From: Plumapathes pennacea
Taxonomy: Eukaryota > Cnidaria > Anthozoa > Antipatharia > Myriopathidae
Direction of reading: 5' to 3'
Length of the DNA stretch: 64,000 bases
Assembly (NCBI GenBank): GCA_964036295.1
Contig: OZ038471.1
Location: 9,380,184-9,444,183, forward strand
In this document: positions 1-64,000 of the stretch, one piece after another
Position numbering within the stretch: the first letter of the stretch is position 1
How the letters are laid out: each line of letters starts with the position of its first letter
Notes under the pieces: generated by a model
Seen by the model: the letters and a program-made list of their open reading frames with translations, nothing else
What the model was told of the DNA's origin: nothing
The model's database searches: none
Position numbers and translations under genes: made by a program

Positions 1-301
1 CTTTCGTTGCACCGTTTTACCTTGCACTCAGAAAAATCTTTGATTCATTTGTGATACGCGCGCGTCTAAACCGGTCAAACCGGTTTTCTACAGTGTAATA
101 CGGATTTGAAGTGTGTAATACGCTCCCGTACCGGCACTCTTTTGCGACCTTATATGGTAAAACTACGTCACAGTCATATAATAAATACATCTTATTATAT
201 GACTATGACGTAGTATTACCATATAAGGTCGCAACAGAGTGCCAGTACGGGAGCATATTTCACACTTTAGAGCCGTATTACACTGTAGAAAACCGGTTTG
301 A
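1..301. repeat. Hairpin-ended element, truncated by window start
   Basis: Bases 1-195 are the reverse complement of 25134-25328, so the window opens inside a second copy of the element at 25133-26127. Bases about 89-301 form a long imperfect palindrome (for example CGGTTTTCTACAGTGTAATA against its complement near 280-299). Its centre carries the 17-bp motif AATAAATACATCTTATT at 180-196, which recurs at the junctions of related elements. The small open frame here is only the palindrome and is not considered coding. Confidence 0.8.
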
Positions 302-318
302 CTTGAGTTTTTAGATGC

Positions 319-624
319 TTGTCACGTAAAGCCAAAATGGCCGATGAGAACAACGAGAACTGCTTTCCACTCCTTGACGACGACGAGCTAGGACTTGACG
401 AACTTTTTGGTGGTAATACTTTTGACGAATTACTTACAGATGCTGCAGACTCAAATTATGACAACGAATTGCGTCACGAGGAGCAGCACGCTTTTGTACG
501 CTCCGGTCCTTTACTGCTTTTCGTATCGTCTTACTTCTTATATTACTCCAGTGAACATTATGTAAAGTCTTCTGAAGACACTTGGGCCTTAGTTAATCAA
601 TTTGGAGGTCTTCTTACAATTTGA
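319..624 (+). CDS. Hypothetical acidic N-terminal fragment
   Basis: An open frame of 101 codons. Its likely first methionine lies at about 337 in a good Kozak-like context (AAAATGG). The first 60 residues are rich in Asp, Glu and Asn (MADENNENCFPLLDDDELG and onward) and look like a genuine N-terminus. The last 40 residues are hydrophobic and compositionally different, so the coding part may stop near 480 where the 5' region of the LINE may begin. I do not recognise the family. It may be the first exon of a host or transposon gene broken by the LINE. Confidence 0.25.
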   Translation: MSRKAKMADENNENCFPLLDDDELGLDELFGGNTFDELLTDAADSNYDNELRHEEQHAFVRSGPLLLFVSSYFLYYSSEHYVKSSEDTWALVNQFGGLLTI

Positions 625-668
625 AGCAGAAAGCCAACGGGAAGTTGCTCACGTTTGCGAATTCAACA

Positions 669-1353
669 TGGTGTCCAAAGGATCCGCTCGTACAAGATCC
701 AGTTCTAACTTGGAATCTTCTATGAGTGAGCAAATCAAGAGTTATTCAACACTGAATTAAAGAAATATCTTCAATCCGCTGGATTTCAAGAAATATTGAG
801 CCAAACGCTGAAGTGCGCCATCGACGAAGCTGTCGAAGCGGCAACGAAGCCGCTCAAAGAAAAGATCAACAATCTTGACAGCCAGCTCTTTCTAATACGG
901 GAGAAGACCAATGACAACGAGCAATATTCCCGACGTTGTAACGTTCGCATAACTGGAATTGAGGAAGATGAGCAAGAAGATTGCTATGGAAAGGTAATTG
1001 CCTTCTGTAACAAGGAATTGGGGGTTAAAATCGATCAACATGAAATCGATCGAGCACACCGTGTTGGGAGACCCAAAGCTGATGGTTCACGCTCGATGAT
1101 TGTCAGACTTAAGAGCTATCGAACGAAGACCCTAGTAATAAAGAACAGAGGGAAACTGAAAGGAAAGAACTTATACGTAAATGAGGATCTAACAAAACCG
1201 AACCAGGAACTCTACATGCAAGTTCGCAAAGATTTCCGCGATGTGGGCCTTACATACACTCGGGACGGAGCCATCTTTATTAAACGGCGTGATGATGGGA
1301 GAATACTCCGTATTAGACGCAAGGAAGACCTGTTGAGCATCTCGCAACGTTAG
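669..1353 (+). pseudogene. LINE ORF1 protein, frameshifted
   Basis: ORF1 probably starts at 669 (MVSKGSARTRSSSNLESSMS). It shifts frame at about 735 and then runs open to the stop at 1351-1353. The long frame has a charged coiled-coil stretch (EAATKPLKEKINNLDSQLFL) followed by a compact domain with NVRITGIEE, EIDRAHRVGRP and a basic C-terminus, the layout of L1-ORF1-like RNA-binding chaperones (Transposase_22 type). In that family it coats the element RNA for retrotransposition. Function here is inferred from layout, and the frameshift makes this copy non-functional. Confidence 0.7.
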
Positions 1354-1603
1354 ACTGTGGCCTTGTGTCTTTAGACACCTAGCTCTATGACTCTCTTTGC
1401 TAGTTGTGTTCTTTTTACTATGTACTTCGTACCTACTTTTTTGTTCCAATTTTGTATCTATTTTTGTGCTAGTTGTGCTCATAGCGTGGTTTGTTGTGTT
1501 CTGTCTTGTGTTCTCACCCTGGTAGATGCATTTTTCCATTGCCAAGTAGTACGTGCGCAACAAGAGGTAAGCAGTCATATTTTTCTACTTTGGCTCCCAC
1601 TAG

Positions 1604-4146
1604 ATGGGGGTTGATCTAGTAAGTTATAGGGCAGCAATCGGGTTATTTAACAGTCGATATCTACTTCTGACTTACAAGTTGCTTTTCACTTTATCGTTAT
1701 CTTCACTTGTAAACTTAAGTGTACTTGTAAGTTTTTTAGCATTTTTGATTCTACTATCCGGAAACGTTCACCCAAACCCAGGTCCCAGTCAACTTTGCAT
1801 CTCGCTTGCACACTTGAATGCCCGTAGCCTTTGCTCTAGTGATAAGCTCCACGAAATCTCCGCTCTCACTATTCTGCATAAATTTGATATTCTAGCCATA
1901 ACTGAAACCTGGCTCAGTGTCAATATTACTGATGATTCAGTTCTTATTCCGGGCTACAGTGCTCCTTTACGAAAAGATCGAATCGCAGGTAGAGGTGGTG
2001 GAGTTGCAGTTTACTTGGCCGATCATCTTTTCTACAAAAGGAGAACAGATTTTGAAAATGATAATTTAGAATTAATTTGGGTCGAAATTATCATAAAAAA
2101 TTTCAAACTTCTTTGTGGTGTTTGTTATCGACCACCAAATTCATCTTCTGAAAGTGTTGGCGCATTCTTTGACTTCTTACAGAATTCTTTTGATCTCATA
2201 AATGCTAATGGTTTTTCATCAGTTGTTCTTACGGGTGATTTTAATGCTCATTATAACTTCGTGGATACTCCATCTCCTAGCACAGACACTGGATTGAAGC
2301 TTTAAAGTTTTTTGGAATGTAATAACCTCTTGCAGCTTATTGAGGAACCAACGCGAATTACCCAGTCAACCGAATCAATCCTTGACCTTATTATTTCTGA
2401 TTCACCAGGTTACTTTATTTCATCTGGAACCCTCAGTCCTCCTGCTAATTGCGACTTCAATGTTATCTTTGGCAAATTTGTTATTCCCATCAATAAGCCG
2501 AAATGCTTTCAAAGAAGTGTCTGGAACTTCAAAAATGTGAATGTCGAACAATTAAATGAGGCTCTTTTAAATGCAAACTGGGACCAGGTGTTTCAACCTA
2601 ACGAAGGCAATATTGACACTGTTTATGATAAATGGTTAGCAGTCTTTCGATCTATTGTGGAGAGTTTTATCCCTCACAAAAAATGTCGTCATCCGTCCAA
2701 ACGACAAATCATGGATGAATGGACATATTCGTCGCGCCATGCGCAAACGTGATCGCCTTTTAAAGCAATATTCAAGGAATAAACTTGCCTTGCACTGGGA
2801 AAGTATCGCCTACAAAGGAATCTAGTCGTATCACTGATTCGCAAAGCAAAATCACAATACGATAAAAATATCAATGAAACATTGATGGATCCAACTTTGT
2901 CTACAAAGAAATGGAGGAACATTGTCAAGTCGTTTTATGGCCGCAAAACGTATTCATCCATCCCAGCTCTTATTGAAGGCAATGCACTTATCTATGACCC
3001 TAAAGAAAAAGCCGAAATCTTTAACAAATTCTTTATAAGCCAGACATTTTTAGATGGCTCCAGCTTATTAGAGCCACCTCAATTAGCTCCTTTTACTGCA
3101 GAGACAATATCAAATTTGCAATTCTCTGAACAAAAAAGTTCGCAATCTTTTATGTGAGGTAAATATCTCCAAAGCATGTGGTTTTGACGGAATCAGTAAT
3201 AAATTAATTAAAATTTGTAGTCCTGGTATTTACCGTTCGTTTGCACGTCTAATCAACACGTCGCTGTCTCTTGGTCAATTTCCTAAATGCTGGAAATTTG
3301 CAAATGTGCTGCCTCTATTTAAAAAAGACAATCGACAGTTAAAATTTAACTATCGTCCCGTCTCACTTCTGCCATGTCTCAGCAAAATTTGCGAAAAGCT
3401 GGTCTTTACTAAACTCTATCAATTTCTCGAACATATCGGTTTCTTTTTTCGCTTCCAGTCAGGATTTCGTCCAGGCGACTCAACAGTGATGCAGCTAACT
3501 TACATTGTTCACAAGATCTATGAAGCCTTTGAAAGGGGGAATGAAGTTAGGGCTGTTTTCTTAGATATTTCCAAAGCTTTTGACAAAGTTTGGCACAAAG
3601 GATTATTAGCAAAACTACGTCATATAGGTGTTAGTGGTTCTTTGCTTTCTTGGTTTGAAAGTTATCTCTCTGAAAGAGAGCAGAGAGTGGTCATTGAGGG
3701 ATTTAATTCTTCCTGGAGCGGGATTCGTGCAGGAGTTCCTCAAGGTTCGGTTCTTGGTCCCCTTCTCTTTTTAATCTATATAAATGATATTCAATCTAAC
3801 GTCCAGTCATCCTGTTTTCTATTTGCGGATGATTCATTTTTGTTAGAGGAAGTTACTAGCTCACCCGATGTTTCAGTACTTCGCTTAAACCAAGATCTTC
3901 AGTCTATTATGTCTTGGTCTAAGCAGTGGTTGGTAACCATGAATGAATCAAAAACTAAATCAATGTTGTTTTCTCTTAAAAGAGGAAATCCATTTCACCC
4001 TCCATTAACTCTAAACGACATTACAATTGATGAAGTTAGTAGTCATGAGCACTTAGGACTCACTCTGTTATCAAATATGTCTTGGCGTGCACATATCCTC
4101 AACATACATCAGAAAGCTTAAAAAAAATTGAACTTATTGAAAGGTC
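1604..4146 (+). pseudogene. LINE ORF2: endonuclease and reverse transcriptase, broken
   Basis: The N-terminus is hydrophobic (residues about 20-50) and ends in a 2A-like NPGP motif (GNVHPNPGP). An APE-type endonuclease follows with AHLNARSL, ITETWL, GRGGGVAVYL and GDFNAH. The final SDH motif appears as CDF, so a catalytic residue is lost. A stop near 2303 and shifts near 2700-2880 and 3150 break the frame. The reverse transcriptase (3306-4121) shows FLDISKAFDKVWH, AGVPQGSVLGPLLF and the catalytic box FADD. The thumb and C-terminus were separated by the insertion at 4151 and lie at 17300-18166. Clade placement among CR1, L2 and jockey is by motif only. Confidence 0.85.
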
Positions 4147-4841
4147 TTAAGAGTGGGTCCACTATAGGACCAGGCAGTGGTGATACATGCCATCTCACCG
4201 ATTTCAATGAAACTCTACACAATTAACAGGTTCAACTAAATACTCAATGAGGCAAAGTGGTTGGGCTTTGCAACTTTTCCTTTGGAAGATAGACCACCCC
4301 CCATGGTTTTTTACCCAAAAATCACAAAAATCGCAATAAAAGACCACAAGAACTAGACACCCCGTCTTCCCTCAGAATGCACTAGATTTTATTGTTATTT
4401 CATATGCTTAAAGATTGGTCCTCTGTCAGTTCACAACCGTAGTTTCAAGTTGTTTGGAGCAATAATTGTCAATTAGGAGCTGTCAGTATGTACCCCTGTC
4501 ACGCAAGTTTCCACAATAAGGCAAAAATGCTCAACTTCCGATCCAAATATCTCCAATGCGCAACCTTCTTTTTCAAAACAAATTACAACATGGTTAAGAC
4601 CAGTCCTTGAACTTATAATATCAACAATAAAATTTTTGGCATCTGTTATTTTATTGCGACAACAGCTGATTAAACCACGTGACCGGCGACGGGCGCCAAA
4701 AACAGAAAAGGACCAAATCCAGTCAAATACAACATTACGGGAGCCGATCTTTAAACACAGTTTGTAAATTCGAGGCTTAAAAATGTATGTGAATAATATT
4801 TATGGCAGTTAAATCTAACTGACGGCAATAACCGTCTTTAT

Positions 4842-6164
4842 TATATGGCACTGATACTACGCACGCTACGATTGGTTAATTTACCGGTCCATACTTTCCT
4901 GTACGGACTGCAAATTGATTTTACGCGCGTTCTGATTGGTCAATTTTACCGGTCCATAACTTACTGTACGGACCGCAAAATCAGTTTGCACATGTGGATC
5001 GCAAATGATTACTCAAAAAGTTGCTAAACCTTTGTCATAAAAGGCCCAGAAGTGCAATGGGAAGTTTAAACGTTCCGGATACTCACTCTTAAGTTATGAT
5101 GATCGGGGAAAGCTTACAATCTTGGAAAATGACCGTTACGAAGAAGGAAAACATCCGAGGAAAAAATTGCTTGCGACCTCAGCCGTCATTGACAACAAGC
5201 GCTGCAGAGTATGGAGGGTTGTTTCACCTCTGTGTTCAAATTTGCACACTTGCCAGGAAGAAAGTGGAAAGCGAACAATCACCGTGAACAGTTATGACTA
5301 AAACCGTGCAAGAATCAAGTTTTGCAGACATGTTTGCTCGTCATGGCGCACTGTGAAGACTGTAAATAAATTTTTCACAATGCACGAGAACTCTATATTT
5401 CGAAATCACTGACTGGGACAAAAACGCCGTGGTGATTTGAGGACGTTTATTTTGCTGGAAGATACCTAAACGCTCCACGAGGAGGCAGGAAAATTAAGCG
5501 GTGAGTTTTGAATAATATAACTTTCAACGATGTGTTGGTCGCAGTTTGTGATGAAATGATTTTCTTTTAGTGCCATTTTGCCTTCTACATTATTGTACGT
5601 GTAAGAAACTTATTCAAAAGAATAAAAAATACCCTGAGTTACAAAGCAGTTTCTTCTGGAAAGAGATAAGACTGCAGTTTTTTTAAATCTTTAGTGAGCG
5701 AGCAAGGGCGAGTTCGAGTCGTTCACCGAATAAAGTTCACTGCAGTGTCGTTGTTTGACACACGCTATGGGCCATTTCATTCAGTTCAGAACAAATTAGT
5801 ATTTATCTAGGCAGTTGGTTCGACAGACGCTTATTTTCTTTCAAGATTTTCAAATCGGTAGAATTGTAAGCTGTTAACTGAATTTGTTGTGAAAACAAAC
5901 GTGCGTAATTCATGCCTGATCGCGATTGATGTTGTTGAATGAACGAGACGAGTACTCGTGTTTTGTGTTTGCCTAAAGATCTAAAGCCATATAATAAATA
6001 TCTTATTAACCTCGTTTGCTTGGCCCGTACCGTAAGTTATGGATCCTCGTTTTTTTCGTCGCCTTATGGCCCTCGCGCGAACCGCGCTCGGGCCATTAAA
6101 GGCGACGAAAAAAACTCGGTCCATAACTTACTGTACGGACCGCGCGCTCGGTTAATAAGATCTA
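4842..6164 (+). mobile_element. Hairpin-ended non-autonomous element, family F1, copy 1
   Basis: A 1.3-kb element begins TATATGGCACTGATACTACG. It has an internal inverted copy of that end (GCCATATA near 5987-5994) followed by a long palindrome (about 6007-6155). TTTAT occurs on both sides (4837-4841 and 6165-6169). The empty site survives in the other arm of the host transposon (about 16598-16615, reverse strand), which fixes both boundaries. A second copy lies inverted at about 26279-27586. It contains no credible coding frame. Near 5470-5510 it carries a splice-donor-like module (GGAGGCAGGAAAATTAAGCG followed by GTGAGTT) shared with other families. Confidence 0.85.
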
Positions 6165-7416
6165 TTTATATCCCTCGATGTAAACAGGAATGATGCCCAA
6201 GTTTCCTATCTTACACTCTACATAGACCAGTGAACGGTCTACAAAGCTTCTTATTGTTACGTTTAAATCCTGGACATCATCTTGTAACAATTAAATTGCT
6301 CTTGTAACCTTGCTGATCTTTCAGGGCCCACCGTACGACACACGCCGTCTAGTCGCCTTTCGATTATTTGGCGTCAAGTACAACCCGAGTCGTATATCTC
6401 CCTAAAATTATTGTTTTACCTTATTTATAAAATCCTGAGCTCACCCAAAATGACTATTCGTTTCATTTGCCATCAAATAAGCATATTGAATTTGCCGACT
6501 TAGTGGCATCGGTATGCAAATAAACACCGGAACGCACCGGATGCGTGACGCCAGTATCTTGGTCAGCGGTAAAAAGTGCTGCTTTTAAATTATTTTAAAA
6601 GTTACTTTAGTTTTGTGAGAAAGTGTTTTTTTCTGATTGCTTAGTCAAGCAGGCTAGTGATTTTATTTAGCTAAATGTGCCAGCACTAAATGCAAAAGAC
6701 ACACCTAGCTTATAATACAGGGGCTTAAAATTTTGGCTTAGTAGGAGGCATCAGATATGCAAAAAAATACTACAGTTTTGATATCGAAGAATTTAAAAGC
6801 GTAACTTATCTTTTTCAACTGGAATTATGAAATGTACATTATTGTGCATAACGGCTAGAATTCAATACAGAATTAAGGCAGGACTATGGGTAGTGTAGGG
6901 TTGGAATTGCATGCTGAGTTAAAGTTCCAGCTCTCCGGATTTTAAGCATGGTGGTGATCTCTTCTACCTCTGCAACGCAGTCCTCCTCATCTTGAGCTGG
7001 ACTTACATCAGGCTGGTCCCTAGCTAGCCGGCCAGTCTTATAGAGTACAGAGAGTCTGCTAAAATACCGGGATATTTGGTCAGCAAGCCACTCGTCTTTG
7101 TTGAAGACTTTTTTGCCATTTTCATCGCGCAGAGTCCTCATCTTGCTGCACACATCTACTGTACTTGCCTTTCGTCCTGTCTCCTCGCCTTCCATGAAGA
7201 TATTTTTCAGGTGTGTCTTGACTTTCTCTGAGAAACGGACTGCTCTTCGATATGTTTTTAGAGCCCATCCCTTTGAAGCCTGGTGATCGGGTTCAGTGGC
7301 GGCTATATGTGAGAGCGAACCAGTTTCTCTTTGAATGTAGCTCCCAGAGACCTCTTTGCACGTCTCGGGCCACTTTCTTTTGATAGTGTCATAGGTTGTT
7401 TCCCTTTCTAACCTTA

Positions 7417-10400
7417 CTAGAAATACGATAATCGCAGATACCCCCTCACTCCGTCCTGCACTGGCATATATTAGAAGTTTCGACGGAAAAAAATAAACAT
7501 AGAAGTAATGTGTCTATTTTATACGACCTTTGATGTAACCAGCTTGTTGTAGTTGACGGGGGCAAGCGTATTAAAATAACGTTTTACTACTTGTACTATA
7601 CCAAGTGCTGAACACTTAAAAGAGAAAAAGAGTGGTCTGAAATATAGTAACTTTGTGTTACTAAGCTCTGATCCAATAAGAAAACAACATATATATCAGC
7701 ATCAATTTTTTTATTCTTAATCTTATTGTCATCATCATCATACAGCACACTAATCATTGTGTGCCCTTTTTATCATACATTTGTGTTATATAAGCTTCAT
7801 CAAGTGCTCCTGCCTGGTACGAAAACCCAAAACCTTGTAGGAAAAAGTAGGAACGTACTCTTCGACCAAAAGCATGCAGGAGCACAATCCCTTGGAGGAT
7901 AAGGGAATAATAACTATCATGAACTTAATACAGGTAAACAACCCTTTCACTCCCAAGCCTAAATGCAGAATCTCTCAGCTTTTTCAAAATACATTATATA
8001 AAATAAATTATGTAGTGAGAAGTGACAGTTTAGTCAGCATTCACTTAACCAAAAAGGTACAAAAAGCTATATATTCTCTATACTGTACAATACAGTACAC
8101 TTTCAACTAAAGGAGAAAATTGAATTTGATCACTCTTAAGTGTGAAAGGGTTTAAACTTGTTGTTACAACATTGGTTACTGTCTACCTTGGTGCTGGCCT
8201 TACATGTTATTGCCACTTATATTACATAACTGTACTGAAGTTTTCCTTCATAAAAAGCAAACAACCCTCTAACAAATAAGTAAATAACAAAACCTTGTGT
8301 CAAAAAGGTACACAGAAAAAAAATACTTGGCTCTGAGCATGTCATCCACTTGAGCACAGTACAGTACCATTCCAAATTTTAAGAAAACATACAGATATAC
8401 CGAAATCTTTTTGTGGCGTACTCAACAGAATATACAGAATTTTCAGGCCAATGCTTTTGAGAACATTTTCCTTTGGCATTCTTGTTGGACCAGACAATCG
8501 GGTTGTACACATCAGCATTGAGTTCATTTTTGGCTCCTGACAATCTTACACTTTCATGATGTCAGTGACTTGGTATATGAGGATCCCTTAACAGCACAGG
8601 AGTTGACTTCTCAGCATGATTCCTTCACTTTAATATTTCCTTTAGCATGATCTCTGGAGATGAAAACACATGTTCAGGTTTTTGTCTTTGGTACATATTG
8701 TTGCAAATTTATTATACAGTACTTACCTATAAACAACATAGAAATTGAACTTCTATTTGGACCGAAGTGTAAGTTTAGCCAAGGAACCTCTTTCTTTGCT
8801 CCTACAAAAATCAGAAAAGGCACCAAGTTTTAAGTGGATTAATAAGATAATTCACATGATGTACACAATACAATGCACTTTCATAGCTAACCTGTACTAT
8901 TCATCCACAATTGACATAAATCTTGGAAGGATGCTGCAAAGGAACTGGTGCACTGTAAATATATACTTGTTGTCCTGATAATAGAGGCCAATTCTTTCCT
9001 CAAAACACTGCTATGAATGTTTTTGGTTATCCCCGAGCGTAATGTCAAGTGTACATGGCATAAAAACAAATGCACATCATCATATGAACAGCTAAAGAAA
9101 CTTCACTGCATAGATCATAAATCACTGTAAATTAATTAGGCACTGATACTGTAGTAAAAATTGGCAAATATTCTAAAAAACACAAACTACAGCTTTTGCA
9201 ATGGTAAATCAAAGTACAAACACATGTATACAGTATTGTGTTCTCTTCGATCCTTGTGTATGAAAATGCAGCAAATAATAACAAAACACATTCAGTGGTC
9301 TGATAAACATGAGTTCAGATTCAAAATTTTTTGGAACATTCAGGAACAAAATATCACCATGTATGTTTGTTCAGCTGTTCTTCGTTGAAAATAAACAATT
9401 ACAAAGAATGGCCGTGTTGCAATTAATGCATAATTTTGCCAATTTGGCCATCAATACACAGAATCAAAAATATAAATACAACAACCATAAAAGCCATACA
9501 GAATAGTTTTCAATTCTTACCTGCCCCTTGCTTCCTGATGATAAGAACGGGCAGATCACTCACATTGGCTGGAAGAGTGGTGAGAAATCCCTGAACATCC
9601 TGTGGCAAGTTGAGGACATGACCTTTGTACCCACGCTGGCCGCCGTGTTTCCGGTAAACACACATGATGGGGAAAGCTCTGGCGATCAACATTTCCTCTA
9701 CTTCGGTGAGGTCCTGTAGTTCTGCAGGCACTGTTCCAGGATCCATGTCGTTGTCAGCCGAGAACAATCGACACGAAGTCTTTTTGTCGCGCTTGCACCT
9801 GGTGCAAGTGTAGTTCTGCTCGGACATACTTTGGTTGGTGATCGGCCATGTTTCTTTGCATACCTTGCAGCGTAAGTGTCGGAGATTTTCCTCAAAGCGG
9901 TGAAAGGCAGTGAGTTCTTCCCGCACCCATTCTTGTTCGTTAAATGGAGAAGTTTCTGGATTCGCCCACCCACGATTATGCAAATATTGTTGTTTCTGTC
10001 TGCGACGTCTTTCGACAACTGCAGCACGTTGTTGTCGGCGTCGAGTGTTGGCTCCATTTTGAGCTTGAAGCCTGCGGATATTCTGTTCAGACGATTCACT
10101 GGCACGTCGAGAAGCTACTCGCTGGCGATTGGATTCTCATTGCGGAGTTCTCTGCTTGGCCCGCCTTTGTTTCTGAAGTTCCCGATTTGCTTTCAAGCGT
10201 TGTTCTCTTTGTGGAGTCTTTTCTGCGGCCCGCTTTTCTTTCCGAAGCTCCCGTTTTGCTTTCAAGCGTTGTTCTCTTTGTGGAGTCTTTTCTGCGGCCC
10301 GCTTTTCTTTCCGAAGCTCCCGTTTTGCTTTCAAGCGTTGTTCTCTTTGTGGAGTCTTTTCGTCGGCACGTGATTGTCGTCCTTTCTCTAGACGTATTTG

Positions 10401-10768
10401 GCGCTGTTCGATCGTTTCACGATTTCGCCTTGCCCGTGCCTGTTCCCTTCTCTTTTGAAGACGAGCTTCGCGAGACCGTTCTGTTTCAAGTTTTCTAGTT
10501 TTCAAATTCATTTTCGTGAACGCAGTTATGTACAATATTGTTGCTTCGTTCAAATCTTTCTGTGACGCTAGTCGATAATGATTACGTCATTGCCTTATTT
10601 GGACATTGCCTTAGGCACCTGACCTAAAAAGGTCGCATCGGACAAACACACAAACACACAAACAAACACACGAACATTAGATTTCGAGATGGCGACGCGC
10701 TTGGAGTCTTCAAATGATTGACTATGCTGCATTAGCGTCGTAAATATTTCCCTCACTTCGTTCGGGGA
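7417..10768 (-). mobile_element. Helitron A (3.35 kb)
   Basis: On the minus strand it begins TCCCCGAACGAAGTGAGGGA at 10768 and ends ATTATCGTATTTCTAG at 7417, matching the TC...CTRR rule for Helitrons. No target duplication is present: joining the G at 10769 to the T at 7416 restores an open exon of the gene at 6884-12700. It encodes only the N-terminal exon of a Helitron Rep/helicase protein (9521-10553). The remaining 2.1 kb (7417-9520) is AT-rich with no helicase domain and may be captured DNA. A (CACAAA)-like stretch lies at 10640-10675. Confidence 0.85.
9521..10553 (-). pseudogene. Helitron replicase N-terminal exon (DUF6570-like)
   Basis: One reading frame runs from 10553 to 9521 except for a TGA at 10134-10136, which fits a CGA-to-TGA (CpG) change. 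The N-terminus is basic with three or more imperfect 27-codon-scale repeats (TPQREQRLKAKRELRKEKRA), as in many animal Helitron proteins. Then come a Cys cluster (CKVCKETWP, YTCTRCKRDKK) and the signature MDPGTVPAELQDLTEVEEML ... GYKGHVLNLPQDVQ that precedes the Rep nuclease domain in animal Helitrons. The exon ends at a good donor (GGGCAG|GTAAGA). The Rep HUH and Pif1 helicase exons are absent. Confidence 0.75.
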
Positions 10769-11307
10769 CAAGGTGTTTGCCCACGTCCAGGTATTTTTGG
10801 AGGCTTGAAAAAGATTAGCAGGTCTTTGTGCACCCTTCTTCTCCTTCAGTAGTTTCAGTAGGCGATGAAATGCTTTCTATGCTTGTGCTAAGCTGGGAAC
10901 GTACTGGGCTAACCCTTCCATCTACATGCCGTAAAAAGTTGTTGAGGGAGTGTAACTTCATCTGTATCTGTGGAGTGGGCTGCCATTCCATTGATGTTTT
11001 GTCGGCTGTTACAGATTCTTGTGAAGCAGAGGAGAAAACGTCGGAGCCATCATTGCTTTGCTGAGCTCCGCCTTTGGCTAACAGCATGTCCTTACTTACA
11101 GATTGCAATGGCAACATCTGACAAAAAGCAGCGAATTTTTGTCAGGGTGCACAAATATTTTAAAACTACGTAAACTGAACCCTCCTCTAGTCTATTAAAG
11201 TACCGAAAACTCATGTGTTAAAATGTGTAAGAATAAGCTCATATATACAAAATGCGGGAACGCAGTTCTCTCCAGAAGATCCACTTCTACTCCTTAGACA
11301 ATAATAT

Positions 11308-11355
11308 AGAATATGCTCGCTTGCTATGATAAAAAGCGAGCGTATTCTATATTAT
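11308..11355. repeat. Short hairpin
   Basis: ATAATATAGAATATGCTCGC and its complement GCGAGCGTATTCTATATTAT are separated by about 8 bases. It lies in the intron between exons B and C of the minus-strand gene. No function is evident; it may be a tiny foldback MITE. Confidence 0.6.
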
Positions 11356-12699
11356 GTTTTCGTGCCAACTTTTATACTCTTTCTTGCCATTAGGCCTATT
11401 TCAAACTTCATATGCGTCGAATACAATGCAAATGGAGCAAAATATAGTGTTTCAGCTAGCTTACATTGTATTTCACGCATGTGAAGTTCGATGTTTAAAA
11501 CAGGCTTAAGTGACGGCATATTTTTGGTGACAGGAAAAAAAAAATACAGACAAGAAAATGGGATCATACCGAGGGATGAAAATGGGATATACAATTACCG
11601 AGTGGTCATTGCTGACAAGGTTTCCATTGTGCAACTTCAATACTGTAACGTGGGTTATGTTCGCCTTTATGAGATTGTGCAACATTTTAAATTGTTTGAA
11701 AAACTATGGTAAACAATCCCAAAGTAAATTTTAAAAGATACGGGTGTACAACGGATCATGAATGAACTGTCAGCTTAAGGTACATTTATTCCCTCAAAAA
11801 GAAAAAAATCAAAGAAGTAAGGCCGCTCAAATCCCGCCTTTTTGTCATACTTTTAAGAGTGCCGCGTTATGAATGTTTTTGTCGTTGCTTCAGCACGATT
11901 CATTGGACGTTTATCGTACCATTTGTGGATCCTTTCACTGCTGGGGATCATTTACCGGCCTGGTACAGAACTTCTCTACGTCGGCGATAGAAATATCAAA
12001 CATACCTCCAAGAAGCTTCCAGGATCACTTGACGCACACGGTTCTGGGGAGAGGGACTTGGGTACTGGAATATCAGCAATAGCGGGCTGGACTTCTTGTG
12101 GCTGCTCACCTCGCACAGCGGCCAGATGATCATTACGACAAGTTTTGCACGTGCCTGCAAAAAGTTGCCATCATATAACTTTTCGATAATTCAATAAGTT
12201 GTTTGGAAAAGGAGGCAACATCAAAGTAACACACAGTAACAAGAGTAGGCTCACAGAGACTTGTCCTAATATCTCGATATCCTACCTCCTCCAACTGGAA
12301 TGAGTACGTTCCATCTTGCCGTTATTTCCTTGCACATTTCTAAATTTGCTCCTCTACCTAGTTTACCCTTCCGATTTCCATGAAGTGGGTGCGCGCACTT
12401 TCTCTCCGGTTTCCACATTAATCCAAGTTCAGCTCGGTATCGGCAGATTGTAATATCAGCACCATCTTCGTCGAAGTTACCAGTGCGGGCAAGAATCAAC
12501 TCCTCCGTAGAAATACTACTCTGGGACACTTTGATTTGTCTCAGGTGAGATTTTATTTCTTTTAGGCGAGAACTCAACAATTCTTTGATTGATCTGGAAA
12601 AATTCTTTGATTCCCGGATAGCGCGAGGAAATGTCACACTTGTTACTCGAAAAAGATGTAAACGAGCATGAGAGGGCCGCCATACAAGCTGGTATCAAA

Positions 12700-13119
12700 C
12701 TGTAACGGACCGAAATTTATAGATATAGGAGTAGAACCTCGATGAGAGCGATAATATTTACTGGACGAAACACTCGAGCTGGAACTCAAAACCTAACTGA
12801 CTAACACTAGTTCTGCGCTATATTTATACAACAGGGTTACTAAGTATAGACGGTGATTCATTAAAGGGAAGGACATCTCCACCTAATAGTTACGTAAATA
12901 AAATGAACTAGCAAACTAAATATAGAGTGTAACTGAATACGTCAGCAGGGCGCATTAGCGTGTTGACAGCTGCGGCGACAACGTCACGCAGCACCGTACA
13001 AACAAAGTTTGTACTAATTATATTACGCCAAAAGCATCAAGGCTGCCAGTTTTAAAATGGAATCAACAGTTAAGGTTTCAACGAAATGCTCACTTAGGCC
13101 AGTGAAATTTACTGCAAGC
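12700..13119. other. Interior of the TTAA element, no gene seen
   Basis: Upstream flank of the minus-strand gene and possibly its promoter. I see no convincing further exon, repeat or motif. The right inverted arm begins at about 13120. Confidence 0.4.
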
Positions 13120-13452
13120 GATTTATCACTTCATGCAGCAGTGTAATTTACCGCTCATCAAGGTCCTGGGTTCGTGTTCCGTCACGCATTCGGTGCATTC
13201 CGGTGTTGTGTTTACACTGGAGCGTTTTACCGAGGTAGCAGAGTGTACTTACTTAGGTCAACAAATTCAATGTTTATTTGACGGCAAATGAAACGAATAG
13301 TCATTTTGGGTGAGCTCAGGATTTTATCAATCAGATAAAACAATAATTGCTTGTGACGTCACAAGCTATAAAATGCAGCGATTTTTTTTTTTTTTTATTT
13401 TTCTGGGTTAGAGATCTGCATGCGATGATTGGTTGATATTATCATGTGATTT

Positions 13453-13857
13453 GTGATGACGTTGCGATCACGTGACTTGTCGAGCAAGCAGTTTCGCCAT
13501 TTTGAAGACAGCAAGATGTGGGAGGTGGACTTGTGTGTTGCTTGCCTTAGTTGGCTCTGTGGATTATTTTATGGACCGCTCATCTTACTTACAAACGCAT
13601 ACGCCAGCTGCGGTAGACCCATACTAAATTTCATTGAGCGGTTTTGGCTTGGGTCGGTCCGTTCAGCCTCAAAAGCCATATTGAAAGCCATGAAAGCAAA
13701 TGCAATGAACTTATCAATGAACTGCATAACTATGCACAACTGTACAGAAATGTACGAAGAATCTGGTATCCAGAACCTGGAGAACTTGAAGGAACAAGCT
13801 GAACGAAGGCGCGCGAGATACAAAGACGAGAACCTGTGTAAAGACGGCGATTCTTGA
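13453..13857 (+). CDS. Hypothetical 134-codon frame in the right arm
   Basis: This open frame lies in the 3-kb stretch of the right inverted arm (13360-16370) that the left arm lacks. It predicts a hydrophobic patch (LSWLCGLFYGPLILLTNAY) and a basic, coiled-coil-like C-terminus (NLKEQAERRRARYKDE). No family is recognised and no splice structure is clear. The neighbouring frames 13865-14277 and 14912-15286 are equally anonymous. It may be chance. Confidence 0.2.
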   Translation: MMTLRSRDLSSKQFRHFEDSKMWEVDLCVACLSWLCGLFYGPLILLTNAYASCGRPILNFIERFWLGSVRSASKAILKAMKANAMNLSMNCITMHNCTEMYEESGIQNLENLKEQAERRRARYKDENLCKDGDS

Positions 13858-15512
13858 CAAGCGCTTGATAGCGGATTATATGGAACTGTTTAGTATGAGG
13901 GTGAACTTGAAGGTACTTTGTATTCTTTTACTTTGTATTATTCTTGCTGATACAAGTAAAGCGTCAGAAAATCTGACTTTTGTTTGGAATCAAAATTTCA
14001 CTCTGCGTGCATTTATGTTGTTGTTGCGACATTTTGGCTCGGTGCCATGAAGGTCAAACAATCAGTGGAACAGATGGCGTTATTATTTGAAAATTGGGAA
14101 ATGGCTGAGGAAAAAGTGACCGTTGGTAGATCTTGCTTCGCTCAGTTTTATTGTATTCCCACAAATGTTTATGTGAAAGAAAACCGAAGTCCTCCAAGAC
14201 GAAGTCGTGAGCCAAGCCACGTACCATTGAATTACCTTTCACGCATTTTGAACAAGAGTAGAAAAGCAGGCGACTAATACAAGAATACATTTCAAAGAAT
14301 GTCCCAAAGTCGTCAAAAGTTCATGATTATACCCGAGCTTACGTACTTCACAATGCTAATGCGTTCCGTGAACGTGCATGTAAACAACATGGAAACAATA
14401 AAAAAGCCACAGATGGAAATGGAAAGAGAAAATTAGGATCACTAAACCATCGCTGCGAGAAAGCTAGAAGCTCAAAAAGAAGATTGCCAAAAGTAACCGA
14501 GGTGCTAAGATACGTTTGTATTTTAAAATGTGTTAAAACACAGGCATTGCAAGATCAGACGTATTCAGAGATCAAAATCACAGAACCAAGTACAATGGGT
14601 TTTCTCTGTCAAGGGATATAGAAAAAAATTCCGGTCCTTCAGTTGTTGATCCAAACAAAACGATCATCGCGGAAGCCATACTTTAAGAGCGATTTTGGCT
14701 TGCATTGTTTTTAAGCGTCGGAAGACTTGAAAATAGCCGTACACAAATGCTTGATGTGTTACCAGCGGGACCCCCGTAAAATACGAAGGGTTGTGTTTTG
14801 CAAATGCTCGATTAAAGATACCGCTTGAACCAATGTATCTGTGTTCTGAGCAATATTTGTGTGAAAGAACATCGAATAAGTAGTAGAAGACGTGTCGAAA
14901 CTTGATAGAACTTGAACTTTTTCCTGCGGGAAGAGCGTCTCCCTTTGTCGGAAACTCTGCGGCTTTGTGTAACGCGCGGCGTATACGAACAGTCGGCGTT
15001 TAACTTCGTTTTGCGTGCAGTAAAGGTTCTTTGTTTATTGTCTGAGGATATTGAATTACTAATAGGATTGAGGCAAATATCACGCGAGATTAAGATACAA
15101 GATCTGTCAATGAAATGTCACGAGCATAATATCATAGAACGGGGAATCACGAATCATCAGCTACTTAGCTTTCACTCACGCCGCTTTAACAAAAGCAGGA
15201 AAGACCGGCAGGCGATTACATCGAGAATATTTGTCACTGAATACCTCGAAGTCTTCAAGGTTGATATCCAACTATCCGAGCCGTAATTGTTCGCTCCACA
15301 AGCCCGTGATGCACGCCTTTGTTGTCACGGTATTCAAACGTCTGCAGCTTCCGATAGAGATTAATTTCGTATCGACCCAGAATTTTGCGTTAAAGCTTAA
15401 TGCATAGCAGTCTTGAACATATTAGTGATCAGACTTGTACATGTAGGATGCGTAACGTCTGAGATGGCTTTTTCATACGAAGTAATTTCATCATGGGAAG
15501 TGTCATGTTTTA

Positions 15513-15844
15513 GGCCCCGTCCACACTACGCCAGATAAATTTGAAAACGCAACTTTATTCTTACGGTTAGGAAAACGCTCTTCAAAGTGGATAAATTTGA
15601 AAACGACGGCTTTGCGTTTTGGTGTGGACGAAAAACATTTTGAAAACGGAACTTTTCGAAAATCCTGACTCACGTGGTCACGTCAAGTGGTTTCAAAGAT
15701 TGTCAGGGACGTTTGTAGAGCAATAACAATACATTTGGGCCCGGAAACATTTTATCCGTTTTCCAGTGTGGACGGAAAACATTCTTGCGTTTTCAGAGTG
15801 AAAGTTGCGTTTTCAAATTTATCCGGCGTAGTGTGGACGGGGCC
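15513..15844. mobile_element. MITE with TTA duplication
   Basis: Inverted ends read GGCCCCGTCCACACTACGCC; the right end is GGCGTAGTGTGGACGGGGCC. TTA flanks at 15510-15512 and 15845-15847. About 332 bp with no coding. The 3-bp TTA duplication suggests a PIF/Harbinger-type non-autonomous element. Confidence 0.85.
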
Positions 15845-17299
15845 TTAATGTGCTACAGCTACTTGAACATGATGCACACGCTGGGAAGATGAGATAAGGC
15901 TATTACGCTGTCTTACAGCTACTTAAGATGTCGGGTATTCCCCAGTCAATCCCATTACAAAATGACAACACAGTTCCTCCACAAAACATGTCAGCTTGAA
16001 AATTCACTCAACAAGGTTGCCAGGTTGTATAGAAAGCGTCACACAAGTACTGTCACGTGCATGGGAAAGCAATGAAAACTGGGTTGTTGCAAACGAAGAA
16101 TATTCCTACGGGGCCTTCGATAATTGTTTTCTCTCAATTATTATAATACACTTTTTCGTGAATATCTGTTTGACCGAAATTAGAAGAAAAGAGGGCAAGA
16201 AAAATAAAGGGAGCTCTTGGATCCGTCATTTGCAAAAACTGACTCGGCTATAATATCTTTTGCATATAAACGCACGACAAAAGTTCCTCTCCCGGGACCC
16301 CGCGTGTCTCTATTCATTGTACTAATGACGTCACAAGCGCACTGGCCACGGGCCTGTCTTGTTTTAAGAAGAAATACGACTCGCCCCGGGTTGTACTTGA
16401 CGCCAAATAATCGAAAGGCCAGGCCAAAGGACGCCGTGTGTCATACGGTGGGCCCTGACAAATCAGCAAGGTTACAAGCGCAATCTAGATATTACAAGAT
16501 GATGTCCAGGATTTATACGTAACGATAAGAAGCTTTGTAGACCGTTCACCGGTCTATGTGAGTGTGAGAATGGAAATTTGGGCATCATTCCTGTTTACAT
16601 CGAGGGATATAAAGACGGTTATTGCCGTCAGCTAGATTTAACTGCCATAAATATTATTCACATACAGTTTTAAGCCTCGAATTTACAAACTGTGTTTAAA
16701 GATCGGCTCTCGTAATGTTGTATTTGACTGAATTTGGTCCTTTTCTGTTTTTGGCGCCCGTCGCCGGTCACGTGGTTTAATCAGCTGTTGTCGCAATAAA
16801 ATAACAGATGCCAAAAATTTTATTGTTGATATTATAAGTTCAAGGACTGGTCTTAACCATGTTTTAATTTGTTTTGAAAAAGAAGGTTGCGCAAATATCT
16901 CCATTTGGATCGGAAGTTGAGCATTTTGCCTTATTGTGGAAACTTGCGTGACAGGGGTTCATACTGACAGCTCCTAATTGACAATTATTGCTCCAAGCAA
17001 CTTGAAACTACGGTTGTCAACTGACAGAGGAACACTATTTAAGCATATGAAATAACAATAAAATCTAGTGTATTCTGAGGGCAGACGGGGTGTCTAGTTC
17101 TTGTGGTTTTTTATTGCAATTTTTGTGATTTTTGGGTAAAAAAAAATGGGGGGTGGTCTATCTTCCAAAGGAAAAGTTGCAAAGCCCAACCACTTTGCCT
17201 CACTGAGTATTTAGTTGAACCTGTTAATTGTGCCAAATTTCATTGAAATCGGTGAGATGGCATGTATCACCACTGCCTGGTCCTATGGTGGACCCACTC

Positions 17300-18166
17300 T
17301 TAAATTTAAACTTTCTAGAAGTACTCTCGAAATACTCTACAAATTACTAGTTCGTTCCAACATGGAGTATGCAGACGTTGTCTGGGACGGCTGCACTTTG
17401 GGTGAACGTGACCTTTTAGAAAATCTCCAGTACGAGGCAGCACGGGTAGTTACAGGTGCCATGAAAGATACTCATAGAGAAAACGTTCTGAATGATGTCG
17501 CTTGGCAGAAGTTGCAACACCGACGTGTCATTCATAAATTAATATTGATTTACAAAATAATTAATAAGCTAACACCCAATTATCTTAATGATTTGTGTCC
17601 TTCTTATGTAAGTCAATTACAATCACCGTACAAGTAATGATCTAAATCTCCCTGCTCCTCGTACTGAGAGATTTAAAAATTCCTTTCTTTATTCAACTAT
17701 TTCATCTTGGAATTCCTTACCATTGTCAATTAGATCAAGTCCTTCGTTAGCTTCATTTAAAATGAAGTTGTTTCACTTAAGGTTATTTAGTATACCTACG
17801 CTAAATCAACTGGTTTATGTCGGTGACCGTTTTCCTGCTGTCCTACATACTAGGCTTCGTTTAGGTAATAGTACACTGAATCATGATCTTTTTCTAAAAA
17901 ACTGTGTTCCCTCTCCCGCTTGTAAGTGCGGTGCTCCAAGAGAAACTAGAAGCCACTTTCTTCTTTTCTGTCCCAGATTTGCTGCCCTCCGTACTGAACT
18001 GCTTACCTCTATTGCGCAGGTTGCCGGTCATGCTTGGGCTAATTCGACTTTATCGAACAAAGTTAACTGGCTCTTAAATGGTTTCCCAGGCTTAGATTAT
18101 GATTCAAATGCTTTTATTTTTAAATCAGTACAATCTTTCCTAATGCAAACCAAGCGTTTTTGCTAG
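17300..18166 (+). pseudogene. LINE ORF2 C-terminal region
   Basis: Post-polymerase part of ORF2 beginning LEILYKLLVRSNMEYADVVW. A stop at about 17635 breaks it into two frames. The second frame contains YVGDRFPAVLHTRLRLGNS and a Cys/His cluster (CKCGAPRETRSHFLLFCPRF), a typical zinc-knuckle-like tail of animal LINE ORF2. It would join the reverse transcriptase ending at 4146. Confidence 0.75.
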
Positions 18167-18423
18167 TCTTCATGTCTTACTTTAACTATTTGTCCCGTCC
18201 TCTAACAGGGTGTTAAATCATTTTCAATTATTAGTTGTTATCTTAACATTATCGCATGTAAATTAGCTTTCTATTTTGTCTTTATGTTTGCTTGTTTTGT
18301 TCAGCTCCTTAAAATAATAATTTTTGTATTAAATTTACGTAAACTCCCTAGATGAGCTGCATTCTGCAGCTCTTGGAGTTAATGTAAAGTTCCAAATATT
18401 GTTTAAATAAAAAATAAAAAAAT
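17300..18423 (+). mobile_element. CR1/jockey-like LINE, 3' part
   Basis: This continues the LINE interrupted at 4150: the ORF2 C-terminus (17300-18166), then an AT-rich 3' UTR ending in an A-rich tail (AAATAAAAAATAAAAAAATT, near 18400-18423). Direction and reading frame agree with the 5' part once the TTAA insertion is removed. Confidence 0.85.
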
Positions 18424-18545
18424 TAAGACAACAGAAACTAACTAGAAAACCAATTGAACGCTAGTCGTGACGACCGATACATTTCGACATTTATACAAGA
18501 GAACAGAAACAAAAACATTGTAAAAAAGACGAGAACGGACGTGAA

Positions 18546-19839
18546 CTAGAAATACGATAATCGCAGTTACCCCTCGCTCTGCCATTGATTGGACTTCTTT
18601 GGTACTGCTCAACAAGAGCAGCCTTTGTTTTACCAAAATGTTGACTCAATCTTTTCTTCGAAGTCAAGTGCTATTCGCAAAAGAAGGAGAAAAGGAATGG
18701 TGTGTGTTATACTTTTGCGTTGAAAAAAAAAAAGAGTCGATTGCGTGACGAAGTACGTATTTCCCACGGTCGGCACGTCAAATTAATTCATACAGTTGCC
18801 AAGCAACGTTCTCAAAATTTAATACTAAAATTTGAAGTTGGTCGACCGCCGTAGTACGGGAAAAAAGGAACACTGATTTTCCATTTTTGTATTCATAGGC
18901 AGTACAATTAAATAGGCTTCCTGTGCAATTTATTTTGCTCTGGACTCCATGCACCAGACTCAGGCATGCATATTCAGTGAGCTCGAATTGTTTTGTATGT
19001 GAACTCGCTCAAAACAGCATGATTTCTCCCAGAATCAAAGCAAAACTTGAACGGTTTAATTCAAATTATACACGGGCTTCAGACCTAGTCATACTTCACA
19101 CTGTGAACGATTCTCGCTGCAATCACCGCGGTCAGATTACAGCATTTGTTACAGTTAGTCTTGAAAGAAAAAACAAGACATCTGACTAAATAATTCAAGA
19201 CTCCAACTTCCGATTGCTCTGAGCGAATATGGTGTCGAAACTGGCGACAGAAGCGTATTAAAACAATACTTCGAGGGAAAATGATCAGCATACAGATTTT
19301 ATTACATTCTTGAAGTGATCGACTTACAAGATACGGAATAGAATATATTTGTCACGGTGATTGTTTGATTTCCACTGACTGACCTTTGTTGCTTGTCCTT
19401 TCTGAATAAGTATCTGATCAAAACGGCGTCTGAAGCTCCCGATTTGCTTTCAAGCGGAGTCGTTTCTTCAGCACGCTTCTGTTCATGATGCTTTCGGTCA
19501 TAACAGGATTGTCGTCTTTTGTTGAGACGGATTCCGCCTTGCCCGTGCTTGTTCCCTTCTCTTTTGAAGACGAGTTTCACGCGACTTTTGTGTTTCAAGT
19601 TTTTCAGTTTTCAAATGTTGCTTCGTTCAATCTTATTCAGAGTATCAATAGAACTACAGCGGGACACGTGATCGATCATTTGTCGTTGCTTAACACGGAT
19701 GGCCCTGGGGACGAGGTCGTACGCCAGACAAACAGACACACGAACAAACTAATTTCGAGATGGCGACCCGCTTGGAGTCTTCAAATAGGGCGATTTTGTG
19801 CATTAGCCTCGTGATTATTACCCTCGCTTCGCTCGGGGA
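18546..19839 (-). mobile_element. Helitron B, non-autonomous
   Basis: Minus-strand 5' end TCCCCGAGCGAAGCGAGGGT at 19839; 3' end CGATTATCGTATTTCTAG at 18546; inserted between A and T as expected for Helitrons. Only a scrap of the Rep N-terminus remains (19302-19598, minus: RKHHEQKRAEETTPLESK). It is closely related to Helitron C at 30132-31579. Confidence 0.8.
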
Positions 19840-20589
19840 TAATTTTTAGAAATGGGCTAAAACAGTGAACGAGAGAAGACCTACTGACAAAGTACCACCG
19901 AGTGAGCTGAACAATCACTCGCGCATTTTGTTGGTAAAATTTGTAAACAAAGCGGTGAAGAATTTGAAGCCGATACACTTACCTCATTTTTTCGGAGTTT
20001 TGACTGCTTTCTACGGGAACAGGGGAAACAGAACAAAACTGGATGAACGAAATACAGTTCTCGAAGGCCAATGAGGCTTTGGCAAGTAAAGGCCAGAGAC
20101 AAAACATTCAGAGCAACAGCAGATGTTGATGTCCTTGACATTGAGCAAGCACGTGACGGGAGAACAAGCTCCTGATTCTGCTGGCAGAAAAGTTCCATAA
20201 CCCTTGCCAACTTTCTCTAGCCACAAATAAGCAGCAAGCATGCTTTCGGGAGCAACGTTCAGCAACTGGTTCTTTCACTTTTGGCAGTGAAAGGAAACTT
20301 GAAGAGAACCTGAAGAAACGGTTCAGACGAGTAGTGACGAAGAACTTTAGACAATACCGTTTGGTGGCGATCGGACTATGCAGAACATTGTTAGACACTG
20401 TCAGTACAAATTTCGTGCACTCTTTCTGCTTGCGAAAACCAGTTTTTCAAGTTCGGATGTCAATTTTGTCCAATCACATTAAAGGCAGTACATTGGCTTC
20501 CGCGTGAATCGTCATCACTGACTGGCCTTCGAATGTTCATCACGACAAATGAATGCAAAAATATCACAAGAAGAATGGAAAACAGGCTA

Positions 20590-20700
20590 AAGAAACCAGT
20601 CATATAATAAATCCCGCGGCAGGGCTCGGAAAAATACGAGCAACTCGTAAAATACCGGCCCGTATTACGCGCTAGACCATCGAATAAGATGTATATATAC
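20590..20700 (+). repeat. Half copy of palindrome family G
   Basis: GGGCTCGGAAAAATACGAGC onward to GCTAGACCATCGAATAAGATGTA matches the right arm of the palindrome at 26128-26278. The left arm is missing. It is followed by a copy of the 110-bp 'TAGACATCTACAGTG' repeat (20700-20790). Confidence 0.6.
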
Positions 20701-20807
20701 ACTACAGATGTCTACTATACGTCTGAAGTTAAAAGTTTATAGAGTATATAGAGCGAAGTATCAAATGTCTATTCTGTCTAAAGCGTCTATAGTATTTAAG
20801 AGATATA

Positions 20808-20984
20808 TAACGCGTCACCGTGTAATATAGCCTCACCTAAACACGCGGGAAGTTTGGAGAACACGAGAGTAGCGTAAGGAAACCACGAGGCCGCCCAGTG
20901 GTTTCCGGTGCTACTCAAGTGTTCTCCCAACTTTCCAAGTGTTTAGATGAGATTATATTACACGGGAACGCGTTATATACTTCT
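20808..20984. repeat. Foldback element
   Basis: Imperfect palindrome with outer arms ACGCGTCACCGTGTAATATA and TATATTACACGGGAACGCGT-like sequence, and inner arms GGGAAGTTTGGAGAACACGA and its complement. The inner arms match the foldback at 27606-28318, so the two belong to one family. Confidence 0.7.
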
Positions 20985-21110
20985 TTTTTTAAAATAATTA
21001 GTCAAGTAAAATACATCACGTACCGCGTCAGCGTGTAATATGCTCTCATATTACACGGTTATTTAGCCAATCAGAACGCGCGTAGTATCATAATTATTAT
21101 ATAAATACAT

Positions 21111-22240
21111 TTATAACATAGTCACGATATAAGCCGCGCGCTGATTGGTCGAAAACCGTGGTTTGCCAGAGTATAAACCACACTTACCCGTGGTTTATAA
21201 GTTATAAACCACGCTTACGTCATCCTCTGGCAAAAAAGAGAAAATAATGCGAGAATGGAGTCACCAATGCCCAACTTCGAGATAAAATTTGGCTTTAAGT
21301 GAAGGCACCGGCTAGTACGGTTCACCTTGAATCGGTAAAGAACGTGACCTCATCAAAAAGCACTTCAACAGTTTGGAGAGGGAAAATCTATGTCGAAGAA
21401 CGGCAAGTTTCTTGTCAGCGTCGTGGAAAGCGACTCGGTTTAAGCACTGTCCCTAAGTACAGCATATTTGGGAATCACAATTACATCAGTGGGTTGTTTG
21501 AATGAAGTTCAATGCTTCAACAAGGAAGGAGAGAGCAAATCGTTCAGTTGAAGAAGATCAGCCGTGAGCAATCACTGAACACAAACGGCGAAGACAGACG
21601 AACAGACGTGTTTGTAGTGATGCACGAGAAAGAATTTCCGACGATGTGACTGAAAAAAATGATTGAAGAATTTTCGGACGGACTTCAAATGATTGTACTA
21701 CGAGGTAGAGTCAAGAAATCGGTAAGTTTTCATTCACACAATTTTCGAGTCGGCCGTTGGAGCATTTGTTGATTCCCTTCAAATTTGCATTTTATGCACT
21801 AGCCGACTGTATGATTTCATGTACTTGTAGTCCAAAGTTCTACAGGAAATATAGTTCTTTACTGTGAGATGTTGTCTAATTTTATAGAACAAACGGCCTG
21901 GTTGAAAAATTGAAGCGAAACTGTACTGACTTGGCAATTCGGACCGCCGAGCCGTTTAGGAGAATCTATTTTTTCATCGCTGTTAGCATTCCAACATTTT
22001 TGATGAATAAAGACAGTTTTATTGTGAAAGTTTTGAAGTTCTATGTTATAAAACAAATAAACCAGCTTCAAGCGTGCTCCGTTCAGAAATAAAGCACTTA
22101 GCAAGTGCCGAGAGCACTCAAGAAGTGGGGAAAAACGCTCGCCTTCGGCTCGCGTTTCTCCCTACACTTCTTTCGTGCTCTCGTCACTTGCTGCGTGCTT
22201 TATTTCTGAACGGAGCACGCTTGAAGCTGGTTTATTTGTT
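21111..22240 (+). mobile_element. Hairpin-ended element, family F2, copy 1
   Basis: It begins TTATAACATAGTCACGATAT and has the inverted end CTATGTTATAA at 22041-22051, followed at once by a palindrome of about 190 bp (22052-22240; arms AACAAATAAACCAGCTTCAA and complement). Copy 2 at 24007-25022 has the same order, so the one-sided hairpin is part of the element. There is a GATTGGTC subterminal motif. A splice-donor-like module lies near 21710-21730 (AGAAATCG followed by GTAAGTTTTC). No gene is seen. Confidence 0.75.
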
Positions 22241-22244
22241 AAAT

Positions 22245-23322
22245 ACACTATAGATGTCTACTATACGTCTAAAGTCAAAAGTGTATAGAGGTTATACAAC
22301 ACTAAGCTACCTGAGCTACAGGATTCAGTGTTTGTTCCATCTATTTCGCGGAAATCTGGTAGTGATGGGTGGTACTTGCACTTGGGGTTTTCTGGAGGCA
22401 TACATACTTCTTCCGTGTGCTTTGATACGTAAAAAATATTAACTAAAAACTTCACATGTTTTAAGAGCAAATTTGCTCCTCCACTACCATTCTTGGCCTG
22501 ATTATTAAGAAATAGAACAAGCCCACAAGTCGTTCAAATTCTTCTGAAGTTGTTTCATGATTAAGATGGGAAACAGAACTTTGAGGGCTTCTGATCCTTG
22601 CCTCCGGTTACTGGCGAGTTAGGACAACACTAGATTTCTGGAAGGTTGCGCCGCAAGTTCACTTTTCCTTTTGCCAAAGCACACTTTGCCCTTTTGAGAT
22701 ACTCGTTCCCATCAATTTTCACATAACCTTCCGCACATCCTGGTGTCTTGCACTGGTGCTGCACCCATTTATTTGAAGAGATGGAAATGTTTTCCCATAA
22801 CGCCTTAAACAGAAGTTCGGTGTTAATGTGCTTGCTACTTTCCGTGTACTGAAAGTCAGTCTCAGTTGTCTTCAATATACCGCGTTTTTGGTAATAGTTT
22901 ACAATTTCCCACAGAAACCAAGCATCGCTAACTCGATCTTCATTCAGGCGCCATCCACTTTCCTTTGTTTGAGCAAATTCTTTTAGTTCCGATAGCCTCT
23001 GTTTGTCACTGTTTGCAAAGTTTAGGTTATAAACCTTAGCACGCGACTGAAATGTGGGACCACTTACCCAAATATTGTTTGTAAGGTCTTTCAGGAGCTG
23101 CTTATCGAACACTGTTTTTGACGTTACGCTGAAAAAGCGGGTTCATTCATCTGTTGAATCATAGTAAAGCCGCTTGTTTCCAACTGTTTTATAACTTGGA
23201 AAGAACGTTGCCCCACAGCTATAACACCGACCATGAAGTAGATATCCGATATTTTGCCAGATTCTTGCTGTATACACTTTGTACACTTTTGACTTTAGAC
23301 GTATTAGTAGACATCTATAGTG
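22245..23322 (-). mobile_element. Element carrying a KDZ-like gene fragment
   Basis: Inverted ends read CACTATAGATGTCTACTATA (left, from about 22247) and TACACTTTTGACTTTAGACG ... AGTAGACATCTATAGTG (right, ending about 23322). Between them lies a minus-strand coding fragment (22630-23260). No clear target duplication is seen, partly because the right end runs into further copies of the same repeat (to 23550). These ends may be true termini or simply inverted copies of that 110-bp repeat. Confidence 0.45.
22630..23260 (-). pseudogene. KDZ-type transposase N-terminal fragment
   Basis: The open frame 23112-22630 continues upstream in the same frame through one TGA (23143-23145) into a Cys-containing stretch (GRCYSCGATFFPSYKTVG). 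The C-terminal part has [20 protein letters not shown] and CALAKGKV. Paired Cys motifs before an '(I/V)DGN' element are typical of the CxC region of Kyakuja-Dileera-Zisupton transposases. I see no catalytic core downstream, so this is a remnant. Family assignment rests on recalled motif pattern only. Confidence 0.45.
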
Positions 23323-23550
23323 TATAGACACTTTAGACAGAATAGACATCGGATACTTCGCCAGATTTAGCCTCTATACACTATATACACTTTTGACGTA
23401 TAGTAGACATCTACAGTGTATATGTTTACGCTATAGACACTTTAGACAGGATAGATATCGGATACTTCGCTAGATTCTTGCTCTACACACTTTATACACT
23501 TTTGACTTTAGACGTATAGTAGACATCCACCGTGTATATGTTTTTATGAC
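23236..23550. repeat. Tandem repeat of about 110 bp
   Basis: Three imperfect copies of CGGATACTTCGCCAGATTCT ... TTGACTTTAGACGTATAGTA. Solitary copies or pieces lie at about 20700-20790, 22247-22292 (inverted) and 25023-25110. The sequence seems tied to the borders of neighbouring elements. Confidence 0.7.
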
Positions 23551-23599
23551 CCATCAAATATTTCCTCCTGCGGGTGATTGGTAGAATCGTGACACGTGA

Positions 23600-24006
23600 C
23601 CGAATAACTCTCAGCGAATAACCCCCGCATGGCGAACTAACGCTGTTTATTGACAATATCCGAATACAGTTTTATACATTTAATCACATAAATCATTACA
23701 AGACGACTACTGAGGAGGACATCAATTTATTGGTCGAAAAAGCAGTTCCAGAAAGCACTAAAAAGCTTCACAGTTCCCGCGCTGTTATTTTCGCTGCGAG
23801 AGGAAATATTTGAAGGATAATAAAGACAATAAACTACTTTTGGCTTCGGAAATATGCACAAATAATTGTCCTTGGACATTATCTGTTCCGAGAAGCGAAC
23901 AGTTGCCCGAGAGCGAAGCTCGAGGGCAACTGTGAGCTTCGAGGAACAGATAATATCCTCGGACAATTATCCGTGCATATTTCCTCGCCAAAAGTAGTTT
24001 ATTGTT
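23600..24006 (+). mobile_element. Hairpin-ended element, family F3, copy 1
   Basis: A unique left part (from about GTGACCGAATAACTCTCAGC) is followed by a palindrome at about 23825-24006 with arms AATAAACTACTTTTGGCTTC and complement. Copy 2 at about 52430-52783 shows the same order. No coding. Confidence 0.7.
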
Positions 24007-24126
24007 TATATAACATAGTCACGATACAAGCCGCGCGCTGATTGGTCGAAAACCGTGATTTGCCAGAGTATAAACCACGCTGACCCATAGTTTATAAGTT
24101 ATAAACCACGCTTACGTCATCCTCTG

Positions 24127-24160
<34 letters not shown>

Positions 24161-25022
24161 CGAGAATGGAGTCTAGGCTTTAAGTGAAAGACACCGGCTA
24201 GTACGGTATGATCAAAGCAGTTCACCGTGAATCGGTAAACGTGACCTCATCAAAAAGCTCTTCAACAATTTGGAGAGGAAAAATCTATGTCGAAGAACGG
24301 CCGCGGCACAAGTTTCTTGTCAGCGTCGTGGAAACTGGCGACTCCCTTTAAGCACTGTCCCTAAGTACAGCATTTGTGGGAGTCACAATTACTTCGGTGG
24401 GTTGTTTGAAGTTGAATGCTTCAACAGAGAGGGCAAATCATTCAGTTGAAGAAGATCAGGAGGCGTGAGCAATCACTGAACATGAACGGCAAAGACAGAC
24501 GAGCAGATGTATTTGTAGTGATGCAAGAGAAAGAATTTCCGATGATGTGACTGAAAAAAATGATTGAAGAATTTTCGGACGGACTTCAAATGATTGTACT
24601 ACGAGGAAGAGGCAAGAAATCGGTAAGTTTTCATTCACACAATTTTCGAGTCGCCCGTTGGAGCGTTTGTTGATTCCCTTCAAATTTGCATTTTATGCAC
24701 TAGCCGACTGACTTGGCAATTCGGACCGCCGAGCCGTTTAGGAGAATTTGTTTTTTCATCGCTGTTAGCATTCCAACATTTTTGATGAATAAAAACAACT
24801 TTTTGTAAAACTGGAGAAGTTCTATGTTATAAAACAAATAGAACAGCTTCAAGCGTACTCCGTTCAGTAATAAAGCACTTAGCAAGTGCCGAGAGCACTC
24901 AAGAAGTAGGGAGAAACGCTCGCCTAACGGCTCACGTTTCCCCCTACACTTCTTTCGTGCTCTCGTCACTTGCTGCGTGCTTTATTTCTGAACAGAGCAC
25001 GTTTGAAGCTGTTCTATTTGTT
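24007..25022 (+). mobile_element. Hairpin-ended element, family F2, copy 2
   Basis: Same start (TATAACATAGTCACGATACA), inverted internal end (CTATGTTATAA near 24832) and 3' palindrome (about 24843-25022) as copy 1. An A run of about 29 bases (24129-24157) interrupts it. It abuts family F3 on the left with no spacer, so one may have inserted into the end of the other. Confidence 0.75.
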
Positions 25023-25132
25023 AAATACACTATAGACACTTTAGACAGAATAGACATCGGATACTTCGCCAGATTCTTGCTCTATACACTTTTGACTATA
25101 TACTGTATATACAGACATTAAGAACACCAGGG

Positions 25133-26127
25133 AATAAATACATCTTATTATATGACTGTGACGTAGTTTTACCATATAAGGTCGCAACAGAGTGCCGGTA
25201 CGGGAGCGTATTACACACTTCAAATCCGTATTACACTGTAGAAAACCGGTTTGACCGGTTTAGACGCGCGCGTATCACAAATGAATCAAAGATTTTTCTG
25301 AGTGCAAGGTAAAACGGTGCAACGAAAGTCTATGACTTTTCAGATACAAGACCCTTCCATCGAAAGAAACTGTTACTGGATAATTTGTCAAGGAAGAGAA
25401 AGCACAGTTCAGTTGGTGGAAAGTGAATAATCGCCATGGACAAACGGCAGTTCTGACTCCGTAAAGTTTTCCGCACGATGCCGTCATTGTAAACACTGCA
25501 AAATGATTTTCGCCGTGTACGAACACTGTTTTGTGAGTGGTTCCTTTGCTGGAAGGGGTCTTAAACTTTCTACAACCAGGCAGGAAATCGGTGAGTTGTT
25601 AGTAATCTAACTTGACAACGTGTCGGCGGTAAAAATCCTAGTTGTGTTATGAAAGTTTCAGATTCTTCAACGTACACATTCGCTGGCTCTGTTCTTGTGT
25701 TTATTCCTTAACTACTCCGAGAAAATAAAAATCCTGTTTTGAGTACAAAGCTGCTTGCTATTGAAGAACAAAAATGTGTAAAAGTTTAAGCGAAGTGATC
25801 GATTTCAACCGCTCGAAGCACGTTTTTTCGCTGAATATTTATTCTGTCGAAGCAAGCAATTTTTCGTCTCCAGCGCATTTATCTCAGCACATTTAATCTG
25901 AATTGAACTTCGATCATTTGGTGGCATAACTTCTTTAATTTTCTCTGTCAAGATTTTTAAATCGATGACCGGATTGGAAGCTGTAAGTGAATCTTTGTGT
26001 AAATGAGTGTGCGTACATTTTGCCTGGGATTGAATGAAAACAGTTTTGCTCGAAGTCTCTGTTTTATGTTTGCTGAAATATATTTTATATAAAGGTAAAA
26101 CTACGTCACAGTCATATAATAAATCCC
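25133..26127 (+). mobile_element. Non-autonomous element, family E
   Basis: Inverted ends TTATATGACTGTGACGTAGT (from about 25145) and ACTACGTCACAGTCATATAA (to about 26122). Its first 195 bp are repeated, inverted, at window bases 1-195. The junction motif AATAAATACATCTTATT is at 25133-25149. A splice-donor-like module lies near 25575-25600 (CAGGCAGGAAATCG followed by GTGAGTTG). No gene recognised. Confidence 0.7.
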
Positions 26128-26278
26128 TCATTCGATGGTTTAGCGCGTAATACGGGCCGGCATTTTACTCGTTACTCGCATTTTTCCTTGCCCCGCGGCG
26201 GGGCTCGGAAAAATACGAGCAACTCGTAAAATACCGGCCCGTATTACGCGCTAAACCATCGAATAAGATGTATTTATT
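26128..26278. repeat. Palindrome family G
   Basis: Arms CATTCGATGGTTTAGCGCGT and ACGCGCTAAACCATCGAATA enclose GCCCCGCGGCGGGGC-like sequence. It lies exactly between family E and family F1 and ends in the shared junction motif (26262-26278, reverse orientation). Confidence 0.75.
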
Positions 26279-27586
26279 AATCGAGTGCGCGGTCTGTATC
26301 GTAAGTTATGAACCGAGTTTTTTCGTCGCCTTATGGCCCGTGCGCGCTTCGCGCGAGGGCCATAAGGCGACGAAAAATACGAGGATCCATAACTTACGGT
26401 ACGGACCAAGCAAACGAGGTTAATAAGATATTTATTATATGGCTTTAGATCTTTCGGCAAACACAAAACAAGGCCCCAACGAGTACTCGTCTCGTTTATT
26501 TAACAACATCAATCGCGATCAGGCATGAATTATATACGCACGTTTGTTTTCACAACAAATTCAGTTAACAGCTCACAATTCTACCGATTTGAAAATCTTG
26601 AAAGAAAATAAGCGTCTGTCGAACCAACTGCCTAGATAAATACTAATTTGTTCTGAGCTGAATGAAATGGCCAATAGCGTGTCAAACAACGACACTGCAG
26701 TGAACTTTATTCGGTGAACAAACTCGCCCTTGCCCGCTCGCTAAAGATTTAAAAAAACTGCAGTCTCATCTCTTTCCAGAAGAAACTGCTTTGTAACTCA
26801 GAGTTATTTTTATTCTTTTGAATAAGTTTCTTACACATACAATAATGTAGAAGGCAAAATGACACTAAAAGAAAATCATTTCATCACACACTGCGACCGA
26901 CAAATCGTTGAAAGTTATATTATTCAAAACTCACCGATAATTTTCCTGCCTCCTCATGGAGCGTTTAGGTTTCTTCCAGCAAACTAAACATCCTCAAATC
27001 ACCACGGCGTTTTTGTCCCAGTCAGCGAAATATAGAGTTCTCGTGCATTGTGAAAAATATATTTACAGTCTTCACAGTGCGCCATGACGAGCAAATATGT
27101 TTGCAAAACTTGATTCTTGCACGGTTTTAGTCATAACTGTTCACGGTGACTGTTCGCTTTTCACTTTCTTCCTGGCAAGTGTGCAAATTTTAACACAGGG
27201 GTGAAACAACTCTCCATGCTCTGAAGCACTTGTTGTCAATGACGGCTGAGGTCGCAAGCAATGTTTTCCTCGGATGTTTTCCTTCTTCGTAACGGTCATT
27301 TTCCAAGATTGTAAGATTTCCCCGATCACCATAACTTAACAGTGAGTATCCGGAACGTTTAAACTTCCCACTGCATTTCTGGGCCTTTTATGACAAACGT
27401 TTAGCAACTTTTCGAGTAATCATTTGCGATCCACATGTGCAAACTGATTTTGCGGTCCGTACAGTAAGTTATGGACTGGTAAAATTGACCAATCAGAACG
27501 TGCGTAAAATCAATTTGCGGTCCGTACAGGATAGTATGGACCGGTAAATTAACCAATCGTAGCGTGCGTAGTATCAGTGCCATATA
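26279..27586 (-). mobile_element. Hairpin-ended element, family F1, copy 2
   Basis: Inverted relative to copy 1 (4842-6164) and highly similar along its length. The palindrome is at about 26281-26436, and the terminal TATATGGCACTGATACTACG ends at 27586, followed by ATAAA (reverse of the TTTAT duplication). The right boundary is clear; the left one is blurred by palindrome G. Confidence 0.75.
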
Positions 27587-27624
27587 ATAAACAAAATATA
27601 TACCATTTAAGAATTGGTTCATGC

Positions 27625-27938
27625 TTAGAGCCGTTTTCGGATGACTTTCGAAAACCAAAACCAAAGTAATCACACAGGCCAATCACAGAGACTGAGAGAA
27701 AACAGTTCAACCAAGCAGAAGCCAAAGTAATTTGCGTTTGGTCTTGCGTTTGGTTTTACTTTCCAATCAGCAGTGCGAGTACACGCCATCGCTTGCGTGA
27801 GAAGTGTTTGGTTTTGGTTTTGTTCCTGATTGGCTGAGCATGCTGACAAACTCGTGTGGACCAATCCGAAAGCGAAGCAAACGCAAAACCAAAGCAATCA
27901 CACAATTACTTTCGACAGTCATCCGAAAACCGCTCTAA
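27625..27938. mobile_element. MITE in the left arm of a foldback
   Basis: Ends TTAGAGCCGTTTTCGGATGA and TCATCCGAAAACCGCTCTAA. The interior is full of AACCAAAACCAAAG and its complement. The duplication is uncertain because TTA/TAA can be read as part of the inverted ends. Confidence 0.65.
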
Positions 27939-28004
27939 CGTGTGTCTATCGAGTTCTGGATGCACGCGGGAAGTTGGGAGAACACGAGAGAAGCGTAAGA
28001 GCTA

Positions 28005-28236
28005 CAATCATGGTCAAAATTGTTGGGACGATTTCAAGTTTACCCCCTCCCCCCCATTCAATGTTGGGTAGTTGAGCATGGTTCGGCTTATAGCTGCACC
28101 ACGGGGCAACATTGAATGGAGGGGAGGGGGAGGGACTTGAAAACAAGAAATATGAGACCCCCATAGGTTGTACGGATTTACATTGTGCTCCGGATGTGCG
28201 TAAGAGGAGCGTCCCAACGACTTTTGACCATGATTG
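28005..28236. mobile_element. TA-flanked MITE with G/C-rich core, copy 1
   Basis: Ends CAATCATGGTCAAAATTGTT and AACGACTTTTGACCATGATTG, flanked by TA (28003-28004, 28237-28238), as in Tc1/mariner-type MITEs. Inside, CCCCCTCCCCCCC and GGAGGGGAGGGGGAGGG flank inverted CATTCAATGTTG/CAACATTGAATG. A relative lies at 51546-51798. Confidence 0.75.
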
Positions 28237-28429
28237 TAGCTTCACGAGTGCTCTCCCAACTTCCCAAGTGCATCCAAAACTCGATAGACGCACAGCTAAA
28301 AGCATGAACCAATTCTTTTATAACATAGGCACACGAAATTACGAGCGGAAAGCAAATTTTCATTTCTGATTGAATGCAAAATTCTCTTTCGACGCGCAAA
28401 AGGAAGAACAAACTTTCTCATTGGCTGAT

Positions 28430-29235
28430 TGAAAACACGCCACAACTTACAAACATTTCTGTCATCTAAAAGTTGATGAGAGTCGATGAAAAAGATGTCG
28501 TTTAATCGACGAAAACATTGAAAGTACTGTTAACCTGGCGTGCCGAAAGCCAGCAGCCTGCGGTGACTTTAGAATTTGACAATGTAAATGTTTTGAACGG
28601 TACAATTGTTGAAGATGAACGCAGGAAATTCAAGTCACCGCTTCAAAACAACGTGAGATTCACCTTGAACTATGGCAGACAATGTGGGTCTGGAAAATCA
28701 AAGTGATCCGTCAAAGAATGTGAACAATCACCACAAACAAAAGAGATAGAAATGTTTGCTGAGCGGACTTGTTTGTTATTCGAGCTTCCAGCAAACTGTA
28801 CTGTAAACACTGCAAGTATGGCGGTTTTCGGAATGAATGAACATCGTTTCATTTCAAAACCATTGAAGGCTTGACGGATATTTATCTTTGCTGTGATGGA
28901 TTTCACTGTCCATGAAAATTAAGCCGTCGAGAAATAGGTGAGTTTTGATTCATACAATTTTCTGTGCCGACCGTTGAAATACAGGATGTTTCAGACTTGA
29001 TTACTGATTTCCTTTGGGTGCCGGTGTGACTCCATGTATTACAATTTTCTTCAGAAAATAAAGCGATTTTCTTCTGAGTTGTAAAGTGTCTGTTAATTTT
29101 TAAACGAGGAAAGCTAGAAAATTTCGAAAGGAAGCGGCATTTGCTCACGTCATATTATTGAGCACGGGCATGCACGATAAAGTTATGGAGCACGCTCTTC
29201 GACCAATCAGAACGTGGCTTATATCGTGACTGTTA
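28430..29235. other. Degraded repeat region
   Basis: No gene. A splice-donor-like module (GTCGAGAAATAG followed by GTGAGTTTTG, near 28930-28948) matches that of families F1, F2 and E. Bases 29155-29228 match the family F2 left end on the minus strand (GATATAAGCCACGTTCTGAT) and are cut at 29236 by Helitron D. Confidence 0.5.
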
Positions 29236-32200
29236 TCCCCGAGCGAAGCGAGGGTAACAATCATGACGCTAGTGCAGCAAAATCGTCTTATTTGAAGACT
29301 CCAAGTGTGTCGCTATCTCGAAATTTAATGTTCGTGTGTGTGTGTGGTACGACCTCGTCCCCAGGGCCATCCGCGTCGAGCGACCACTGCAGGCGAGGTT
29401 ACATCGGCAGCTTAACTGTAAACTGCCATTTTCTTGTTGACATGCGGTAGAGTACGAACGGAAGTGATTTTGTACAACAAGATGCAGATACAAGGCCAAG
29501 CAGCTCGACGGACGGCTGTAAACTGCCCGGATATTTTGCCAGTATATGGGAGGCAAGCTTGCTAGCCGTGAAACGGATTCTTTAAGGCATCGATTGGCCG
29601 ACCTGAACACAGTCCCAGACGCCAGTATTGTGTTAAAACGCAGACACTTCTTCAGAAAGAAATAGCAAAATACAGTTGGTGGAAATCGAACAATCATCGT
29701 GGCAAATTTCACCTTTTACAATAACAGGAATGTAGTTTTCAGAATCCAAGTTTGACAAGATGACAACACACAATACAATGGAAAATGGAATTTTCGTACT
29801 GCATGGGGAATGCTCTATACAGTGTATTTTGAAATCATTGAAGACGTAAACAATGGTTTTTTGGGTTTTGTTTCCTTTGCTGGAAAAGAGCTAAAGCTAT
29901 GGTGAGTTTTGAGAAATTACATGAATTAACGTACAGTACGCTTGTGCTATTTTAAAGTCGTGTTATCATTATGGTATTTCAACAATCGCCGTATATTTTG
30001 TCGTTTGATGCTCCGGGAACTGTGATGAAGGCCAAGTAGGATTATATTGTGATCTTTTCACTAATTTTCAAAGCTATTTCAGAGTGCCTTCGTGCAAGAT
30101 TGTGTCATCCGAATCCTGACATATTTGCATACTAGAAATACGATAATCGCAGATACCCCCTCACTCCGCCATTGATGGGACTTTTACTTTGGTAACTCCC
30201 AACAACAGTAGCCTTTGTTTTACCGAAATGTCGACTCAATCTTTTCTTCGAACTCAAGTGCTACACGCAAAGGAAGGAGAAAAAGAATGGTGTGTTATAC
30301 TTTTGCGTTGAAAAAAGAATCGATTGCGTGACGAAGTACGTATTTCCCACGGTCGGCACGTCAAATTAATTCATACAGTCTGCCAAGCACGTTCTCAAAA
30401 TTTAACACTCAAAGTTTGAAGTTGGTAAAAAAGGAACACTGATTTTCTAATTTTGAATTCATAGGCAGTACAATTAAATAGGCTTCCTGTGCGATTTGGT
30501 TTTACTCTGGAAGGCATTCACCAGACTCAGGCATGCATATTTAATAGGCTCGAATTGTTTTGTATGTGAACCCACTCAAAACAGCAAGATTTCTCCCAGA
30601 ATCAAAGCAAAACTTGAACAGTTTACTTCAAATTATACACGGGCTTCAGACCCAGTAATACTTCTAAGGGCTTGTGAACGATTCTCGCTGCAATCACCGC
30701 GTGTCAGATTACAGAAAAATAAGACATCTGACTAAATCATTCAAGGCTCCAAGTTCCGATTGCTCTGAGCGAATACGGTAGCCGAAACAGGCGACAGAAG
30801 CGTAGTAAAACAATACTTCGAAGGAAAATGATCAGCATACAGATTTTAATACATTCTTGAAACAAGCTATACGGGATAGAATACATTTGTCACGGTGATT
30901 GTTCGATTTCCACTGACTAACCTTTGTTGCTTGTCCTTTCTAAATAAGTATCTGAGTTTAACACAAAACGGCGTCTGAAGCTCCCGATTTGCTTTCAAGC
31001 GCTGTTCCCTTTGCGGAGTTGTCTGTGTTACCCGCTTCTGTTCATGTCGCTTTTGGTCGGCATTCATGCGCTGTTGTCTTTGCGGAGTCTTCTATTCGGC
31101 CCGCTTTTTCTCCTGAAGGTCTCGATTCGCTTTCAAGCGCTATTCTCTTTGTGGAGTTGTCTGTGTTACCCGCTTCTCTTCATGTCGCTTTCGATCGGCA
31201 TTCATGCGCTGTTTTCTCTGCGGAGTCTTTTCTTCGGTCCGCTTTTGCCTGTTCCCTTCTCTTTTGAAGACGAGCTTCGGGAGACCATTCTGTTTCAAGT
31301 TTTCTAGTTTTCAAATTCATTTTCGTGAATGCAGTTACGTACAGTTGTTGCTTTGTTCAAATATTTCTTAAAAGCATGGCGGTGACGCTAGTCGATAGCC
31401 TTATTTGGACATTGCCTTAGGCACCTGGCCTAAAAAGGTCGCATCGCACAAACAAACACACACACAAACACACAAATACACGAACATTAGATTTCGAGAT
31501 GGCGACGCGCTTGGAGTCTTCAAATGAGCCGACTATGTTGCATTAGCGTCGTAAATATTTCCCTCACTTCGTTCGGGGATAAATTTCGCTGACAGTCTGA
31601 TACATGCTGTGAGGTTTTCTCGCCGTGTTTGTTGGCACACTATATTAAGGATGAAATGTAACCGGATTGAAGTGCTTTTGCTTTCTGAAGGCTATTAAAG
31701 TAGAAAATACTCGCTTTCCAAATTAAACAATTACAGTCTATTGTAAATTATTGTCTGTGGACCTTGTGGACCTTGTGGACCCTGTCAATCGGACCTTGTA
31801 TTATTTAGTGGCCGGGTTTACTCGCTCAATACAATCGGACCTTGTATTATTTAGTGACTTGATTTCTTTTTTCTGTCAAAGATTTTAAAATCGTCAAATG
31901 CGGTTTGAAAAGTTGTTGTGTTAAAAATTGAATCCTTGCCAAAATTCACACGGTTCCGAGACTTCGAAAGCGTGTAAACAAGCGAATCGCTTGACGGTTC
32001 TAAATTTGTTACACTCGAAGAAGCGTATTAAATTGATGAAGTTAAAAAATAATAATAAAAAAAAAAACATACACGTATGTGGTTAGGATATAGCGTTGGC
32101 TGGAGAAATCGCGGCTTTTCTTGAAATTCTTAAAAGTTTTGGTGTCCAAGATCGACTTTGCTTGGCTTTCAAGCCTCGGGAGTATTCTGTAGTTGCGTAT

Positions 32201-32463
32201 AAATGTTGTCTCAGCGAATTCTGGAGTTCACCTAGTGTCTACGAAAATTACAGACTGTGCACGTTGTCTGAAGTAAACCGAGACTACCGTGCGACAAAGA
32301 TTTTTTTAGCGGCCGACTGGTGATGTCGCTACACAGCCATGGTTTGCAAAAAAAAAAAAAAAAAAAAAAATTAGATAATCTCCGAACGGAAAATAAACAA
32401 GAATCCTGCTTTCCGAAAACCCACTACAGAGCAAGGGGACATCTGCGATTATCGTGTTTCTAG
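29236..32463 (+). mobile_element. Helitron D, containing Helitron C
   Basis: The 5' end TCCCCGAGCGAAGCGAGGGT follows A at 29235, and the first 120 bp match Helitron B. A matching 3' end (TGCGATTATCGTGTTTCTAG) finishes at 32463 before T. Helitron C (30132-31579, opposite strand) lies inside. Pairing these two ends as one element is an inference. The interior has a splice-donor-like module near 29895-29915, an A run (about 32348-32370) and an unassigned frame at 32096-32323. Confidence 0.55.
30132..31579 (-). mobile_element. Helitron C, non-autonomous
   Basis: Minus-strand 5' end TCCCCGAACGAAGTGAGGGA at 31579, 3' end CGATTATCGTATTTCTAG at 30132, and A/T insertion site. The Rep N-terminal scrap at 30867-31260 retains the TPQREQRLKANRELQ repeat with stops. 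(CACAAA)-type simple repeat at about 31445-31485. Confidence 0.8.
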
Positions 32464-35400
32464 TAAAGATATATATTGTATATATATATAACAATATACG
32501 TAATGGTAGTATATATAAGCACTATATAAAGTATTCATTTAAACTGTATATTTTGCAATCCCGGCCTTACTCAATTCCATCCAACGCAGTTATATGAAAG
32601 ATGGCGGACCGGAGCGCTGTTACTCGTATCCAGACCCGATCCAGACAAATACAATCAAAGCAGCGTCGCCGCTGAAAGGTCGCCCATTTCTTGTCAATCG
32701 ATAGGTTGTCGACACTTGCTAGCTAGGGTATACTTTTCTACTACTTAATGAGGCAGAGACAACTTCGATAATTGTTTGCAAAAGTTAGTTTGGGATTGGC
32801 TATATAAGAATGAAACATTTTTTTCGAATATTTTTCAAAAAGGACTGAAAACAGCAAATCAAAGCAGCAAGGCAGCTCTAAGCTCGCGAATTTGTGAAAG
32901 TTACTTTTGCGGCTTAAGGTCACATTTTATAATTTGCTCAATTTTTGGTATGTGGAAGTTTGGAACCGTTTCCGCGGGCCTCCACTTTTGCTAAACTGAG
33001 TATTCGAACAAGTCTTAGTTTCAAAAACCCCCCATTTATAAGGCGGCAGAGAGTGAAAACTATATGTGGCACTCGAAATGAGCGAATTTAGATTTATCTC
33101 CAAAACACTGCAGCAATCATTTAGTACTCTGAACCGTGATGGGACTTCCCAAGCCGGCAAAGAAAAACATACGTTCGCAAAGCGTACGTGAAGCTATTTG
33201 CTAGTTGATGATAGTCTATGATAGGTAGTTCGTGTTACAATGGGGCACGAACTATCATCGAATATTATCACCGTTTGATCGGGGTTTTACACTATGTTCT
33301 ACTATGCCAGCTACGTACTATGCATGATCAAACACAAATGCACAAACATGACACTTTATTATATGATTATTTTGAGCTGATCGACATAAAAGGAGGAAAG
33401 TATAGCTTGCCAAAATAGTTCAAGTCGTTCTGTAAATTTCTGCGAGGTAAGCCAGACTTTGACTCGTTATAGTAGTTTCGTATTAACGTAACACACTCCA
33501 GCCAAACAAACCTGTTTCTCGTGCTCTTCGAACGGTGGTGAAATAGATTCACAATAGATTGCCTCACTGAAAGCCCTGTGACCTCTTGGGTTTCTCGTGA
33601 TCACGAGTTTGTCATGAACCAGCCTTCGCCGCCCAGTCATTGTTTCTTCAACTAATAGTGAAGTTCGTGTACAATCGGCAATTCAGTGCTTCCTTTCAGT
33701 GGTTCCGAATATCAACGCGCGACCATTTATCGATCCTCATCTTACTTACGCACCTGATAGCGTTTCTTCGAAGCAGTAGACACAAGAACTGACTTGCATC
33801 TGGAGTCCGGACAAATAGAATCAAAGCAGCAAGGCAGCTGTAAGCTCGCGAATTTGTAAAAAGTACTTTTGTGGGAGTGGGTATTTAATAGAACTGGCTC
33901 AAGGCCACATCGTAATCAAAGCAATGATGCCGCTGTAAGGTCGGCTATCTTTTTGATTGGCAGACTTTGGTTGTGGTCTAGTTCGTACAACAGGCTTGTG
34001 TCTTAACTGCTCTAAAGTAGGGATTGCCTTGAGTGAATATAGTGGTAAAGTGATGTCACAAAAAATATCGGAATATGGATTTTAGACAATTGTGTGGAAT
34101 GCCCTGTCTAAAAACGGTCACACAAAAAATTAGCTCTTTAGCGCATTGAACAGCTGAGATGTGGGCTATTGAAGTTCAAATTGCTCAATACTAAACCCTC
34201 CTATTTGCTGTTAATGGTTCCTTTGATTTAGAACTGATGCTAAATAAGAGAGTTTAGTATGGAGCTATCTGGTTGCTGTCAGTAGGGCTAGCGATTTGAA
34301 ACTTTGCACACGTTTGTGCAGCAGCTGTGTATGTTTAGAGATTCGAATGGAAAATTTTGCAAAATAAGACGTCATGCTTTACCACTGTGTAGGGCAACAC
34401 GCTTGCACTTAATCAAGCGTAACATGCATATTTAATGAGGCAATCGGCTCAGCTCAGAGAGTCAAATAACTTCTCGTAAACCTCAAAGTGGCCTAATCCT
34501 CTCAACTCAAAGCGAACATTGACAGGATATATTCTAAAGTGCACAAACCTTGCCCGCTTTACCGGTGTTCAAATCATTTTGAGCGGCGTAACTTCCTTCC
34601 AAGCGGTATACATATTCACGGGTTTCGGGTTCGGGTTTCAAATGAAGACGAATACAAAATGCTTTTTCAAGAGTGAAGTTTATTATAGTCACATGAATGA
34701 CCTGTCATAGAAGGTTCACATATTTACGGTCTCGGTAATCTGATGAAACAGATAAATATTAACCGGATAACTGAATACATACATACGTACAATAATGTGT
34801 TGTTTTCTTGCATAGTTCGTTCGAGCGAACTCTTAATAATTGTAACTCATTATCAACGAAGAACACCAAAGTAACCTTTCGTTCAAGGGCTTCGGCATAC
34901 ACAATATACTTCAAGTCTTCTGGTAAGTTATCCAGGCAAATTTAAACTGAGGAATGTAAACAACTAAATCGCGCGCATCCACTGCACAATGAGTGTCGAT
35001 AGAGATGAACGCGGGTTCCTGTGTACGGTCAACCGAATGAAACATTCACACAAAATGATAACTGCACGATCGATATAAAGTCCGTACCGTTACGCCAGTA
35101 TGAAATGTTGTTTTCACACAGAGTTTATCAGGAAAATCGGGTGATGGTATCGGCCAAGAGCAAGTATAAACCTCTGGAGCATCTTCTGCATTCATACTTT
35201 CACCAAAAGCCGTGATTAAAAAGTCGTATAATTCCATGCCTTTAAAGTCAATCGATCTCTTGAAATGTATTTCATCATGCGTGATCGTGCCCAAATTTGG
35301 AATAAACTTCCTAATTTGGAAGTCTATTGTTGACACAGATGACGGACGGACTGACTGACTGACGGTCTAACTGACGGTGTCGTGGCCACAATAAGGTCGT

Positions 35401-36300
35401 GCTTCTCACTTTCGTGAGACGCCGACCTTAAAAATTGCTCAATTTTAGGTATGTGGAAGTTCGCATCCGTTTCTGCAGGCCTCCACTTTTGCTGAACCGC
35501 GTATTCGATTTAGTCTCAGTTTTGAAAACCCTCATATACAAGGCGGCGGAGGGTGAAAATTATAAACTTAAGATGCTTGAATTGGGAGAATTTCAATTCC
35601 TTCACTGAGTGCCAAATCTTTGAACTGGAAGGAGACCTTCCAGAGTCGCACTGAAAAAAGTCTATCCGTGACTTCATTACTCGTGTCATGCACAGCTTAT
35701 GTTCAACATCTACAAATTCATCAGAGGACATGATACTCCAGCCTGGGCTGCATTCAAACTAAATACGTGCTTAAAGAAACACGCCTTTCTTCTTTTGGCT
35801 GAGTTTCAAGTTGAATAAGTTTAAGTGAAATCTGATAACTTGTTGACATTACTTGCGTTTTTGGTCAAATTCATTTTCGAATTCTTCTTCTTCCAGTTCC
35901 CTATAGCATTTTTCATTGCTGGTGAAAACTATGCAAAGCAAAGCAACTATAATCAAACGATAGAAATATTTCGACAAGCGAAGTGGCTCAGGGCTGTGAG
36001 TGGTCACGGGTATTTCAACTTTGACTTACGCTTGTCAAACAACCGAGAATTTACCAAAACCTCTGTGATAATGGTTCTGAAGTGCAGCAGATCTACTGGC
36101 AATTAAGGAATACAATGATAACAATCAAAATAACTCCAGAAAACGTCTTCCCATCTCTTCGTTTCTTCATGCGTATTCGCTGATGCTCAAATTTCAAAGG
36201 CAATTGTTGACACAGCATGATGGACTGACGCAGTCTTAACTGCAATAAGGTGGGATGCTTAAAAATGCGTTTGCGTAATTCTCACGCCCTGCGTTTGTAC
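32464..36300. other. Repeat-derived region without a recognisable gene
   Basis: AT-rich start (32464-32560). A block AATTTTTGGTATGTGGAAGT ... CCTCCACTTTTGCTAAACTG at about 32860-33065 recurs at 35434-35575. Its upstream piece (AATCAAAGCAGCAAGGCAGC) recurs at about 33815-33870. A strongly duplicated GACGGACGGACTGACTGAC tract sits at 35341-35380. The frames here lack family features. These look like fragments of one or more diverged interspersed repeats. Confidence 0.45.
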
Positions 36301-36317
36301 TAATCTATACACCATAT

Positions 36318-36600
36318 CGTTTTTGAAGGTTTGTCGTTCACGGGGGGACCTCCCGGCGCAGCGGGGTTTGCTGGGGAAAGCATCGGAACCGAATCACGTC
36401 CCCGCGCAGTGGGGTTTGCTTGGTAAAACATCGGAACATTGAATCTCCAACCTCGTTCCCAGGCTCTTTCCTCTCCCGCCTCCGAATTTCGTGTTTTGAA
36501 TGTCTTTCGTTCACGGGCGACCTCCCTGCACCGCAGGGTCTTTTGGTAGTCCGTTGCAACGGACTTCACTTCATTTACCGAAAGACGTTTTGACGGAAGC
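36318..36600. repeat. GC-rich short tandem duplication and palindrome
   Basis: CGCAGCGGGGTTTGCTGGGG and CGCAGTGGGGTTTGCTTGGT are two diverged copies (unit about 65-75 bp). CGTTCACGGGGGGACCTCCC recurs as CGTTCACGGGCGACCTCCC. A perfect 18-bp palindrome AGTCCGTTGCAACGGACT lies at 36548-36565. The minus-strand 165-codon frame over this region is judged non-coding. Confidence 0.5.
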
Positions 36601-36799
36601 GGGAACTGAAACTGGGAAAGTACTGTACTAATGAGATGGTCTTCAAAAGTGGAGCTGATGGCCCGTTTACACAGGCGATTTTTGCCCACAGAGATTTGAT
36701 TCCAGTAATGTACTGTAAATGAGATGGGCTTTGTTCCAGTCTGCACTTCTTGGATCGACACATTAAGCCAGTGAACTATTCTCTCAGCCTTCACCAAGC

Positions 36800-37540
36800 C
36801 AGAGGTAATATGGGAACTATAAATAACTTACATGCTTCTCAAAAGAGTAGGGGAATGTTCCCAGTGCCGTGACGGACTCCTTTACAAATGACATGCAGGT
36901 AGAGAGCCACCATAACTAACTTCATGTAGCCACCCTATGAAAATATTGACAATTTATCTAACTAAAGATTAATCCCATCATGGATTTTTCTTCTTTGAGG
37001 TCTCCCACTTCTCCTCTAAGCACTTTCACATTGTTTGCTGTCAGTAGCAACATCGCCAGTTGACAGGTTATTTCACCATACACTTCAATCTGACATGCAG
37101 ACGGACAGAACAGCAATAGTTTACTTGTCATGCTAATAATCAGCCCATAACTTAACAATGTACATGCTGAGGTTAGGGTTTATTGCAATTGTGTAATATA
37201 AACAGAACACACTCTTTGATATACAGTTTGCTAATATGAGCTTTCACATGTGTTTTTTATACCCAATTGAGTGGGTTTCTTTGTTTATGCACAGAACCAA
37301 AACAAAAGCGTTTTGAAAGCTAGCCACTCTTTTGGTAGTGTTTTTAAATCGATGCATTTCATAATCAAAATTTTACCGTTTTAGTGTAGACAGGAGGAAG
37401 GGGTGATTTGTATTCCTGCTGCATGGTTTAAAGGTTTCACTCCCACCCCAAATATCCCATACATATTTTATGTTTTCTACTCGACAAGAAAACATGAAAC
37501 ATTGGCATGCAATATATCAAAATGTTGGATCATTCCCGTT
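36800..37540. other. AT-rich intergenic DNA
   Basis: No gene, repeat or RNA recognised. Confidence 0.4.
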
Positions 37541-37800
37541 TCCTGGGAATCGAGACTCGTAAAAAAACATCGTACTCGATTACGAGAAACGAGCACGATT
37601 GTTACCGCGTCTCGTTCCATTGAGACTCGATGACGCAATCGAGTCTCGTTTTAGATAATCGAGTCTCGTTTTTTTAATCGAGACTCGTTTTATAATCCAA
37701 AATAGAATTTTAAGTTTTCGACTTAAAGAAGACAATCAAGACTAAAAATCGAGACTCGGTTTGTAGTTTTTCTTTCGAGACTCGTTTTAGGCATTCGAGG
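37540..37800. repeat. Cluster of CGAG(A/T)CTCG motifs
   Basis: At least six copies of ATCGAGACTCG or its complement CGAGTCTCGTTTT, in both orientations and at irregular spacing, often followed by a T run. See findings. Confidence 0.75.
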
Positions 37801-37842
37801 ACTTCTGGAAGCTGGGTCCAAGTATCAAACAGATGCAATTTT

Positions 37843-37895
37843 GGGAGGCGGGGAGAGGGGGTGGGGAGAGGAGGGGGGTGGGGAGGGGGTGTCTG
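37843..37895 (+). other. G-rich tract, G-quadruplex candidate
   Basis: More than six runs of three or more G with loops of 1-4 bases (GGGAGGCGGGGAGAGGGGGT and onward). It meets the usual G4 pattern on the plus strand. Confidence 0.7.
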
Positions 37896-37899
37896 AACT

Positions 37900-38887
37900 A
37901 CTTTTGTGACATGAAAACTCAAACTCAAACCTTGAGTATGATCTGGGAAAAAAAAGAAAAAAACGGAGCCCATGTAATGATGAATGGAGCCCACGATACT
38001 TGTCAACTTTATTGAAGGGTCTCACGTCATGGCAATGCAGTTGAACCCCGCTGTTGACCATGAAAAAAAAAGTTTGAAATAGTGGGGTTTTAAAATAACC
38101 AAGGTACTTAAGTTTATCCAAAGACTTCGAAATAATGGGGACTTCATATTTAATAAACTTTAATTATTACATTTTATTGTTCAATTTAATTATTACTTGT
38201 TTTAAGGAAATGGGTTAGCGTTTTTTTACCACCAAATTTATCATGAGTAATAAATTTCCCTACAAATCAGAAATACATATACATATTCTGGGTAACAACT
38301 GCAAGCAGCAAATTGTCACCACCCTGTTATAATTTAATCTGGAATAAAAAGATATTAAAATATAATGATATTAATAAGCAGAACAATATTTATGTGTGAA
38401 GAATGTGAATCACATGCACAGGTCAAGTACAGGTGCACCAATGAAAGAGTAATCATAGACATCATGACCTCTGAAATAGTTGTTTTTATTAAATTGTTTA
38501 GAATACAAAATGCAAAATTCCATTACACTGTGATTCACAGAGTTTTGCTTAAACCATACAACGCTAAACAGTAGTGGACTATATAAAGTTATTTGGTCTG
38601 TTGTCTCTCTTTTTCGTCTTTCTCTCTGTTGTTTTCCTGCAAAAGAACAGAACAGATGGGGAATACACAGCCCACATGCGAACAGTATGTAATACATGAG
38701 TAGATCATGTATTACACATTGCTCACAAATGGGCTGTATAATCCCCTTGAATGTATTCTTTGCAGCTGATTGGGTAATGAATTTATCATATAATATTGCT
38801 AATGTCAGCTCCAACCCAAAATCCCCTTATCTTCACTATGGTTTATCAGTAATTGTTGTGAAAGTGTCCATGTTCGAATAAGCGTCC
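37900..38887. other. AT-rich intergenic DNA
   Basis: No supported gene. A minus-strand frame at 38410-38814 predicts a Cys-rich, hydrophobic peptide with no recognisable domain and is probably chance. Confidence 0.35.
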
Positions 38888-40275
38888 AAATGTTACAGTA
38901 CACTCGTGTCAATGTAATTCCTAAGATCCAGTCACAGAGTGGCTTATGGAAAGCCTGGTCACAGTGTGTCCACGTTCGAGTAAGATTGCTTAAGATCCGG
39001 TCACAGGGTGTCCTGGCTCACGGAGGGCCTGGTCACAGAGTGTCCATGTTTGATTAAGCGTCTAAATGTTGCAGTAGACTAGTGTCCATGTAATTGCTCA
39101 AGATCCGGTCACAGGGTGTCCTGGCTCACGGAGAGCCTGGTCACAGAGTGTCCATGTTCAATTAAGCGCCTAAATGTTGCAGTACACTAGTGTCTATGTA
39201 ATTGCCTAAGATCCGGTCACAGGGTGTCCTGGCTCACGGAGAGCCTGGTCACAGTGTGTCCATGTTCGATTAAGCACTTAAATGTTGCAGTAGACTAGTG
39301 TCCATGTAATTGCTCAAGATCCGGTCACAGGGTGTCCTGGCTCACTGAGAGCCTGGTCACAGAGTGTCCATGTTCGATTAAGCACCTAAATGTTTCAGTA
39401 CACTAGTGTCTAGATGTAACTGTTTAAGATCTGGTCACAGGGGGGCTCACAAAGAGCCTGGTCACAGTGTTTCCATGTCTAAATGTTGCAGTACACTCGT
39501 GTCAATGTAATTCCTCAGATCCAGTCACAGAGTGGCTTATGGAGAGCCTGGTCACAGAGTGTCCATGTTTGATTAAGCACTTAAATGTTGCAGTAGACTA
39601 GTGTCCATGTAATTGCTCAAGATCCGGTCACAGGGTGTCCTGGCTCACTGAGAGCCTGGTCACAGAGTGTCCATGTTCGATTAAGCGTCTAAATGTTGCA
39701 GTAGACTAGTGTCCATGTAATTGCTCAAGATCCGGTCACAGGGTGTCCTGGCTCACGGAGAGCCTGGTCACAGAGTGTCCATGTTCGATTAAGCGCCTAA
39801 ATGTTGCAGTAGACTAGTGTCCATGTAATTGCTCAAGATCCGGTCACAGGGTGTCCTGGCTCACTGAGAGCCTGGTCACAGAGTGTCCATGTTCGATTAA
39901 GCGTCTAAATGTTGCAGTAGACTAGTGTCCATGTAATTGCTCAAGATCCGGTCACAGGGTGTCCTGGCTCACGGAGAGCCTGGTCACAGAGTGTCCATGT
40001 TCGATTAAGCGCCTAAATGTTGCAGTAGACTAGTGTCCATGTAATTGCTCAAGATCCGGTCACAGGGTGTCCTGGCTCACAGAGAGCCTGGTCACAGAGT
40101 GTCCATGTTCGATTAAGCACCTAAATGTTTCAGTACACTAGTGTCTAGATGTAACTGCTTAAGATCTGGTCACAGGGGGGCTCACAAAGAGCCTGGCCGC
40201 AGTGTTTCCATGTCTAAATGTTGTAGTACACTAGTGTCAATGTAATTCCCAAGATCCAGTCACCGCGTGTACAGA
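38888..40275. repeat. 108-bp minisatellite with higher-order structure
   Basis: About 12-13 copies of a 108-bp unit (GAGTGTCCATGTTCGATTAA ... AGATCCGGTCACAGGGTGTC ... GAGAGCCTGGTCACA). Spacing of GAGTGTCC at 39773, 39881 and 39989 gives the period. A variant block with AGATCCAGTCACAGAGTGGC and a shortened unit (CACAGGGGGGCTCACAAAGA) recurs near 38920, 39420-39540 and 40165-40260, giving a super-repeat of about 0.6-0.7 kb. No coding. Confidence 0.95.
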
Positions 40276-42039
40276 GTGTCCTTTGGTGTCTGTTCAGTAA
40301 TACATGTCATGTAACAATCACATAGGAGGTTGGCTATTTGTATATCCTGTACTAAAACAATATTATTATTCTCTTCAGTGTTTGTAAATAGTGGTGGCCA
40401 CAGCTATTCACCTCCATTATGGCAAATAATATTGTTAAACGGTGACACAGCTTATTGAACAATGATGACTATAAACTACACTCAAGATATTACATTTACA
40501 TATACAATGGTGAAAGATGCTTTTATGTGGGAGCATAACAGAGATATGATTTCAAAATAGGATAAGATTTCAAAATTTCAAGAGCTATTCAAGGCTTCCA
40601 TGTGCAAGCACTTTTGCACTAGCAATCAAATTCAAGGGCTTTTCAAGACTATACAAAAGGGAAAATTTTTCTTACTGCAGTTATATAAATGGGGTACCAT
40701 TTTTTTATGAGAAGTATATGAAGGGGATACCTTTTCTTTCAAAAATGGTATATTAAAGGGTAAGGGTTTGGACCTTGGGGTGAAGCGTCCCTGTATAAAA
40801 CTTTACTGAGTACCTTTTGGGTACTCACCTCAAATCGTGAAGAATCTTTCTTGCTGTCTCTTTTTTCATCCTAAATGGAAGACCAAAAAGCATAACCATT
40901 AGTTACATATATGCCTTTGCATTAAATAGAAGGCTGCCAGCTGATGCCCAAACCATGCAATACTGTGTGAGCACTGTCCACAGCAACTCTAAAGGACATG
41001 GACCCAAACTAAATTGTAGGTTAAACTGATTGTTTACCAAATGTGCCTGCAATATTCAATCAGTAATTTACCTACAATAGGTTACCTGTTTCAGGAACAA
41101 ACCAAAAAGTGTCTAATAAGATGATTTACCCTGATTACATTTAATATATATGCGTGTTGGGACTAGCTTCCAGCCGGACTAGCTTCTGAACCTTTCGGGT
41201 GGAGCCTCCCTATAGAGCTCATCACAAGGATTAACCCAGGAGCAAGACCCTTTGAAAAACATACATTTCTTTGTGCAGATTTCTCGTCTGGTTATGGACC
41301 TATCAATGTTAAGCCCCATCGGGCTTAACATTGATAGGTGCATTAAGCTCTACACACTGAACCTCAACCTTCAGACACCATTTTTATTCATTGTCAAATT
41401 AAAGAGTGTAATACCAGATGATAAAAAATTATCATCTGTTTACTAAGTAATACTAATCTTGAATCCCTTTTTTTGATTGTAAATGAAGGAGCCTTTGTAT
41501 GGGACATTGAGTCATTGTGTTTGCACAATCTGTTAATAAATAAATAAATGTACCCAAGATTATATTGTTCACACTGTAATTCACACTGTATTAACTTGTG
41601 TTTTCCAGAATGGCATTGTCTATCGGTACGAAAAAGGTCTCAAATACTTCAGCGTGCGAACCATGGCGGTCACAAACTAACTACACAAACACAAATGGGA
41701 CGCTGAGGAATCGAATTTCATGCATCTCAGAACGCACAAGATACCAAATACCTGGGCAATTTACCCATTCATAACATTATAAGTTGGTTATCAAGACACT
41801 AATATAAATCTGTTATTGAAGCAAGAAGCGAAAAACTAAGTATAAATACTATAAATACATTGCGCTTGTGAGGTGAAGCAATATACCCAACCACGCTGCT
41901 CCGTTTCTAAATTATGTGCTCACCTCAAAACGTCAATTCGTCGGTCGGCTTTTATTCCCTTGGACAAGCACTATCCCTCTCCCCTGATATCATCGTGTGC
42001 TGTATTACGGTAGCAAACCGGCCTCGTTTTTCAGGCCTC
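40276..42039. other. Intergenic DNA flanking the EnSpm element
   Basis: No supported gene. Two short minus-strand stretches end in donor-like GAG|GTGAGT(A/C) (near 40832 and 41925), the first also preceded by TCCATTTAG. They could be small exons of an unknown minus-strand gene, but coding support is lacking. Confidence 0.3.
41299..41338. other. Perfect 18-bp hairpin
   Basis: CCTATCAATGTTAAGCCC pairs exactly with GGGCTTAACATTGATAGG around a CATC loop (41317-41320). It could be a structured transcript element or a very short inverted repeat left by a transposon. Neighbouring context is unannotated. Confidence 0.7.
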
Positions 42040-42059
42040 CTTCACAGGTAACTTTTTAG

Positions 42060-42480
42060 AATTCCCAATTTGTGAAAAAAAGGGGATATTTCAGGGTTTT
42101 CAGTGGGTTTTCTTTGGGAATTTCCCAAATTGGGAAAGTAGTACCAAACCCAATCATGGGACAAGAAATCCCCAAACATTTCCCTTTCATGGGTTTTTAA
42201 TGTCCCAGTTTTTTTCCCTTTCATGGGTTTTTAATGTCCCAGTTATTTCCCTCTCATGGGTTTTTAATGTCCCAGTAATTTCCCTTTCATGGGTTTTTAG
42301 TGTCCCAGTATTTTCCCTTTCATGGGTTTTTAATGTCCCAATATTTCCCCTTTTATGGGTTTTTAATGTCCCAGTATTTTCCCTTGCATGGGTTTTCAGT
42401 GTCCCAGTAATTTCCCTTTCATGGGTTTTCAGTGTCCCAGTAATTTCCCTTTCATGGGTTTTTATGTCCCAGTAGTTTTC
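42060..42480. repeat. Left subterminal array (33-bp units)
   Basis: About eight to nine units of TTTCCCTTTCATGGGTTTTT AATGTCCCAGTAA with period about 33 bp, preceded by GGGAATTTCCCAAATTGGGA near 42116-42138. The plus-strand frame across it translates as an 11-residue repeat and is an artefact of the array. In EnSpm elements such subterminal repeats serve as transposase binding sites; here that is inferred. Confidence 0.85.
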
Positions 42481-42859
42481 TAGCTATGTTCCAATATTTT
42501 CCCTTTGCTCAGGTTTAGTGTGCTAAATGGTTTACTTTTCATGCATTGCATACAGAAGTGGTGTGCCAAGCAATTCAAAATCAAACATAGAAATAAAGTT
42601 TGAAAAACACATTTTATTAACTTGCACTTCAATGCAAAATTGCATCTACAAAGAACACAACAATAACTTGCAGGTCTTACATACACAACGTGCTTAGTTA
42701 CCACAAACAGTATTATAATAACAGCATGGAATTTAATGTCAACATATCAATCAACTTGTATGAAGTAACACAAACTGACTCAATTAAGGTACATATATTA
42801 ACTATAATTAACAACAGTACTAAAGGACAAGCAATCTAGGTGCTAGGAAGAAACTTCTT

Positions 42860-44822
42860 CTAAAGTTCGATTTCCTTTAGAACAGTAATATCCTCCCTCA
42901 GGCTTTTAATATCTCCAGCTTTTACATGGCAATAATCATGCCTTACAAGCTTTTTAGCTAAGACATTGAGCAATTCACCTGGTGTGAGACCAGTCAAGTT
43001 CTTGTGCTGGACACCAAACTTCTTTTTCAGTACATCAATAATATTATCTCTGTTGATTACTTTGCCAAAAACACCTTTTACAATTGCCTGGTTTACCTTT
43101 AAAGACCAAGGACCTTCTGCCTGACTTAAAACATTTGTCTGGCTAGCAGGTGGGGAATCTATTTCCTCTTCATCGATTATTTCTGTATCACCAGTACCAC
43201 CACTTTCAGGACTCTCTGGCTCAGATGTTGTTCCACTTGACATTTCCTCAGCTGACTGAAATGAAAGAAATCAATAAATATTGTAAATTTTTTATCAAAA
43301 AGATAGCAATGAAATATTTTCAATCTACCTTGCTGCAAATTTTCTGAATCTTAATTGAATTTGATTTAGTTTTCTATAATCTTGTTAGCATATAGGTAAT
43401 TCAACTCCTGTCCTCTTGTGTGGGGAGAGGGTATCTTTCAAAAGTCAATGTTTCTAAATTGACTGTTTTGATACCCTAGCAGCAATTGTGTGTAAAGCTT
43501 TTGTGACTAATATCTGCATAAGCAGAAAGTGAAACTGAAATCATAAATCAAATGTAACAGTAAAAGAGGCATCGATATCATTACAGTAACACTCAGAAGT
43601 TAATAAAATAGTACTTACAGCTAGAGCTTTATGCTTTTTCCTTGGTTCATCGACCTAATTGACATAGCAGAACTTTATGGCATCAAAAATAATACAACAA
43701 CAATTGGAAAGCTGCTTGGTCATTCAGTTTTGTCACTCGGTCAATCTTAGCGGTGTTGAATGTATTATTTATATGGACTACCAGTGTTGTTTCGCAGTCA
43801 CAAAAATGGCTTAACCTTCAGTATGCGACAGTTTGAAAAGTGCAGTACAAACCTTGTATGTTAGCTTTCTAGTCTTCAAGTACCGCCTTTGCTCATTAAA
43901 AAACGTCTGTATATGTTTTGCTATCCCTTCCTCGGCGAAGTTAATTTCTGGTATTCCACATTCCAGAACAATTTCCGAGGCGAAGACCTTTAGCTCCGAC
44001 TTAGCTTGCGGAGTGTTGAATTTGGGAATTTCATTTCCCCATCTGTTGGTCGCCAGAATTCCAATTTTCTTTCTCCTATTAGTGTAAAAAGAAAAATGTG
44101 AAAGAAATGTAAAACATCACTGACGGCCGTGCATGTTCTTCAGGTTTCTCCAGCCTAATAAATAAGATCAATAGGGAAAAAATGTTCCACAGCTGTTAAA
44201 ATATATGATAACAAGTCATCGTTTGTATGACTTACTTGGACAAATAAAGTTGTTTCATCTCTGGCGTAAAAGTGGACATGTCCGCCATTGTTGGTTTGTA
44301 CAGCACAGGAGAAGATAAACCACTGCGAGGTGTGCCCAGGATTGTGTGTTTTTTGGTTCCAAATTCTTTCTTAAAACGGACCGCTTTGCCATAAGTAAAG
44401 CCTAGTTTGGCATATATCGGAGCGTCTGCATCTCGCGACGCTAAATCCGCCACAAGTTGGGCATCAGTGATCTCCTCCACTACAACGAGAAATGACCATG
44501 AAATAAATAGACAGCACCACAGAACAGCTTGGGAAAACTCAAATAAAGCATTATTTCCATCTGGAACTGCAGATCCTGAGACTATAAATCAAGACAGCAG
44601 AAATTCACCAGAGTCTCACTGTTAATCGAAACGGCGGGAAAATAAGATTGAACTTCCATGCTCATTTTGTACTCAATGTGTAGGTCATACTCGTTAAAAC
44701 TTACCTTGAAGGGCTTCAAAAATCGCCTCCCCAAATAGGGAACGAACTTTGTTCAGGACATTGCCATCACTGGGAGTGTCACAACTGTCAACCATATCAC
44801 TACCACTTTGATCAGTCGCCAT
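42860..44822 (-). CDS. EnSpm accessory protein (TnpA-like role?), five exons
   Basis: Exons 44822-44705 (MATDQSGSDMVDSCDTPSDG), 44479-44236, 44076-43853, 43654-43619 and 43255-42860, all with GT-AG sites and matching phases except one problem: exon 3 contains a run of five G (44041-44037, minus sense) where four would keep the frame, so this copy has a one-base frameshift or an assembly error. The product would be about 340 residues: acidic N-terminus, a conserved-looking middle (RRYLKTRKLTY, KKIGILATN), a basic patch PRKKHKAL, a Ser/Glu-rich linker and a C-terminal helical domain (IIDVLKKKFGVQHKNLTGLT). No family recognised. A role as the DNA-binding partner of the transposase is inferred from position. 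Confidence 0.75.
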
Positions 44823-44977
44823 GCCTTCCCACATCAAAAAGAGGAACTACAGTAGTTTTGACGTGCTTATGACAGGTATTAGAGCGTTTCTTATTGGTCC
44901 AAGTCAAAAGTCCGCTGACCAAAGCTTGAGATTGCAACAAAAGCCCGCGAAAAGATGGGCGAAAAGATGGCGGAAAG
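44823..44977. promoter_or_regulatory. Bidirectional promoter of the EnSpm element
   Basis: Only 155 bp separate the two divergent start codons. It contains an inverted CCAAT box (ATTGG, 44893-44897) and no clear TATA box. Expression of both proteins from this short interval is inferred from the arrangement. Confidence 0.6.
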
Positions 44978-47900
44978 ATGGCTTCAAATCTTTTCAAGTC
45001 CATTTGGACTAGAGATGAAGTGTCTTCGTGCAGTTGTTCCGAGAAATCTTATAGACACGTACACTGCCGATGCTCACGTTGCAACGGAAGAGCAAAATCA
45101 AGAAGCACAGAAATGCGCCACTGGAGAGACGTGGTTTCTCAACTGAAATCGAATGATATTGCAAATGAAAGTGTTGAAAGCGATGCTGCCGACCAGAGTG
45201 AGCCTGAGGGAGATCAAGGAATGGAAGAGGAAGAAGTTCGAAGCGATGCTGCCAAACAAGTTGAATCTGAGGGAGATCAAAGAATGGAGGAGGAACGAGG
45301 TACCGAGGGGCAACGTTCAAGAAGTGCTTCCGATAGTGATACGCGTGACAACAGAGATGTGGATGTAAACCCAATGAAGCAACTGATAGTTAAGGCGGTC
45401 TTGGATGCATTAAGAATAAAGCAAAACAGTGGAGTGTCAGTGAAAACCTTCGAAGAAGTTTTAGAATATGGAAAGACACTCCTATTTACGTCTCTGGGCG
45501 AAGATGTTGATTGTGACATTTTGTCAACTTTATGGCCAAAAAGCTGGAATGATGTCCAGTTACTTTTGAAAGAAGAGGGGTATGAAGGTGCTCAAGATTA
45601 CTTCATTTGTTTCTGTCGTGAGGAAAAAGAATTTACAAGGAATGGGAAGACTACAAAAAAGTTTGTGTATAATGGAAAATATGGCATCATGGAGAGCAAA
45701 CATGACAGTTGTCCCCACTGTGGTGGTACCGGTTACATAAAATACCTTTACTTGGGCCTGGACATTAAAATTAAGAATTGGTTTCGAGATAAAACTTTTT
45801 GTAAGAAGATGCTTGCACACTGGCTTGAGAGAGAGCACTGGCTAGATCAGAGTGGAGGTTGGGAAGTAAAGAAAGAAATTTGGGATGGAAAGAGGTGGTC
45901 AGAACTTCAGTGGTTTTGGAATCCAGAGAGTGTTTGGGCTTTACCAACTCTTTGTGTGCATTGTGACATGCCTATCTCTGCAGACTACTTGATTAACTCA
46001 CCAGATGGACACGGTGACTCCAAAACTGTGGAATGTCCTGTTTGCTTTGACATTTTTCAGCATCCTATTCAATGGGTGAAAGGCTCTCCATTGAACTTGG
46101 CCTTAATAGGACACTGGGATGGGTGGCAGCCATTTGGCACAAGTTACAGAGGATCTGGTTCATTTGAAGTTTCCATTGCCAACATGAGAAAGGTTGACAG
46201 AAATCATGTGGATGAAGTTTATGTTGTAGGATTTGTGCCTTGCTTTGAAGTTCCAAATGTGCCCCAGACACTTGATCCTTTCTTGCAGCCTTTGATGAAG
46301 GATATTTGTAAACAATTTGTTCAAGGAATTCAAGTTGACTACCCCAAAGGAATCGAAATTGATGATTATGAACCATCTGAAGAAGAAACAGTGAGAGTGT
46401 TATTATTGTGCTGGACAGCTGATCATCCTGGCCAGTGTGAAACAGGAAAGTTTTTAAACCAGGGCAGATGTCCATGTCGCAGGTGTAAACTCGTGGGCCA
46501 GCATCTCGAGAACAGTGCTAATACACATTATTATTATGGGGGAAATCGTTATCATTTTCGGCATCCATGGGGACAGAGGAGCATTGAATCTCAACTTGAG
46601 AATGATCTGTTTGACATAGAGAATGAAACAAGGCCAAGTGTTAGAAAGAGGATGTCTTCAGAGAAGGGCTTCACTGGCATTTCTGTTTTTCACAAGTACC
46701 TTTACCCTCTCTATGGTTTTGATGTTTTAAACCATCTTGTGTATGATGTCTATCATACTGTTCCCTTGAATGTTGTCAAGAATCAGTTTAGCAGGCTTTT
46801 GGATCTTGAGATGGTGGACAGAAGCTACCTTGATAAACAAATTGCAAACTTTCCATGGACTCGAGAATTGAAGAATGGCAGAGTTCCACAACAAATAGGT
46901 AAAGACTGCAAAGGTATTGGATATTGGAAAGCTGAAAGTTTCCAGAAGTTTTCTTTTCCTATGGCAGAATGTATCATGGAATATCAAGTTGATCCTAAGG
47001 AGTATGAAATTTTGTCACTTGTATCAAGGCTGACCGAGTTGCATTTCCATGATGGAAGAAATGGTTGGACTGATGAAATGATCCATTTTCACCAAAAGTT
47101 GGCATGGCGACTGAACATATTAATTGAAGAAGTGCAGGGTTTGTCTATGTGCACTATTTCATTACACAACCTACTTCATATTTATGAAGACATCATCAAT
47201 TTTTCAGCACCTGACAATTTTTGGTGTGCAGTGTTTGAGAGAGCTGTGAAAGGATATGTGAAGAGATCACACAATGGGAAAGGCATTGAAGCCACTTTTG
47301 CCCATGCTGAAGCAAGAAGAGAGTTTCTGAAATCATGTAAGGGAAAAGTCCAAATCCCATCCAATCCTGGAAAGTATGACATCTCACTGGTGAGTTTGCC
47401 TTATCAATATATACAATATCAAGTGCATTATGGGATGAATTCAGTTGTGAAATTTTCTTCCAAAGTGCTTAAGAAGGTTTCCGCTGTAAACTTGAGTAAT
47501 AATTACTATTTAGAATGATTACCCTTACCACAATGAATACACTATAATTGTATATGTTGATATATATTGATGGCTCATTATTTCTGCAAACAGCTGCACA
47601 GTATTATATATTTTATACAGTATGTTATATCTTATATAATTATGTTACATGACACAACTGCTTTTAACTGCTTTTGTTTTAAGTACGGTGTAATGTAAAA
47701 TTGCATAATTTACATGTATTTACCTATTTTAGGGAATAGTCAGCTCTATTGTAACAGCTAAGCAACTATCACAGGTGAAACCTCCACCCAGAGAAGCCTT
47801 TCTTGTTGGCCCTATGTCCAATATGAAGCCTATTGAGGTGGATGACCGTAACAAGATAGCTGAGCTGTTGTCTGTTGACCCTTGCACAGTTCCAGTGGCT

Positions 47901-48551
47901 GCATTTGTTTCCAACAGATGTTTTAAACCAGATGTTGGGATTGATGGAACTTCATTTTTATGTGGAGATACTGTGATTGTCCTAGTCGGTGGACAAGAAA
48001 CTGTAGTAAGGCTGCAAGGGTTTCTCTCTATTCGCATTGCTGGTGATCATTTCAGTTTACTAGGCAAAGGGATTAGTCATGCATTACACTACACAGATGA
48101 TGGTCAAGTTCACAAAAACTTCTGGAGTGGCTTTGTTAAGGCTGAAGGTGAGCCACAAGTTCTCAACTCATTCATGTTTGAGATCAAGAACATTTGCAGG
48201 AAAGTGATTCTTCACCCCTGTAATAGCAATTTGGTGACAGTAGTTGATTACATGCGACAATTGAGGCATCTTCCACATGCAGTAATAATACCTGTTTATC
48301 CTGAGGCAGGGGACATGGTGTTAATTCAAGGTGAAGAGCCTGAAGACATTTGGCATGGTCATGTTCAAAGTGTTGATCTCATTAACAAAACAGTAGATGT
48401 TTTCTTTTATGTAAAAAATCAGAGACATGATGGCTGCTATGTGAGGGAAGTTCATGGCAGACATGCAAGGAACAGAGTCGCATGGGACTCCCTGATTGGG
48501 ATTGCAAGTGGCCACTGGGGCAGCGTTTCGACTTGGGTAAAGGAGGATTAA
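44978..48551 (+). CDS. EnSpm/CACTA-like (TNP2-type) transposase, two exons
   Basis: Exon 1 44978-47389 (804 codons, no stops; start AAAGATGG) splices at CACTG|GTGAGT to exon 2 47733-48551 (after ATTTTAG), in phase, total 1,077 residues. Without splicing the frame would stop at 47518. The N-terminus is acidic and low complexity with a Cys/His cluster (residues about 15-45). Zinc-ribbon pairs CPHCGGTGY, CVHCDMP and CPVCFD follow, then LLLCWTADHPGQCETGKFLNQGRC, and a C-terminal block with HNLLHIYEDI and FERAVKGYVKRSHNGKGIEA that resembles the TNP2/DUF4218 region of EnSpm transposases. Exon 2 adds about 270 residues, ending in a possible SH3/BAH-like fold (GDMVLIQGEEPEDIWHGHV). It would cut at the CAC ends. 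Catalytic acidic residues cannot be assigned by eye. Confidence 0.85.
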
Positions 48552-48839
48552 ATATCCACAACATTGGACAGAACCTGATGAGACATACTCCAAATCAATT
48601 TGCTTTTTTTCCTTGTAGAACAATATTAATGGTACTCCCATGTTGCTAATATGGGGTGAGCTTTCTCCTGAAATGACTCTATTAAAGTTGTCCACTTGTA
48701 TGTTTTGGCTAGAAAGGAATGTAATTTTATTATTTGGGATTATGTGTGTATACAATTTTACTGGCTTGGGGATTATGCGAAGGTTTTTGTGTACAGGAAA
48801 AACTACCTTTGAGAACGAAACAAAACAATATTATTGTTT

Positions 48840-49427
48840 TCCAACATTTTTGACTTATTTTTCCAACTTTTCCCAATATGGGGAGTTTTGCTCTCAATTT
48901 TTTGCAGTATATTCCCAAGCCCAAACTGAAAATTAAACAAGTAAAAACCCAAACTTTTACTAAGCTTTTCCCAAAACAGAAACATCTTGCCCATCTTTTT
49001 CCCAAACTTGGGAAATTTCCCCATTTTTTTTCAAGTTGGGATTTTATTGCTTTAATTTTTCAAAATATTTTCCCAAGCCTGGAAAAATTCCCAACTTAAC
49101 TACAAAATGGGAATTTAGGATGAAAAAACCCCAGACTTTTACCAACTTTTTCCCAAAACAGGAATATCTTGTCCCATCTTTTCCCAAACTTGGGAAATGT
49201 TCCCAATTTTTTTCCAAGTTGGGATTTTATTGTTTTAATTTTTCAAAATATTTTCCCAAGCCTGGAAAAATTCCCAACTTAACTACAAAATGGGAATTTA
49301 GGATGAAAAAACCCCAGACTTTTACCAACTTTTTCCCAAAACAGGAATTTCTTGTCCCATCTTTTCCCCAAACTTGGGAATAATTCCCAATTTTTTCCCA
49401 ATTGGGAATTATGAAAAGTTTCCTGTG
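48840..49427. repeat. Right subterminal array (183-bp units)
   Basis: Two full units and partial flanking copies with period 183 bp (GGGATTTTATTG at 49038 and 49221). Each contains several TTCCCAA and TTGGGAA boxes and near-palindromes such as CCCAAACTTGGGAAA. The open frame over it is an artefact. Likely transposase-binding region by analogy with EnSpm elements. Confidence 0.85.
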
Positions 49428-49430
49428 CTT

Positions 49431-50009
49431 GCACTGATTTTATACAATCCACATGGAAGGCGGCGGTGCGAGAACAGACGCCGCGTGCATGACGGGTAAA
49501 ACCAGAACGGTCGCAAGCGACCCATGGGGTGGCGGAAGGGGAGAGTTGGAGGAGGGGAGGGGAGGGGACGATCCAACAAAATGTTTCTTTTCGCGTATTT
49601 CATAATGAGAAAAAAATGTGCTGTGATCGAACATGCCATACTTTTGGGGTTACACATTTTATTGTTGAAATAATGTTTTACAGTCTACAGTCGTACATTT
49701 GAGTTTGTTTTGGCAGAAAGCAAAGCCCGAAATTATAGAGCGCATTTAAACACGTCTTCCAGCTGCCGCGATCGTGGAATACACATGACCGTTTTGGTTG
49801 ATTTTCGCTCAGCTTTATATTCCACTCTGGAAAATGCTAGTATCATTGACAAAAGTAATTAAATAAACGAAAAACTCTAAGAACAAGAAAAACTTATTTA
49901 ATTGAATTTCAGACGAGAACAGAATAACTGAACGAATAATGCACGTCCATCAACTTGATTGGTCGCTCTGACTACTAGCTGTTTTTCTTTAAATTGCTAA
50001 ATTCAAATT
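49431..50009. other. Flank between EnSpm and Merlin gene
   Basis: Contains a G4-type tract (49525-49570, GGAGGAGGGGAGGGGAGGGG). A stretch TATCATTGACAAAAGTAATT near 49851 resembles the ends of the TA MITE. No gene supported. Confidence 0.4.
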
Positions 50010-51280
50010 TCAAACTGGAACATTAATGAATTGGAGTGAAAGCACGTGAAAAAAATTTTGAGCAATGTCCGGTCCGTTCCCTCTCCACTGCCGCCACATC
50101 CTCTCCTCAAGGAAGGCCTGCAGATCGCACCGCCTGATTCCCTTCCCTTTCTTGATTCCTTGTTTTAAGGTGCTCCAAGCAGACTCTATATTCTGAGTGT
50201 GGACCCCTGTACCTGGATCCACGAAATTTCGAGCGTGAACCACGACTCTGTGTCTGGAGACATTGGGTAAAATCTGATCCAGGCCGTGGTACGCTCCCCA
50301 ATCATCGGTGTGGATCTCACTTTCGGGTCGAAGACACCGTTCAATGATGGGTAGCAGCGTGGCTCGATCTCGTCGTCTTACTACTTGAAAGTAACCCCGG
50401 GCTGGCGTAAACTCTGTGGTGACAATGCCAAACACCCAGCTGTCCTCCCTTGGTCTTCTTCCCCTGTGGTACTAAAAGGTAATGGAAAGTTAATAAGACT
50501 TTTACAGTCCCATTTCCAATTATAAATGATATGTGCTTCTCATTTTACACGCGACCGAAGAGGTTATTGTTTTATATTACGGAACGAGTCAAAAATAGCC
50601 TTTTGGCACAATAAACGTCCTGTATGCCATGTTAAACGGACTCATTCCAAACATTACACAAAATATGTTCCGCCGGAACATTTACAATACCAACAAGAGA
50701 GTATCTGAGAACACTTACTTTGGCTTTGTGATTAAATTTGCTTTCATCGCACATGGTGATGTAGGTGGGACCTCCAAACGGAATAACGGGTCGGCGATGA
50801 ATGTCAACTGAGCAAACGTCTTCCAACCGGCGATAAATCTTGTTCACCAGATTTTTGTTGAGAGATAGCTTTTTGGCGGTCTTATTCTGTGGGTCATCCT
50901 CTGCCCAGAAGTAAATCACTAAGAGCAAGTCGCCCAAAGAGGTCTTGGGGAACTCTGAAAAAAAGCTGTTGGTTCTTAGACTCCTCTTCTTTCGGCATGC
51001 TCTGCACCTCCTCACAAAAAGAACGTAAAACAACCTTGGAAATTGAGCCAAACAGTGTAAGACTCCAACAACAAGGACATGCGAGAAGAACAAATTATCC
51101 GACGCGGTTAACTCACCACTGGAAAGCGTCGACGTGCGTTGCATTCCTGGCGACCAGATCCATATTTAAATCGCAATTCCCACATTGAAGTGGATCAGGA
51201 AGTAATGATCGCCTTCGCAACCAATTTACTAATGCCAGTGGATTCCCTCTCTTCAGATCCATGAAATAATGAAGATCCAT
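50010..51280 (-). CDS. Merlin/IS1595-type transposase, three exons, intact
   Basis: Exons 51280-51117, 51010-50719 and 50471-50010 (all GT-AG) total 918 nt and give 305 residues without a stop. The start at 51280 ([20 protein letters not shown]) is the best supported of several upstream methionines. Order: an N-terminal part with a Cys pair (CGNCDLNM) and [11 protein letters not shown], a helix-turn-helix-like [20 protein letters not shown], then the ISXO2/IS1595 DDE core with [55 protein letters not shown]. Likely catalytic residues are D of CDES, D of TDDW and E of NIES, all present. This family mobilises Merlin elements in animals. I could not find inverted ends around it, so it may be a relic, a domesticated gene or an element with diverged termini. 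Confidence 0.85.
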
Positions 51281-51545
51281 TCTAAACTCACGAGTCAAGA
51301 GTAATTGTTTGTGGGCTTGTCCTATTGTTTTTGTTGAAAAGCAAGAGGACAACTGTATCACGCAAGTGATTGCTATTATGACGTCAAATGGCAGTTTTGG
51401 TGACAGACAAAGAGACTATTTTCATGCACTAGCACCTTTAATGAATGCAAAATCATGCGCAAGATCAAAGCCGCTGTTACTTCGAAAGCTTTCTAACTTG
51501 TTTGAACAGTTTATAGGCTGTTAAAATTCAAATCGTGCCGAGCTA

Positions 51546-51798
51546 CAATCAGTGACAAAAGTCTTGGGACACTCGCACAGTTTTAGTAATTTCTCTACTG
51601 TTTCAGTTGAAAGACAACCCCGCTCCCCCCCGTTCAATGTTGAAGTGGCCTGAACTTGTTTTCCCAAACACACGCAACATTGTACAGAGGGGAGGGGGGA
51701 GAAAAATGGTTTCGCGCCTTTCAGTAAGCTTAGTCAATGACTTGTGTCTGAGATACATCAATTTTTGAAAGTGTCCCAAGAACTTTTGTCAATGATTG
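51546..51798. mobile_element. TA-flanked MITE with G/C-rich core, copy 2
   Basis: Ends CAATCAGTGACAAAAGTCTT and AAGAACTTTTGTCAATGATTG, TA on both sides (51544-51545, 51799-51800). The core has CCCCGCTCCCCCCCGTTC and GAGGGGAGGGGGGAG around CAATGTTG/CAACATTG, the same plan as 28005-28236. Confidence 0.8.
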
Positions 51799-51800
51799 TA

Positions 51801-52429
51801 GATTTGCCAAGTTTCAATGGGGATTGATATGGGCGTAGCTTTTCGAGGACTTTGACAACTATAAGCGCCGCCTATTATAGGTTTGTCTGATAGGGTAGCC
51901 GCGTAAATTGCCAAAACAAAAACAAAAAACGCCTAAAACGTCATATGCTGATTTAGGGCTCTTTATTTTAAGTTAACGAAGTTCAAGCACTACGTTCAGT
52001 TCGTCAAATGAAGTCTTCATCAATTAAGCATTTCTATTAAACAAGAAACAAATAAACAAATATTAACCTGAAAATCAAAACCATGTAAAACAGTTACAAA
52101 AAACGATAGTATTTATTTCATCTGTATTTCAATAAAGCAAAAGCATTGGATAAGTTTCTAATTATCACAATCGATGGCCTCTTACATTCACTTCATCATA
52201 TACATTTTGAATACTGAAGTTTTAAATTCTGAATTGACAAACCACAAAAGTTACTGATTTAGTAGATCTTCGTAAATAAGGTTTAAAGAAACATCAATCA
52301 ACTCCCTCCGTTTAGGCAGCCGTAAATAGGTAAAATTTATAGTAACAGAATAACTATTAATTTACAAAACGACGAAATATTGGTGATAATAATGATAGTG
52401 CAATTTTCTCGAATGCGACTGTTCCCGAT
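51801..52429. other. AT-rich intergenic DNA
   Basis: No gene or clear repeat seen. Confidence 0.4.
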
Positions 52430-52783
52430 TGTGACCGAATATCAGCGAATAACCCAGTTTTATATATTAATCACAAAAAACCATTACGAGACGACTACCG
52501 AGGAGGACAGCATAACATTTGTCAAAAAGCAGTTCCAGAAAGCACCAAAGAGCTTCACAGTCCTTGCGCCATTATTTGCGCTGTGAGAGGAAATAGTTGA
52601 AGGATAATAAAGACAATAAACTACTTTTGGCTTCGGAAATATGCACGGATAATTTTCCTTGGACATTATCTGTTCCTCGAAGCTCACAGTTGCCCGAGAG
52701 CGAAGCTCGAGAAACACTAAATATCCTCGGACAATTATCCGTGCATATTTCCGAAGCCAAAAGTAGTTTATTGTTTATGTATC
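52430..52783 (+). mobile_element. Hairpin-ended element, family F3, copy 2
   Basis: The left part (CGAGACGACTACCGAGGAGG) and the palindrome (about 52613-52779, arms AATAAACTACTTTTGGCTTC and complement) match copy 1 at 23600-24006. The centre of the palindrome is shortened compared with copy 1. Confidence 0.75.
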
Positions 52784-53345
52784 TATCACTTGGCAACGTA
52801 TAACCGTGTCGTATCTATAGCATACCAAAAATGTTATTCCGTTTTTCCATTTGTTACTTAGATGTAAATACATAACCCACCGATATAACGTTGTTCAACT
52901 ATTGTAGTAATACTACCGTAAAGTTCTGAAAGTAACGACACATACCCAAAAGTAACAATTATAATTTTCACGGTTGTTAGCAACTGCCGAATTAAGTGAC
53001 CTACACTTAACTAACTTAACTTTATTATACCACCTTGGGTACATCAACAATTCATAAAACATTACAAGTAACTAGCAACAAATTATTATAGTATAAATAT
53101 GATACACTATTATTATGTTTAACTATCCTAATTATGATAAACTATCCTAAATCCTATTTTTTACTCCCAACCCCCCCCCCCCCCCCCCCCCCCCATGACA
53201 ACAAAGAAACGAACGGCTACTAACAACAATAACTTAACCATTATTATTATATTGCTTAGAATATCTTAGGTGCTTTAAGCGGGACTAACTAGTTGTTCGG
53301 AAGGAATTTACCTAAGACACTATCTTCAAAATTTTCTTAACGTTC
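52784..53345. other. AT-rich DNA with a C24 run
   Basis: A homopolymer of 24 C lies at 53171-53194; its length may be unreliable in assembly. AT-rich TTATTATA-like sequence surrounds it. No gene. Confidence 0.6.
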
Positions 53346-53995
53346 TTAATCTTGCCTTGTGGATGAATAGTGTGAGAAAGGCGTTGCAGTTTGGCACACA
53401 AGCTTCTGAAGGGGGTTGCCATGTTTGCATAGGACAGGCTGAAGTGATCTGCAGTCTTCTAAGGCATCATGTGCACGGAAATCCTGTTTGAACGTGTCAT
53501 GATAAACATCACCTAACTTCAGCCTCTGTTTCCTTTTGAACATCTTACGGCTCGCTATCAGAGAATCTCAGAAAAAAATATTGGCATTAGATAACTCATC
53601 TGTAATCTTTTCTGTCTCAATGTTAGCTGCCAGACGCGGCGCGTCAAATGACTGGCAGTTATGTGCAACTAGGAGGCTTACTTGAAGACTGTTTTTTTTT
53701 AGGAACTCACTCAAACCTTAAGGCCCGTCTCTGTCAGCTGCCCGGCACTACTGGTTTTCCATCCTTGCACAGAGCACACACCCCTTGCGAGTACTCCACA
53801 GAAAGACCAGTTACCTTTGAGGCACCAGGATCGATAGCTCTCTTTGGCATAATGCAAATAGAAAACTCCTTTTCGCCCTTTAGATCTACACACGCCAATT
53901 GGGTGATCTTCGACTCCTTTCTAAATCCGCTTGTTTCCAAGTCGTACATCAGGATATCATACTCATCAAGTTTTCTCCTTTGTTGAGGTTTGCAG
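53346..53995 (-). pseudogene. DEDDh 3'-5' exonuclease (TREX/DnaQ-like), broken
   Basis: Reading the minus strand, the three exonuclease motifs appear in order: Exo I YDLETSGFRKESKITQLA (about 53949), Exo II VAHNCQSFDAPRL (about 53660) and Exo III FRAHDALEDCRSLQ (about 53455). They lie in different frames with stops between Exo I and Exo II and one near 53572, so several indels separate them. In this superfamily the Asp and Glu of Exo I and the Asp of Exo II and III bind two metal ions. All survive, but the frame does not. The upstream sequence stays open back to about 54020. Source (host TREX-like gene or transposon cargo) is unclear. A small intron in place of an indel is possible. Confidence 0.7.
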
Positions 53996-54019
53996 GGCTT
54001 TTCAACTGGTCGAGTGTTC

Positions 54020-54505
54020 TTCTCTTTGATTCCAGAAATTTGACAAAAATATACCAGCAGAATTTTTCACTGGGTGCGATTATGTTCAAAAAGCGCTGTC
54101 TTGAGCTATTATATCACTGAAAATACTTTCCCCCGTTAAATTGAATTCATCATATTATTGCTGAATAATAACTTACTGCGACGTTTATAAAAGGTTTAAT
54201 GAACCGCATTTAATCAAAAAAGTTATGATCCAAAGTTTGTCATGGACGATGAAACTCCGGAGTGACCCTGAGTAAATTCAGCATTTAAAGGCTCGCATTT
54301 AGAGAAAAAAGGACCTCAGCGTTAACTCTGCCCTAACTTAAACTTTGGTAAGTAAGGGACAGCCATTAGCGTATTTTCGGCAGGCCTGTTAGTTCAAAAA
54401 TTTGTCCTTTTATCCCTATTTCGGTCAGCTTTATCAACCGGAGTTTTAACAAGTCCGCCTGCTTGATGGTCTGCTTTTCTTAGGATGTGCAAATTGTAAT
54501 AAGTC
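54020..54505. other. Intergenic DNA
   Basis: Nothing recognised. Confidence 0.35.
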
Positions 54506-54508
54506 TAA

Positions 54509-54872
54509 AGCCCTGGCCAAACGAGATGCGCAAGTCGATGCAATATCATGCAAGTTTTGTAAAAACTTTTTCTTTTTTAGACGGTTCTGAGTCAGAAACC
54601 GAGTAAAGTCTCTCTTGAGCTGGAACTTAATGAGGAGGCTTTTACTTTTGATTTTTTTGATTTAGACTTGCCTTTGCTAACGCGCTATTCGCTGTTTTAG
54701 GTGAAAAACTTGCGTCGATTTTCACGAAAATTTGAACATGTTCAAATTCCATGCAAGTCACTGCAAGTCGATGGAAGTCCGTGCAAGTTGGTGGCCAAAC
54801 GAAACGCAAGTCCGCGCAAGTTTGAAAACTTGCATCGACTTGTGTTGACTTGCACCTCGTTTGGCCAGGGCT
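54509..54872. mobile_element. MITE with TAA duplication
   Basis: Ends AGCCCTGGCCAAACGAGATG and GCACCTCGTTTGGCCAGGGCT. TAA at 54506-54508 and 54873-54875. Internal CTTGCATCGACTTG-type repeats occur in both orientations. PIF/Harbinger-like by duplication size. Confidence 0.88.
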
Positions 54873-55701
54873 TAAGTGTACTGTGGGTTTCATATGCTAT
54901 GCGAGATACTGATGTTTATCAAGCGTAGAAAAACGGGACCGTTTTTAGTTTAACAACCGCATTTTGGACAGATCAAGTGGGGGAAGAAAAAAATCACAGT
55001 GGACGTGGATCCTGTAAATTTCATATACAAACGGTGAAATTTGCCTAGGCGACTGCTCGATTTCCACCGACTGAACTTAATCCAGGACTAGCCTACTCGT
55101 GCTTTGAAAAAGTCTCCAAAACCAAGGAGGACGTGTCCAAAGGCGAACGGCGCAGCTTCTGGCACTTCCCTCTGGACAGCACTTTTGACGACTCTACTTT
55201 GAAAGAACTGCATTTATGCGGCTTGCGGTGGATATGCATTCACAAGTAAAGAGAGACAAATTCAAAACACTCGAATGAATTCAAAACAAAATCATAGTTT
55301 ACCGCCTCCCGTGTTTACTCGACCACTTATTATGAAATGTCATGAAATGCTTTAGTCACCAAATCCTTTTGTAGTGACTTTAGTGCATTGCTGCAGTTTT
55401 ATAAATAAGTGAATTTTGGAATGACTTCCCGGATTTGTTTCGTTTTTCAATTTTGTATTGATCATAGAGTTCGGAATTGTAAGTAAAGGTTTGCTGGCGG
55501 ATACAAAGTTGTCGTCATGATATTTCATTAATCCTGGATTACCCAAATTCTTTCTTTCGATTTCTTGGCCAGCAACTTTGCAGAATTTAGATAAAAGGCC
55601 AACTAAAAAGTTCAAAACATACAGATATAGTTTACTGAATGAATCTTCTCAAAATGACAGCACTCGGTGTTATTTTAAGATTATCTTATAATCGTGCCTA
55701 A

Positions 55702-55965
55702 TGGCCTGGCAAAACGAGGACACATTGTGACGGCAACATTGTGTCCTTCGATGTTTCCAGGGTGGCTAAACGTGCAGCAACATTGTTGCGCTCAGTGCGG
55801 ACACAACAAATGTTTCTGAAGTTTTTCAGAAACATTTTTTGTGTCCAGGACACAAATTTGTGTCGGCAACAAATGTTTCGCGCGTGGCAAAACGTGGCAA
55901 CATTTGGGAAACATGCGCGCGCTAGCAATGTTGCCGCCACAATGTGTCCTCGTTTTGCCAGGCCT
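55702..55965. mobile_element. MITE with TAA duplication, second family
   Basis: Ends GGCCTGGCAAAACGAGGACA and TGTCCTCGTTTTGCCAGGCC, with TAA at 55699-55701 and 55966-55968. Palindromic throughout, with repeated ACATTGTTG/CAACAATGT boxes. The ends resemble the MITE at 54509-54872 (CCTGGC(C/A)AAACGAG), so they may share a transposase. Confidence 0.88.
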
Positions 55966-56448
55966 TAAATCTCTGGGTCCAGAGTTTTTGCTAAGAGTTT
56001 TGATAGAGAAATATTCAAGCCGCGCACGGGAGGAGCGAGAAAATTTGTGAATCATTAGTGCGAGATATTCTAATTGAAGTCTGAACAACTGTTGGGCTAT
56101 TGCTCCACGACCACACATTCGGAACATCCAAGACGCAGCGAATATAGACTGACCCTGCTGATATATTTTTAAGTTGCATTTTTAAGTTACAAACGTTACT
56201 CAACTAAACGTTTTAAAGATTCCATAAGCAACATCATGTTTGCGCGTTTTGAAGAAGCAATGAGAGAAACTTTAAAAAATGTAGCATACAGTTAGGGCGG
56301 CGTCCGGTTTGATCATTACCAGTATGACGTCATATATCAGCTTTGATCACAGAACAAAGACACTATTAATAGTAAGAGGTGCGACACGCGGTTGTTTAAG
56401 AGAAGCAGCATTTTAGACGATTGAGATATCGGATCATAACCAGTGAAC

Positions 56449-58496
56449 ATGGCTTTGCGATCGGACACCGTTTTTAATTGTATCTTTTCCGAAGAGGTGG
56501 ATGTGAACTTCCAGTGTCAGATCTGGTAAGAAGAGTTGTTATTGCACACAATTGGAGTTATGTTGTTAGCAATGACGCCGCACTGGTAACACCATGTTCT
56601 TTGAAACAATTTCAGCTTAGGAGTGATGCTAAAGCCGGTTACGTTGCCTTGTGGCCACTCAGGCTGCTGGAAGTGTTTGGATCAGTTGGGAGCGACAAAC
56701 ACACGGCCGAAGTGTCCCGTTTGCAGAGTGGGATTACCTGGCCGTCTCACCGTTAACATATGCATAGACCAGCTGACAAGGAAACTGCCTATGCAGTGTT
56801 CCAACACAGGATGTACTTGGAGAGGCACGTACGGAGAGGCCGAAGGGCACGACGTAGTGTGCCCTAAAAAAACGGTTCAGTGCAGTAACGGAGGCTGCCA
56901 CGAGGACATGGAGCGGGAGGAGTTAGCCAACCACAAGGACATGTGCCCGAAGCAACTGGTCTCCTGCTCCAAGTGCAATAAAGACGTTGCGCGGGAAGTA
57001 CAGGCCGGCCACCAGTCAGAGGGCTGCTCTTTTGCCACGGTGGATTGCCCTCTGGGCTGTGGAGAACGATATCCTCGGTATGTAATTTGGTCGAGTTTAT
57101 CATCTCAATTTCAGCATGAATTAAATTCTATATGATCTGTTACTTCTCATTTATATTTTGCACTTTCTCGATTTCCTTATTCGATTGTACTATATAACTT
57201 AGATGTAATACTCATTCTCAATACTCCCGCGCATATAATACCACTATGCAGTAAACTCACGACGGTGCACGCGCTGTAGTGGGTGTGGTAGAGCACTCCA
57301 AGAGGCCGCCGTGCATAATATGAAATTAGTTCAATATTTCTTAGTGGTTGTGAAAAGGAAAGGTAACAGAAAGATTTTGAGAGGTTATTCTCTCAGCTTC
57401 TAACAAAAATATAAATGTTTCTTGAAATATTAAAGCTGACCTTATTCCCTTTCCTCTAAATTATCCCCCCAGCACTTAGTGACGTCTGATTCAGGTTTTT
57501 ACAGTAAGAGACAATAAAGCCTTGTTTCTTTTATCTGTATAGATGCCACATCCATATGCATCTGCATCGGTGCCAACGCAGGGCTACAGCCTGTAGTGTC
57601 AAGGGCTGCAAAGCTATTAAACGGCGGCAAGACTGCATTGAGCACCAATCGGAAGCGGCGTCAAGCCACCACCAGATGCAATTTGCAGAGATTCAGCGGC
57701 TGCGTCGGCTGATTGACGAAAAGGCAAGAAAGACTGATACTTTCTTCAAGAGAATTAGAAGTAGTGTTCAGTTGGGAGCAAATAACTGCAGCAAAATCAA
57801 AGATAGAAAGTAGAATCGATTATAATATTATTACTAGTCAAAGGATCATGAAATGTTCTGAGAAGGGCCCAGCTGATCAATAACGTTCCAATATTTTGCA
57901 GAAGTCGCACCAGGAAAGCTTGGTCAGAAAGGAGGCCACGATTACTTCTTTTCGATGGAATATTCCCCGCTTCAAAGAAGTAATTGTCCAACATAGAGGG
58001 GCCACGTTGTACAAGCCTCTCACCAGCAACACATTTGCGGCGATCGACGGTCATCGCTTCAGGGGAATTATCCAGTTTCAGAAGGATTACGGCATCTTTT
58101 TACAGCTGGTTGCTGCAGTAAATCCTGTCACGGCGGAAATAAGGTAACGAATATCAAAGTTAATATCACGAGATGACAAGAGACATGAGAGGTGTGGTAT
58201 GTTTTCACACCGTTCACGCCACTCTCAAAGAATGCCCTATAAGAGTCTCGCTGCGTTTATATCAGAAGTTTTAAGTGCAGGGTATTCTGTAGTTAAGCCC
58301 CAGTTGAGCGCCCTTTTTTAACACTTCCAGGATAGTCCTAAAGCCAGGACAAGGCGATCAAGTGGTTTACCCCCTGAAGGAAGTAACACTGGAGGAAGGA
58401 AAGAGTTTCGGAAGGAAGCTAGATCTGGAGAAGTTCACAGGAAATGATGGAGAGCTGTGGATTAAGTTTATTGTAAAGATTTTCAATTTAATTTAG
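56449..58496 (+). CDS. RING plus TRAF-type zinc-finger protein, five exons
   Basis: Exons 56449-56525, 56616-57077, 57543-57723, 57902-58143 and 58331-58496 total 1,128 nt and give 375 residues in one frame. Residues about 20-70 form a RING finger (CQIC spanning the first junction, LPCGHSGCWKCLDQL, CPVCR). Three or so TRAF-type zinc fingers follow (CSNTGCTWRG, CSNGGCHEDM, CSKCNKDVA, CPLGCGER, RATACSVKGC), then a short coiled coil (FAEIQRLRRLIDEK). The last 130 residues sit where a MATH/TRAF-C domain would be, but I cannot confirm that fold. Exon 3 uses a GC donor (GAAAAG|GCAAGA), inferred because it alone keeps the frame. Expected role: ubiquitin-ligase or adaptor in receptor signalling. Short in comparison with classical TRAFs. 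Confidence 0.82.
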
Positions 58497-59338
58497 CCTA
58501 ATTGTACCAACTGTATGCCTGGTCTGAATTTTTCCCCCTCACTAACTTTATCGAATTTTCAGTTCAAATGATTTTCGAACAAGAGATCAATAAACTGTCA
58601 TTGTTTAGCAAATATATTTGCTATTTTTATTCAATCAAATTGTTTCGCGATAGACTACTGTATTTAAGTTTTATATATAATGATTTTCTGGTTAGCAGTT
58701 ACGCGCCAAAAATCACAGGCCCTGATTCGACTGAAAATTAAAAGTGACTTGTAGTCGCTAGATTAGATGTTGTGTCAACATTAAATGCTGGCGGGCGCGG
58801 AGACCGCGGGGCGCCTAAACATTAAGCTTTGACAGAAACCAGAAATTGGCCGTCAAGACAAAGCGCGTGTTTTGTTGTTCACTATGCAGTTGACTAATTC
58901 CTGTCGGGAAAACTCGCATATAGTGTTGAGAATCTGAAAGATAACACTGTTGATCAATATTGGGTTGGGGTTGGGGGCAATTAATGAAACAAAAGAGTGA
59001 AAGTAAACTGCTTTTTCCGTTTTTTTTTTTTTTTTTTTTTTTTTCTATGAAAATGTTTGTTGCAAGTTTTGTGCGTTTACTATGATCGGGCTCACTTTTC
59101 CTCGGGCATATTTCGGAGAAACGTACTGCCACTTTTCAAACACAGTTATGACTCATCACAGTGGTTGAACGACGACCGCCGGAAACTGCAGGGAAGTTTT
59201 AATTGTTTGGGTGTGATATTCTATTCGCCTGCAAAAAGAATAATTAAACCACACTTGCGATTAAATCACGACACTGGATTTCAACGCTGTTGGTTGCTTA
59301 TATCATATCTTGGGTTATCGCGCTTTTGCATCTTAAAA
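58497..59338. other. Intergenic DNA with a T25 run
   Basis: The T run is at 59020-59044. The long frame starting at 59057 continues into the next gene and its upstream part is taken as 5' UTR. Nothing else recognised. Confidence 0.4.
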
Positions 59339-62300
59339 ATGGAGTCTAATCATTCAGATTCTAGCTCGGATGAGGGAAACGACCGCGTTCCCTTTGGGCC
59401 TGATTCAACCCGCAGGAGGGCCAGGATGGTCAAACGTGTATTTGTCCACCTAAAAAGTCGTCCCCGGTATTCACCACGAGGCGGAGAGTGGGACATGTTA
59501 GAGCGGGAGGCAAGGGTTAAAACCCTATCTTTCGACCACGCACAATCCGGGGAAAGCATGGTCACCATGCTAACGTCAAACTTTCCTTCCATGGCTGGAG
59601 AAGACTTTTCACAGTAAGCATTGCATTTTGTGTTTTCTCTCTTCCGCTGGGTCGTACTCGTTGATCAGTTAACTACACATGGTGGTTCATATATTATTCT
59701 TTCATTAGTGTTATAGCTTGTGTGCTTAACGTATTCACGGCCCAACTAGTTACTAATTGAACTCCAACTCAATCCAGTGATATTACCAATTAGGTTGTCA
59801 TTCAACTTATGATGTCAAATTATCCGTACAGATGGCAAAGTCCACATTGCTGTCGATGGTTTTTCCTGTTTCACCCTAGAGTTTTTTCACTACTGAATTC
59901 GCTTTTTGGTCAGGAGAAATGTTTTATAAAATGTGGTCCCGACTGTTAGTAACCGATTGGTGACATATAGCGACACATAATACTTAAACTTAAAAAACAA
60001 AAACCACGCAGGATTCGAATCTACTCCTCGCGAAGGAGAGGAACGGAAATGGAGTGCGTGTTCCGTCGCCAGATGCCCAGTGCAAAGGATCTGGCGGAAG
60101 CATTTCCCGGCGGCACCAAGAAGAGAATATACTTCTTCTTCTGCACAAGAAACGAAGGTATTCTAATTATTCTTATTCACAAACTTGTAGATGCGTTGCC
60201 TCTATATTTTAATGAACGCAACTCTAGAGTATTCTGCCAGCCCCCTCCTCCTGCCACATTGAAACTGTTCACTTGAAAACGGCTAGCTACGCGGTACGCA
60301 GTGAATAAAAGTAGGGAATACCAAAAGATAGGAAAAGTGTTTTAACTATTTCACTCCAATAGTGATCAACTTTAAATTTATTATAACTCATATATAAATG
60401 TTGAGAGAATCTGTACTTTGAACATGGGCATTGGTTTTGGTCATCTTTTTAGGCGCTTCAGTCCCTCAAACAGGATCAACAGCAGCCCATGAGGACACCC
60501 AACCACCTGGTAATAAATTACCTATAAATAATTTGTTATCTATTGTGTAAATTTCTACACGCAGTGACTCAGTAGTGAATTGGACTTGATGAACGGCGGC
60601 TGCAATCTTATATCTATCACATAATAAATACTAGTCCAATAATTGCATAATAATGTTATTATTTCACTTCAATTATCAGCAACAACTGATCAAGGGATCA
60701 GAAGACAAGAACAACCACGACAACCTGAAGTGAATGCAGGTAAAAGGTTCACACATAATTAATATATATTAAATGTATCATGAAAGCATAATGGCAAAAT
60801 CAATTAAGTATCCAAGGCAGAACCTAATAGGCTAAGTATCACTGTGTAAAGGAGAACACCATGATGTGCTGTAATTGAAAAACATTGGTCATTTTTTGAA
60901 GGTGCATCAACTTCTCAAGCAGGTTCTGCTGACATCTTCCAACATGCACCTGGTGAGACCACAAATACATTGCACACATTGTAACAAGGTTTTGAATATC
61001 ACTGTATGAAATAAACAGTAATAAATTATTACCCATAAAATAATTTGTTATTACTATGGCAGCTATAGCTACTTTAAAACTGAACCAAGGCTTTGTTTTT
61101 GTATAAATGTTTTTGTATTTATTGCTCAATGTGATTAATTATAAACTTCGATTAACAGCACCAACTGAGCAAGAAAGATCAGAAAATGAAGATACAGGTA
61201 ATTTTGGCATCCAGTTAGAGTGATTTAGCAGCAGCAGTTATGTTGTGTTATGGCCCAAATATTCCCATTCGTGGCAAGCTCAACTAAGCTCAATATTGCA
61301 CATACATATTTAACAAGGTTTTGAATATCACTATATGTAATGAACAATAACAAATTATTACCCATAAAATAATTTCTTATTACTATGTGGCAGCTACTGT
61401 ACTTTATAACTGAACCAAGGTTTTTTTTTGTATACAAGTTTATTTATTTATTGCTCGATGTGGTTAACTTTGATTAACAGCACCAACAGGGCAAGAAGGA
61501 GCAGAAATCGAAGATAATCCAGGTAATTTTGGCATCCAATTACAGTGATTTAGTAGTGTTAATTAATGGCCAAAATATTCCTATTCATGGCGGTTAACAG
61601 CACAGTCCATCACTTTTGTAGAAGCAATTAAATGATGTTACACTGCACAGCACTGAACATTTTGTACTGGTATGCAAGTAATAAAAAATATTTAAGGATT
61701 AAAATAATACATGTTTCATTGACATGTCTGACTTACAGCCTTTGCAAGACTAAATCCAATACTGGACCAGTTGCGCTACCATTTAAACAATAGCAATACA
61801 CATGCTGAATGAAGAGAAAATCAACTGGAACCGATAATTAATGGTAACTATTGATACCACATGTTTAGTACACGTGAGTGGTATAATAACAATCCCACCA
61901 TTATGGAGCATAGTAATTCAGAAAGGCAATTATTGCAAGCACTCAGAGTTCAATGTCCTTTAGATTAAAAGTTCTCCATATCTGGTAAAGATGTGCCATC
62001 ATGAGATATGCATTTGGTCATATCCTAAAATGTTAAACTAATATTTTCAAGATGTTACATTGAAAATATTGATCTGAGCCAATCTAAGCAGATACACTTG
62101 TTACAGGATTTGAATTTTGATTTTACATGTACACATTCAGGCTTTCACCATTTACACACACATTTGTATCTCATGACACTTCCCCTTGGTGGTTCATGTG
62201 TAATAACACTTCACAAAGGATGCATCACATTTCTTATTGCAGGTGATCCCGATGAAGTGGTTTTTTTGAGAGTTAGTGAAGGGAATGCTTCCCTTAGCAT

Positions 62301-63964
62301 TACAGGTAAACATATTTTAAATATAAATACATGTGGTATATACATATAAAATAAGTGTCTGGAAAAAAATCTGATCTTTCCTTACATGTACTTCATTTGC
62401 AGGTCACTTTGGTGAACAATTTCATGGTGATGGAATCATTGGTAATTTAATGTAATGTTATCTTCTAAAGCACATTTAGATCATGCCAGTTTACATTATT
62501 GTACTCATTATGTTGCCATAATTTCACATTGTAAAAATGATTACTCGAAAACTCATACATGTATTTTACAGCTGGAGCTGTCACAGAAGACCTGACCCCT
62601 CATGGCTTAGGAGGTTTGCTAACTATTATGCTGTTGAACATTACAATAATGTTATGACTATCAAGTTTAAGGCAAGTTGCTTATGTTAATCATTTTTATA
62701 ATGCCTTTTTTTCAACACTTTACAGAACAGTCTATGCAGTCCAGAACAGATGAGGTGGTCAGGTGTGAGAGGATGCTGGTTGAGGCCAGCAATGGAGACT
62801 ACAGCCAGCTACCTCTCCTTCTGAACCACTCTTTAAATGAGGTAAGCACTATGAAATAACATTTAACAATGAGAAGAGAAACATTTTATGGTATAATTAT
62901 AATTTCACCTGCTCCGTTATGGTTGACTATCATTCATGTCACAGCATAAAGAACAACATTTATATGCAAGTTTGGAAGGGTTTTAAATGTTGCATATTTC
63001 AATACTAGCTGAATAAATAAATTGTCTGTCTTATTTTAGCTGTTTTGGCAGTCAAGACAGGACTTGGCAGCAGTGATTGTAATAGTTGTTTCTTCAGAAA
63101 CAACTATGGAAAGAAGAAGGAACCTTGTAAGGTATTGTAACCTATAGCACTTTGGTATTACCAGGAAAAAATAAAAAATGTAGAGCTTACAGTAACACAA
63201 GACAACAACTCATGTTTTTGCTACCTTTTAGCAGCCCCACACATCTATTTCCCCTTGGTTCACACCACTACATTACTACATTAAACGTTTACTCTTCACC
63301 ATTGCTTATCACATCTGTTCTGTTTTCCTTTTGCAGAGCACTGAAAGTAGTACAAGAAAAAATAACATCGGCTGTATGTCGATGGTATTTTTGGATTGCA
63401 GATGGAAAATCAGAAAGAGGCCAGCAAGGCAAGTAGCAGTATAGTTAAACCACTGTGTTTTTATGCTAGAGATCATGCAATATGGTATTACTTTGAAATT
63501 AATTGGTTTCTAAATTAGATTAATATTGATGTTTTATTATAGTAATTGAGCAATTTGGGGGAAGCCGAGAGGAACAGGTGGTTTTCCTGGCACCATCATC
63601 TAGCCAGCCTATCTACATTGACAGAATATCAGGTAAAATGATGGATCAAGCTGTAAACAAGCTGGTCTTTGGAAGTTCAGAATTGAGTAAAATGGTTAAT
63701 GTTACAGTTTTAGAATGAATCTGTGCAGTCAAATTATTGCATCAATGCAAACTGATCTACTGTAACTAGGTGGCTGTTTAAGAAACAGTTAACACTGCTC
63801 AATTTTACAGTAAGTATATGACACAAGGATTGCACATCACTATACTGTATGTAATGTTGAATGTAATTTTCATTCACTGCAGGCAGAGAGCTGGATGATT
63901 TGGATAGAATAGGTAGTGCAGTGGGAAGGACCAGCAATGTGATGGAAGGTGTAATAAGAGAAAG
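59339..63964 (+). CDS. Unrecognised multi-exon gene, 3' end outside window
   Basis: Fifteen exons join in frame: 59339-59613, 60012-60157, 60453-60509, 60680-60739, 60902-60952, 61159-61197, 61483-61524, 62243-62305, 62403-62441, 62572-62613, 62726-62841, 63040-63131, 63337-63428, 63543-63632, 63883-63964 (partial gene, 428 codons). The start MESNHSDSSSDEG is acidic. Exons 1-2 give a folded-looking domain (RVFVHLKSRPRYSPRGGEWD, KKRIYFFFCTRN). Exons 3-10 are 39-63 nt, all phase 1-1, and code for a Pro/Thr/Gln-rich linker. Exons 11-15 give a second domain (RCERMLVEASNGDYSQLPLL, VVSSETTMERRRNLVRALKV). The intron after exon 13 has a GC donor (CAGCAAG|GCAAGT). I recognise no family; a resemblance to cnidarian HECT-ligase-like genes is only a guess. 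Probably a host gene. Confidence 0.75.
60965..61560 (+). repeat. Tandem duplication containing an exon
   Basis: The stretch from TAACAAGGTTTTGAATATCA to the intron after the exon (GGTAATTTTGGCATCCA) occurs twice, about 60980-61230 and 61310-61555. Each copy includes 150-200 bp of intron plus one small exon (61159-61197, 61483-61524), so exons 6 and 7 of the gene are duplicates. Confidence 0.85.
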
Positions 63965-64000
63965 GTAGGCTTGGAGTTTACATATCTATATATCATAGTA

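Follow-up and report, generated by a model that had tools for sequence, protein, structure and literature searches.

The stretch of Plumapathes pennacea DNA analysed here (64,000 nucleotides; below, the window) carries a 7,385-bp DNA transposon with inverted ends CACAGG...CCTGTG, flanked by a CTT duplication (positions 42043-49427). In all likelihood it is a complete, recently inserted cut-and-paste transposon of the EnSpm (CMC) superfamily, which carries, besides the transposase gene, a second gene whose product may join the ends of the element in a manner similar to TNPA. A complete EnSpm/CACTA-like element with two divergent genes had been proposed by an earlier, sequence-only reading, and the ends, the CTT duplication, both genes and the existence of other copies all support that proposal. 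Coordinates of the features are given in the table.

The outermost CACAGG and CCTGTG are exact complements, whereas the complete 50-nt arms are 78% complementary; the matching, CAC-starting inverted ends and the CTT on each side are thus present as initially described. When 290 Mb were searched with the end pattern (up to three mismatches), 4 + 4 matches were found, six of which pair into three complete elements, whereas the control with the reversed pattern yielded 0 + 0; the pattern can therefore not be ascribed to chance. The two complete copies found in addition to that of the window bear out the expectation of further copies with identical ends. Each of the three has its own 3-bp duplication (CTT, TAA and GCT) and different flanking sequence. 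Over ~7.3 kb, the copies are set apart by 3-6 substitutions and, in the left array, by 133 bp; both genes are open in all of them. This supports a recent insertion, in agreement with the previous suggestion, and the transposon is apparently young. The same end pattern was used to look for short derivatives. Beyond the complete copies, two single ends turned up. One belongs to a partial relic on C1, which reaches about 97% in its long blocks, and the other is a left end on C8 (about 89%) that is both truncated and interrupted.

Related sequences devoid of the element occur elsewhere in the genome for two of the three insertions (CTT and TAA). For the window insertion, two of six matches to the flanks cross the junction without the element; one, at C2:32300872-32301171, pairs 300 bases with 300 (99%), and the other, at C6:17179804-17180111, 308 with 300 (96%). 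For the TAA insertion, on C1, 25 of 40 scored matches (57 candidates) extend from base 1-11 to base 297-300 over the junction, at 81-95% identity and with lengths of 267-316 bases. None of 42 matches crosses the junction of the GCT insertion (40 of 727 candidates scored). These sites, recognised as element-free from the span of the matches, are paralogous, unlike the orthologous empty site originally envisaged; they are in line with CTT being a duplication.

Table. Features of the element and its borders (window positions)
Feature	Position	Strand	Remarks
Left target-site duplication CTT	42040..42042		CTT on both sides; related element-free sequence known
Left terminal inverted repeat	42043..42092	+	Starts CACAGGTAACTTTT; 50 nt, 78% complementary to right arm
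Left subterminal array	42178..42478		33-bp unit x 9.1; 133 bp missing from C4 copy
Candidate polyadenylation signal of gene 2	42613-42618	-	AATAAA
Gene 2	42860..44822	-	338 aa, five predicted exons; homologous to SAM-matching protein of sister family
Predicted exons of gene 2	44822-44705, 44479-44236, 44075-43853, 43654-43619, 43255-42860	-	
Spacer between divergent start codons	44823..44977		155 bp; presumed shared promoter region of both genes
Transposase exon 1	44978..47389	+	Residues 1-804; D381 (codon 46118-46120), D482 (46421-46423), C500/C503, H730/H734, E754 (47237-47239)
Transposase intron	47390..47732	+	343 bp, GT...AG; joined residues 795-818 match one uninterrupted sister-family stretch, no gap
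Transposase exon 2	47733..48551	+	Residues 805-1076, C-terminal region, including stop; sister-family similarity
Right subterminal array	48943..49407		183-bp unit x 2.5, TTCCCAA/TTGGGAA-rich; repeat and motif counts
Right terminal inverted repeat	49378..49427	-	Last bases CCTGTG; paired with left arm
Right target-site duplication CTT	49428..49430		CTT also on left side

Two divergent genes are confirmed, the transposase on the forward strand and gene 2 on the reverse strand. The predicted transposase consists of 1,076 amino acids followed by a stop, and its frame is intact once a single intron has been spliced out; without splicing, the frame of exon 1 hits a stop at 47518. An uninterrupted transposase of 1,077 residues had been claimed; uninterrupted is right for the spliced frame only, and the figure of 1,077 includes the stop. 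The protein contains a D-D-E core together with a C(2)C motif (C500xxC503) and an H(3)H motif (H730xxxH734), and in these columns it agrees with three further EnSpm-like transposases encoded by the genome. The several zinc-ribbon pairs reported before were an overstatement, as a single classical pattern is found (C326/C329 with C353/C356), in addition to C245/C248 and an N-terminal Cys/His cluster. Residues 857-1066 show about 30% identity to a sister family present in the same genome (see below), and the structure predicted for exon 2 alone is unusable (mean pLDDT 32.4). Comparison of the transposase with solved structures gave six matches, none convincing, the best one (E 0.016) being to SAKe6FR, which we take to be a designed protein. 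One scan of a viral-contig collection with exon 1 as the query revealed no relatives.

Plausibly, cleavage by the transposase takes place at the CAC...GTG ends and integration occurs with a 3-bp stagger, while the second protein, the product of the divergent gene, would bind the arrays located at both ends. These TTCCC/GGGAA-rich subterminal arrays, noted already in the first reading, were confirmed. Of this motif, the left 478 bp contain 14 occurrences (mean after single-base shuffling 0.84) and the right 587 bp contain 22 (mean 0.78). Self-assembly of the second protein through a SAM-type module, whose presence is suggested by the sister family, could then bring the two ends together, as TNPA does in maize En/Spm. 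The precedent for such end joining is TNPA: maize En/Spm depends on a helper protein binding repeats close to the ends (PMC2613891). We infer an accessory, TNPA-like role of the gene-2 protein.

The sister family, B, has copies on C2, C5 and C8, and its transposase is about 41% identical to that of the window element. It also possesses a divergent second gene, whose homology to gene 2 is indicated by a Smith-Waterman score of 150, compared to a shuffle mean of 30.7 (s.d. 5.1, maximum 69, n=1000), and in both families the first three exons each leave a remainder of 1 when their lengths are divided by 3. Although a local tblastn search did not detect the sister gene 2, the whole-genome search recovered it at E 6.4e-4 to 1.65e-3. 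All 19 genome matches of gene 2 (E up to 1) lie in such elements, i.e. the three intact copies, one relic and three sister copies. The second gene of the sister family seems to specify a SAM (protein-assembly) domain, its product barely exceeding the SAM_2 threshold (20.7 bits vs the 20.5 cut-off, E 0.00047), whereas the Pfam profile search, SAM models included, gave no match in the gene-2 protein of the window element. Among solved structures, the sister protein had three weak matches, to CNK1 and two Atherin sequences (E 0.81-1.6), presumably all SAM proteins; a two-sequence profile of the SAM region built from both gene-2 proteins had no match there, and nothing useful was found with profiles of the two gene-2 regions. 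CACAGG ends (C2 and C8 copies), the Cys cluster, the D-D-E core and the C-terminal region are common to both families. On the other hand, the sister elements are 12.8-15.9 kb long, their terminal inverted repeat is unlike that of the window element beyond CACAGG, and their transposase match falls into seven pieces, suggesting more introns. The unspliced sister frame reads CRRD where the window element has C500-R-R-C503, at a position near a putative splice junction.

We tentatively propose an animal EnSpm lineage, perhaps still mobile and represented by at least two sister families, that may need two separately encoded proteins, the transposase and a divergent SAM protein which would assemble on the arrays and join the ends, being a counterpart of TNPA with an unrelated architecture. 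Nevertheless, many DNA transposons need one protein, and there is a distinct possibility that the transposase suffices here as well, gene 2 being cargo or a regulator (e.g. acting against host silencing) instead of an end-joining factor. Such a possibility would agree with the absence of a detectable domain in the element's own gene-2 product, with the marginal SAM call in the sister family, and with the comparison to the relic, in which constraint on gene-2 exons is not clear. Relative to the relic, the ratio is 0.51 for gene 2 (18 nonsynonymous changes, 10 synonymous) and 1.31 for the transposase fragment (10 nonsynonymous, 2 synonymous); the gene-2 exons, differing at 29 of 983 aligned bases, are more diverged than its introns (12 of 937). 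Coding constraint is not evident, and selection on either gene is not supported by this comparison. However, gene 2 has been kept divergent, with matching exon phases, across families whose transposases share only about 41% identity, and the predicted protein is identical in the three complete copies, which speaks against this alternative.

The assignment to the EnSpm superfamily, made from sequence features, is firm. Termini of the form 5'-CAC...GTG-3' and 3-bp duplications are criteria for EnSpm in PMC12730594, against whose EnSpm features the catalytic core was also assessed; all three complete copies have CACAGG...CCTGTG ends and a 3-bp duplication. Since the element starts with CACAG instead of CACTA, it was not classed among the canonical CACTA elements. 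Of the plant-type CACTA features, it has subterminal repeat arrays at each end. Pfam matches to PF02992 and DUF4218 had been predicted at about residues 450-780; for the former, a weak match covers residues 429-530 and scores 17.1 bits, short of the cut-off of 28.6, and the latter is absent from the Pfam profile search. Since three of the four other EnSpm-like proteins tested from the genome pass that cut-off at 54.7-61.1 bits (the fourth being a fragment without a PF02992 match), and PlavakaB can also show 3-bp duplications (PMC12730594), one might consider another CMC(T) lineage, such as Mirage, Chapaev, Plavaka, Lanisha (among the papers searched, found only in PMC12730594) or an unnamed one. 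This appears improbable, as CAC...GTG ends with 3-bp duplications are EnSpm features there, and the Plavaka ends (TGT...ACA, CATCA...TGATG) are unlike those observed here. That the nearly identical copies are assembly or segmental duplicates, and not products of transposition, is hardly conceivable, considering that flanks and 3-bp duplications differ at each copy and that element-free related sequences exist for two of the three insertions.

According to PMC2613891 and PMC4158355, maize En/Spm and plant CACTA elements share with this EnSpm element the cut-and-paste layout with short inverted ends and repeats in the subterminal regions, the 3-bp duplications and the presence of a second protein in addition to a large D-D-E transposase. 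However, TNPA and TNPD of maize are produced by alternative splicing of a single transcription unit, whereas here a separate divergent gene is present; moreover, plant elements begin with CACTA, in contrast to the CACAGG ends, sub-threshold PF02992, missing DUF4218 and Pfam-negative gene 2 of the window element. SmTRC1/TRC are animal CACTA-superfamily elements with a Transposase_21-type protein, and the SmTRC1 duplication was likewise demonstrated through paralogous element-free sites (PMC1636069). According to the same paper, SmTRC1 is bounded by CCC ends, shows 2-bp direct repeats (7 of 14 copies), measures about 4.5-4.7 kb and gives rise to transcripts that are alternatively spliced, whereas the window element combines CAC ends with 3-bp duplications, a length of 7.4 kb and two divergent genes.

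In the literature on SAM domains with transposons and on animal CACTA/EnSpm elements, we came across no EnSpm element described as having a SAM-domain partner, and little on whether animal EnSpm relatives need a helper protein. With both genes open in three near-identical copies, the question could be addressed compactly by comparing the transposase alone with the transposase supplied together with the second protein. If the partner proved to be required, a self-assembly domain in a transposon end-binding protein would solve an old problem in a new way, and the element could give rise to a new laboratory transposon system.

The element measures 7,385 bp (42043-49427). Its outermost bases pair as CACAGG...CCTGTG, its terminal arms show 78% complementarity across 50 nt, and CTT immediately flanks it at left and right. 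The window corresponds to C10:9380184-9444183. When the whole genome (290 Mb, 24 contigs) was searched with the end pattern, allowing up to 3 mismatches, 8 places were found against 0 for a reversed control, and six of these pair into three complete elements. The sequence-only reading had called for other copies with the same ends, and this search supplied them: two further complete elements with their own 3-bp duplications, so that same-ended units stand at three places with a different duplication at each. Pairwise comparison of the three copies, over 7,252-7,385 aligned bases, gives 3, 5 and 6 substitutions. The left array of the C4 copy is missing 133 bp, and the window copy is one base short of the other two. 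Both genes are open in all three copies, the sole amino-acid difference being V1069I in the C4 transposase. One of the two remaining single ends belongs to a partial relic on contig C1 (about 97% identity over long blocks), while the other is what is left of a left end on C8, truncated and interrupted (about 89% identity). The 7 substitutions that separate the three copies are without exception A/G on the plus strand (43431, 44012, 44152, 47164, 47687, 47774, 48525), and the relic carries G at the three such positions covered, numbers too small to interpret. The motif TTCCC/GGGAA is concentrated near the ends, with 14 occurrences in the left 478 bp (29 per kb) and 22 in the right 587 bp (37 per kb); its density is 2.5 per kb in the element interior and 2.0 per kb across the remainder of the window.

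Features of the window and complete copies of the element
Feature	Position	Strand	Details
Transposase, predicted	starts 44978	+	two exons, GT at 47390 joined to AG before 47733; 1,076 aa
Gene 2, predicted	from 44822	-	five exons, GT...AG introns; 338 aa
Left array	inside left end		33-bp unit x 9.1
Right array	inside right end		183-bp unit x 2.5
Complete copy	C10, window element		duplication CTT
Complete copy	C1:20381500-20388885		duplication TAA
Complete copy	C4:7939305-7946557		duplication GCT
Tandem array	38985-40177		108-bp unit x 11.2; about 1.9 kb to the left of the element
LINE-type retrotransposon remains	730-4118	+	open frames with Exo_endo_phos (endonuclease) and RVT_1 (reverse transcriptase)
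Open frame, likely host gene exon	56605-57132	+	RING and TRAF-type zinc fingers

Related sites free of the element were sought with 150 bp of left flank joined to 150 bp of right flank, the duplication being kept once. For the window insertion, two of six matches crossed the junction, one at 99% identity (300 bases for 300), the other at 96% (308 for 300). At the C1 insertion, 25 of 40 scored matches (57 candidates) span it, from base 1-11 to 297-300, at 81-95% identity and lengths of 267-316 bases, which indicates that this copy lies inside a repeat. None of 42 matches crossed the junction of the C4 insertion (40 of 727 candidates scored). These element-free sites are paralogous, not orthologous; their match length and identity suggest a single target copy before insertion, most strongly for the 300-for-300 match, located on C2.

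If left unspliced, the exon-1 frame of the transposase meets a stop at 47518. The splice junction is supported by the joined residues 795-818, which align without a gap to one unbroken stretch of a sister family; since no transcripts stand behind them, this model and that of gene 2 are predictions. A profile search had been expected to return PF02992 and DUF4218: the former did appear, on residues 429-530, at 17.1 bits, below the 28.6 cut-off, and the Pfam profile of the latter gave no match in the transposase. Among four other EnSpm-like proteins of this genome, three score 54.7-61.1 bits with PF02992, above the cut-off, and the fourth, a fragment, had no match. In an alignment, D381, D482, C500, C503, H730, H734 and E754 fall in columns shared with those three; by sequence, the predicted protein carries a D-D-E core of the cut-and-paste type. 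The EnSpm transposase features taken from PMC12730594 are all present in the element. The sister family retains one zinc-ribbon-like pattern (C326/C329, C353/C356), C245/C248, the N-terminal Cys/His cluster and, at about 30% identity, the C-terminal region. In the unspliced frame of that family, D stands in place of the second Cys of C(2)C, near a putative splice junction of its own.

The exon-1 protein found 36 places in the genome at E up to 0.001, among them three further elements, on C2, C5 and C8 (about 41% identity), which make up the sister family and are 98.8-99.5% alike over their longest blocks. On the right, the C2 and C8 copies close with ...CCTGTG, and the C5 copy diverges just before this point. 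With far ends set by the end pattern, the lengths are 12.8 kb for C2, 15.9 kb for C8 and, provided that a 3-mismatch end is allowed, 13.0 kb for C5. Genome-wide, the sister end pattern occurs at 55 places (32 + 23) against 3 in the control, and elements with such ends are therefore common. At 22 of the 32 places with listed letters it reads CACAGGAAAAAATTTTGAAAAAC (counted by eye). Among the 55, eleven pairs that face each other at a distance of about 1-8 kb can be selected by eye (e.g. C3:1825762-1831788, C7:16772324-16777508); these may be smaller elements related to the sister family. At two further loci, L048:2126-6182 (C12) and L049:2479-5966 (C4), 97.9-99.6% identical over four blocks, an EnSpm-like transposase frame (897/898 aa) adjoins a frame on the opposite strand with a protein kinase domain (Pkinase, 71.6 and 73.3 bits); a transposon may have captured a host kinase there.

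Gene 2 diverges from the transposase, with 155 bp between the two start codons. Searched against the genome with an E threshold of 1, its protein gave 19 matches. The three copies and the relic account for four exon groups apiece, and the three sister copies for one exon apiece. Three of its exons can be traced in the C2 sister copy, divergent from the transposase and with the same phases, and the two proteins align with a Smith-Waterman score of 150 (mean 30.7 and maximum 69 in 1000 shuffles). The sister protein reaches 20.7 bits with SAM_2, just above the 20.5 cut-off, the Pfam search found no SAM_2 match in the element's own protein, and a profile built from both matched no solved structure; the designation SAM-type, transferred by homology from the sister protein, is thus marginal. 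Around exon 3, the profile search matched nothing known. Relative to the relic, gene 2 has 18 nonsynonymous and 10 synonymous changes (ratio 0.51) and the transposase fragment 10 and 2 (ratio 1.31); gene 2 exons differ at 29/983 aligned bases and its introns at 12/937, the reverse of plain coding constraint. This comparison, with a relic possibly decayed as a pseudogene, lends no support to selection on either gene.

The element is EnSpm in the broad sense and, because the CACTA pentamer is absent and the Pfam cut-offs were missed, no canonical CACTA element. Animal TRC elements, as described in PMC1636069, have CCC ends and 2-bp repeats, unlike its CACAGG ends and 3-bp duplications. A search of the literature found no report of a SAM-domain partner in EnSpm elements; similar families may already be catalogued, for example in Repbase.

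On the model of maize En/Spm, the gene 2 product would be the end-binding partner of the transposase. SAM domains commonly self-associate, a property that would fit a role in joining the ends. In maize, the subterminal repeats are bound by the protein TNPA, and transposition needs both TNPA and TNPD (PMC2613891). The same article describes the binding proteins of different elements as having little in common and the transposases as conserved; an unrelated gene 2 architecture would therefore fit such a partnership.
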